The notes beneath the pieces were generated by a model. The model saw only the letters and a program-made list of their open reading frames with translations. It did not search any database and was not told the DNA's origin. DNA of 43,485 nt from an uncultured bacterium (GTDB lineage Bacteria > Verrucomicrobiota > Kiritimatiellia > PWTM01), in contig CAACVY010000016.1 in assembly GCA_900661335.1 (NCBI GenBank), positions 1 through 43,485 of the forward strand, given 5' to 3'. Each line of letters starts with the position of its first letter. Positions within the stretch are counted from its first letter, which is position 1. This document shows, one piece after another, positions 1 to 43,485 of this stretch. Both the position numbers and the translations under genes were made by a program.

Positions 1-1062
1 GGAAAGCAAACCGGTTGGATCTACAGCACGTTGCCCCTGGCCTGCATCGTGGCGCCTCTCATTTCCGGCCAGCTGGCGGATCAGTACTTCCACAGTGAAC
101 ACATCCTCGGAATCGCCCACCTCCTGGGAGCTATGCTCATGTTTGTCGCGGCGCGGCAGACTAAGTTCGTGCCGTTACTGATCACGATGTTCGCCTACTC
201 GTTTTGTTATGCGGCGTCCCTGCCGCTCGTGAACTCCATCATGTTCGCGCACGTCAAACCCGAGACACGGATCAATACGGCCCACATTTTCATGTGGGCC
301 CCGATCGCATGGGCGCTCGCAGGGTACGGACTCAGTGCGTGGAGATGGAAATTCAAAACTGGCGAGAAGGGCGTGGACTGCATGATCCTTGCCGCCCTGC
401 TCTCCGTGCTCATGGCGCTTACGACCCGTATGTTGCCGGCCACGCCTCCGGCTCGAGCGGGCACTGCGCCGATTCTCCAGGCGATGGGCATGCTCCGCGA
501 TCCGAACTTTCTTGTGTTCATCGCCGTTTCGATGGTGATCGCCGGAGTGATGCAGTTTTATTTCTTAGGTTCTGCCCCGTTCTTGCAAAGCATTGGGATC
601 GGTAACCGAAGCATCCCCGCCGTCATGGCCATCGCACAGGCGGTTCAGACACTCGCTACGTTCCTGCTGCTGGGCCCGATGACGACTAAACTCGGCTACA
701 AGGCCACGTTGCTCGTGGGCGCGGCGGGTTGGGGAGCGTTGTATGCCATCTACGCCTTCGCACCCCTTCGAGGTTTGGTCATCGCGGGCCAGTCGCTCCA
801 CGGCCTGGCCTACGTCTTGTTTATTATCGCAGGACAAATCCTCGCCAACGAGTTGTCGAACGAAGCGATCCGCAGCTCCGTCCAAGCGCTCATGTTCGCC
901 GCAACCACCGGGCTGGGGCTCTTTTTAGGCACGCATTTAGCCGGTGCGACCATGGACCGCTTCAAGGGCGCCGATGGCTTCCAGTGGTCCCGCATTTTCG
1001 CCGTGCCATTCGCCATCATCGTGCTTTGCATGGTCTGGTTTGCTCTGGCCTTCAAGGGTTGA
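1..1062 (+). CDS. MFS transporter, nucleoside:H+ symporter (NupG-like), 5' end missing
   Basis: The frame is open from base 1, so the gene starts before the window and about 353 residues are visible. The product is an inner-membrane carrier. Hydrophobic segments run throughout. The early text GQLADQYF, followed by a long run of helices and an N-x-LSNEAIRSS stretch in a late helix, resembles the nucleoside:H+ symporter branch of the major facilitator superfamily, which imports nucleosides with protons. The C-terminus ends with a hydrophobic helix and a short tail, as is usual for 12-helix carriers. The next gene (fabI) converges on it. The substrate is inferred from overall resemblance. A general sugar or nucleoside MFS role is the alternative. 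Confidence 0.75.
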   Translation, partial: GKQTGWIYSTLPLACIVAPLISGQLADQYFHSEHILGIAHLLGAMLMFVAARQTKFVPLLITMFAYSFCYAASLPLVNSIMFAHVKPETRINTAHIFMWAPIAWALAGYGLSAWRWKFKTGEKGVDCMILAALLSVLMALTTRMLPATPPARAGTAPILQAMGMLRDPNFLVFIAVSMVIAGVMQFYFLGSAPFLQSIGIGNRSIPAVMAIAQAVQTLATFLLLGPMTTKLGYKATLLVGAAGWGALYAIYAFAPLRGLVIAGQSLHGLAYVLFIIAGQILANELSNEAIRSSVQALMFAATTGLGLFLGTHLAGATMDRFKGADGFQWSRIFAVPFAIIVLCMVWFALAFKG

Positions 1063-1112
1063 ACCTCTACCGTCGGGCTCGGGCCCAGCCGCTTTCGCAA
1101 CGGGCGCGGCGA

Positions 1113-1129
1113 TGCGAGTTGGACTCGCA
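1113..1129. terminator. Stem-loop between converging genes
   Basis: TGCGAG and CTCGCA form a perfect 6-bp stem around a 5-nt loop, in the gap between the converging MFS and fabI genes. There is no real T-run on either side, so a bidirectional terminator role is only suggested by position. Confidence 0.3.
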
Positions 1130-1176
1130 GGTCTTCGTTCCGAACGCGAGAATGGCAGAACGCTCCGTGCACACGC

Positions 1177-2043
1177 TCATACGGAACGCGGGCGTGGCAG
1201 GTCATGCTCCTCGTGGGGATCGTCGCTAAGCGCCGTGGGATATTCCCATCGCTCATGTGGCAACAAAAAGCCCGCGACGACCGACGCGCCACCGTCAACG
1301 ACCACAACTTGGCCGGTGACTTTTTCTGCGTAGGGCCCAAGCAAAAAGGCCACCATGTTCGCAACTTGAGCTTTATCTGCCTCAATATCCCAGGGCAACG
1401 GACTCATCATTCGCCAAATCCGATGCAATTGGTTGAACCCTGGAATCTTGGATGCCGCCCGGCTGTGGAGCGGGCCGGCAGAGACTGCATTCACTCGAAT
1501 TTTCTCTCGTCCGTGGCGTCGCGCGAGCGCTCGCACCAGCGCTTCCAAGGCCGCCTTGTGGACACCCATCCAGTTGTAGTACGGGTAAACACGGGACGTG
1601 TCGAAGGTCAACGCGACCACCGAGCCACCTTCCCGCATGGCCCGACGTGCGTGCCACACCACCCGCGCTAGTGATACGCAACTAACGTGGTACGATTTCA
1701 AAATGTCGTCGACCGCCGGCGTGTGGAACTCTTCGCCCAAACACGTCCGCGGATTGGCAAAGGCAATCGAATGCACGACTCCCGCCACCTCATCGAGTCC
1801 GCTGAACAACTTCTCGATCTGAACGTCGTCGGTGACATCGCAGTACCGGATGTCCAGCCGATCGAGAACTTCGCGGGGCACTCGACGATCGCTTTTTTCG
1901 AGGAAGATATTCCTCATCCGCTCGTTTTGGACCGTGTACACGACTCGCCCGCCCCATCGCTCGATCGTCTGCCCGATGGCCCACGCGATGGAGTCCGAGT
2001 CCAGCAAGCCCATCACTACATATGTCGCGCCCGATTGGATCAT
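1177..2043 (-). CDS. fabI: Enoyl-[acyl-carrier-protein] reductase, FabI/InhA type
   Basis: A short-chain dehydrogenase-fold enzyme that would carry out the last, NAD(P)H-dependent reduction of fatty-acid elongation in the cytoplasm. The N-terminal GLLDSDSIAWAIG matches the divergent nucleotide-binding start of FabI proteins. The catalytic Tyr-x6-Lys is visible as YNWMGVHK, followed by RVNAVSAGP. The FDTSRVYPYYNWM context is closer to mycobacterial InhA (Phe just before the active site) than to E. coli FabI, which has LTY there. The protein has 288 residues. About 25 residues after the usual VDGG end are unusually long, acidic and Pro-rich. The start chosen leads directly into the first beta strand. 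Confidence 0.88.
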   Translation of the reverse strand: MIQSGATYVVMGLLDSDSIAWAIGQTIERWGGRVVYTVQNERMRNIFLEKSDRRVPREVLDRLDIRYCDVTDDVQIEKLFSGLDEVAGVVHSIAFANPRTCLGEEFHTPAVDDILKSYHVSCVSLARVVWHARRAMREGGSVVALTFDTSRVYPYYNWMGVHKAALEALVRALARRHGREKIRVNAVSAGPLHSRAASKIPGFNQLHRIWRMMSPLPWDIEADKAQVANMVAFLLGPYAEKVTGQVVVVDGGASVVAGFLLPHERWEYPTALSDDPHEEHDLPRPRSV

Positions 2044-2215
2044 TGGAACAATCTCCAGCTCGACAAGCTACGTCAGATCCGCTTAAAAACAAGCAAGTGC
2101 CCGCCGGGCGCTCCACTATGACCTTTCAAAACTGGCCTCCGCGGCCCCCGCCCACATCGCGGCTGACCGCCTCGCGCCGGGGAGTTTCACGAGCATCTGT
2201 CGTCGGCCCAGAACA

Positions 2216-4084
2216 TCAACCGCTACGGCCGAACTTTCGGCGAAGATCACTAAAGCTGAAGTGCAACAGCGTTGGGCGCCCATGGGGGCAGGTGTAGGGC
2301 ATTCGAGTCTTTGCCAAGTCGATCACCAATTGCTCGACTTCTTCCAACTTGAGGATATCTCGGGCCTTCACCGCTGCGCGGCACGCCGCCGAGGCGATGC
2401 TCTCCCGCACCCACCGCTCCGACCCAATCTGAGGTCCCGATTCCTCCAACGACGCCGCAATGTCCGGAAGTATGCGCGCCACTGAAACGACACCCAACAC
2501 CGAGGGCACGGCGTCCACGATGAAGCTCCTGGGACCAAACTCCGAGATCCCAAAGCCCATGGCATCGAGCGCAGCCAAGTTCCTGCTCACCCGCTCTGCA
2601 TCATGATCGCTCAACTCCACAGTTTCGGGAATGAGCAGCGGCTGGGACACCGGGCGCCCCTGCTCCGCTTCGGCCATCCAACGGTCGTAGATCACCCGCT
2701 CGTGCGCGGCGTGGGGATCCATGACGACCAAACCGTCCTCCATTTCCAAGATGACGAACAAGCCTCCCACTTGCCCGAGGACCCGACACCAAGACCACGG
2801 TGGCGCCACGCCGTCCGAGGAGGTAGCCGGTTCCACGCGATCGGTCGGAGAACTGCTCACCGGGGTCAGCCCGCTCCGCGACTCTTGCGGGGACGATGGC
2901 GCCGGCGCAGGTCCCACCAAGCGCGGGTGTGCAAACACTCGAGTCGGAGGTAAGTCCGGGATGGACAACTTGGACGACGTTGCTTGCTCCGACGGGGTCG
3001 GCCGCAGCTGCCCAAGGCTCGGGATCGGCCCTGAAGGCCCCGTGCTCTTGGGATGATCCGAGATGGACACGGCCACGCTACTGAGACCCGGATACCCCAA
3101 CGCCGAACGGATCGCGGAGATCAGAAGATCGCGGACTTCCCCGGGACGACGAAACCGAACCTCTTTCTTGGTGGGATGCACGTTGACGTCCACCTCTTCG
3201 GATGGGAGCTCGATGAACACAAACACGACCGGATAGCGCCCCCGAGGGATGAGGTCTTGGTAGGCTTCGTTGAGCGCGTGCTGCAATACCGGCGCACTGG
3301 CGGGCCGGCGGTTGACGAACACGAACTGCTCCGCGCGGTCCCCCCGGCTCGCCTGCGGCAACCCCACAAATCCACTGATCCGAAGTCGGCCCGCCTCCGC
3401 CTCCAACGGGCGGAAGGCATCAGACACCGGACGGCCGTACAGCGCAGCCAAGCGATCGGCCAACGTTTCGCCGGACCGCACCTGCAGGGTGCGCCGCCCG
3501 TCGACCGTGAACTCGAACGCCACATCCGGCCATGCCAGCAGATACGGCCACAGGGTTTGCCGTACCTGAGACAGTTCCGTTTGCTCCGTTCGCAAGAACC
3601 TGCGCCGCGCCGGCACGTTGAAAAAAAGGTTGCGCACCACTACCCGAGTGCCGGGAGGACACCCGATCGGTTGGACGTCGAGAATGCGCCCTGCGTGGAC
3701 CGTAATTTCCGTCCCCTCCGTGTCCTCCCGCCGCGCGGTTTGCAACGTCATCCGGGAGACCGCCGCGATCGCGGCGAGCGCTTCCCCGCGGAATCCCAAC
3801 GTTGCAATCCGCTCGATGTCCTCTACGTCTCGCAGTTTGCTTGTCGCGTGCCGCTCGATGCTTAAGAGAGCATCATCCCTCGACATCCCTTCCCCGTCGT
3901 CCGTAACGGCGATCAGCGTCCGGCCACCGGCCACGACTTCCACCTGGATTCGTCGCGCTCCCGCGTCCAAAGAGTTCTCCACCAACTCCTTGACGACCGA
4001 AGCGGGCCGGTCAACGACTTCCCCGGCCGCAATCTTATTAATCACGGCGTCGGATAGGACGTGGATGCGTGTGCCTTCGCTCAT
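2216..4084 (-). CDS. mutL: DNA mismatch repair protein MutL
   Basis: MutL couples mismatch recognition by MutS to strand removal. The 622 residues show the GHKL ATPase N-terminus: NKIAAGEVVDRPASVVKEL near residue 16, the N/D-rich ATP site VENSLDAGA, then ATSKL and GFRGEALAAI. A Pro/Ser-rich linker lies around residues 330-420. The C-terminal domain holds SAACRAAVKA and a CPHGRP motif near the end. At residues 456-467 there is DPHAAHERVIYD where nicking MutL proteins have DQHAxxExxxxE, so Q is replaced by P and the last E by D. No mutS is in view. It is divergent from amrS. Confidence 0.95.
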   Translation of the reverse strand: MSEGTRIHVLSDAVINKIAAGEVVDRPASVVKELVENSLDAGARRIQVEVVAGGRTLIAVTDDGEGMSRDDALLSIERHATSKLRDVEDIERIATLGFRGEALAAIAAVSRMTLQTARREDTEGTEITVHAGRILDVQPIGCPPGTRVVVRNLFFNVPARRRFLRTEQTELSQVRQTLWPYLLAWPDVAFEFTVDGRRTLQVRSGETLADRLAALYGRPVSDAFRPLEAEAGRLRISGFVGLPQASRGDRAEQFVFVNRRPASAPVLQHALNEAYQDLIPRGRYPVVFVFIELPSEEVDVNVHPTKKEVRFRRPGEVRDLLISAIRSALGYPGLSSVAVSISDHPKSTGPSGPIPSLGQLRPTPSEQATSSKLSIPDLPPTRVFAHPRLVGPAPAPSSPQESRSGLTPVSSSPTDRVEPATSSDGVAPPWSWCRVLGQVGGLFVILEMEDGLVVMDPHAAHERVIYDRWMAEAEQGRPVSQPLLIPETVELSDHDAERVSRNLAALDAMGFGISEFGPRSFIVDAVPSVLGVVSVARILPDIAASLEESGPQIGSERWVRESIASAACRAAVKARDILKLEEVEQLVIDLAKTRMPYTCPHGRPTLLHFSFSDLRRKFGRSG

Positions 4085-4305
4085 TCCAATGGATCACACT
4101 ACCGCAGTCGGCCCGGTTCGCCAAACACCCCACCCAGGCAGGCGTGTAGGGGACCAGACACTGGGCTTTGAAGCGCATCTGACCGCAGTGCGACCTGTCG
4201 AGTCCGTCTCAATGTGCAGATGGGCAGGCCCACCGGTGCTCGATCGTGTTTCAATGGCGATGCGGGTTGAAATCGGCTCGCCGCGAACGGATAGTTTTCT
4301 CGGCC

Positions 4306-5289
4306 ATGAACGCCGAACGGTGGGTTGTGTGCGAGCTGTGTCCCCGAGAATGCCGCCTGGCTCCGGGAGAGCGCGGGGATTGCCGTATTCGGGCCAACCT
4401 AGATGGCCGGATGGTGGCTCTCACGTATGGGTGCCCTTGTTCGATTCACATCGACCCGATGGAAAAAAAGCCCCTGTATCACTTTCTTCCAGGAGCACCC
4501 ATCCTCTCCCTGGCGACCGTCGGATGCAATCTCCACTGCAAGAACTGCCAAAACTGGGAAATTTCCCAAGCGAACCCCGAGGACGTCGAAGCCGTGCCGC
4601 TGCCACCCGCCGTGCTAGTGCAGTTGGCTCGGTCCGAGCGGTGCCCAGCGATCGGCTACACCTACACGGAGCCCGTAGCCTGGTTTGAATACACGCTGGA
4701 TTCGGCGCAGCTGGCACGCGAGGCGGGCATCCGCAATGTGTTGGTCACAGCCGCTTACGTGAACGAAGCCCCATGGCGGGAACTGCTCTTGCTCACCGAC
4801 GCGGCCAACATTGACCTGAAGTTCATGAGCAAGGAACGATACCGGGAAATCTGCGACGGCGAGCTGGCCCCGATTCTGCGTGCGATCGAAATATGCCGTG
4901 CTATGGGGGTCTGGCTGGAGATCACTAACCTCGTAATCCCCACCCTGAACGACTCGGAGGGCGACTTCCGTGCGGTCGCCCGGTGGATCCGCGACCATGT
5001 CGGCGCCGATGTTCCACTTCATTTTTCCGGATTTCATCCTCAGTATCGCCTCCGGCACCTCCCCGCGACTCCCGGAGCGACACTCGAGCGCGCCAGGGAT
5101 ATTGCCCGCGCCGAAGGGTTAAAATTCGTCTACGTCGGCAATGTCCGCGTACCCGAAGGTGGTACTACGTTCTGCCCGGAGTGTGGACGCGCCGTGATTC
5201 GACGAGTGGGGTTCAACGTGGTCGAACACCACGTGGTCGGAGGCGCATGCGGCTATTGCGCCGCCACGATTCCTGGGGTGTGGAAATGA
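4306..5289 (+). CDS. amrS: AmmeMemoRadiSam system radical SAM enzyme (AmrS family)
   Basis: A 327-residue cytoplasmic radical SAM protein. The cluster motif is CNLHCKNC (Cys74, 78, 81) after the typical AmrS N-terminus with CELCPREC and PMEKKPLYHFLPG. Further family marks are GYTYTEP, IDLKF and HFSGFHP, and a C-terminal zinc-ribbon-like pair of CxxC (CPEC, CGYC). An ATG exists 60 nt upstream in frame, but residues before 4306 are not family-like, so the start is placed at MNAERW. AmrS usually sits with AMMECR1 and MEMO1 homologues. Neither is nearby. The stop overlaps the next ATG as ATGA. The reaction catalysed by this family is not settled. Confidence 0.9.
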   Translation: MNAERWVVCELCPRECRLAPGERGDCRIRANLDGRMVALTYGCPCSIHIDPMEKKPLYHFLPGAPILSLATVGCNLHCKNCQNWEISQANPEDVEAVPLPPAVLVQLARSERCPAIGYTYTEPVAWFEYTLDSAQLAREAGIRNVLVTAAYVNEAPWRELLLLTDAANIDLKFMSKERYREICDGELAPILRAIEICRAMGVWLEITNLVIPTLNDSEGDFRAVARWIRDHVGADVPLHFSGFHPQYRLRHLPATPGATLERARDIARAEGLKFVYVGNVRVPEGGTTFCPECGRAVIRRVGFNVVEHHVVGGACGYCAATIPGVWK

Positions 5290-5471
5290 AACGTAGAAGC
5301 TGGCTGGTGGGCGTGGGCGCATGCCTGGCGACCCCGTGGTGGACCGTGGGCGGTACGACTCTACGTACATGGTCTCGCTGGCGCCGAGCGATGCCCGCAC
5401 GACTGCGGACGCTCCCAACCAAGCCCCTGGATTGGGCCCAATCGCGCCGTCCGGCTCGTTGGGCTGGCTAA
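5286..5471 (+). CDS. Small exported-peptide ORF overlapping amrS
   Basis: A 61-residue ORF whose ATG overlaps the amrS stop by 4 nt (ATGA), a common sign of translational coupling. The N-terminus is MKRRSWLVGVGACLA, a twin-arginine pair followed by a short hydrophobic stretch, which looks like a Tat-type or Sec signal. The rest is very rich in Arg, Trp and Pro and ends ARWAG. It overlaps the convergent FrhB-like gene by 4 nt at the 3' end. I do not recognise the family. The coupling and signal-like start support a real gene. Its small size and arginine bias leave chance possible. Confidence 0.5.
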   Translation: MKRRSWLVGVGACLATPWWTVGGTTLRTWSRWRRAMPARLRTLPTKPLDWAQSRRPARWAG

Positions 5472-6856
5472 GGCCTAGTTGGGTTCAAGGGAACGGAGGT
5501 TGGACGCGCCCGCCGACGACGCCGTCGCCAATTGACCCAGGCGACTCCCCAACGGCTGAATGCCACACGCAACGCAATCCGCTGCCACCACGAGGACCAC
5601 GCCAACAGCCGCGTCAACAGAAAGCCGAATTCCTCTTTCATCGAAATGCGCGAAGGGCGCGGAAATTGGATTCCGGGGTAACGCGGCACCGCCCGTCCCA
5701 GCCGCTTCCTCCAACGCAGGCGAAAACCGACGCGTTCTTTCTTTTCGCGCAACATGGAGTCGTGCCCACGCTGCGTCGCTTCATCCAGCTCCACGGGCAC
5801 CGCGACCACAACGCGCTCCTCCATTAGCTTCTGCCACCATTCCTCCCCTTGGGCGGTGTGCACGATCACCATCGAATGGCCGCGAGGGTCTCGAAACTTC
5901 CATCGCCCATCGGGCCCGCGGATCCAGGGATCCCCGACCGCCAGATCACTGAACTCGGAGCAGGCATCCGCACACATCAAACATCGCCCCAACGGGACGA
6001 GCCGTGAAAGTACATTGAACGTCGCAGGTGCCGTTAGCGGGGAACGCCATTCGCTGCCGTCGTCGTAGGTGAAGCGGGCGGAATTATTCGGCCATTGCGC
6101 ACTGTGTTTGTCGCGGTATCCCACAGAAACCAAGCGTGCCCCACGCGGCGCGAAAGTCTCCCCCGCCAAACGCACCCCTTCCCACGGCAACGCGTAATGG
6201 CAAAACAGCCCGACCACGAATGGGATTCGTTCTCGCCACTGGGGTTTGCGAATCTGCAGCATGCGGAGCGCATGCACGTGACAAGGCAGGCCCACCAACA
6301 CAAACGGCCCGGGTTCGTCGCGAATTTCGCGTAGCACCGCCAACGTTGGCGCGGTCGTGTACCTGGATCTCGCACCCCGCAGTACATCCGCTTCTGTACG
6401 CGCGATTCGTCCCGCCGCCCGCGCGGGTTCCGTCGGATCATCCACCGTCACGATCGCGCCCTGGACTCGACCGGTCCGCATCCAATGAAGCAGCATCGCG
6501 GTGACCACGCCCCCACTGCCACCCAGTTCGCGCACCGCGGCGTCCGCCGCATGCGCCACCCACACACTGCGGACGGGCCCAGTCAAACTTCCGAACTCAT
6601 AGCCACGCTCGCCATACACCTCACGACCTAAGTAGGGGTAATCCACCTCCAGTCCAGAGCACACTTCCACACAAAGGTTGCACTGCGAGCAATCGCCGAC
6701 TACCACCGGATAGCCATCGCGCAACGCAAACGTGTTGTCTGGGCAAACCCCCACGCACGCGCCACACCGATGGCACAAACCCTCACGGACGACGCGAAGA
6801 ATTCCTTCCGCGTTCCGATACTCGTCCTGCGAGCCTTTCGATGCTGGTGTGTCCAT
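5468..6856 (-). CDS. Coenzyme F420 hydrogenase/dehydrogenase beta-subunit family protein (FrhB-like)
   Basis: About 462 residues. Two ferredoxin-like cluster motifs open the protein: CHRCGACVGVCP (Cys28-38), then CSQCNLCVEVC. The FrhB N-terminal and C-terminal domains follow, recognisable from GGSGGVVTAML, RSRYTTAPTL, VLVGLPCHVHALR and CADACSEFSDLAVGDPW. FrhB-family proteins bind FAD and 4Fe-4S clusters and move electrons between ferredoxin and a deazaflavin or other substrate. No F420 biosynthesis gene is visible, so the partner is open. Related proteins also reduce chlorophyll derivatives or serve polysaccharide clusters. The ATG at 6856 is preferred to the one at 6916 because the extra residues are not domain-like. 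Confidence 0.8.
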   Translation of the reverse strand: MDTPASKGSQDEYRNAEGILRVVREGLCHRCGACVGVCPDNTFALRDGYPVVVGDCSQCNLCVEVCSGLEVDYPYLGREVYGERGYEFGSLTGPVRSVWVAHAADAAVRELGGSGGVVTAMLLHWMRTGRVQGAIVTVDDPTEPARAAGRIARTEADVLRGARSRYTTAPTLAVLREIRDEPGPFVLVGLPCHVHALRMLQIRKPQWRERIPFVVGLFCHYALPWEGVRLAGETFAPRGARLVSVGYRDKHSAQWPNNSARFTYDDGSEWRSPLTAPATFNVLSRLVPLGRCLMCADACSEFSDLAVGDPWIRGPDGRWKFRDPRGHSMVIVHTAQGEEWWQKLMEERVVVAVPVELDEATQRGHDSMLREKKERVGFRLRWRKRLGRAVPRYPGIQFPRPSRISMKEEFGFLLTRLLAWSSWWQRIALRVAFSRWGVAWVNWRRRRRRARPTSVPLNPTRP

Positions 6857-7159
6857 GGCCAATACGATAACCGCATTTGCCTTCCCTTCAATAGACCCCC
6901 GACGGCGACGATCCACCCCAATTCCGACTGCGCATTGTTGTCATCCCGGCAAATAGTTGCCCAATCGGGCTTCGAGCCTTTTTTCCTCGTCCTAACCAGA
7001 CTCGCACCCGAAGTTCCGCGGCCACCCCTCGAGGGCACACGGCGTTCCCTGGGACCGGCATTCGTGGACCAGTGAATGAACGAGGTCAGTAGTCCTCAAA
7101 GGAGTGAACGGTCACCCCACAGGTCCGGACGACCGGGCCTTGTGCACTTCCGACACGCC
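6857..7159. other. Intergenic stretch without a recognised gene
   Basis: This 303-nt gap lies upstream of the FrhB-like gene and after prmA, both on the minus strand. It must hold the promoter of the FrhB-like gene. I saw no tRNA, convincing hairpin or conserved leader. The ORFs crossing it are not protein-like. Confidence 0.4.
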
Positions 7160-8080
7160 TCACTTCTCGCGAGGGGTGGTTCGCCTTAGTTCCACCCCAC
7201 ACCATTCGCCATCCCCGTCACGGACGACCTCCCTCCAGCCCAGTCGAATCAACGGCCCCACCACCTCATCCGCCTCGGCTTCACGCAATCCACTCAAAAT
7301 CAACCCGCGCCGCGCGGTGCGTCCAAGCGCTTCGGAGATGGAGAGCAATAAAGGGCCATAAAGATTGGCGCAAATCACATCCGGTTTCCAGCGTGGCCAC
7401 CACTGCGTCACGTCTCGAAGTTCCACCCGCACGTACTTCGAAACACGGTTCAGGCGAACATGGTCTTGGGCCACAGCCACGGCCATCGGATCGTTGTCGA
7501 CAGCCACTACGCGCGCGCCCAGCCGCGCCGCGGCAATGGCCAAGATCCCGCTTCCCGTGCCCAAGTCCAACACAGTACGTCCCATCCCACCGCGGTCGAA
7601 CACTTCCTCGATACGCTCCAAGCAAAACCGAGTCGTGAAGTGGTGGCCCGTGCCAAACCCTGTGCCAGGAACTACTCGCAATACGCACCGGCCGCGCGGC
7701 ATGCGAACTGGACCCCGTTCCGCGGGTACGACATACCATCGCCGCCCGATCGGCAAAGGCGGGCACTCACGTTGCAACATGCGTTGCCAGTCACTGAACC
7801 TGTAGGGCCGCACCACCACAGCGGCGACCCATGGCCATCGCTGCGCCTCGTCGGCCAACCGTGCGGCCGCGCGCGCGCTCGCCAAGTAAAGGTCGATCCA
7901 AGCGCGCGAATCGCGTGGCTTCAAAATCGTTACCGGCTCCACACCCGCCGCAGCTCGGGCTCGTCGCGCCACCGCATCCGCGTGGCGATGAGCCGTCACC
8001 AAGGTGACCACGCTCCACGATTGAGTCGGGCGCAGCCCTCGCCGGCGATGTTGTCCCGCGCTTTGAAGTTCGGCCGTCAC
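7160..8080 (-). CDS. prmA: Ribosomal protein L11 methyltransferase (PrmA)
   Basis: A class I SAM-dependent methyltransferase that trimethylates ribosomal protein L11 in the cytoplasm. The family signature GTGHHFTTRFCLERIE is followed by the SAM motif VLDLGTGSGILAIAA, the acidic end of strand 2 (VVAVDNDPMAV), and ICANLYGPLLL in place of the common NILAGPL. The N-terminal L11-recognition domain is present but weak. A longer reading frame begins at 8140. GTG at 8080 is preferred because it overlaps the stop of the upstream DUF4832 gene as GTGA, giving a 306-residue protein of normal PrmA size. Confidence 0.87.
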   Translation of the reverse strand: MTAELQSAGQHRRRGLRPTQSWSVVTLVTAHRHADAVARRARAAAGVEPVTILKPRDSRAWIDLYLASARAAARLADEAQRWPWVAAVVVRPYRFSDWQRMLQRECPPLPIGRRWYVVPAERGPVRMPRGRCVLRVVPGTGFGTGHHFTTRFCLERIEEVFDRGGMGRTVLDLGTGSGILAIAAARLGARVVAVDNDPMAVAVAQDHVRLNRVSKYVRVELRDVTQWWPRWKPDVICANLYGPLLLSISEALGRTARRGLILSGLREAEADEVVGPLIRLGWREVVRDGDGEWCGVELRRTTPREK

Positions 8081-9480
8081 CGCGCACGTACGCAGAGTTC
8101 GTCCGGCAGCTCCACAACCACGTGCCCCAAAGGCAACCATCCTTGCGCATCCACTCCTTCAACCGCCAACCGAACGGACGGAGTCCGGTTATGCGCCGCA
8201 ACGACGCCCAGGGCGATCGCATGCCGCCCAGGTGGCCAGCGGCGGGTTTCCACTTGAACCTCCACCCGACGCTCGCCCGGCAGCCACCCTCGGATCGAAA
8301 CATCCGTAGACACTCGGTCCGCGGACTCGCCTTCTCCAATTCGGAGCGCGATTCGATCATCACGATACGGCGGCGCCACCCCGCGGTTGATCCACTCCAT
8401 GTCCAAACGGAATGGCTCGCCCGACCGTACATGGGCTGGAAAACGGACCTTACGCACAACCAGACGGTATCCCAGCTGTCGCAGGCACCGCTCCACTTCG
8501 GCCCGAGCGGCCGCGGGAATCGGCGCCGATTTATTGTTGATGTACGACGCATGACAACCTAGAGCGAAGCGAAAGATCGCGGCGACGTCCCAGCCTTTCT
8601 CGACCCACCGCCGCATGTCGAAACATGATTCGAACGCGACCGGGGCATATTTCCATGCGTCCCCAGCACCACCCCGAACAATTGCTTGAGGATAATAGTC
8701 CCGCATGTGATTCCAAGTTCGGCTGAACTCGCCCAGATCGCCCAAACAGTCCGCCCGCCAGCCCGCACCGCGCGAAATCCCGTACTGAAGCGCATTCAAC
8801 CCATTCGTGAGTTGCACGTCCACCGCGCCGATCAGCATCACTTTCGGCGTTCGTGGAAAAGCCTCGAAGTACGCGTCGATCACCGCATGGCACACCTCCG
8901 GCTGCGGCATGGGAATGCCAGTCCCACTCATGTGCCACTCGCCCCACAGGCCCACCGAGCCAATGTCGAGTACGTCCAAGTCCGGATGTCCGTCCAGCCG
9001 CTCTCCAATCTTGCGGATCAGCCGCGTGTGAAGCGCCAGCCATGGAACGTCGTTCATGTCTGGCGCCCAGAACGGACCTTCCTTCCCCAAATAACGGTAG
9101 CTTAGAAACTGGACTCCGTGATTGGTGAGCCAACTCGGGCTGTAGGAGGGCTGCCACTGAGAAGTCCCCGCGCACATGACCCGCAACGCCAGCCGCTGTC
9201 CGGCGCGACGAGCACGCGTAAGCAAATCTTCCAGCTTCGCGAACTGAATCTGGCCGTCTTCTGGTTCAAGGTCCGCCCAGGTCAGACGGAAGTACGCGGA
9301 GCCGCTCGGAAGTCCCTCCAACGCAGGATCGGAGTCCGCGAAGCGATGAAACGTTTGCCAACCCATGCCGGGGTTGGCCAATAGCGCGTCGCTTTCCCGG
9401 GGGATGAATTCCACCCACGCCGGCGGATTCGCCACAGCCATCACAGAGGCCGCCAGTAGTACCTGCATGTCAATCGCCAT
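8077..9480 (-). CDS. Secreted DUF4832 / glycoside hydrolase-like protein
   Basis: A 467-residue protein with a short N-terminal hydrophobic leader (MAIDMQVLLAASVMAVA), so it is probably exported. NPGMGWQTFHRF, FRLTWADLEPEDGQ and the barrel-like GSVGLWGEWHMSG match DUF4832 proteins, which carry a beta-galactosidase-like TIM barrel and a C-terminal beta-sandwich (about residue 340 on). The Trp-Gly-Glu-Trp-His stretch probably holds an acid residue of the active site. The substrate is unknown. Together with the sulfatase and lyase-like genes it suggests a polysaccharide diet. The stop overlaps the prmA GTG start. Confidence 0.8.
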   Translation of the reverse strand: MAIDMQVLLAASVMAVANPPAWVEFIPRESDALLANPGMGWQTFHRFADSDPALEGLPSGSAYFRLTWADLEPEDGQIQFAKLEDLLTRARRAGQRLALRVMCAGTSQWQPSYSPSWLTNHGVQFLSYRYLGKEGPFWAPDMNDVPWLALHTRLIRKIGERLDGHPDLDVLDIGSVGLWGEWHMSGTGIPMPQPEVCHAVIDAYFEAFPRTPKVMLIGAVDVQLTNGLNALQYGISRGAGWRADCLGDLGEFSRTWNHMRDYYPQAIVRGGAGDAWKYAPVAFESCFDMRRWVEKGWDVAAIFRFALGCHASYINNKSAPIPAAARAEVERCLRQLGYRLVVRKVRFPAHVRSGEPFRLDMEWINRGVAPPYRDDRIALRIGEGESADRVSTDVSIRGWLPGERRVEVQVETRRWPPGRHAIALGVVAAHNRTPSVRLAVEGVDAQGWLPLGHVVVELPDELCVRAR

Positions 9481-9489
9481 GAACTTATG

Positions 9490-9858
9490 CTAGCGAGTTG
9501 CCCGGCGCCTCGCCATCGATTGAGCCCGTCCAGCCGCGCATCTCGGCCGGCCATACACACTTGCTCGAAATTGACGTCCGGCGGTGGTCACAAATCCCGC
9601 ATTCTTCAACACCTGGATCACGGAAAGTACCCAAGGGAACCCGACGCAGGAGTACGCAGCCGCACCGTGCAATACAATGCCACGGTCGTATCTCACGGGT
9701 AGTCCCCACCACGTCCACCCCTCGAACCCAGAGTTTGTTCCAACCTCGAATAGCGCATGGGCAGATTCCTCGACATTCGATGGCCTGTGCGGACGCCGAC
9801 CATTTCTCGCACTACCGTCTCGGTCCTGCAGTTCAACACTCAGGTGAGATCCCATCAT
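9490..9858 (-). CDS. Possible hypothetical protein upstream of the DUF4832 gene
   Basis: A 122-residue frame ending 9 nt before the DUF4832 start, on the same strand. The central part (GWTWWGLPVRYDRG, then PWVLSVIQVLKNAGF) looks more protein-like than the neighbouring frames, and by eye its third positions are moderately G/C-rich. The first 35 residues and the Arg-rich tail look random, there is no clear Shine-Dalgarno sequence, and I recognise no family. It may be a small unknown gene, a gene remnant, or chance. If it is not a gene, the whole 9481-9927 gap is promoter DNA for the two divergent genes. Confidence 0.25.
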   Translation of the reverse strand: MMGSHLSVELQDRDGSARNGRRPHRPSNVEESAHALFEVGTNSGFEGWTWWGLPVRYDRGIVLHGAAAYSCVGFPWVLSVIQVLKNAGFVTTAGRQFRASVYGRPRCAAGRAQSMARRRATR

Positions 9859-9927
9859 CGCGGAGGACTCGCAAGTTGCCCCTTGAACGGTTTTCTGGTG
9901 TACTCATGCTGGAGGTCCAGAAGCGCC

Positions 9928-10842
9928 ATGTGGTACTACGCACGCGACGGGAAACCTGTAGGCCCCCTCGATAAAGTCGAGCTGTTGGAGCGCGCACGTC
10001 GAGGAGACTTTGGGCCGGACGACTACGTATGGCACCCAGACTTTGGAGCCGAATGGCGCCTTGCGCGAGATGTCGAAGGCATCTTCGAGTTCCCCGGCTT
10101 GGGACGGATGCTCGGAGGCACCGGCGGGACCACGCCCAACGCAGAACTGACCCGAAAGGCCCGAGAATCGCTTCGTGGCCACTGGCCTGCGGCCGTCGGT
10201 GCCACGCTCGTGTTTGGCGTACTAGTGTGCATCATCGCCGGCTTGGAGCTCGTTGCCAACGAGCTCCAACTTTGGTGGGCGAGTCTGATCAGCATTGTGC
10301 TGAACCCGATCATCACCGTGGGGTACTTGCGATTCCACAACCGCTTGATCCACCACGGTGAGGCAGACCTGAACGAGTTGTTCCGAGGCTTTCAATCATG
10401 GCTCGCTGCGCCCATCGCGTCTCTGATTACCGCAATTTTGGCCACTCTCTGGCTGATACTGTTCCTCGTTCCGGTCGGAGTCATTGCCTTCCTGCTCGGG
10501 GCTCGCCCGTTTCATGTTCCATTCGGACATGAGAGAGCTGGAGGGGTAGTTCTTTTCCTTGTGCTTTTGTTGTTTGCATACGCCATTTGGATCGGGCTCC
10601 GTTATTCGATGGTGTTGCCTGTCATCGCGGACGACTCGGCGGCGGGCCCGCTCGAAGCCGTTCGACGAGGCGTACGGTTGGTACGCGGACACTATTGGAA
10701 ACTGTTGTGCTTCAACCTTCGGTACCTCGGGTGGTTTGTGCTCGCCACAATTCCCTGCGGTCTTGGCTTCTTCTGGGCTGTTCCGTACTACTTCGCTGGG
10801 CTGATGCATTTTTATAACGACCTTAAACCCCCGGCAGAGTGA
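9928..10842 (+). CDS. GYF_2-domain membrane protein with DUF975-like region
   Basis: A 304-residue membrane protein. Residues 1-55 form a GYF_2 (DUF4339) domain, seen as MWYYARDGKPVGPLDKVEL and VWHPDFGAEWRLA. GYF folds bind proline-rich peptides. Residues 75-300 form about six helices with a GVRLVRGHYWKLL stretch after a charged loop, similar to the DUF975 / glycerophosphodiesterase-membrane families. The longer frame from 9757 was rejected because GGAGGT at 9911-9916 sits 11 nt before the ATG at 9928, exactly where the GYF domain begins. Its function is unknown. It lies upstream of the membrane protease gene. Confidence 0.72.
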   Translation: MWYYARDGKPVGPLDKVELLERARRGDFGPDDYVWHPDFGAEWRLARDVEGIFEFPGLGRMLGGTGGTTPNAELTRKARESLRGHWPAAVGATLVFGVLVCIIAGLELVANELQLWWASLISIVLNPIITVGYLRFHNRLIHHGEADLNELFRGFQSWLAAPIASLITAILATLWLILFLVPVGVIAFLLGARPFHVPFGHERAGGVVLFLVLLLFAYAIWIGLRYSMVLPVIADDSAAGPLEAVRRGVRLVRGHYWKLLCFNLRYLGWFVLATIPCGLGFFWAVPYYFAGLMHFYNDLKPPAE

Positions 10843-10950
10843 GCACGACCGAATGAATAGACTCGAATGTGCACAACCTACTTGGGACCACCGCCCAGTG
10901 CTACATCCTTGCCGAATCGTTCGCGGCTGCGCACGAGATCGCGGGCCGAG

Positions 10951-11601
10951 ATGGGATCGGTCGTGAACCTGTTTCTTTTTCGGCTATTCGAATCTCCGTG
11001 GGACTACCTTTCTTGGGTTCTCCTGGTCGCGTTCGCCGTGTGCGTCCACGAGTACGCCCACGCGCGCGTCGCACTCTGGCGCGGCGATCCTACCGCTGCA
11101 GACCAAGGACATCTCACTCTCGATCCCACGGTTCAGATGGGCTGGCCTTCGATCATCACACTGCTGTTCTTCGGCATCGCGTGGGGCGCAGTGCCAATCA
11201 ACCCCGCCCGATTACGCAAAACGGATCAGATCGCGGTCGCCCTGGCGGGTCCTTTGGCCAACTTCGCTCTTTCGATCCTTTTCGCGGGCGTAGGCGCGGG
11301 GTTGCTGCGCACGGGAGTGGTCGAGCGAGTCGAAGGCGCGCCATGGTTGGCGGTTACCGCCGCCCGAGCTAACGCAACGCTCATGGTGTTCAACTTGCTT
11401 CCCTTGCCATCGTTGGACGGATGGCAGGCACTTTGCGCCTGCGTTCCAGCGTTGGCGAACTTGGAGCGCGCGCAGGGTGCCCTGATCCAATGGTGGGTCT
11501 TAATGCTTCTCTTTTTCACGCCGTTATTTAGCTGGGTCTGGTCCGGAGGTGACTTCATCGCGAGCTGGGTCCTGTTCGGGTGGATGAACCTGCTGCACTG
11601 A
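10951..11601 (+). CDS. Site-2 protease family metalloprotease (M50)
   Basis: A 216-residue intramembrane zinc protease. The zinc site HEYAH (residues 33-37) sits in the first helix, and the third ligand is in NLLPLPSLDG (Asp156). GPLANF lies between them, as in other short M50 proteins of the SpoIVFB-like group without a PDZ domain. Such enzymes cut membrane-bound substrates, often regulators. The natural substrate is unknown. The frame extends upstream to 10867, but the added residues are not family-like. ATG 10951 is used, and GTG 10963 would be nearly equivalent. It lies 108 nt after the GYF gene, possibly in the same transcript. Confidence 0.85.
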   Translation: MGSVVNLFLFRLFESPWDYLSWVLLVAFAVCVHEYAHARVALWRGDPTAADQGHLTLDPTVQMGWPSIITLLFFGIAWGAVPINPARLRKTDQIAVALAGPLANFALSILFAGVGAGLLRTGVVERVEGAPWLAVTAARANATLMVFNLLPLPSLDGWQALCACVPALANLERAQGALIQWWVLMLLFFTPLFSWVWSGGDFIASWVLFGWMNLLH

Positions 11602-11699
11602 CGCTCGACCGGTTCGGGAGAAAGGCATTCCATCGGTGCTATGGAGTGCTTCCTGGCCTTGCAGCCAGTCCCAAGCATGATAATAAAATTCTTGTAAAT

Positions 11700-11714
11700 C
11701 GACCCGCAGGGTCG
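11700..11714 (+). promoter_or_regulatory. Stem-loop in the leader of the heparinase-like gene
   Basis: CGACCC and GGGTCG form a perfect 6-bp stem around a 3-nt loop, 10 nt before the AAAGGAG ribosome site. An AT-rich patch just upstream (11678-11699, with TAATAAAAT) may be the -10 region of the promoter. The hairpin would then be at the very 5' end of the mRNA. Confidence 0.3.
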
Positions 11715-11738
11715 AGGCCATGACCGAAAGGAGTTGTC

Positions 11739-13451
11739 ATGAAGCCATCATTGCTGTTCCTCGGAGCCATATGGCTTTCCCATGTCATGTTATGTGGGGG
11801 CGCAGACGCGACTTGGCCGGCGCCCGTTCCCGGTCACGTCCCCGTCCAACCCGGGGAACATCCGCGACTGTTGTTCCGCCGAGGCGATCTGCCTGCATTG
11901 CGTCAGCGAATGAAAACTCCCGAGGGGCAAGCACTTCTGAAGCGGTTGTGCCAACAGCTGAACGGGGGCGATGGCCGGTCCCTGCCGTCCCAGTCGACCG
12001 CCAAAGGACGCCCCGCGGCGGACGGAGCCGGACCATTAGAGAAAGCGCCGGTTGGCAGCGTGATGACGATGTCGCATGTGGCAGGGTATGGGTTTTTGTA
12101 CCAGCTGACCCAAGACCCCCTCTACGCGCGCCTTGCCCGTGAAGCGATGGAACGGGCCCTGGAAGGGTACCGAGACCGCGATCAACGGTATAGCTTTCGT
12201 CAGCCTTTCGGCGCGCTTCGCGCTGGGCCATCGCTCGGCTGGTACGCGTTGGGCTATGACCTGGCCTACGATGGATGGGATCCCGAATTCCGCCAAAAGG
12301 TGGCCCGTGAAATTGAACAGTACAATGAAGGTGAATGGTGTAGCCTGGCCGAACTGGCCGCCGGCCGACGCCATCATCCAGGATCTAATCACTGGGGGAT
12401 GCAGGTGGGCGGTGCCGCCCTCGCGTTGCTCGCCATTATGGGGGATGACGGCGTGAACGCGGATCGAATTCGAGACCTCCTCAAGACCAGCGAGCGGTCG
12501 ATGATCCGGTGCATGACCGAAGGATTCGGTGATGGCGGGTTTTTCGCGGAAGGGGACGGAACCGGCTCCATGGCCAGCCACATCGTGTTTCTGCCCGCGT
12601 TGCAGGCGTGGCGCGTGGCGGCTGGAAAGGATTTTGTTCGCCCTCGTCCTAACGCCCAATGGATGGCGCTGCGATGGTTCTTCCTCGCACAGGCCCACGC
12701 CGGCGAAGCCATCTTTCTCCCACGGCGGGGCGGTTATCCCCACAACGTCTGGGCACGCGATACGCTGAGCGGGGGCGGCTACTTCGGCATTGCCATGGGC
12801 ATTCTCGACGACGACCAGCGGGCCGCCGTCGCTTGGTACTACGACCACTTTGGTTTCCGTGCCGCCGATGAACGGGCCGGAACGCCGTTCGACTCTGTAT
12901 CGCCCTATCCGCATCACACGATTCTCTCGTTCGTCAACTGGTGTTGGGATCGGCCCGCCCGCCCCATGGACGAGGTGCTACCGCACGCATTTCACGACTC
13001 CAAGTGGAAGTTCTATGCTTGGCGCAATCGGTGGCAGGACGAAAACGACGTCATCATCTCGATTCTCACCCACACGGCCAAAGGATTCATGAAAGCCTCG
13101 GCCGAAACCACGTTGAGCATCCTGACGCAAAAACGTTCGACAACCTGGGGAACCATCCAAGGCGGATTCGTGGATCAGTTTCAGCCCCGACCGGACGGCA
13201 CCACTATTCTCAAAACGGGCAATGGGTCATGCCTGGCGGTAGATTTTTCTCGCGCCAGCGGCGCCGACGTCATGCTCGTGCTGGCGGGTCCCAGTGCGCC
13301 CCCGAAAAACTCGTACGAGCTTCACGGCGTTCGTTTCAGCTTCCACTTCCCCGTGGGCCCGGCGCCGTCCATTCAAGTCCAGGCTGACGGATTGCATGTG
13401 GGACAACAGCTCGTCGGTTGGGATGGGGAACGGATTACCTTGGCTCGCTAG
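11739..13451 (+). CDS. Secreted heparinase II/III-like polysaccharide lyase-fold protein
   Basis: A 570-residue protein with a clear signal peptide (MKPSLLFLGAIWLSHVMLCGG), preceded by AAAGGAG 7 nt before the ATG. After QPGEHPRLLFRRGDLPALR, which is typical of exported alpha-toroid lyases, come helical repeats with GSNHWGMQVGG, GFGDGGFFAEGDGTG and YPHHTILSFVNW, whose Asn, His and Tyr residues could be catalytic. The C-terminal 130 residues look like the beta-sandwich of the heparinase II/III family. Members cleave acidic polysaccharides such as alginate or glycosaminoglycans by elimination. The substrate cannot be read from sequence. A hydrolase or non-catalytic role is possible. Confidence 0.7.
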   Translation: MKPSLLFLGAIWLSHVMLCGGADATWPAPVPGHVPVQPGEHPRLLFRRGDLPALRQRMKTPEGQALLKRLCQQLNGGDGRSLPSQSTAKGRPAADGAGPLEKAPVGSVMTMSHVAGYGFLYQLTQDPLYARLAREAMERALEGYRDRDQRYSFRQPFGALRAGPSLGWYALGYDLAYDGWDPEFRQKVAREIEQYNEGEWCSLAELAAGRRHHPGSNHWGMQVGGAALALLAIMGDDGVNADRIRDLLKTSERSMIRCMTEGFGDGGFFAEGDGTGSMASHIVFLPALQAWRVAAGKDFVRPRPNAQWMALRWFFLAQAHAGEAIFLPRRGGYPHNVWARDTLSGGGYFGIAMGILDDDQRAAVAWYYDHFGFRAADERAGTPFDSVSPYPHHTILSFVNWCWDRPARPMDEVLPHAFHDSKWKFYAWRNRWQDENDVIISILTHTAKGFMKASAETTLSILTQKRSTTWGTIQGGFVDQFQPRPDGTTILKTGNGSCLAVDFSRASGADVMLVLAGPSAPPKNSYELHGVRFSFHFPVGPAPSIQVQADGLHVGQQLVGWDGERITLAR

Positions 13452-13510
13452 CCGGCCGTCCACGGCTCGAGCCGAACCGACAATCCGACCGCGCGTGCGA
13501 GACGTTCCGC

Positions 13511-14692
13511 TTACGAGGTCAACGGCCGAACCATAATTGCCCGGGCTGGCCGAGTGGGGCACTCTTGTTCGCATGCCCCGCAGCCGGTGCACTGCTCCCG
13601 ATGAACTACCACTCGGGAGTCGAATACATCCGTCTGCACGCGTATCGCATCGTAGGGGCACGCCGACACGCAACGCCCACACTCTCGCCCCTCCGTCAGC
13701 CAACACGCGGCCACGGCCACCTCAGCCACCCCGATGGGGTGCATTCGTTTCGCCTCGGTGGTTGTGATGGATTGAAGAGCCCCACTTGGACAAACCTGGG
13801 TGCAACGAACGCACTGCGGGAGACAGTACCCTCGGTCAAATACCACTCGCGGCGTGAGCCAAGAGGACGGACCATGCCGACCCGTGTCAGGCACGATAAT
13901 TCTCGTCGGGCAAGCGTGAACACAAGCTCCGCAGCGCCAGCACATTGCGCGGAACCATTCCTCGGGCAACGCCCCCGGTGGCCGAATCAGTCGAACTCCG
14001 GCCCTCGCAGAGCGGACCTGATGGCCGCCGGTCCCCACACCAAGGATCGCGGCCACAAGTCCCTGCATCCAATGCCGGCGCGACCACCGGCCATGCCCAA
14101 CGCTCCCGCTCGGAGTCGTCTCCCTGTGGAGAACCTTCAGCGCATCCTGCAACGCGCCCAGGGGACACCATGAGCGACACCAATCTCGCGGCCATAACAG
14201 CGAGACGACCAGTGGAAGCGCCACAAGGTGCCATACCCATGCCGTGTCCCAGGTGGGCTGCCGTATCAGCCGTGCCGCACATCCAGTCAACACAAATAGA
14301 TCTACGGCGGCCACCCATGTCACGCCGACGATGCTCAAACCTAGACCAAATGCCAGAAGCCAACTTCCGACGGGCCACTTAGGCCCTCCAGGGCGGCCAC
14401 ATACGCGCGACAGGAAATCCACCATAGGCCCGAGCGGACAACACCAACGGCATATCGGCCGTGCGTGGATCATCATGAGCACCCCCAAGAAAAAGGCCAC
14501 ACCGACCGTCACGGAAATCGTTCGTCTGGCGAGCGTGCTTACGAGCGCCACCAACGGACTTGCATGATCCAACGCCCGCTGCCATGAAGCCGGCAATTGG
14601 ATCCAGTGCAAGACCACCCAAAGCACCAACACCAGCCAGCGCCAATCCAACCTGTAGGCTCGCCGCGGTTCGGAACTCCGACGCGGCTCCAT
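13511..14692 (-). CDS. NapH/NapG-like membrane 4Fe-4S protein
   Basis: About 393 residues. The first half has four or so membrane helices and two Cys-Pro cluster motifs typical of NapH (CRWCCP near 81-85, CRSWCP near 172-177). Around residue 204 comes SRRHWMQGLVAA, a twin-arginine motif with a hydrophobic stretch, and then four ferredoxin motifs (CWRCGACVHACP, CVRCTQVCP, CGRCVSACP, CTGCGACEQECP) as in NapG/MauM ferredoxins. So it looks like a NapH-NapG fusion that takes electrons from quinol to a ferredoxin domain on the outer face. ATG 14692 leaves a 4-nt gap after the flavoprotein gene. No nitrate reductase is present, so the partner is probably that flavoprotein. Confidence 0.82.
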   Translation of the reverse strand: MEPRRSSEPRRAYRLDWRWLVLVLWVVLHWIQLPASWQRALDHASPLVALVSTLARRTISVTVGVAFFLGVLMMIHARPICRWCCPLGPMVDFLSRVCGRPGGPKWPVGSWLLAFGLGLSIVGVTWVAAVDLFVLTGCAARLIRQPTWDTAWVWHLVALPLVVSLLWPRDWCRSWCPLGALQDALKVLHRETTPSGSVGHGRWSRRHWMQGLVAAILGVGTGGHQVRSARAGVRLIRPPGALPEEWFRAMCWRCGACVHACPTRIIVPDTGRHGPSSWLTPRVVFDRGYCLPQCVRCTQVCPSGALQSITTTEAKRMHPIGVAEVAVAACWLTEGRECGRCVSACPYDAIRVQTDVFDSRVVVHREQCTGCGACEQECPTRPARAIMVRPLTS

Positions 14693-14696
14693 GGGC

Positions 14697-16064
14697 TCAA
14701 CCAAGGTACGCACCTTGCTGCCGCAATAAACCCTGCAACCGCCCGATGTCTACGTGTCGCGGCTCGCAGCGGTCCTGCACGCACAGCGCGGCCGCTGCGC
14801 CCGCCGCGTGTCCGGTCACTAGGCACGCTGCGATCAACCTCATGCTCTCAATGAGCTTTTCATCCACGCAAACGCAACGGCCGGCGGCGAGTAGACCGTC
14901 CAACCGCTTGGGCACCAGCACACCATACGGAATCGGCCACTGTGGCCCGCGCCCGGCGTCGGCGCCTCCCACGCCGATCGTGTCTGGAAACGTCCGGCTT
15001 TCCCGAGCCTCGGTGCGCGTCAGCTGCTTCATGCCGACCAGTGTACGGCTGATCCTTACCCCCAGTTGCGGAGCAATGTCCAGCAAAAATAGGGCCTCGC
15101 CTCCGGGCTGCTTCCGCAACGCTTGCACCCGTTCCCAAATGGCTCGACGGTGCTGAATCTCGAGGCGCGTCAATTCCCTGACATCCAACGCGTTCGAACT
15201 CGGCCCCCGTAGGTTCACCCACGTTACCGAGGGATGCGGCGTAATACTGCCCAAGTTACCGAATCCTGCGGACTTCAGACGTTCGCGATCTGCTCGGTCC
15301 ACGTTCCCTAGCCGATGCACCAAGCCGATCGCATGCAACCGCTGCTCATGCTCCGCGCCTGCGGCCGCAAAGATATCCCCATCGCCAGTGGCGTCCACTA
15401 AAATCTTGGCGAGGATTGCATGCCGACCAGACTTTCCATCCACCACAACTCCGCAGGGGCGCTCCCCATCCATGACGACATCTGTCGCCCACGAGTGGAA
15501 CAGGACGCGCACCCCTGCTTCGGACACCATCTCATCCATCACGATCTTCGTCGCTTCCGGATCCACCGTGGGGTTCGCGCGGTCCTCGCCATAGTTCACA
15601 ATGGCGCCATCGAGCTTCGATAGCCGCGCCAATAGCTCGTCCCCGATTCCGCGAAGTGTTTTTTGGAGCTTCCCTTGGACGACAGCGTGCGTGCCCATCA
15701 CCAGCAGCACCATCCCCCCAGTCCACAACCCGCCGAAATAGCCATAGCGTTCGATCAGTGTTGTACGTACTCCCGCTCGAGCCGCCGCCACGGCCGCGGC
15801 AAATCCGGCGGCGCCACCGCCAACCACCAAAACGTCAGTCTCTTCCAACACCGGCAACGGCCGCTGGGGCTGGACCACACCCTCCGAAGTCCGGATCGCT
15901 GGATACCTTGGACGGGAGGAAACTGGCACCGGTTCCAGTTCTCGCGCGCCGGCCTGCGCCGGCCTCTCTTCGGCCACCACCCACCGCGCCAACGGCGCGC
16001 CGAGTCCGGCTACAGCCATCCCTCGCAAGACATCCCGCCGAGATACGCGTCGTACTCCTGCCAT
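14697..16064 (-). CDS. Tat-exported FAD-dependent oxidoreductase
   Basis: A 455-residue flavoprotein. A twin-arginine signal (SRRDVLRGMAVAG) lies at residues 8-20, followed by a Pro-rich spacer. The FAD-binding Rossmann motif is VLVVGGGAAGFAAAVAAARAG with ERYGYFGG, then ILVDATGDGD and, near the end, LLAAGRCVCVDE, all marks of the FAD_oxidored (PF12831) family. This group reduces or oxidises unsaturated or hydroxylated substrates and is common in exported proteins of PVC bacteria. It is the first gene of a two-gene unit with the NapGH-like protein. The substrate is unknown. Confidence 0.85.
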   Translation of the reverse strand: MAGVRRVSRRDVLRGMAVAGLGAPLARWVVAEERPAQAGARELEPVPVSSRPRYPAIRTSEGVVQPQRPLPVLEETDVLVVGGGAAGFAAAVAAARAGVRTTLIERYGYFGGLWTGGMVLLVMGTHAVVQGKLQKTLRGIGDELLARLSKLDGAIVNYGEDRANPTVDPEATKIVMDEMVSEAGVRVLFHSWATDVVMDGERPCGVVVDGKSGRHAILAKILVDATGDGDIFAAAGAEHEQRLHAIGLVHRLGNVDRADRERLKSAGFGNLGSITPHPSVTWVNLRGPSSNALDVRELTRLEIQHRRAIWERVQALRKQPGGEALFLLDIAPQLGVRISRTLVGMKQLTRTEARESRTFPDTIGVGGADAGRGPQWPIPYGVLVPKRLDGLLAAGRCVCVDEKLIESMRLIAACLVTGHAAGAAAALCVQDRCEPRHVDIGRLQGLLRQQGAYLG

Positions 16065-16218
16065 CGAACTATCCCCCTTGGTGTGGGCGAGTATACCGTG
16101 CGCTCATGGGCATCAGCAAACCTCCGCAGATGTTACGTGCACTTCAGGCCCACCTTGGCCTCATGCAGACACCATCCATTGGCACGGAACTGCTCCCGGA
16201 AGGCTGAAGAGCCCAGGG

Positions 16219-16746
16219 TCACACCCGCGGGGGCACATCGACGCCCGAGGCGGCTTGTCCTATGCCATGGACGCTCCGATTCCGCCAAGGCAAGGTCTCC
16301 AAAATGTCCGGGAGTTGTTCCACAAACGCGCGGATCTGATCCCGTACCCGCCGGTACGACTCCAGTGCTTCTTCCTCGCTACGTGCGTGCGCAGCCAGTC
16401 GAGGCGGATCTTCAAAACCCATGTGAACGACTTTCGTCCCACTAAGAAACACCGGGCACGACTCACGCGCGTGGTCGCACACGGTGACGACCCAGTCAAA
16501 CGGGATCGTTCGCAGCTCGTCCACGTGTTTGGAACGTTGGTTCGAAATATCGACGCCCGCCTCCCGCATAACACGTACCGCTCGGGGATCCAAGCCACAG
16601 GGTGCGATCCCGGCAGAGTACGCTTCCACCACATCGCCCTTCAACGCTCGCGCCCACCCCTCCGCCATTTGGCTGCGGCACGAATTGCCTGTGCACAAAA
16701 AGAGAACACGGATCTTTCGACCTCCACGCAGTGCAGGTTCGTTCAT
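16219..16746 (-). CDS. arsC: Arsenate reductase, thioredoxin-coupled low-MW phosphatase type
   Basis: A 175-residue cytoplasmic enzyme that reduces arsenate to arsenite. The phosphatase-type loop is CTGNSCR (Cys18-Arg24). Cys90 and Cys97 (VVTVCDHARESCP) complete the relay. The spacing of 72 and 7 residues from Cys18 to Cys90 to Cys97 equals that of the three catalytic Cys of Bacillus/Staphylococcus ArsC, which supports real arsenate reductase activity over a tyrosine phosphatase. ATG 16746 (MNEPAL) is taken, and an ATG five codons upstream is possible. It lies last in a metalloid module. Confidence 0.88.
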   Translation of the reverse strand: MNEPALRGGRKIRVLFLCTGNSCRSQMAEGWARALKGDVVEAYSAGIAPCGLDPRAVRVMREAGVDISNQRSKHVDELRTIPFDWVVTVCDHARESCPVFLSGTKVVHMGFEDPPRLAAHARSEEEALESYRRVRDQIRAFVEQLPDILETLPWRNRSVHGIGQAASGVDVPPRV

Positions 16747-16859
16747 GGTTGACGATTCCAACGAGTCCCCAATCTTTGGACGGCGAAACGGCTACCTTTT
16801 CCAATGCTTCGACACATGCGGCCCCACACAACCGGCCCGCCGTGGGTTTTGAGCCGCAG

Positions 16860-17075
16860 CTAGGCCATCGTCGCGTTCGCGAGTGCTATAAAACCATACG
16901 TAGTGCCCGCCTTTTCGCCAGTCGCCCCCATGGAATTGCCCACCGAAACGGACCTCCAGCGCGCTGTGTAAACCAACCAAAGCCCCGCGAGCAAGACCAA
17001 TCCACCACACACATACTTGACGTGGGTCGCGCACTGCACCACCGCGTGTGACGCGGCGGAAAGGTCCGTCGCCAC
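16860..17075 (-). CDS. Small putative membrane protein in the arsenic module
   Basis: A 71-residue frame starting at GTG, with one predicted membrane helix (VCGGLVLLAGLWLVYTA, about residues 22-38). About three quarters of the third codon positions are G or C by my count, which fits a coding sequence here. It lies between arsC and the thioredoxin gene on their strand, leaving about 110 nt on each side. No good Shine-Dalgarno sequence is seen, and an in-frame TGA four codons upstream of the GTG rules out a longer start. I do not recognise a family. If it is not real, the 16747-17181 gap is empty. Confidence 0.4.
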   Translation of the reverse strand: MATDLSAASHAVVQCATHVKYVCGGLVLLAGLWLVYTARWRSVSVGNSMGATGEKAGTTYGFIALANATMA

Positions 17076-17181
17076 TAGAATCAGAGCTCATTATTTTTCC
17101 TCGGGTCGTGGAAGAACATAGAGTGATGGGCAAAGGCCTCCATCATTCCACCATTCCACTACCCACCGATTCATTCTTCCC

Positions 17182-17415
17182 TCATGCCAGATGCTTCTTG
17201 ATCTCATCCACACTCAGCACCTTGCCGGCGCTCTTGACCTGCCCGTCCACAGCCAGCGCCGGCGTCGTCATCACGCCGAACTTCAAGATCTCAGGGATCT
17301 TTTCTACCTTCTCAATCTGCACCTCGATGCCGAGCGCCTTGACCGCCGCCTCTACATTGGCGGTCAACTGCCTACACTTCGGGCACCCTGTGCCCAGGAT
17401 TTGGATTTTCTTCAT
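17182..17415 (-). CDS. Small thioredoxin-family protein with CPKC site
   Basis: 77 residues, a one-domain thioredoxin fold of the thioredoxin_3 type. The redox pair is TGCPKC (Cys11, Cys14), and the cis-proline is in MTTPALAVDG. AGGAAAGGA lies just before the ATG. Such proteins occur regularly next to ArsP-type permeases and may reduce the permease cysteines or serve as the electron donor to ArsC, whose catalysis requires thioredoxin. It sits between the permease and arsC genes. A 77-codon frame upstream overlaps its start but does not look like a protein. Confidence 0.88.
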   Translation of the reverse strand: MKKIQILGTGCPKCRQLTANVEAAVKALGIEVQIEKVEKIPEILKFGVMTTPALAVDGQVKSAGKVLSVDEIKKHLA

Positions 17416-17661
17416 CTTAGGTTCCTTTCCTCGTGGTTTGGGCGGTATGTTCGCCCGAGCTTCCGCAGGATCTTACAAATGATCTCCAAATGTACCCGTC
17501 GCCGGGCTTCACCCTTGCGGTCCGAGGGAACCGTGCCGCTACGGGTCTCGCGCGTCGATGTACATCCCCACGGTGGCGCCCAACCATCCGCACGCGACAT
17601 GGCCACCGGCGCGCCATTGGAGTTCCCTAATCGATCCCTGGACATATCCGAGCCCCCATCA

Positions 17662-19059
17662 TCACTGCGAAGGCACTACCGCGCCGTAGAGCATTCCCGT
17701 CACTGTGGCCATCACAATCACCAGACTCGCATAGGCCAGCGTTTTTTTAGGCCCGAGGATCGAGTTGATCGCTAACATGCTCGGCAACGAGAGCGCGGGC
17801 CCCGCTAGCAGCAACGCGAGCGCGGGGCCCTGGCCCATCCCGCTATCGAGCAAGCCTCGCAAAATCGGCACCTCGGTCAACGTGGCGAAGTACATCAACG
17901 CGCCACTGACAGAAGCGAAGAAATTCGTCCACAAGGGCCAGACATGGACGAGCCACGGCGGGACGCGCGCGGAGTCGCCCCCCACGAGGTTCACGAGTGT
18001 GGCCGGCGAATCGCCGACCAAGGCTTGGACCCACCGATTCGGGATGAGCCCTGCATCGGTGGGTGCAGAGCTACCCAGGAAAAAGCCCGCGGCCAAGACT
18101 CCCAACAAAAGCAACGGCAGAATCTGCTTGGCGAAGCCCCACGACTGATCTCGCCATTCTTTCAGTTCCGCCCCGCCGAACGAAATCACAACCGTCAGCC
18201 CTGCCGAGCCGACCGCAAACGCGACGACGGGATAGTCCGGGAATAGAGCGCCGGCCACTGCCGTGGCGATCGCCACCCATGCCAGGCGAAAAATCGGCAC
18301 GCCCCACCAGCGCCAAAGAGTTATTCCCAACCCGACCGCGAAAAGAGCCGTGAGCCGCCACTTGAACCGATAAATCCAAAACCACGGGCCAGCCAACTGG
18401 ATCGGCTTGCCCCAGTTCGCGAACACCAAAATTCCCACCATGGTCAAGAAGTAGACCGCGACTTGCCACAGCGGCCGACGGGAACCCTGATCCTCACCGA
18501 AGTAGAGGTCCTCCGCCCGTGCGGACTTTTCCCGTTCCTCGCGAAGGAATAGCAAGTGCATGAGTAGTCCAATCGCTACGCTGAACACAACCGCTCCCAC
18601 CGCACGTGCCATGCCCAATTGCCAGCCCAGGACCCGAGCGGTCATGGCGATGGCCAGAACGTTGATCGCAGGACCCGAGTACAAAAACGCAATGGCCGGC
18701 CCCAGCCCTGCCCCCCGCATGTAAATTGCCCCAAACAAGGGGAGCACCGTACATGAGCACACGGCCAAGATCGTCCCCGAAATGGACGCCACCCCATAGG
18801 AGAGAAGTTTCGGTGCGCGAGGGCCGAAGTACTTCATCACCGCCGCCTGGCTCACAAACACCCCGATGGCCCCCGCAATGAAAAACGCGGGGACCAGGCA
18901 CAGGAGCACATGCTCGCGCGCGTACCAATGGACCAATCGCAAAGCCTCCAGCACCGCAGATTGGAATCTCTCATGCTCGACCGGAAGAAAGTACGCCAAA
19001 AGGAAGACTGCCAGGATCTTCCCGGCCACCTTCCATTCTGATCGCCCATTCCTGCTCAT
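17662..19059 (-). CDS. ArsP-type / SO_0444 family permease
   Basis: A 465-residue inner-membrane protein with about ten helices in two related halves. The ArsP_1 (PF03773) marks are VLLCLVPAFFIAGAIG, the CSCTVLPLFGAIYMRGAG box with a CxC pair, and a second-half repeat (TEVPILRGLLDSGMGQGPALALLLAGPALSLPSM). The family exports trivalent organoarsenicals, or possibly Cu/Zn. Together with ArsC and a CPKC thioredoxin, a metalloid efflux role is likely. It is the first gene of the module, 70 nt downstream of a palindromic, operator-like site. Confidence 0.85.
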   Translation of the reverse strand: MSRNGRSEWKVAGKILAVFLLAYFLPVEHERFQSAVLEALRLVHWYAREHVLLCLVPAFFIAGAIGVFVSQAAVMKYFGPRAPKLLSYGVASISGTILAVCSCTVLPLFGAIYMRGAGLGPAIAFLYSGPAINVLAIAMTARVLGWQLGMARAVGAVVFSVAIGLLMHLLFLREEREKSARAEDLYFGEDQGSRRPLWQVAVYFLTMVGILVFANWGKPIQLAGPWFWIYRFKWRLTALFAVGLGITLWRWWGVPIFRLAWVAIATAVAGALFPDYPVVAFAVGSAGLTVVISFGGAELKEWRDQSWGFAKQILPLLLLGVLAAGFFLGSSAPTDAGLIPNRWVQALVGDSPATLVNLVGGDSARVPPWLVHVWPLWTNFFASVSGALMYFATLTEVPILRGLLDSGMGQGPALALLLAGPALSLPSMLAINSILGPKKTLAYASLVIVMATVTGMLYGAVVPSQ

Positions 19060-19388
19060 TCGCGCTTCCTCTCGCCCACCCCGAGACGGTCAAGTCTCGG
19101 GATGACTAAACCACGTCTACTATACTTTCATACTTTTGAAACTATGCAAGCATTTTCGTCTCAGCCTCACCCCGGAGAATGCCCAGTTCGTGTTCGCCTT
19201 ATGCGTTCTTTTTAGAAGCTCCCCACGCTGAACGACCGCGATCCCATGCGTCCCAGGTCGCACACGGGACCCGCACGGCACCTGAGGAGTGCCCCCGCCA
19301 TCCAAGGCACTGGGTTCACGCCTCCCAGCGCCACAAAACGACTCTTGCCACGATCCGACTCCGACGTGGAATGCGTCAGTCCATTACG
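19060..19388. other. Upstream region of the metalloid module
   Basis: This 329-nt gap lies between the permease gene and the 3' end of the secreted-protein gene. It contains the module's operator and promoter (listed separately). No gene could be supported here. Confidence 0.4.
19129..19146 (-). promoter_or_regulatory. Operator-like palindrome in the permease promoter
   Basis: An 18-bp imperfect inverted repeat, CATAcTTTtgAAAcTATG, with 14 of 18 positions symmetric. On the minus strand it lies between TTGCAT (-35-like, just upstream) and TATAGT (-10-like, just downstream), spaced 19 nt, so a bound dimer would block RNA polymerase. ArsR/SmtB repressors bind such AT-rich palindromes. No regulator gene is in view, and the regulator is inferred. 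Confidence 0.45.
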
Positions 19389-20051
19389 TTAGGATTGCGG
19401 AGCTATAGGGGGTGGGCGATTCGTTGCGGGCTTCGTGTCCTCACGGGGCGGGAGTTCGGAACGACCGGGGCCTCCAGGCTGTTCCCCGGATTCTCGCCCC
19501 GGCTTCTGAAACGCTTCCCCGGCCGCCAGCACCGCCGACCATCGTTTTGGATCCCGAGCCAGCGTCTCCAGGTTGCGCGAGGATGCCACCAAGGCCACCG
19601 TCTGGCCGCCCGCAATGACCCGAACCACATATCCCTCCGGCCGATGACCGGCCTCGCGAACGCTACCCCAGCGATGCGACGTAGTGGCCTTCAACTCCCG
19701 CGACGTCTTCTGAAAGCTTACGGGCTTCGCGGGATCCAACCAAACATCCTCCGCCCCTTGATCGTAACACCACACGACGTCCGACTGGGTCTCGCGGGCC
19801 AAGAAAAACCACTCAACTCGCCCAGGTCCAGGTTTGCCCACGCCTCTCACTTCGATCCCGATTCCGATCGAGCGCTGATAGTCACGCGCCAAATACCCGT
19901 AGTCGTCGTATCGCGACTCCCCCGTCTTGCTAACGGCGAGTCGCGATATTTTCAATATGGCGCGTGTTTCCTCTGGCGGTCCACCGATGCCCACCCCCGT
20001 GCTCACCACACCCACGAGTAGTGTGGTCCAAACCCGTCCACCGATTCTCAT
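19389..20051 (-). CDS. Secreted hypothetical protein
   Basis: A 220-residue protein of unknown family. The N-terminus (MRIGGRVWTTLLVGVVSTGVGIGG) is a signal peptide. The body has a beta-rich region with YDDYGYLARDYQRS and WFFLARETQSDVVWCY, then a stretch where VRVIAGGQTVALVASS suggests one small fold. The tail (from about 185) is Pro/Gly/Glu-rich and probably disordered. ATG 20051 was chosen because AAGGAAGG lies 8 nt upstream. A GTG at 20060 overlaps the Mut7-C stop as GTGA, an alternative. It is the last gene of the HU-hisS operon. Confidence 0.65.
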   Translation of the reverse strand: MRIGGRVWTTLLVGVVSTGVGIGGPPEETRAILKISRLAVSKTGESRYDDYGYLARDYQRSIGIGIEVRGVGKPGPGRVEWFFLARETQSDVVWCYDQGAEDVWLDPAKPVSFQKTSRELKATTSHRWGSVREAGHRPEGYVVRVIAGGQTVALVASSRNLETLARDPKRWSAVLAAGEAFQKPGRESGEQPGGPGRSELPPREDTKPATNRPPPIAPQS

Positions 20052-20056
20052 GTCGA

Positions 20057-20617
20057 TCACCTTCCTTCGCCACCGGCGTCAGCACGCCCATCCCCTGCCA
20101 CCCTGGGTGCGGGAAGAGCTACGCCCAGTTTTCGGCAGGTATTTCTCACATGGCTCCCATGCCAGAAGATCGTCCCGCAGTTGGGACAGCGCCAGAAGAC
20201 CCGGTAGCGTGCGAGCACATTGGGATGCACCCGATCCGGCGGAATCGCCTCTCGCGCGATCGATTCCAAATCACAGTTACACCGTATGCAGCGGTCAAAC
20301 AGCCGTGAAGAAGGCTCCAGATGCAGTTCATTCAACACTTGCCATAACTGCGCAACCGGATCATCGCTCGAAAGCCAGATGTAGCGACGGGCGACGGGCA
20401 AGTGTTCCCCCACGTGGCGGTTCCGCGTAAGAAAAATTCGTCCTTCCGCGTTCGCCCATCGAATCAAGTCCTGGGTCCGTCGTCGCAGATCCCACACCGC
20501 GTCGAACCCGCAAATCCGGAGATACTTCCCTAGCCGGATGACCATACGGTCCACCACAAAACCAGGCCTCGTGTCGGCGGAGTCGAGCTCATCCGAGCCG
20601 CGAGCATCCTTCGACAC
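20057..20617 (-). CDS. Mut7-C RNase domain-containing protein
   Basis: About 186 residues. FVVDRMVIRLGKYLRICGFD at residues 23-42 is the start of a Mut7-C (PIN-like RNase) domain, with FLTRNRHVGEHLP after it. The C-terminal zinc ribbon has CIRCNC and CPNCGTIFWHGSH. The family is linked to RNA turnover, with little direct biochemistry. The frame continues 300 nt upstream into hisS. GTG 20617, 17 nt after the hisS stop, gives full domain coverage without overlap. It lies between hisS and the secreted protein in one unit. Confidence 0.75.
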   Translation of the reverse strand: MSKDARGSDELDSADTRPGFVVDRMVIRLGKYLRICGFDAVWDLRRRTQDLIRWANAEGRIFLTRNRHVGEHLPVARRYIWLSSDDPVAQLWQVLNELHLEPSSRLFDRCIRCNCDLESIAREAIPPDRVHPNVLARYRVFWRCPNCGTIFWHGSHVRNTCRKLGVALPAPRVAGDGRADAGGEGR

Positions 20618-20634
20618 CCACGTGGGGTCCGGCC

Positions 20635-21900
20635 CTATTCGAGCGTGCCGGAGCTCAGAAGCTTCCGTTCGATCTCCTCGACCGCCATCGTTCGGTCCTG
20701 GCCGCTGGTCATGTCCTTGCATCGAAACGTCCCTGCCTGAAGCTCCTCTTCCCCTCGCACCAGCACCCAGCGAGCTCCAGACCGATCGGCGAGGCGCATT
20801 TGCCCCTTCACGCTGCGGCCGGTTACGTCCATACCACATGGAACACCGGCCTGGCGCCATCGCTGTACGGCCACCAAGTTCGCCTGAAGTGCATCCGGAC
20901 CCACGGCCACCAACCACACCTTGGGGGCACCGCCACGCTCATCGGCCGAGATGCCCTCGCCCTGCATCGCCAATAGAAGCCGCTCTACGCCCACCGCAAA
21001 CCCTACCCCTTCGATCGTCCGGTCTCCGAATTGGATTCGATACCGTCCGCCCCCGGCCACCGCGTCCTGCGCACCCAAGGCAGGGTGGACGGCTTCCCAG
21101 ATCGTGTGCTCGTAGTAGTCCAGCCCTCGCACCAAATGCCGGTCGACTTCGAACGGGACTCCGAGCGTTTCCAGAAGATTACAAGTCGCCTCGAAGTACT
21201 CCCGCGAGGCCGAACTCATCCAGTCGGTGAGCGGAGGCAAGGATTCGACAACTCTCCGGCACCCCGGTTGCTTGCAGTCGAGGATCCGAAGTGGATGCGA
21301 CTCCAACCTTCGCTGGCAATCCAAACACAAGGTGGGCGCGACCGAGCGCAAGTTGGACACCAACGCCTCCCGCACCTGGGGTGCGTCCGCCATAGCTCCC
21401 CTCGTGTGGATCCGGATTTTTACCCGGCGCACACCGCAGGCTGCCAAGAGATGGGACATCAGGGCCATGCACTCCGCGTCGGCATGCGGCGATGCAGGGC
21501 CAAGCGACTCGGCACCGATTTGATGGAATTGCCGACGGCGCCCGGCCTGGGGGCGCTCGGCACGAAACATCGGGCCCATGTAGTACACGCGAGAACCCGC
21601 CAAATCCTGTCCCATCGCACACAATGCACGCATCACTCCGGCAGTACCTTCGGGCCGCAATGCAACGGCTCGGCCACCGCGGTCTTCAAATGTGAACATC
21701 TCCTTTTGGACCACGTCCGTTCCTTCACCGATCGCCCGGATGAACACCGTCGTGCGCTCCAAGATAGGAGTGCGGATTTCGCGAAATCCGTACAGCGACA
21801 TGATCCACCGGGTGACATCTTCCACCTTCTGCCACAACGATACTTCCGGCCAGACAATGTCCGACATGCCCGGCAACGGAGACCACAGTTCGGAACCCAT
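20635..21900 (-). CDS. hisS: Histidine--tRNA ligase
   Basis: A 421-residue class II aminoacyl-tRNA synthetase that charges tRNA-His. Motif 1 is in the YGFREIRTPILE region, motif 2 in YMGPMFRAERPQAGRRRQFHQIGAE, and the histidine site in LVRGLDYYEHTIWE. Motif 3 is GVGFAVGVERLLLAM. A CLDC...CKQPGC cluster in the insertion is common in this bacterial subgroup. The C-terminal anticodon-binding domain starts near residue 325. It starts 6 nt after the HU stop, so the two are cotranscribed. Confidence 0.96.
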   Translation of the reverse strand: MGSELWSPLPGMSDIVWPEVSLWQKVEDVTRWIMSLYGFREIRTPILERTTVFIRAIGEGTDVVQKEMFTFEDRGGRAVALRPEGTAGVMRALCAMGQDLAGSRVYYMGPMFRAERPQAGRRRQFHQIGAESLGPASPHADAECMALMSHLLAACGVRRVKIRIHTRGAMADAPQVREALVSNLRSVAPTLCLDCQRRLESHPLRILDCKQPGCRRVVESLPPLTDWMSSASREYFEATCNLLETLGVPFEVDRHLVRGLDYYEHTIWEAVHPALGAQDAVAGGGRYRIQFGDRTIEGVGFAVGVERLLLAMQGEGISADERGGAPKVWLVAVGPDALQANLVAVQRWRQAGVPCGMDVTGRSVKGQMRLADRSGARWVLVRGEEELQAGTFRCKDMTSGQDRTMAVEEIERKLLSSGTLE

Positions 21901-21906
21901 ATTCGA

Positions 21907-22188
21907 TCAGCTGCCCGTCACCAATCTTCGCATCAAACTGCCCGGCTTGAACTTCACAACCTTTCGACGCGGGATTCGAACCACTTGATCTGGCTGCTTC
22001 GGATTGCGACCAATCCGCGGTTGGCGCTCTTTGACACGGAACACACCAAAGTTGCGAAGTTCGACCGTGTCGCCTTTGCGCAGTGCATCGATGATGGCGT
22101 TGAGCACGCCCTGGACCACCCGTGCCACTTTGTCTTGAGGCAACCCGGTGGCCTCCACAATTCGCATCACCAGATCGTGCTTTGTCAT
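21907..22188 (-). CDS. HU/IHF family DNA-binding protein
   Basis: 93 residues, full length for the HU family. MTKHDLVMRIVEATGLPQDKV begins the first helix. The beta-arm signature is VELRNFGVFRVKERQPRIGRNP. A Lys/Arg-rich tail follows. It binds and bends DNA as a dimer and helps compact the nucleoid. It is the first gene of a unit with hisS. A GGGGAGAG ribosome site lies just upstream. HU versus IHF subunit cannot be decided here. Confidence 0.93.
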   Translation of the reverse strand: MTKHDLVMRIVEATGLPQDKVARVVQGVLNAIIDALRKGDTVELRNFGVFRVKERQPRIGRNPKQPDQVVRIPRRKVVKFKPGSLMRRLVTGS

Positions 22189-23158
22189 GACATCTCTCCC
22201 CGAAGGTTCACCGTGCAGATCCCCGGATCCACACCGGCCTCGGTTGAATCTCTATACAACCACATCGCGCTGCACTTGACCAGCCCTAGGTTCCAGCGAC
22301 CTGTTCCAGATCTACCGGCCGCGCGGGAATGACACAAGTGAAAAAGCCCTGCCACCTTTCCGGGGAGCGACGCCCATCGTACGGGGGGAGACCTTCCGCA
22401 CAAACCCTCAGCCACCAGCGCCATAGGTTGCAAAGAACCTGCTGTTCGTCGCCTCGTTGGCGATTCTCCGCATGGAACGGCGGTGGTGAGGCTAGCCCTT
22501 CGACAACTTGCCAACCCCACGGGAAATCGGGAACCGTAAAGGATTCTGAGTCGGAGTCCGGAGGGTTGGGACCACCAGGAACATGGGACGACCACGACTA
22601 CCAACGTGACGGCTCCGACACGGCCCCCACGCGGCACTGCTCGAGGCCTGGGCCGCTGAAACGGTAAAGCCGGCCCTGTTCATACCGTTAGACATCCGCG
22701 GCATCCAGAAAAACCACATATGCGCTCCACACCATGAAGGGGGCACCTACTAGCAGGCTCACAATCAGCCCCGTAGATCTGGTCACGAACCGCTCTCTCC
22801 CATCGAGTCGTCGATTTCCGGAACCATCCGTCCCCGAGGCCCGCGTCGCGCCAATCTAGGGTTTCACGAAACGCCCACCACCCGGTACTTCGGGTGGGAG
22901 GAACTGGCTTGTCCGTGGGTTTAGGCCGTCGCGTGCTCATCGCGCGATGGTTCACCGTGTTTCAGCCCAGGCAAGAGACTGTTCCGAGGAAAATTCGGCC
23001 CCCTGGGGACGTGAAGAGGTCCCACCAGCCGGGCTCATGGCTGCAGCATCCAAATCTTCTTCGAACCCTGGAGAGGTCGAGAGCGTATGGTCGGGGCTTG
23101 CATTTTAGATCCGTTTTGGGCATCCTGGAAGCCCTTTTGATTTGGGACGACAACACGC
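22189..23158. other. 970-nt gap between the HU and EF-G genes
   Basis: A divergent promoter region for the HU operon and the EF-G gene. It also contains the interrupted minus-strand frame listed separately. No tRNA or known leader element was seen. Upstream of EF-G, the stretch from about 22960 to 23158 has no obvious protein and may be a long 5' leader. Confidence 0.4.
22286..22855 (-). pseudogene. Interrupted protein-like frame
   Basis: One minus-strand frame reads as protein but holds two internal stops, TAA at 22688-22690 and TAG at 22598-22600, before its end at 22286-22288. Piece 1 holds a membrane helix (LIVSLLVGAPFMVWSAYVVF). Piece 2 is RYEQGRLYRFSGPGLEQCRV. Piece 3 is Trp-rich (FPWGWQVVEG, LCNLWRWWLRVCAEG). 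Third positions look G/C-rich by eye. Just upstream, another frame (22859-22940, starting MSTRRPKPTDKP, with WWAFRETLDW) may be the original N-terminus, displaced by a frameshift. No family is recognised. Chance resemblance remains possible. Confidence 0.35.
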
Positions 23159-25249
23159 ATGACTCGCACACTCGACATCTCAAAGGTTCGAAACATTGGC
23201 ATCATGGCGCACATCGATGCTGGCAAAACGACCGTCTCGGAACGGATCCTCTACTACGCCGGGCGTACGCACAAAGTAGGCGAGGTCCACGAGGGCACGG
23301 CCACGATGGACTGGATGCCACAAGAGCGTGAACGTGGCATCACGATCACGGCAGCGGCGACGACGGTGGAGTGGAAAGAACACCGCATCACGCTCATTGA
23401 TACGCCCGGGCACGTGGACTTCACCATGGAAGTGGAACGTTCTTTGCGCGTCCTCGATGGGGCGATCGCCTTGTTCTGCGCCGTCGGTGGCGTTCAGCCT
23501 CAATCAGAAAAGGTCTGGCGACAAAGCGAAAAATACAGCGTTCCCAAAATCGCTTTCATCAACAAGATGGACCGCGTTGGGGCAGACTTTTACCGCGTGC
23601 TCGAGGAGATCCAGGACGAACTCGGTGCGAATGCGGTCCCCGTGGTCATCCCCATTGGCGCGGGAGAAGACTTTTGCGGCATCATCGACCTCGTCACAAT
23701 GCGTGCGATTTACTACCGTGACGAAACCCTCGGACGGGAATACTACGAGACTGACATCCCGGCCGACCACCTTGCAACCGCGCAGCGATGGCGCGCCAAT
23801 CTCATTGAGAAATGCGCCGAGCAAGACGATGAGCTCCTCGTGCGTTACCTGGACACAGGCGACCTTCCCGAACCTGACCTTCAACGCATTTTACGCCGTG
23901 CCACCATTGCGCGTCGGGTCGTCCCCGTGTATTGCGGTTCGGCCTTCCGTAATAAAGGCATTCAACGTTTATTGGACGGTGTGGTTCGCTGCCTGCCTGC
24001 CCCCAATGAGATTCCACCGATCGTGTGTGCACGGGAGCCAGAATTTAATCGTAGAAACCCGACCGACGACGATCCATTTGCCGCCCTTGCATTCAAGATC
24101 GTCGCCGACCGACATATGGGGAAGCTCACCTACATCCGAGTCTACTCCGGGTCTATCCAGAGTGGCGCAACGGTGCTGAATAGCACCCGGGAGACGCCTC
24201 AGCGAGTGGCACGCATTTTCCGTATGCACGCTAACCGAACCGAACCGATCGAAAGCGCGCATTGCGGCGACATTGTGGCCGTGGTCGGATTGATGGAGAC
24301 CCGCACGGGCGACACGCTCTGCCATCCCGACCACCCCATTCATCTGGAGCCGATCGAGTTTCCTGCCCCGGTCATCTCCGTCAGTATCGCACCGGCCTCC
24401 AGCGCCGATTCCGAACGGCTGGGCGAAGCCCTACACCGGCTGGCCGAAGAAGATCCCACCTTCACGGTGACTTACGACGACGAGACTCGCGAAACGATTA
24501 TTTCGGGCATGGGCGAACTCCACTTGGAAATCATCACCGACCGTCTTCGCAGGGAATTCAACGTGGCTGCGACGATCAGTCCGCCGGAAGTGGCCTATCG
24601 CGAGACCGGCACCGTTCCGGTCGAAGGGGCCTTCAAGCATGTCAAACAAACGGGTGGTCGTGGTCAGTATGCCCATGTGGTGCTGCGGCTGGAACCCACA
24701 GATCCGGGAGTCGGCTTCGAATTTGTAAACCAAATCACTGGCGGGAGAATTCCCGCGGCGTACATCCCTGCGGTCGAAAAAGGGGTGATCGCGGCCATGC
24801 GGGCCGGTCCATACGCGGGATACCCCGTGGTCGACATGCGCGTCGTCTTGTTGGACGGTTCTTACCACGAGGTCGACTCCAGCGATTATGCCTTCCAGGA
24901 AGCAGGGCGCGCTGCATTTGTGGAGTTATTCCCGAAAACAGAACCAGAACTTCTCGAACCGATCATGTCCATCCAGGTCGAAACGCCGGAAGAATTTCTC
25001 GGGGCGGTAACCGGGTCGATTTGCTCACGCCGGGGTCGAATCGAGTCCATGGAAGCTCGTGGAGACTTTCGAATTATCGAGGGAGTGATTCCGTTGGCGG
25101 AGAGCTTTGGCTATGCGAGCGTCTTGCGCACTTTGACTCAAGGACGCGGAACATTCACCTTGCATTTCGAGCGGTACGAGGCGGTGCCGCTTCCCATCGC
25201 GGAGGAAATCGCGCGCCGGCGTCGCGAGCAGCAGCCACGTCGACATTAG
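23159..25249 (+). CDS. fusA: Elongation factor G
   Basis: A 696-residue translational GTPase that drives ribosomal translocation. The G-domain motifs are AHIDAGKTT (P-loop), [16 protein letters not shown] and NKMD. Domain II begins near [10 protein letters not shown], domain IV shows GGRGQYAHV and domain [14 protein letters not shown]. It keeps the usual length. The ATG follows directly on the family's [20 protein letters not shown] start. No strong Shine-Dalgarno sequence is visible. It stands alone, without the usual rpsL-rpsG-tuf neighbours, so it could be one of two EF-G copies. Confidence 0.95.
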
Positions 25250-26043
25250 TCGCTCTGGCGTTCCTAGGGGCATGCCAGCCCGCGCTCGATTTCCAATGAA
25301 ACTATGTACGCGCGTGGGTTTGGACAAAATCCATGGCGCTCCTAAAGTCGCCACGGAAAGGAGATGCGTCGTGCGACCGAAACGTGCGATGCAAAGGAGG
25401 TACTCTGTACAACGCTGTATCGCGTTTGATCCTTCACGCACGGCACATTGGCATAATCGCGGGCCGTGAGCTGCCGGCGGATCCGGTAGGATCGTAACCC
25501 ACACCCACAAGTGGCCGCGCACGCGAATGTTCCTGCTGTAGGAACACACGCGGCTGAGAGGCATCCGAGAGCGATCGGGGCGGTGGAGCGGAATTTGGCC
25601 CAAGCGGCGTGCTACGTGTGGAGCGAAGAAAAGCAGTATTGGGAAGCGGCGACAGTTCGATCCACGGGGCGTACGCACGAGTCCAATGTGAGCCCAATGA
25701 GCGGCTCGATCCCACGAACGCGGCGCGCTCCTGGGATAGTTTTCATGCGACAGAGGGTGCCGGAGAGATGATTGGGGTGAACCGGGACGAAAGCCACGGC
25801 GAACCGAGTCGCACAGCGCGCAGCTCGGCGTGCGGCAGCTCCATTGCGGGTGCTAGGGAAGGCTCCTAGTGTCGGCTCGCCGATCCTCGCCCGTGCGCAA
25901 GGAGATAAGGAAGAGTGCCAACAAGAAGAACAAGAGGTTAACCGGCGCGCCTTCAAAGAGGATTGGAAGACTTTAGGCGCCAGGGGTCAAGCCTTGGACG
26001 CGCCGACCTGTGAGGGATCAGCCTAACCCGCAAGCGACACGCG
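25250..26043. other. 794-nt gap without a clear gene
   Basis: No frame is convincing over its length. Two pieces stand out. At 25371-25469 (+), a 32-codon ORF begins at GTG with AAAGGAG 7 nt upstream and would make a basic peptide. On the minus strand near 25860-25975, a short frame reads SLPILFEGAPVNLLFFLLA and then a charged tail, a helix typical of membrane proteins, but without a normal start codon. I compared the region with RNase P RNA, tmRNA, SRP RNA and TPP or cobalamin riboswitch cores and found no match. Confidence 0.35.
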
Positions 26044-26259
26044 TTACTCCGACGTGCCACCGCAGCAACTGTGCCCTTGCTGCACCGGAGGACAAGGCAT
26101 CGTTCCGTAGGAGCAGAACACACAGCAATCGCCGGAACGCGGCCGTAGAATCCGGTGGCAGTGCGTGCATTCGTAAAAATACCAACACGCGTCGAGCGGC
26201 ATCTGCTCTTCTCGTTCATACCCACAGTATGGGCAACGGATGGTCGAACGTAGTTCCAT
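26044..26259 (-). CDS. Cys-rich GDCCVFCSYG small protein
   Basis: A 71-residue protein with many cysteines: CPYCG near residue 9, CTHCHR near 32, then GDCCVFCSYGTMPCPP and CCGG near the end. The first two CxxC pairs look like a zinc ribbon, and GDCCVFCSYG with CPP is a strongly conserved signature in short proteins found in many bacteria, often near metal-resistance genes, to my recollection. Function is unknown, and metal binding is likely. ATG 26259 is chosen over GTG 26271 because homologues begin close to the first CxxC. It is divergent from the sugar-nucleotide cassette. Confidence 0.8.
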   Translation of the reverse strand: MELRSTIRCPYCGYEREEQMPLDACWYFYECTHCHRILRPRSGDCCVFCSYGTMPCPPVQQGHSCCGGTSE

Positions 26260-26585
26260 GGCCAGCACCACAGTCTACGGCTTCGCTGTCGCACTGCAAC
26301 TGCGTCTGCACGGAGCCACGACGGCACCCCTGGCTTTCTACCTAGGTCCATGCGCGTGTGCGGAAGACATGCGGAACGCGCAGGGGAAACACGCGCGTGC
26401 ACAGGCGAGCAGGTACGCGGCGCGCGCCCTGAAAAGCCTTTCCGCGGCAGTTGGCGCGATGGGCCGAATTCGCTAGACTCGCACCGCCATGTGCGGAACG
26501 AAGGCCATGCAAAATCCAATGGACACTGATCCCCCGTGCAAGCTCATACGTGAACGGTGGATCGCTGTCCGTGCGGAGGATCCAA
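26260..26585. other. Divergent promoter region
   Basis: This 326-nt gap separates the Cys-rich miniprotein gene (minus) from the GmhB-like gene (plus). It must hold both promoters. I could not mark a convincing -35/-10 pair, and the frames that cross it do not look like proteins. Confidence 0.35.
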
Positions 26586-27170
26586 ATGCCGAGACCCGCG
26601 GTGTTCGTGGACCGTGACGGAACGCTGAACGAAATGGTGTACGATGCCACCCACGGCATTTTTGATTCGCCGCGGCGTCCCGAACAGGTCCGCCTGCGCC
26701 CAGGCGCCGCCGAGTTCCTGCACCGACTTCAGCAGGCCGGATGGCCGGTCGTGATCATCACCAACCAGCCAGGGCTCGCGCGGGGTACTCTTACGGATGA
26801 AGATTTAAGCCACGTGCACCAGCGGCTCGCGGAGCTGCTGGTTCCTGACAGAACCCCGTGGATCGCCGTGTACGTGTGTCCCCACGACCCGGCCACTCAA
26901 CCATGTGCGTGCCGCAAACCGCTGCCGGGGCTCTTACTTCAAGCAGCCCATGAGCTGGATCTAGATCTCACGCACAGCTGGATGGTGGGCGACGGCATTG
27001 TCGACATCCAAGCTGGACGGGCCGCCGGCTGCCGTACGATCTTGGTTACGCGCTTGAAGATCGAACAAGTCGAGTGTTTTTTCTCACTGGAGAACGCCCG
27101 CCCTGACTTTGTGGTTGAATCGCTCGCGCAGGCCGCTGAGATCATCCTACGTAAGGAGAACGCAAGATGA
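26586..27170 (+). CDS. HAD-family histidinol-phosphatase / heptose-bisphosphatase-like protein (GmhB type)
   Basis: 194 residues. The HAD nucleophile motif is VFVDRDGT (Asp9, Asp11), motif II is VVIITNQPG, and motif III/IV is KPLPG...MVGDGIVDIQAG. A zinc loop CPHDP...PCACRKP is present, as in GmhB and HisB-N. GmhB removes the 7-phosphate of heptose 1,7-bisphosphate. GGAGGA lies 5 nt before the ATG at 26586; the longer frame (from 26451) was rejected. Its stop overlaps the next ATG (ATGA). With the nucleotidyltransferase two genes on, the product is probably a sugar-1-phosphate. The exact sugar is inferred. Confidence 0.82.
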   Translation: MPRPAVFVDRDGTLNEMVYDATHGIFDSPRRPEQVRLRPGAAEFLHRLQQAGWPVVIITNQPGLARGTLTDEDLSHVHQRLAELLVPDRTPWIAVYVCPHDPATQPCACRKPLPGLLLQAAHELDLDLTHSWMVGDGIVDIQAGRAAGCRTILVTRLKIEQVECFFSLENARPDFVVESLAQAAEIILRKENAR

Positions 27171-27919
27171 CTCCACCATGGCGGGCAGCGCTGGAGCAAA
27201 TCCGCAATCGGCGACAGGCTGCGGACATGGCCTGGTACGAGGTGGGATGGTTGGTCGCTCGGCGCGGAGTCCAATACCTGGCCCGCCGATTACGAGGACG
27301 TCGCGTTTTCGAACTCGACGGAGTTCGCTACCAGCATTTCGTGCACCCGTTCATCCTCGACAACGAGCGTACCGTGGAAATCCCGATCGCGCTGGCGGCA
27401 GTTGAACGCCACCGAAACGGACGGATCTTGGAAGTGGGCCACGTACTCTCGGCCTATACGACATTCCCCCACGTGATCCTCGACAAGTACGAGCGCGGTC
27501 AGGGCGTCCTTAACGTGGACGTCGTGGACTTCAAGCCCGACCACCCGTTCGATTTGATCGTCTCCATTTCGACGATCGAACACGTGGGATGGGACGAACT
27601 TGATCGCGATTCCACCAAGCCCATTCGCGCCATAGCCCAGATGAGACAATGGCTGGCCCCGGAAGGAGAATTGGTGGTGACCATGCCGCTGGGTTACAAC
27701 CCGCACGTGGACCGCGCGGTGGCCGACCGGGCATTTGACTTCGATCGGATGAGCTTTTTGATCCGAGTCAACCGGAACAATCTATGGCGGGCGGCCACGT
27801 GGGAGGAAGCGCGTCAGTGCCGCTTCGGTGAACCATTCCCCTGCGCCAACGCGATTGTGGTGGGATTTGGACGTGGGCCTCGCGTCGTGGCCAGTCAATC
27901 GAAGGAGCCGTCCACATGA
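27167..27919 (+). CDS. Class I SAM-dependent methyltransferase in the sugar-nucleotide cassette
   Basis: 250 residues. ILEVGHVLS and the acidic end of strand 2 (ILDKYE) form the SAM site, followed by VDVVDF, FDLIVSISTIEHVGWDE and VVTMPLGYNPHVD. The family is a set of unnamed methyltransferases in glycan clusters. The first 50 residues are Arg-rich and helical. Its ATG overlaps the stop of the GmhB-like gene and its stop overlaps the next ATG by 4 nt each, so the three proteins are made together. It may methylate the sugar whose synthesis the neighbours perform. The acceptor is unknown. Confidence 0.75.
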   Translation: MTPPWRAALEQIRNRRQAADMAWYEVGWLVARRGVQYLARRLRGRRVFELDGVRYQHFVHPFILDNERTVEIPIALAAVERHRNGRILEVGHVLSAYTTFPHVILDKYERGQGVLNVDVVDFKPDHPFDLIVSISTIEHVGWDELDRDSTKPIRAIAQMRQWLAPEGELVVTMPLGYNPHVDRAVADRAFDFDRMSFLIRVNRNNLWRAATWEEARQCRFGEPFPCANAIVVGFGRGPRVVASQSKEPST

Positions 27920-28638
27920 TTCGGACTGCCGTGGTCATTGCGGGGGGACGAGGTGAGCGCCTGATGCCGCTGACGGCGGACCGTCCGAAGGCCATGGTCG
28001 AAGTCGCCGGACGCCCATTGCTACACTGGGTGCTGCTGTGGCTGCGCGATCAAGGTATCCGCCGGGTGGGAATTGGCGTGGCCTACCAGGGCGAGAAAAT
28101 CGTCGAGTACATCGAGCGCGAACGACCCGCAGGGTTGGAAGTGGTGTTCAGTCACCACACGCTCGAGGGCGGCACGGCCGAGGGATTTCGGCGAGCGATC
28201 GAGCGAGCGGTCGAGGATGACGATTTTTTGGCAATGAACTGCGATGAGATCACAAACTTATCGGTCGCGCGATTCGAGGCCACACACCGGCGCCTGGGCA
28301 CGCCGGTTACCATGGCGCTCGCCCCGTTCTTCTGTCGGTTCAGCGTAGTCGAGCTCGCCTCGAATGGACTGATCACCGGTTTCCGCTACGGGCGACGCCT
28401 CCCGCAGGTACCAGTCAGCATTGGCATTTATCTGTTCAAACGGGAAATCTGTGCACTCTTGCCCGAACGAGGCTCCATCGAGGATTTGCTGTTCACACGC
28501 CTGGCGGAGGAAGGGCGTCTCGGAGGACACCCGCTGGGGGACGATGAGGCGTGGGTGTCGGTCAATGACATGAAAAACATTCGCGAAGCCGAGGAAGCTC
28601 TCCGCGCGTTCGGACGCATTCTTCCAACGACCCACTGA
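27916..28638 (+). CDS. Sugar-1-phosphate nucleotidyltransferase (HddC/RmlA-like)
   Basis: A 240-residue enzyme that would couple a nucleoside triphosphate to a sugar-1-phosphate. The signature GGRGERLMPLTADRPKAM is at residues 10-27, with a metal/base-site region FLAMNCDEI near residue 98 and VSIGIYLFKREI near 160. Compared with mannose-1-phosphate guanylyltransferases it lacks the C-terminal left-handed helix, like short HddC proteins. It is the last gene of a three-gene, fully overlapping cassette. The nucleotide used (GDP or ADP) and the sugar cannot be fixed from sequence. Confidence 0.82.
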   Translation: MIRTAVVIAGGRGERLMPLTADRPKAMVEVAGRPLLHWVLLWLRDQGIRRVGIGVAYQGEKIVEYIERERPAGLEVVFSHHTLEGGTAEGFRRAIERAVEDDDFLAMNCDEITNLSVARFEATHRRLGTPVTMALAPFFCRFSVVELASNGLITGFRYGRRLPQVPVSIGIYLFKREICALLPERGSIEDLLFTRLAEEGRLGGHPLGDDEAWVSVNDMKNIREAEEALRAFGRILPTTH

Positions 28639-28794
28639 GGATCGCCTCCGACCGAGAGCCGAGTGCGCGCGATGCCCCCCCGCTCCGACGCAGCATCCCT
28701 CGCGGCTACGTGGTTTACTTCACCGTACCGTGGGATGATGTCTCCCCGCGGCGGCTCCCCCATGTTTGCTCAAGAACGCAGAAGGATCGCAACG

Positions 28795-28812
28795 CCCTAA
28801 GACCGGTTAGGG
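28795..28812. terminator. Stem-loop at the sulfatase stop codon
   Basis: CCCTAA and TTAGGG form a perfect 6-bp stem around a 6-nt loop. One arm includes the stop codon of the sulfatase gene. No T-run follows, so it is at best a weak terminator between the convergent sugar-nucleotide and sulfatase genes. Confidence 0.3.
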
Positions 28813-31668
28813 TTCTGGGATCCACTTGTGCGGTTGAGGGACTCGCCCCAGCGGTCGCACGCCAGGCCCGGTGCCGGAAATTCCTAAATCGCGGTCCATC
28901 TCTGCGGCTAAGGCACGGAGTCGTGCGACCACCTCTGGGTGGAGGGCCGCCACGTTGTTTTGTTCACCAAGGTCCGATTCTAGATCGTACAATTCCCCAC
29001 TCTTGAGAAAGAGCTTCCAGCGGCCTTCACGGACCGCCTCTAGATTCAACCCGCGGAAGTAGTGGAACACCGCCCGCGGCGGTGGTCCATCCCGTCCGCA
29101 CAACACGGGCCAAATGTCCACTCCATCCAGCCGCCTCCAGGGCGGCAGCTTGGCCCCTGCCAAAGCCGCGAATGTGGGCAGAAAGTCCATCATCGTCGTG
29201 ATCGCACCCGTGCGGGTGCCCGCCGGGATTTTTCCAGGCCACCAGGCAATCGTGGGAACTCGAACGCCACCCTCCCAAGTCGAACCCTTGGCGCCGCGCA
29301 ACGGCGCGTTGTTGGAGCCGTGCTGAACCGCACCGCCGTTGTCGCTCGTGAAGATGACCAACGTATGCTCAGCCAGATGGAGCTCGCGCAGTAAGTCTAG
29401 AATTTGCCCAGTGGAAGCATCCACCTCCATGACCCAGTCGCCAAGAAGCCCGTGCCCCGAGCGGCCTTCGAACTCCGCCGACGGGTAGAGGGGAAAGTGA
29501 ACCGCGGAGTGTGCGAGGTACAAGAAGAACGGGCGTTGCGCATTCCGGCGGATGAACTCCATCGCGCGCTCGGTGTATCGCCGCACCAATTGGCGCTGCT
29601 CATTGGTGCCCACCCGTGCGATCACCCGCTCTCCCTCCAGCCACGGCAGAGGCGGCTGGTCCTGGCCTCGCAGTCCGTCCTCCGAGCGCTCCTTTCTTGC
29701 CCGTGATCGGGGAGAGGCTTGCGGGAGTGGTTGGCCCGGGTTGCTCTTGGACCCATCCGAGGCCGGTCCCATGTCGTTCGAGTACGGCAAGCCAAAATAC
29801 TCGTCGAAACCCTGTCGAGTCGGTAGAAACTCGGGGTGGTCTCCCAGGTGCCACTTTCCGATGCACGCGGTGGCATAGCCCGCGTCTTTAAGCACTTCTG
29901 CGATGGTCACTTCTTGGGTCGCCAACCCCACCACCGATTCCGGGAACAATACGTGGGGGATCGGGAGCACGCGCTTGGGGTAGCATCCCGTCATCAGTGC
30001 CGCGCGCGAAGGCGAACAAACCGGCGCCGCGTAGTGCGAGGTCAACAGGCGCCCTTCCTTCGCCATCCGGTCCAGATGTGGCGTGGGATGAATGCCCCCA
30101 AATGGTCCGATGTCGGCATACCCAAGGTCGTCCACATTGATGAGGACAAAGTTCGGCCTCCGCCCTTCTCTCGGCTCGGGCCGCTGTGCGGCGCGGCCAC
30201 TGGGTCGCGACGGGTCCCACACAGGGTTATTGGTCGGCCATACAGCGCCAACCTCGCGAAGCCAAGCTTGCAGGCGTTGCAAAAGGTCCCGAACTCGCTC
30301 CGGCTCGCGTTCGGCCAGGTTGACGGTTTCTTGTAGGTCCCACGAAAGGTCGTAGAGCTCCGTCGAACCATCCTCGAACCATTGGATCAACTTCCATGGG
30401 CCGAGCCGGATCGCCGCCCCAGGCGCTCCGCCCTGGTTCCCATAGTGGGGGTAATGCCAGAACAGCGGACGTTCCGCGACGCTCGCTGGGTCGGTCAACG
30501 CATGCCGCCAACTGACGCCATCCACCCCCCGCAACGATTCAGCGGGCAATCCCACGGCGTCGCACACTGTGCGCACGAGGTCCACGCTGCTGACCGGCGC
30601 CGTGACGATTTGACCTGGCCGCGTGACGCCGGGCCAGCGAACAATCAGTGGCACGCGAATGCCGCCCTCGTATAGCCAGCCCTTGCCCGCACGCAACAGG
30701 TAATTGGCCGTCGGCCAGCCCTCGCTGGTGGAGAGCCCGCCATTATCGCTGGTAAAAATCACCAGCGTGCGATCCGCTATTCCAAGTTCGTCGAGCTTGC
30801 CCAACACCAGCCCCACCGCTTCGTCCATGGCCTCGACCATGGCCGCATAAATGGCGTGCTCCTGGACCAGCCGCACATCACGCTCATGCTCGCGCCCCCA
30901 ACGGGCCGCCAATTCAAGGCGTTGCCGTTTTTCCTCGTACTTACGCTGAAGGTCCTCGCGAGCCATCAAGGGCGTGTGAACAAGGTAGAAGCAGTGGTAG
31001 GCAAAAAACGGACGATCCTTGACGCGTTCAATGAATTGCGCAGTCTCCCGGGCAAGCCGGAGCGGCAAATACTCTCCCGGCGGGCCGTCGGTCAGTCGTG
31101 GGTTATCGTAGGGCGAAAAATACTTTTTACCCCCGTAGGGCCCGCCGCGATCACAACCGCCACAGTTGTAGTCGAACCCCTGGTCTTCTGGCCACCAACC
31201 CGCGGGGCCCAGATGCCACTTGCCGGCGAACCATGTGGTGTAGCCGGCAGCTTTCAAGCGCTCGGCCAACGTGACTTCTTCTAGCGCGAGTCGATCTCGG
31301 TATGGCGCCGGCAACAGACGGGTATTGCGCTTCCATTCTTCCGGCTGAGGTGCCCCGATGTAGTCCGTGACACCAGTTCGCGGCGGCCACCGGCCTGTGA
31401 GAAGCGCAGCGCGCGTCGGGGAGCATACGGGGCAGGCCGCGTAAGCATCGGTGAACCTCGCCCCATGTGCGGCCAGCCGATCGAGGTTGGGCGTTTCGTG
31501 AAACGAACTTCCGTAGCACCCTAGGTCGCGCCACCCCAAGTCGTCCGCAACGAACACTACCACGTTCAACCGGTCTGCGCGCGACTCCGCTCCGCTGGCG
31601 AGTCCTAGGATCGTAGTGGCAAGCCTAAACGAGGCCAGCGCGTATCTTGCTCGATCCATGGTACTCAC
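28807..31668 (-). CDS. Tandem two-domain sulfatase
   Basis: A 953-residue protein with two complete sulfatase domains in line. Domain 1 (about residues 30-480) has VADDLGW, the formylglycine motif CSPTR (Cys82), GKWHLG and TSDNGG. Domain 2 (about 505-930) has NVDDLGY, CSPSR (Cys551), GKWHLGD and a second TSDNGG. Both keep metal-binding Asp residues and the C-T/S-R core, so both could be active once the Cys is matured. The linker (481-504) is Pro/Arg-rich. The start is GTG 31668, 6 nt after AAGGAGG. A weak signal peptide precedes domain 1. Sulfatases are normally single-domain, so this fusion is unusual. Confidence 0.9.
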   Translation of the reverse strand: MSTMDRARYALASFRLATTILGLASGAESRADRLNVVVFVADDLGWRDLGCYGSSFHETPNLDRLAAHGARFTDAYAACPVCSPTRAALLTGRWPPRTGVTDYIGAPQPEEWKRNTRLLPAPYRDRLALEEVTLAERLKAAGYTTWFAGKWHLGPAGWWPEDQGFDYNCGGCDRGGPYGGKKYFSPYDNPRLTDGPPGEYLPLRLARETAQFIERVKDRPFFAYHCFYLVHTPLMAREDLQRKYEEKRQRLELAARWGREHERDVRLVQEHAIYAAMVEAMDEAVGLVLGKLDELGIADRTLVIFTSDNGGLSTSEGWPTANYLLRAGKGWLYEGGIRVPLIVRWPGVTRPGQIVTAPVSSVDLVRTVCDAVGLPAESLRGVDGVSWRHALTDPASVAERPLFWHYPHYGNQGGAPGAAIRLGPWKLIQWFEDGSTELYDLSWDLQETVNLAEREPERVRDLLQRLQAWLREVGAVWPTNNPVWDPSRPSGRAAQRPEPREGRRPNFVLINVDDLGYADIGPFGGIHPTPHLDRMAKEGRLLTSHYAAPVCSPSRAALMTGCYPKRVLPIPHVLFPESVVGLATQEVTIAEVLKDAGYATACIGKWHLGDHPEFLPTRQGFDEYFGLPYSNDMGPASDGSKSNPGQPLPQASPRSRARKERSEDGLRGQDQPPLPWLEGERVIARVGTNEQRQLVRRYTERAMEFIRRNAQRPFFLYLAHSAVHFPLYPSAEFEGRSGHGLLGDWVMEVDASTGQILDLLRELHLAEHTLVIFTSDNGGAVQHGSNNAPLRGAKGSTWEGGVRVPTIAWWPGKIPAGTRTGAITTMMDFLPTFAALAGAKLPPWRRLDGVDIWPVLCGRDGPPPRAVFHYFRGLNLEAVREGRWKLFLKSGELYDLESDLGEQNNVAALHPEVVARLRALAAEMDRDLGISGTGPGVRPLGRVPQPHKWIPEP

Positions 31669-31749
31669 ATCTACCTCCTTGCTGGCATCATACACGAAAT
31701 CCAGGTTGGATTCAGCGTGGACACAGGGGTGAGGACGTTCGATACTGGG

Positions 31750-33993
31750 TCATAGGTCGGGCCTGAGATATTCCACGAGAATCGAGCTCACCCGGAGAAC
31801 GGGCTTTTCGGCATCCTTTGCCCTAAGTTCGAAACTCACTGCAGCTGGCGTGTTGGCTTGACCGCTGACCGCAATCTCCAGGAGATGGTGCCCTTGCCCC
31901 AACCAAATCGTTTTCGCCACGGCCGGCGTTCCTTGTGCGTCCACTCGCAACTGCGCCTGACCCCGAGAACGCGGCGGAGCAGTGAACGCGATCCCTACTC
32001 GGGCGGTCCACCGTGGACCCACCGTTCCGACGGGCGCCGGAATGCATAGGCGACCATGGTGCGCCAGCGCCGCCACGTACTTTTCCTCCGGCTTCCCTAA
32101 AACGAATTGGGGCTGAAACCAATCTTTCAACGACACACGGCGTTCGCTGTCGCACCGAAACGCCATGGACTTCGCACTGCAGTTCGTGACCACAAGATTG
32201 GCCGGCAAGGGCACTGAAGAGGTCACCACCAACCAAACGGACGTGACGCTAACGCTTTGGGGCCATAAGAGCGGAACTAGGCCGGTGCCGCGGAACGCGG
32301 GGAAGGTGTGCAGTCGCCGCGACAGGTCGTCCTCGAGCCACGCGACCTTTTCTGCATCCGCGTTGGCCGACCGAAAGTCCAACCAGATCACAGAGTTCGA
32401 ATCCGACGCGCACAGCTGAGTCCGCATGCTCCGAGCAGAGAATGGGCGAACTTCCTCCAACGAGAACCGATACGGGCCTAATGTGAACACCAGGGCTTCT
32501 GATCCGCCATCCGGCCGAACTAAGTCACCAAAGTAGCTCAACCACTCCCGAAGTCGGACACCTTGGTCTAAGATCGGCGTTCGAACCATCGCCTCCGCGT
32601 CCAGAGGCCGGACATACCACGTTCGAACACCTGCCGCCCAAGCGAGTGTCGGCGGAAGGCGTGGATCCTGGCAGGTTCCCAACAGCGTCCGATAGGGCGA
32701 ATACGCGGTCAGAAGTCCAGGAATATATCGATTACGTACCTCAGTGTAGAAGAGGTCGTTCGTGCAAGCCCACCGCGCCAGAAATTCCAAGGCAGTTTTT
32801 ATATCTCGCCTTGTGAAACGGTGATGCGTGCACTGACGCATCGCCAGCCCCACCGACACCAGCGCGAGCGCGATCAGCACCACGGATTCACCGGCCTGTC
32901 GGGAAAAACTTCGAGCAAGTCGGGCGGCCCAACGCGCAACGACGATTGCGCCGACACCCGCCAACGGACTCACCACAGCTAGTACGTGCATCGCGTACCT
33001 GGGATGGACTCCCACAAATGAGTAGAGCAACACCATCGAAAGCGCCGGGGCCACGACGAGACACAGTATCCACCGCCAGGCTTCTCGTGAGGCCCACAGG
33101 CCCACAACCGCCAATAGCCAGCCTGCGCCACCCATCGAAGCCCCCAGATATCCTAGGTACTGGGCGAATCGGCTCGACCACGCTAGACCTGCCGACTCGG
33201 GGCTCACGACCTTTTCGAGGTAATAGGCCACCTGATAAAAGCGAATCCTCGGCAGGAAAAACCACGCCGCCGCTGCAAGAGCCGCTGGAGCAAGCAGGCT
33301 CAGAGTTAGAGCCACTTTCGCGGTGGTGTCCAGCTTCGTGTCGCACAGCAGGAAAAGCAACCCCGCAAAAAACCACACACTGGCCACCTCGCGCCCGCCT
33401 GCCCCCAAGACGAGACCGACGCCACTGAGAACCATTTGAAGCGTGGATCGCCGATCCCGCGCTTGGGTGAATAGCGCAAGACCCAACGAGGTCCAAAACA
33501 ACGACGTGATCTCCCGATATGGATACATGAGGTAGGCGACGTGGTAGGGAGACGACGCAAACAACACGATTGGAATCCCCAGCACTGCGGCATCCGCCAA
33601 CGTCCGGTCTCCCTCACAGCAGTGGCGTATCCATCGGCGCGTGGCCAGCAACCATCCCAGGCCCAAAACCCCCGGAAGCTCGTATACGGCAAAGGGTCCG
33701 AACGCCCGAGCCGCCAATCCCAGCATCAGCGGGTGGGTGGGATTCATTTGCGTAAACCAATGCCACCACTCTTCAGAGCCGAGCGGCAAGGAGCACAGGT
33801 TGCGACCGACCATGACATAAAACCCTGGATCACCCCAAGGATCCAAGTAGCTGTGAACTCGTACCCATGCGATCAGCCAGGGTGCCAGCACAGCACAGGT
33901 GCGTAGAACTGAACCTGCCCGTCGCCACCAGCCATGCGACCGCAACGGACCCAAGAGGCCTAGGCTGAACCGTAGACACCACCGGAAAGCCAT
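31750..33993 (-). CDS. Large integral membrane protein, glycosyltransferase-39-like
   Basis: About 747 residues. Ten or more hydrophobic helices lie in the first 400 residues, followed by a long soluble beta-rich C-terminus. The early loop DPWGDPGFYVMVGRNLC, the repeated helix pattern, and YREITSLFWTSL are like dolichol/undecaprenyl-phosphate-dependent glycosyltransferases (GT39/PMT type), where acidic residues in the first loop are catalytic. The C-terminus may bind carbohydrate. It is not certain that it is an enzyme. Start 33993 (MAFRWC) is preferred; a GTG 36 nt upstream is possible. It is divergent from the Mrp gene with a 92-nt gap. Confidence 0.65.
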   Translation of the reverse strand: MAFRWCLRFSLGLLGPLRSHGWWRRAGSVLRTCAVLAPWLIAWVRVHSYLDPWGDPGFYVMVGRNLCSLPLGSEEWWHWFTQMNPTHPLMLGLAARAFGPFAVYELPGVLGLGWLLATRRWIRHCCEGDRTLADAAVLGIPIVLFASSPYHVAYLMYPYREITSLFWTSLGLALFTQARDRRSTLQMVLSGVGLVLGAGGREVASVWFFAGLLFLLCDTKLDTTAKVALTLSLLAPAALAAAAWFFLPRIRFYQVAYYLEKVVSPESAGLAWSSRFAQYLGYLGASMGGAGWLLAVVGLWASREAWRWILCLVVAPALSMVLLYSFVGVHPRYAMHVLAVVSPLAGVGAIVVARWAARLARSFSRQAGESVVLIALALVSVGLAMRQCTHHRFTRRDIKTALEFLARWACTNDLFYTEVRNRYIPGLLTAYSPYRTLLGTCQDPRLPPTLAWAAGVRTWYVRPLDAEAMVRTPILDQGVRLREWLSYFGDLVRPDGGSEALVFTLGPYRFSLEEVRPFSARSMRTQLCASDSNSVIWLDFRSANADAEKVAWLEDDLSRRLHTFPAFRGTGLVPLLWPQSVSVTSVWLVVTSSVPLPANLVVTNCSAKSMAFRCDSERRVSLKDWFQPQFVLGKPEEKYVAALAHHGRLCIPAPVGTVGPRWTARVGIAFTAPPRSRGQAQLRVDAQGTPAVAKTIWLGQGHHLLEIAVSGQANTPAAVSFELRAKDAEKPVLRVSSILVEYLRPDL

Positions 33994-34085
33994 GGGAAAT
34001 ATGGTACAGTGTCTCCAGCCCTTAGCCACTATCGTTAACTTCGCACGGTGATGCGGAACCGAAACTGGGCCAGATCGGAGACACG

Positions 34086-35429
34086 ATGAGACGAACCGAC
34101 GAGGTGTTGAACGCCCTACGAAGCGTCACAGACCCGGATTTGAACCGGAATATTGTCGAACTGGGGTTCATACGGCAAATCGAAGGCACGGAAAGCGGCC
34201 ACGTCGTACTTGGACTCGCCCTCACGACTCCTGCATGCCCTTTGCGGGAATGGTTTCGCGAACAATGCCGACAGGCTTTGACCGCGTTGCCATGGGTTAA
34301 GTCCGTCCAGATTCGCTGGCTCTCCACGCCGGCGGCTACTTCGCGAGGTTCCGACCACGGCCTGGCTCAAGTATCCCGAATCGTCGCCGTCGGAAGTTGC
34401 AAAGGCGGGGTTGGAAAATCCACCGTGGCCGTCAATCTCGCGTTCAGTTTCGCCCGTCTTGGTGCCCGTGTGGGCATTTTCGACGCAGACATTTTTGGTC
34501 CCAGCCTGCCGACCATGGTTCAACCCCGTGAACGCTTGATCCGTGTTGTGAACGGCCGCTTGCTGCCCCTGGTCTACGAGAATGTTCGGCTCCAGTCGTT
34601 CGGTTTTGTGGCTCAGGAGGATGGCCCTGCGATCATGCGCGGCCCGATGGTGAGCCAAGTGTTGCTCCAGCTGCTGACGCAAACCGATTGGGGCGAACTG
34701 GATTATTTGGTGGTGGATCTGCCACCTGGAACGGGCGACATTCAGCTGACACTGCTCCAAGCCGTGGAACTTACAGCGGCCGTGATGGTGACGACACCTC
34801 AAGAGCTCAGTTTTGTGGACGTGGTCAAGGGGATCCAAATGTTTGATCGTTTGCAAGTGCCCGTGGCAGGAGTCGTGGAAAACATGAGTTGGTTCCAATG
34901 CCCTTCATGCGGCACCACGCATCACCTGTTCGGGCCGGGAGTTCGCGAGCGTTTACGTGAGCAGTTCGGAATTCCCCTTGCATGCGAGCTTCCACTGCTT
35001 CCCGAGGTTTCCACCTGGGGCGATTCGGGTCGGCCAGCAGTGTGCGCGGCCCCGGAGAGCGCGTTTGCACGCCGTCTCAATGAGTTCGCGGCGGGCTTAG
35101 TTCGGGAAATCAGCCGCCTTGAGCGACAGGCGGAACCTCGCCCTGAGATCCTCTGGCAGCCCGGTACAGGAATTCTTGTACGGCTTCCGGGGCAGCCGGA
35201 TCGAGTCATTGTACCTGCCTTGCTTCGGAGCGCTTGTGCGTGCGCCCTATGTGTGGACGAACGGACGGGTCAGCGACGGGTGGAAAGCAAATCGGTCCCG
35301 GAAAACGTTCACCCGGTTCGAATCCAGCCCATGGGACGGTACGCCGTGGCCGTCGAATGGTCGGACGGCCATTCATCCTCGATCTATCCCTATGACCGGC
35401 TGCTGGCGCTAGCTCAGCCGGTGGCGTAG
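34086..35429 (+). CDS. Mrp/ApbC-type iron-sulfur carrier ATPase, DUF59-ParA-DUF971 architecture
   Basis: 447 residues. Residues 1-80 are a MIP18/DUF59 domain (DPDL and TTPACPL with Cys51). Residues 98-345 are the ParA-like ATPase with GSCKGGVGKST (Walker A) and the CPSC pair (Cys272, Cys275) thought to hold the bridging 4Fe-4S cluster. Residues 355-445 are a DUF971 domain, with RSACACALCVDE and VEWSDGHSSSIYPYDRLL. This three-part architecture matches plant HCF101, a 4Fe-4S carrier protein. It would deliver clusters to target proteins; many iron-sulfur enzymes lie in this window. GGAG lies 5 nt before the ATG. Confidence 0.9.
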   Translation: MRRTDEVLNALRSVTDPDLNRNIVELGFIRQIEGTESGHVVLGLALTTPACPLREWFREQCRQALTALPWVKSVQIRWLSTPAATSRGSDHGLAQVSRIVAVGSCKGGVGKSTVAVNLAFSFARLGARVGIFDADIFGPSLPTMVQPRERLIRVVNGRLLPLVYENVRLQSFGFVAQEDGPAIMRGPMVSQVLLQLLTQTDWGELDYLVVDLPPGTGDIQLTLLQAVELTAAVMVTTPQELSFVDVVKGIQMFDRLQVPVAGVVENMSWFQCPSCGTTHHLFGPGVRERLREQFGIPLACELPLLPEVSTWGDSGRPAVCAAPESAFARRLNEFAAGLVREISRLERQAEPRPEILWQPGTGILVRLPGQPDRVIVPALLRSACACALCVDERTGQRRVESKSVPENVHPVRIQPMGRYAVAVEWSDGHSSSIYPYDRLLALAQPVA

Positions 35430-35584
35430 GCGCGGGCCTCGCACCGGTCGGGGTGCCCGGCTGCATTGGGACGCGGGACTTGGTGGCTAGTGCTCGGGGC
35501 GACTGGGGCCCATCAGGCTTCGCAGACAATGTCTCAGTGCACCCGGGTGATGAATCTACTTGAACTTGAACGGTGTGAGTGCAG

Positions 35585-36679
35585 TCAGCGGGACGGCACG
35601 GGCGTGCCAGAAATTCGTTCATGCACCTTGGAACTGCTCAATTCCCACGGCTGACCCAATGCGCGCAACTTTTTCTCCCACACGGCCACACGATCGAGTT
35701 CCCGCACCTGGGCGGGACGCCGATCGGACGGGATGAGCCCACGGTCGAGCAAAAAGTAGAACAACTCTTCTGCGGCCACTCGGTGTACGATTTCATTTCC
35801 GTGTCCGTCGACCAACGGAATCAACTCCAGTCGGTCGGTGCAACTTTGCGCCAGCGCCGGCCACAAATCCAAGAACGGCAAGCCAACCTCCTGACATAGC
35901 TGAGCGACCACCGTGTGGAACGGTGCAAACGGGTAGCGACTTGGCCGAAGGTCGCCAGCCAAGCACGGCCACAGCATTGCAACGACCGGGACATGATGTG
36001 TGGAGGACAGCTGCTGAATTCGACCCAAGGCGTCGCGAAGCTTTGCTATCCCGCTATAGTCCGAGCGGTACAAAAACTCATAATAGCTCCGTAATCCCTG
36101 GACACGCCGCCTGCGTTCAACCGCGCGCACGGCCAGCGACACTAGCCGGCTGTGTCGCGCCAAGGGCTGGAGCCAACGTTCAAGTTTCCCTTCGCGCAAG
36201 TCCGGACGTCGCGCCAACAAGTCGAGCGGTTTAGTCCAGTCTTCCGGATCATTTAGCGACATGGCCAACACCACCACCGACGCTCCATCCCGGATCGCCT
36301 GTTCTACGCGGTGAACTTGCTGATAAGTCGAAGAGGGTACCGCGTACAGCTTGACCACCGCAGGCGGCTGAGCCGCCGTGATGTTTAGAAACCACTCCAA
36401 GACAAAGGCGAGACGACTACATTTTTGATTGCCCACTCCCATGGCCAACGAGTCGCCGACGACGGCCACGGTCAAGGCAGTGCTGGCGCCCGCCGCCCAC
36501 GGATGTTCGCGACGGTCCTCCACGCCAACGATCCGGGTGCTTCGATCGAACGGGATGTCTTCGAGGCCTGGGGGTACTAGCCCCCGTACAAGACCCTCAA
36601 CTGCGAACATGCCCAAGACCGCAACGACGGTGATCCGCAATGTCCAATGCGCCCACGACGTCACGTTCCATCGAGTACT
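35585..36679 (-). CDS. Membrane-anchored SGNH/GDSL hydrolase
   Basis: About 364 residues. One N-terminal helix (residues 14-33, TLRITVVAVLGMFAVEGLV) probably anchors it. Block I is VVGDSLAMG (Ser78). Block V is LVDGHGNEIVH, with Asp and His spaced as in the catalytic pair. A middle motif is VVVLAMSLNDPED, the Asn of block III. SGNH enzymes are esterases or lipases, often acting on polysaccharide O-acetyl groups. GTG 36679 was chosen over the ATG 36727 because that one lies inside the upstream gene; GGAG precedes the GTG by 8 nt. It follows the PD40 gene by 8 nt. Confidence 0.75.
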   Translation of the reverse strand, partial: STRWNVTSWAHWTLRITVVAVLGMFAVEGLVRGLVPPGLEDIPFDRSTRIVGVEDRREHPWAAGASTALTVAVVGDSLAMGVGNQKCSRLAFVLEWFLNITAAQPPAVVKLYAVPSSTYQQVHRVEQAIRDGASVVVLAMSLNDPEDWTKPLDLLARRPDLREGKLERWLQPLARHSRLVSLAVRAVERRRRVQGLRSYYEFLYRSDYSGIAKLRDALGRIQQLSSTHHVPVVAMLWPCLAGDLRPSRYPFAPFHTVVAQLCQEVGLPFLDLWPALAQSCTDRLELIPLVDGHGNEIVHRVAAEELFYFLLDRGLIPSDRRPAQVRELDRVAVWEKKLRALGQPWELSSSKVHERISGTPVPSR

Positions 36680-36687
36680 CACCGGCT

Positions 36688-37668
36688 TCACTCCAGGCCG
36701 ATGCGACGAAGCCACCAACGCCACCACCCGGTCGTTTCACGGCTGCTTCGGGCTACCCACAAGTCCGCACGCTTTGCATCGGCCGTCCAAACCACTCGAA
36801 CCATGCCGGTGGTGGCCATATCCAGTACCCACACGTCGGCGGGCGCGGGCCACTCGGAGCAACACACGAGCCACCGAGGATGGTGGGACCAAGCTTCGTT
36901 GTCCACCGGATAACCTTCCGGAGGCCTAAACTCCACTTGAACTTGGTGGGTGCTCCAATGCCGGATGCGCAAGACATCGTGCCGTCCACCCAAGTGCGTA
37001 TACCCTTCCCCATCTGGAGAAATCGCAGCGGAACAACCGCGATGCAACACCGGTCCCAACTTAAGAGTGCCATTGGTCTGCACCTCCGCGGCGACGATCC
37101 GATGGCCGGCCAGCGCAAGCATCGCGCGCCTCCCGTCGGCGGAGAAGCCGAGACCTCGTACGGCCACATTCGTCAGCACAGTCCTCGACCGCCCCGTCCA
37201 ACCCACCGCGCGCAATTCACCGCCGTCTGCAAACCAGATTTCCTCTCCGGATGGATGAAACTCCAGCGCGTGCGGCTTGGGGACCCGAGCGGAGGCTAAT
37301 ACGCGAAACTTTCGCCCCTCTGCGGTCATGACGCAAACATTCGAACTCTGAAAGAAGGCGATCCACCGGCCGTCCGGCGACCAGCGTGGATAGCGGCCTG
37401 CCGCCAAGCGGCGTACCCAACGGCTCCCCACCGGCGCCACAAAAATGCTTTCTGCAAGGTTGGTCCTCTCGCGTTGAAACACGACCCAACCGCGACACTC
37501 ATCCGCCAACTTCCGTGCCGTCCGAAGTTCAGAACGAGGGGCCGCCATCCGCAACCATCCTCGTCCCTCCCACGCCCCCACCACAGCGATCAAAATCGCC
37601 GCGGCCAATCCCAACGCGCGAAATATGAACGTATGTGGAAATGGGGTGCTCATCGCACAGCAATTCAT
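36688..37668 (-). CDS. Membrane-anchored PD40/TolB-like beta-propeller protein
   Basis: About 326 residues. An N-terminal helix (TFIFRALGLAAAILIAVVGAW) is followed by repeated blades of the PD40 type: RYPRWSPDGRWIAFFQ, ALEFHPSGEEIWF, GLGFSADGRRAML and AAISPDGEGYTH. Such propellers bind proteins or sugars and are not usually enzymes. It ends with a Trp/Arg-rich segment. The start is at MNCC, with a G-rich ribosome site ahead; MSTP at 37653 is possible. It lies 8 nt upstream of the SGNH hydrolase gene and the pair probably works together, perhaps as cell-surface glycan-modifying proteins. Confidence 0.7.
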   Translation of the reverse strand: MNCCAMSTPFPHTFIFRALGLAAAILIAVVGAWEGRGWLRMAAPRSELRTARKLADECRGWVVFQRERTNLAESIFVAPVGSRWVRRLAAGRYPRWSPDGRWIAFFQSSNVCVMTAEGRKFRVLASARVPKPHALEFHPSGEEIWFADGGELRAVGWTGRSRTVLTNVAVRGLGFSADGRRAMLALAGHRIVAAEVQTNGTLKLGPVLHRGCSAAISPDGEGYTHLGGRHDVLRIRHWSTHQVQVEFRPPEGYPVDNEAWSHHPRWLVCCSEWPAPADVWVLDMATTGMVRVVWTADAKRADLWVARSSRETTGWWRWWLRRIGLE

Positions 37669-37946
37669 CTTACGCCGCCCCCCACCGCGTTCAACGCGGC
37701 TTTCCGCAAGTGGACCAACGCGAGCAGACGTCCGCCTCCGCGGAAGCGCGCACACTGCCTGCCAGAAAACAATCTAACCGCTTCCTTGGCCCGGAAGCGA
37801 CTGCGGCGATTCCCATGCGCGGTCGCTCGTACACACCTAGTACCGTGAAATGCGCGCCGCGACTTGGTACCCCGATAGAACCGTAGAGGCCACGTAGCCC
37901 TGCTGAGAAACTGTTCTGTTCGGAGTGCCCCGCGACTACCATCAGG

Positions 37947-37975
37947 ATGACAAACCGGGAACGCCGTGCTATAAA
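37947..37975 (+). promoter_or_regulatory. Promoter of tRNA-Gly
   Basis: ATGACA (-35, five of six consensus positions), a 17-nt spacer, then TATAAA (-10, five of six). It ends 15 nt before the tRNA. This is the cleanest sigma-70-type promoter in the window and fits a strong, constitutive stable-RNA gene. Confidence 0.8.
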
Positions 37976-37990
37976 TAAAACCGGATCAGT

Positions 37991-38065
<75 letters not shown>

Positions 38066-38169
38066 CCACTGGCGGTGAATAGGACGAACCACCTCATCCG
38101 TATTCCCGAACTTTTTCACGCATCGCGGACAGCCGAACAGATGGTGCCCAGCAATGTTCCGTGGCCAAT

Positions 38170-39540
38170 TCAGGCTAACGACCACGGCGCGCGCATGGGG
38201 CGAGAAAGCATCGCCTGTGCTTCGGAATCCCCGATGATCTCTTCCTTCACCGGATCCCAACGGAGCTCTGCTCGTCCCAGCCTGAGCATGATGTTCGCCA
38301 AATGGGCAATCGTGATACTCCGGTGCCCAACCTCCGCGGGACAGATCGTTGGCTGCCCCGTAAATACGCAGTCCACAAAGTTCCGTTCGTGGTCGTTGCT
38401 TGCGTACAGTTTGATCGCAGTATCCGGCAGCTTGGTTTTCACCAGCCCCTCCGGCTGGCTATTCAAGACGCCCCGCGCACAGTAAATCCATTGCCCGTTT
38501 TCACCTTCAAACCGAATGCCGCCCGTCCCGCCATGCTCCGGTGCCGCCACGTCGACGATCATCCGTGCTCCACTCGCATATTCCGCCTCGAAGTGGAAGG
38601 AGGTGGCCGTGTTGTATAACGCGTCTCGCGGCGGAAATTCCGCTTGGCCATGAAAGAAGCGGACCGGACCTGTGGAGTCGGCGTCCAACGCCCATTGAAC
38701 AATATCGAAGTGATGGGCGCCGAAATCCGTGATCATGCCGCCGGAAAAATCGTAGTTGTGGCGCCAATTGAGCGGGTGCAACGCGGGACAATACGGCCGC
38801 GACGGAGCCGGCCCGAGCCAAAACTCCCAGTTCAATCCCTCCGGCGCCGGCTCGGGGTCTTTGCGGGCGGCCAGTCCGCTCCAGTCCTTGTGCCCGCCCG
38901 GTAACCATACTCGGATGGTATGGACCTTCCCAATCACCCCGTTACGCACCAGCTCACACGCCCGTCGAAAGTGGATGCTCGATCGCTGCTGCGACCCGGT
39001 CTGAAACGTCACGCCCGCGGCCGCCACGGCCTGGACGATCGCACGGCCTTCCGCGACGGTGAGCGCCAACGGTTTCTGACAGTAGATGTGCTTGCCCGCG
39101 CGGGCCGCTGCCACCGCAATCAACGCATGCCAGTGATCGGGAGTGGAGATGTTCACCGCGTCGATCGTGTCATCCGCGAGGATTTCACGAAAATCCTCGG
39201 TCACACGGCAATAGTTCACGGTGGCAGGGTCCCGATGCTCTTTTTGGGCGTAATGCTCATTGACCAGACGCCGACCATATTCCCGCCCGCCTTCCAACTC
39301 GCCCTGGTACCCGTAATGCCCCGACAGCCGATTCACATCGCACACCGCGACAACCTGGACTCGGTCGTTGTTGAGGAACTGCCGGCCAGTCGTGTGCGCG
39401 ATCGTTCCGAAACCGATGCACGCCAAGGTCAACCGTTCCGACGGCGCCGGTCGACCGCGACCGAGGACCGACGCCGGTACCCACATGGGAGCTGCGGCCG
39501 CCGCGGCTCCACGGAGAAATGTACGACGCGTAAGTTTCAT
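38170..39540 (-). CDS. Tat-exported Gfo/Idh/MocA family oxidoreductase
   Basis: 456 residues. The N-terminus MKLTRRTFLRGAAAAAA is a twin-arginine signal. A Rossmann core follows (LTLACIGFGTIAHT near residue 38), then AVNISTPDHWHALI, and YCQKPLALTVAEG, where the usual EKP of the family reads QKP; the Lys is kept. The rest is the alpha/beta C-terminal domain with GGMITDFGAHHFDIVQW. Members act on sugar-like substrates using NAD(P); exported ones with bound cofactor are common in PVC bacteria. ATG 39540 is used because it opens the Tat motif; a longer frame (39654) does not look like protein. Confidence 0.88.
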   Translation of the reverse strand: MKLTRRTFLRGAAAAAAPMWVPASVLGRGRPAPSERLTLACIGFGTIAHTTGRQFLNNDRVQVVAVCDVNRLSGHYGYQGELEGGREYGRRLVNEHYAQKEHRDPATVNYCRVTEDFREILADDTIDAVNISTPDHWHALIAVAAARAGKHIYCQKPLALTVAEGRAIVQAVAAAGVTFQTGSQQRSSIHFRRACELVRNGVIGKVHTIRVWLPGGHKDWSGLAARKDPEPAPEGLNWEFWLGPAPSRPYCPALHPLNWRHNYDFSGGMITDFGAHHFDIVQWALDADSTGPVRFFHGQAEFPPRDALYNTATSFHFEAEYASGARMIVDVAAPEHGGTGGIRFEGENGQWIYCARGVLNSQPEGLVKTKLPDTAIKLYASNDHERNFVDCVFTGQPTICPAEVGHRSITIAHLANIMLRLGRAELRWDPVKEEIIGDSEAQAMLSRPMRAPWSLA

Positions 39541-39813
39541 CGCACTACCCTTTCTATCCGAGGCCATTCTATCCCACGACGCCTTCCAACCCAACTCCCG
39601 ACGATCGCACACCGAACTACCGCCCCCACCCCCTGCGCCGTCGCCCGCACTCATCCATCGGCGCGGCGGACATGCGGCAGCAAGGCCTAGCTAGCGCCAC
39701 TGCGAGCCCTTCAGAGAAGCTGTTCACGCACTCACTAGCCTCCGTCGCTGACATTCTCGAACGTGTCCAGGACCACGAGCAGCCCGACCCGGTTCCTTGC
39801 ATAGTCTTTGCCA

Positions 39814-40653
39814 TCAACCGCGTTCGAGTTGGACTTCCTCGCCTTGGCGTGCGAAATGGACCGTTGAAAGATAACTTTGAGCCTTGCGTTCAAGGACCTC
39901 CAGAAACTCATCATCGTGGTCCGGCGAATGATGAATGACGTGAACTCGTGCCGACCCGATGAATTGGCCCACGGCCACCACGTCTTCCCACGTGCTGTGT
40001 CCCCAGCCCCGTCGCGATGGGTACTCCGCACTGGTGTAGGCGCCGTCCATGCACAACAAGTCGGGCACGCCGCCTTGCCGCAGAAACCTCACGAACTCGC
40101 GCCGAGCATCCTCTCCCATGCTGGCCCACTCGATGTCCGTCGCCAGCACCATGCTCGTCCCGTCGCCCGTATCCTCGATCCGATAGGCCACACACTCTCC
40201 GACATGGCCGACGCGGATCCACCGCACCCGAAACGGACCCATGCACCACTCGACGTCGGCGGGAAGAGTCTGGAACTCCATCCCCGCACGAGCGTCTCGC
40301 AACGAAAGTGGCCAAAACGGTGGCGACACCAGTTGCGGCAGCACAGTCGCAACGGATCGACCATCCAACAAGGGCGCGGCAAATATCACCTTACGGTCCG
40401 GCTGCCACAACGGCCCGAGGTTTGGCAAACCTAGAAGGTGGTCCAAGTGATAATGCGTGAACAATACCGGCAAGGGACCTTTGGCCTGGGACAAGCGCGG
40501 CTGGAGCACACGCACGCCGCTCCCTGCATCGAGCAGGAGCATCTCGCCGCTGACCGCAGTGAGCAACACCGCGGTGGTTTCCCCACCAAACACCCGATAT
40601 CGCTCATCACAAACCGGGAATGAACCACGGATCCCGCCGTACAGCACGTTCAT
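39814..40653 (-). CDS. MBL-fold metallo-hydrolase
   Basis: 279 residues. The metal site is HYHLDH (residues 67-72) with RGSFP near the start and LLDAGSG before it. Later metal ligands are in VGHVGECVA, LATDIEW and VIHHSPDHDD. The GHSTWEDVV stretch resembles RNase Z/PhnP-like and cyclic-nucleotide phosphodiesterase branches of this superfamily. The substrate is unknown; an enzyme that opens cyclic phosphate bonds is plausible given the neighbouring adenylate cyclase, with which it could form a two-gene unit (42-nt gap, same strand). Confidence 0.8.
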   Translation of the reverse strand: MNVLYGGIRGSFPVCDERYRVFGGETTAVLLTAVSGEMLLLDAGSGVRVLQPRLSQAKGPLPVLFTHYHLDHLLGLPNLGPLWQPDRKVIFAAPLLDGRSVATVLPQLVSPPFWPLSLRDARAGMEFQTLPADVEWCMGPFRVRWIRVGHVGECVAYRIEDTGDGTSMVLATDIEWASMGEDARREFVRFLRQGGVPDLLCMDGAYTSAEYPSRRGWGHSTWEDVVAVGQFIGSARVHVIHHSPDHDDEFLEVLERKAQSYLSTVHFARQGEEVQLERG

Positions 40654-40695
40654 CGCCGCTCTCCAAGCACGTCGATCGGTGGACCGGGGCTGCCC

Positions 40696-42828
40696 CTATT
40701 TCTCCCCCAGCGTCCACACCCCATCCCACGAACCGTCTGCCGCGCGCGCTTGCTGCTCACATATCTGGGCGTAGCGCTGGGCAACCGGATCCTGCACCAA
40801 CTCACGAAACAGTTGCGCCGCTTCCAACCATTGGCCGTTCTGCGCTCGTGCCAACGCGTCTAAGAACTTGGCCCAGCCGGGCGGTTCTGGGTCCGTCGCC
40901 AACCCGACCGGCTCGAACACTTCCACGGGCGTGGCCCGACCGACCACTCGGATCCATCCGAGCGGCCGCCAGCGGAATAAATCGCCCGCCGTTTGTCGGA
41001 CGGACCCGGAGGCCAAAATCGAGGTTCCAAAAAATTTGTTGGCCCCTTCCAAACGTGAAGCCAGGTTGGCGGCGTCGCCTAATACGGTGTAGTTGAACCG
41101 CGTTTCCGAACCCATGTTGCCGACCACAACTTCGCCGGTGTTCAGCCCGATCCGCATCCGTAGCCAAGCGCCATACCGCTCCTTCCACTCCGCCCGTCGT
41201 TCCGCCAACACGCGTTGACATGCCAGAGCCGCACGCACCGCCCGTGCCGCGTGGTCAGGTTGCGTCACCGGCGCGTTCCAAAAAGCCACGATAGCGTCGC
41301 CGATGTATTTGTCCAAGTATCCGCCCTCGCGAAGAATCTCATTTCCCATAGCCGTAAGGTATTCGTTCAACAGGCGCACAAGCTCCGAGGGAGACAGGCG
41401 CTCCGAAAACGTCGAGAATTTCTCGATGTCCGAGAAAAACATGGTCAGCTCGCGCTGGATGCCCCCCAGCTGCAGGCTGGCGGGGTTTTGTAAGATCTGC
41501 TCGATCACCTCGGGTCCAAGATAATGCCGAAACGCGCGCTGAATGAACGCCTTCTGACGGCCCTCGGTGGCATAGTTGACCAAGGCGCCGGCCAACGAGG
41601 CCGCCAATCCGGTCAGCACCGGCGAGGCCATCGGAAGCTCCCGACCACCCCACGCCGCTGCCCACGCGGCCAGAGAAGGCAACGCCACCGACGCCACGAC
41701 CACCCCGCCCAGAGCCCACGCTCGGCTCAACCGAAGACCACCCCAGGCCAGCCACACGGACAAGATCCACGCACCCAGGTGCACCCAAACCCTCGAGACC
41801 GGTCGAACAAAATCACCTGCCAAAAGGTTGTCCAGAAAGGTCGCGTAAATCTCCACGCCTGGATACACGCGGCTGACCGGAGTTGGCCGTAAATCCAACA
41901 AGCCGGGCGCACTGGAGCCAATGAACACGTACTTGTCGCGGAAATCTGAGGGCGATACCACCGGCGCCGCCCCTCCTCCTTCGGCCAAGCGAAGCTCAGA
42001 CTGGATCACAGCAGCCGCAGAATACGCCCGATGAGTGCCCGAAGGGCCACGAAACCGTAAACGGACCCGACCTTCTTCGTCCACTGGAATGGTCGCGCCG
42101 TTGACCTCCAGCCTCCCATTTGCCCATCGAGACGTCACCGTGCGTCCGGCCGCAGCCTCGGCCGCCAACCAGACTCCCAGTCCCAAGTTCGGCAACACGA
42201 CTCCGTCGAACGCGCGCCCCACTGCACAACGGCGAAAGACACCGTCACTGTCCGACACGTCGCTCACGTTGGCCAACCGAAATGCGTTGGAAGCGATTTC
42301 CACAACCGGAAACAGCGCCCGCGCGCCCATGGGAAGCTTCGAGAGCGCCTGCAACGCATCCGCGAGGTCCATGCCAGTCGGCCGCGGCACCTCCGCGGGC
42401 CAGTGCTCCGTCCCTCCGTCTTGCTCACCGCCGATGAACACGGCCGCCACGACTCGGCCATTTCGTGCAATCGCTTCGCCCAGTGCGGCGTCGTCCGTAA
42501 CTCCCATGTACGAAGGCTCGGAAAAAATCATGTCGAGCCCGACCGCGCGAGCGCCTGCCCGCCTGCAGAAATCGAGAATCGGCACGTAGACCTCCCGAGG
42601 CCAGGGCCAAGAAAGTCGCATCTCACGGCGAGCCCAATCCAGACTGGGCTGGTCTAACAACACAACGCGAATCTGGTCCGTCGCTGGCGAAGGCGAAGCC
42701 GTCCAGCGAACGCGCCAGTCCCACGTCACCTGCTCCCAGCGGTCCAACCAACCCAGCCCAGCGACGAGGTTTACAACGATCCAACTGGCTGTGCCAATAC
42801 CGAATGCGTACCAGAGCTTTCCTCGCAC
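40696..42828 (-). CDS. CHASE2-domain adenylate/guanylate cyclase
   Basis: About 710 residues. One N-terminal helix (residues 6-27), an exported CHASE2 sensor (about 45-340; FVFIGSSAPGLLDLRPTP type), three membrane helices (about 350-435), then a class III cyclase catalytic domain (about 465-650). Metal-binding Asp are in FFSDIEKFSTFSE and DKYIGDAIVAFWNAP; the base-reading Lys and Asp fit ATP; Asn and Arg are in VLGDAANLASRLE. It would make cAMP on an extracellular cue. GTG 42828 opens the first helix; a longer frame to 43017 is not protein-like. The tail after the cyclase looks like a small TPR-like region. Confidence 0.9.
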   Translation of the reverse strand: MRGKLWYAFGIGTASWIVVNLVAGLGWLDRWEQVTWDWRVRWTASPSPATDQIRVVLLDQPSLDWARREMRLSWPWPREVYVPILDFCRRAGARAVGLDMIFSEPSYMGVTDDAALGEAIARNGRVVAAVFIGGEQDGGTEHWPAEVPRPTGMDLADALQALSKLPMGARALFPVVEIASNAFRLANVSDVSDSDGVFRRCAVGRAFDGVVLPNLGLGVWLAAEAAAGRTVTSRWANGRLEVNGATIPVDEEGRVRLRFRGPSGTHRAYSAAAVIQSELRLAEGGGAAPVVSPSDFRDKYVFIGSSAPGLLDLRPTPVSRVYPGVEIYATFLDNLLAGDFVRPVSRVWVHLGAWILSVWLAWGGLRLSRAWALGGVVVASVALPSLAAWAAAWGGRELPMASPVLTGLAASLAGALVNYATEGRQKAFIQRAFRHYLGPEVIEQILQNPASLQLGGIQRELTMFFSDIEKFSTFSERLSPSELVRLLNEYLTAMGNEILREGGYLDKYIGDAIVAFWNAPVTQPDHAARAVRAALACQRVLAERRAEWKERYGAWLRMRIGLNTGEVVVGNMGSETRFNYTVLGDAANLASRLEGANKFFGTSILASGSVRQTAGDLFRWRPLGWIRVVGRATPVEVFEPVGLATDPEPPGWAKFLDALARAQNGQWLEAAQLFRELVQDPVAQRYAQICEQQARAADGSWDGVWTLGEK

Positions 42829-42945
42829 GGATACAATCCTAACCGACAGGTACGCAATTTTGAACCCATCACAAACGATTGGAGCCTGCCGTTTAGATCG
42901 GCGGTTCGGCAGAGCTACGAGATTTTCAACTCGTATAGGACGAAT

Positions 42946-42959
42946 CTCTGGCGCCAGAG
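42946..42959. promoter_or_regulatory. Perfect 14-bp palindrome upstream of the cyclase
   Basis: CTCTGGCGCCAGAG reads the same on both strands. It lies about 120 nt before the cyclase start, in a position suited to a regulator operator. A single copy only. Confidence 0.3.
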
Positions 42960-43020
42960 CGCGGCTGTAGCTCCGCCCCACCGCCACTGGAGCAGTACGC
43001 GCTTTACGATGAAGCACTAG

Positions 43021-43038
43021 CGTTGATTGGTATCAACG
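43021..43038. repeat. Perfect inverted repeat (7-bp stem)
   Basis: CGTTGAT and ATCAACG pair around the loop TGGT. It may be a binding site or an RNA hairpin. The site lies about 190 nt upstream of the cyclase start. Confidence 0.35.
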
Positions 43039-43485
43039 GTGTCCATGCCGCCTGCGTCGGTGTTCCGCGTGTGCGTCCGACCCGAAACAGCTTGGATGGG
43101 GATCCGTGCGTTGCAAGATGCAAGTGCTTCATTCTAGAAACGGAACCTAGTTACGACAGGCGTGGGCTCCGGCTTTCTTCACAGCAAGGGCTCTTAAGGT
43201 TCCTTGCGTTCGAGGTGCGGAATTGGAGCGCGGTGGTGACCTTGCCTAGAGAATCGATCCGGGCGCACCAGAGACACGTTAGTTGCGTTCGGGGCTTTCC
43301 CTAAAACGAGCGGACGTGCGGACACACACCGATTCATGGTCGAGGTTCGAATGAACCAACTTGGCCTTGGTATCCAGTCGCGCACGGGAAATGCAAACCT
43401 CCGCTCGAGCAAAGGGCACAGCTGTAGCCGTAGTCGTAGAGGCCAAGGGATGAAAGCCACTCGCGGCCGGTGAAGAGGAAGCGAA

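Follow-up and report, generated by a model that had tools for sequence, protein, structure and literature searches.

Three described pathways come closest to the genes reported here. In Campylobacter, as far as the available text of PMC3546167 goes, a Cj1426 mutant loses the 6-O-methyl group of its heptose, and the available text of PMC10680097 describes a GmhB that is encoded in the ADP-heptose cluster and also works for GDP-heptose. The lincomycin enzymes named in the accessible parts of PMC4351081 and PMC12945683 comprise a transaldolase (LmbR), an isomerase (LmbN), a kinase (LmbP), a phosphatase (LmbK), a guanylyltransferase (LmbO), an epimerase (LmbM), a dehydrogenase (LmbL), and an oxidoreductase (LmbZ). 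The third group, the 3-C-methyl sugar pathways, is represented by D-mycarose 3-C-methyltransferase and TcaB9.

The window, by which we mean the whole stretch of 43,485 nucleotides analysed, carries a cassette that codes for a phosphatase, a methyltransferase, and a nucleotidyltransferase (NTase2), in this order (block A). In related genomes the gene set also includes block B (Gfo/Idh–SIS–transaldolase–HddA-like kinase–HddC-like nucleotidyltransferase, also with SDRs, a GT9 heptosyltransferase-like gene, and a flippase-like gene) and block C (3-C-methyltransferase–dehydratase/epimerase, SDR2). Like Campylobacter jejuni HS:2, with its 6-O-methyltransferase Cj1426, the set unites an SIS isomerase, a GHMP kinase, a HAD-IIIA phosphatase, a nucleotidyltransferase, and a methyltransferase, the last likened to Cj1426 by kind only. 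It goes beyond HS:2 by a transaldolase, by one more nucleotidyltransferase, and by a C-methyltransferase/SDR pair, and its SIS protein is devoid of the GmhA motif residues. With the lincosamide octose pathway it shares, in a comparison by enzyme kind alone, the transaldolase, isomerase, kinase, phosphatase, nucleotidyltransferase, SDR, and oxidoreductase, but glycosyltransferase and flippase-like genes lie alongside here; genomes G001, G002, G003, and G006 have these enzyme kinds, the phosphatase being the one of block A. The 3-C-methyl sugar pathways have the same three-domain C-methyltransferase family beside a dehydratase/epimerase-like SDR, and differ from the present set in its own NTase2 subfamily, its extra class I methyltransferase, and its occurrence also on two archaeal contigs. 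Among the literature matches listed, the gene set is unnamed.

The cassette and its three proteins

The initial annotation described three genes on the forward strand, joined by two ATGA overlaps and belonging to the families named above, and the open reading frames and domain matches bear this out (Table 1). Judged by their sequences, the reading frames are real genes, because order-conserved relatives, each with 48–70% amino-acid identity, are present in four other genomes. The overlaps had also been taken to fix the ratio of the three proteins. Four-base overlaps, however, are nothing special: of the 183 pairs of adjacent genes on one strand that our own gene calling gave for 18 stretches of these genomes, 44 share such an overlap, and every cassette gene has its own Shine-Dalgarno-like sequence; a fixed ratio therefore does not follow. 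A gap of 4 bases replaces the second overlap in G002, and the first overlap is longer in G003, given the start picked there. Since positions 26300–28820 contain no sigma-70-like promoter (0.4 expected) and two terminator-like sites (2.0 expected), we claim no transcript boundary.

Table 1. Positions of the cassette genes, their junctions, and the putative ribosome-binding sites in the window
Feature	Position	Strand	Basis or remark
Shine-Dalgarno-like GGAGG, phosphatase start 6 bases on	26575..26579	+	by eye
GmhB-like HAD-IIIA phosphatase (probable sugar bisphosphate phosphatase)	26586..27170	+	194 aa; TIGR01656
Shine-Dalgarno-like AAGGAG ahead of methyltransferase	27153..27158	+	by eye
ATGA overlap, phosphatase stop/methyltransferase start	27167..27170	+	sequence
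Divergent class I methyltransferase	27167..27919	+	250 aa; structure model, family Methyltransf_23 matches
Shine-Dalgarno-like AAGGAG ahead of nucleotidyltransferase	27902..27907	+	by eye
ATGA overlap, methyltransferase stop/nucleotidyltransferase start	27916..27919	+	sequence
Sugar-1-phosphate nucleotidyltransferase NTase2, RmlA/HddC fold	27916..28638	+	240 aa; PF00483 match, structure model

The phosphatase exceeds the cut-off of the histidinol-phosphatase/GmhB domain model (125.7 bits vs 84.15; E 1.3e-36) and stays below those of the GmhB-specific models NF006506 (130.6 vs 178; 4.6e-38), TIGR00213 (96.6 vs 149.6), and NF050049 (76.6 vs 250). Residues Asp9, Asp11, Thr59, Lys111, and Asp136, as well as the pattern Cys98-His100-Cys107-Cys109, are invariant in all five carriers; we take the DxD, Thr, Lys, Asp, and CxH...CxC elements to have the roles of the GmhB pattern. 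The protein is GmhB-like and probably a sugar bisphosphate phosphatase, heptose 1,7-bisphosphate being a possible substrate. Twenty-one plasmid records contain a relative of it; of the three that were read, none has a phosphatase, a methyltransferase, and a nucleotidyltransferase in succession.

The methyltransferase matches Methyltransf_23 weakly (23.2 bits, cut-off 27), and 32 of the 47 members of its family reach E ≤ 0.001 with that model. Because a single-sequence search of solved structures brought up a single match, at E 0.55, and no NCBIfam family matched, its structure was modelled (pLDDT 95.9). The model contains a Rossmann-type fold (residues 62–238; best Z 12.9, rmsd 2.9, 143 aligned), with whole-model Foldseek TM values of only 0.31–0.45 among the best 50 rows. 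The GxGxG-like motif I, presumably a mark of class I SAM methyltransferases, is absent, its place being taken by E89-V-G91-[NH]92-V93, in which position 93 is Val in 46 of 47 members and Cys in one. By the fold of the model, the protein is a divergent class I SAM methyltransferase.

NTase2 matches NTP_transferase (PF00483, 66.5 bits, cut-off 21.2; E 3.6e-18), and its model (pLDDT 91.9) resembles the structures of GDP-mannose pyrophosphorylase, HddC, RmlA, and MurU. With the HddC model NF049965 it scores 73.4 bits, below the cut-off of 300. The Asp of the W-x-D-x-G motif of HddC is absent, Ser215 being aligned with the Asp of 7whr; position 215 is Ser in six of seven family members and Thr in the other, and Asn217 is found in all seven. 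We assume that this Asp has a role in metal binding and that Asn217 may stand in for it, presumably as in GlmU. In a survey of 387 genomes from the phylum, with seven first-look candidates scored in each genome listed, NTase2 was found at E ≤ 1e-45 in five, and these are the genomes that carry block A. It had no match at E ≤ 1e-20 in 72,556 plasmid records, and 35 stretches of viral contigs matched a pattern, none of which was confirmed.

Gene blocks in related genomes and in archaea

Block A is present in 4 of 37 sampled relatives (G001, G002, G003, and G006), so that a search for the same gene order, as had been suggested, finds it kept in five genomes including that of the window. In G003 (locus L041) and G006 (L044), all three blocks are contiguous, with two or three foreign genes inserted ahead of the phosphatase in the latter; in G001 and G002 they form three separate loci. 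Wherever the set is split (G000, G001, and G002), block A stays whole. Where block B stands by itself, in G001 and G002, our gene calls show no phosphatase gene, and block A has one. The earlier remark that the isomerase and kinase are missing holds for the window itself but not for G003 and G006, where such genes precede the cassette within one run of genes. The home-made gene calls include some false wrong-strand genes (e.g., L044 7542–8824 and L041 5473–6414) and overlook some that are real (the GT9 gene in L049, and genes in L046); the cassette and block genes were verified by reading frames.

Relatives of the C-methyltransferase above 700 bits occur in five of the nine genomes searched, the five carriers of block A, with a profile that includes the G003 and G006 proteins. 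Weaker relatives (187–197 bits) are found in G000–G004, and the family is therefore not unique to the gene set. The transaldolase of block B was found in four of the nine genomes, all carriers of block A and the four from which the profile was built, and none of that kind in the four relatives without a cassette; these nine genomes are related, so such counts are not independent. The C-methyltransferase profile matches D-mycarose 3-C-methyltransferase (4rv9, 2e-63) and TcaB9, and the G003 protein exceeds the cut-offs of PF08421, PF13489, and PF08484 (zinc, methyltransferase, and C-terminal domains). The kinase profile finds a "putative sugar kinase" (4usm, 4.6e-36) and the heptose kinases 3k85 (2.2e-32) and 4n3o (5.2e-29), with NF049969 matched at 2.8e-34, below cut-off.

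Both archaeal proteins are 43–47% identical to NTase2. On the Bathyarchaeota contig L071, NTase2, SDR2, the C-methyltransferase, and a cassette-type methyltransferase lie within about 5.3 kb, SDR2 being 50% identical to that of G003 and the C-methyltransferase having 57% identity. The Micrarchaeota contig L083 carries NTase2, another SDR, a C-methyltransferase (56%), and a cassette-type methyltransferase. The stretches of 17.7 and 14.5 kb around these genes contain no match to GmhB, HddA, or SIS. NTase2 was seen on these two archaeal contigs only, and a phosphatase may lie farther off; this weakens the contigs as evidence for two pathways. Another HAD-like reading frame was seen by eye at 1740–2258 of L071.

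The genome of the window

The genome to which the window belongs is 68% complete. It has the C-methyltransferase pair of block C (its copy of the C-methyltransferase being matched by profile only), and in this 68% no SIS or transaldolase of the relatives' kind was found. The suggested search for gmhA and hddA elsewhere in the genome succeeded in part: there is an ordinary GmhA (NF010546, 202.9 bits, below the cut-off of 276), the kinase gene beside it looks ribokinase-like, and an HddA-like gene, on contig C19, is only distant (222.8 bits with the block B kinase profile). The latter was rejected as the block B kinase, since genomes without a cassette have similar ones (G008, 199.5; G005, 190.2).

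In G001 and G002, block B sits between obgE and leuD. On the leuD contig of the window's genome, C52, the order leuC-leuD-flippase-GT9-SDR-SDR is followed by a gene that by eye resembles trigger factor, and the obgE contig, C43, continues with other genes. When C52:1-20000 and C43:19000-38000 were searched with profiles, no SIS, transaldolase, or HddA was found, and the block B core is therefore not at its old place; the C43 stretch has one weak Gfo/Idh match (43 bits). On these grounds we set aside the idea that the core is absent merely through a contig break. It may lie elsewhere in the unassembled third or have been lost.

Two proposed nucleotide-sugar pathways and the alternatives

We propose, with a probability of about 0.52, that the cassette is block A of a surface-glycan gene set and links two nucleotide-sugar pathways. 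What the sequences show is which genes there are, to which families they belong, in what order they stand, and that they occur together in the same genomes; the substrates are inferred. In the first pathway, the transaldolase and SIS protein would yield an aldose phosphate of seven or eight carbons, the HddA-like kinase would phosphorylate C1, the window's phosphatase would remove the terminal phosphate, and the HddC-like enzyme would attach the nucleotide. In the second, NTase2 would activate another sugar-1-phosphate, SDR2 would produce a 4-keto sugar, and the C-methyltransferase would put on a methyl branch. The cassette methyltransferase would, like NTase2, serve the methyl-branched sugar; it may act on one of the products or on the glycan, and both pathways would feed one surface glycan.

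The assignment of the cassette to nucleotide-sugar biosynthesis is upheld. GmhA-like and HddA-like genes accompany it in four relatives (at its own locus in G003 and G006, elsewhere in G001 and G002), and methyltransferases belong to the same gene set. The claim that phosphatase and nucleotidyltransferase perform two steps on one sugar fares worse: a distinct HddC-like enzyme, 22% identical to NTase2, adjoins the kinase in the relatives, and NTase2 occurs on two archaeal contigs with no GmhB, HddA, or SIS match in the stretches of 17.7 and 14.5 kb. If the two-pathway reading is true, NTase2 represents a nucleotidyltransferase subfamily, the gene set is common to bacteria and archaea, bacteria known from metagenomes are predicted to carry high-carbon and methyl-branched sugars on their surface, and a neighbouring phosphatase and nucleotidyltransferase alone give no ground for reading consecutive steps. 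As to the first pathway, the window's phosphatase is left without the proposed kinase unless this lies in the unassembled third or the C19 gene serves, and the further proteins over the GmhB-domain cut-off (two each in G000, G001, G002, and G003, one in G006) could act there instead; both observations count against the two-pathway reading.

A more doubtful alternative is that phosphatase, NTase2, and methyltransferase act in sequence to give one methylated NDP-heptose, with another task for the relatives' HddC-like enzyme. That block A holds together when the larger set splits is as expected for three proteins on one substrate and speaks against two pathways; the Cj1426 mutant indicates, within the available text of PMC3546167, that a heptose made by GDP-heptose enzymes can be methylated. 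A search of the PDB with the single NTase2 sequence likewise puts an HddC-type protein first (6jq8, 1.6e-15; 6-deoxy-D-mannoheptose pathway protein, HddC of Yersinia pseudotuberculosis), but the family profile of NTase2 places mannose-1-phosphate guanylyltransferases (7x8j, 3.1e-29) above 6jq8 (3.5e-24), and both the stretches of the two archaeal contigs and the HddC-like gene beside the kinase speak against a single heptose route.

Less likely still is a lincosamide-like variant, a sub-case of the two-pathway reading whose odds overlap with it, in which block B and the window's phosphatase would make a nucleotide-linked octose and not a heptose, and the methyltransferase and NTase2 would belong to a transferable module, shared with Bathyarchaeota and Micrarchaeota, for a methyl-branched sugar of the same glycan. 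The enzyme kinds match the lincomycin list, the G003 transaldolase exceeds the TIGR02134 cut-off and would be dedicated, and the SIS proteins, although of GmhA fold, are without the E and H motif residues found in the GmhA of the window's own genome. The likeness to the Lmb proteins is, however, one of kind and not of sequence, the C8 substrates are conjectural, the PDB matches of the kinase and the SIS protein include heptose enzymes, and the transaldolase may be housekeeping.

Finally, it is very improbable that the phosphatase simply serves the ADP-heptose (LPS) route as its GmhB and stands beside the other two genes by accident: the window's genome does have, besides its GmhA, genes for an ADP-heptose adenylyltransferase and an ADP-heptose epimerase that exceed the respective cut-offs, and the Campylobacter GmhB serves both routes in the available text of PMC10680097, but other GmhB-domain matches over cut-off lie in the same genome (C3:19266-19691 and C107:8520-8933), and all five carriers conserve the cassette order.

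Cassette Genes and Their Conservation

The three-gene cassette (phosphatase, methyltransferase and nucleotidyltransferase, the last referred to here as NTase2) is real and conserved, and brings enzymes of known kinds together in a new way. As stated in the initial annotation, its genes overlap by ATGA at both junctions; all three share one strand, and a Shine-Dalgarno-like sequence is seen by eye ahead of each. The fixed protein ratio read from these overlaps is not supported, since four-base overlaps are found in 44 of 183 same-strand neighbour pairs (home-made gene call, 18 stretches of the window's genome, G000, and its relatives); the overlaps instead suggest coupling of the three genes.

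Features of the cassette region in the window
Feature	Position	Strand
HAD-IIIA phosphatase, GmhB/histidinol-phosphatase group	26586-27170	+
Methyltransferase, weakly recognised	27167-27919	+
Sugar-phosphate nucleotidyltransferase (NTase2)	27916-28638	+
950-aa protein, two sulfatase stretches in tandem, adjoining the cassette	28807-31659	-

A search of 38 genomes (G000 and 37 relatives, E <= 1e-10) matched the methyltransferase in six. The complete gene order was found, besides G000, in G001, G002 and G003 of the same genus and in G006 of the same family. In the sixth genome, G010, as well as in a second G006 copy, the methyltransferase lies beside genes that by eye look like glycosyltransferases. 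The NTase2 profile (E <= 1e-45) matched five of 387 genomes of the phylum, namely the five cassette carriers, with only seven first-look candidates scored per genome in the genomes listed.

All five phosphatases retain the residues which we take to be catalytic and to form the zinc loop. Models specific for GmhB and HddC score below their cut-offs on the window's phosphatase and NTase2, short of strict-sense membership. The NTase2 model matches structures of GDP-mannose pyrophosphorylase, HddC, RmlA, and MurU; Ser or Thr occupies in seven of seven proteins what is presumably the position of the usual second metal-binding Asp, with an invariant Asn two residues on. The methyltransferase model is confident and has a class I fold; NodS (12.8), CcbJ (12.3), and TylM1 (11.8) are among the solved chains closest to it, which reach Z 11-13, but whole-model TM-scores are just 0.31-0.45 among the matches listed. 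Because E-V-G-[NH]-V stands in place of the usual glycine-rich motif, we infer probable cofactor binding from the modelled fold.

The Larger Gene Set in Relatives

In G003 (L041), the cassette (block A) is preceded on one strand by genes for Gfo/Idh, SIS, transaldolase, HddA-like kinase, and HddC-like nucleotidyltransferase (the core of block B), which are themselves preceded by genes for an SDR, a GT9, and a flippase-like protein; the other flank of the cassette carries a 3-C-methyltransferase and SDR2, a dehydratase/epimerase (block C), oriented towards the cassette. G006 (L044) is organised likewise, except that a few foreign genes, by eye one for a small nucleotidyltransferase-fold protein and one for an ATPase, separate its HddC-like gene from the phosphatase (G006:C16, L044 8907-10410). 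In G001 and G002, each of the three blocks has a contig of its own (A, L043 and L042, respectively; B, L048 and L049; C, L168 and L169).

The block B transaldolase scores above the TIGR02134 cut-off. The kinase and the SIS protein match heptose enzymes, both among family models, below equivalog cut-offs, and in the PDB, where the best kinase match is an unnamed sugar kinase; GT9 matches heptosyltransferase models, also below theirs. The four SIS proteins align a gap or other residues at the E and H motif positions, presumably catalytic, of G000's own GmhA, in an alignment gapped in this region.

Relatives of the C-methyltransferase above 700 bits are present in five of nine genomes, and the transaldolase in four of nine, all cassette carriers. 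The former distribution (5/5 vs 0/4) would have a probability of 1/126 if genomes were independent, but they are related and some of them contributed to the profiles. C-methyltransferase relatives with lower scores, 187-197 bits, are present in G000-G004. Two distant relatives of this enzyme, L162 (G004:C216) and L166 (G000:C42), are each reported with one TGA within the matched stretch.

Sugar Genes Elsewhere in the Window's Genome

The C-methyltransferase/SDR2 pair of G000 is located at C18 (L167). Contig C52 carries leuC-leuD-flippase-GT9-SDR-SDR as in G001, but then a trigger-factor-looking gene. Block B was not seen at C43 (obgE side), and a search of the whole assembly for an SIS and a transaldolase like those of the relatives found neither. 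Their absence reflects either loss or an unassembled locus, the genome being 68% complete. At C119, G000 has the usual kind of GmhA (NF010546, 202.9 bits vs cut-off 276); its best match to the HddA-like kinase is a distant one. ADP-heptose adenylyltransferase and epimerase genes at C20, as well as further GmhB-domain matches at C3 and C107, are above cut-offs.

A second sugar cluster (G000:C19, L051 7569-12970) contains two SDRs, a distant HddA-like kinase, a glycosyltransferase-like gene, and an HddC-like nucleotidyltransferase; similar SDRs and kinase occur in G005 and G008. One protein, encoded at G000:C107 (L053 1396-2967), joins a GmhB-like HAD domain and a threonylcarbamoyl-AMP synthase (Sua5/YrdC) domain. 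This fusion may be conserved in G001, G002, and G003, since their HAD matches sit in open frames of comparable size (562-590 aa).

Archaeal Relatives and a Proposed Two-Route Scheme

A methyltransferase scan of GTDB-based genome contigs confirmed 296 relatives. In the best 80 of these 296, NTase2 exceeds 200 bits on five loci, namely the G001, G003, and G006 contigs and two archaeal ones, Bathyarchaeota L071 and Micrarchaeota L083, which score 227 and 296 bits against a profile built solely from bacterial sequences; the C-methyltransferase exceeds 60 bits on at least nine of the 80, many contigs being short. SDR2, NTase2, C-methyltransferase, and methyltransferase all lie within 5359-10630 of L071. 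On L083, NTase2, another SDR, and C-methyltransferase form a single row, ~2 kb from the methyltransferase. The archaeal NTase2 proteins are 43-47% identical to that of the window, which is 22% identical to the HddC-like proteins of G003 and G001; identities to the G003 proteins are 50% for SDR2 and 56-57% for the C-methyltransferase. Profile searches of L071 and L083 for GmhB, HddA, and SIS gave no match; L071 carries another HAD-like ORF (by eye).

In the most likely scheme, the phosphatase would complete the route by which block B yields an activated sugar of seven or eight carbons. This assignment is based on the make-up of block B, which includes a kinase and a nucleotidyltransferase but for which, where it stands alone, the gene calls show no phosphatase. 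A second route, with which the methyltransferase would travel, would lead through NTase2, SDR2, and the C-methyltransferase to a methyl-branched sugar. Since the neighbours are glycosyltransferase and flippase-like genes, both routes would feed one surface glycan. Every substrate in this scheme is putative, and both the cohesion of block A when the set is split and the existence of other GmhB-type phosphatases argue against it. Thermoplasmata L073 carries the methyltransferase with HddA, GmhA, and GmhB relatives and no match to the NTase2 profile; thus, heptoses may in certain contexts be substrates of the methyltransferase.

In Campylobacter, GDP-heptose is made by HddA, HddC, and a GmhB whose gene lies outside the capsule cluster (PMC10680097); the enzyme that methylates this heptose is Cj1426 (PMC3546167, PMC8437040). 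Lincosamide clusters contain the enzyme kinds of block B plus the phosphatase, for an octose (PMC4351081, PMC12945683). In the excerpts covered from these sources, the descriptions of both systems include no second nucleotidyltransferase/C-methyltransferase module like the present one, and the lincomycin C-methyltransferase LmbW is assigned to another part of the molecule.

A plasmid of Streptomyces sp. SAT1 (L181 3051-9651) carries a gene related to the cassette phosphatase, together with an SIS gene, galE, and a predicted APH(7'')-Ia gene. This gene set is reminiscent of a hygromycin-type cluster.
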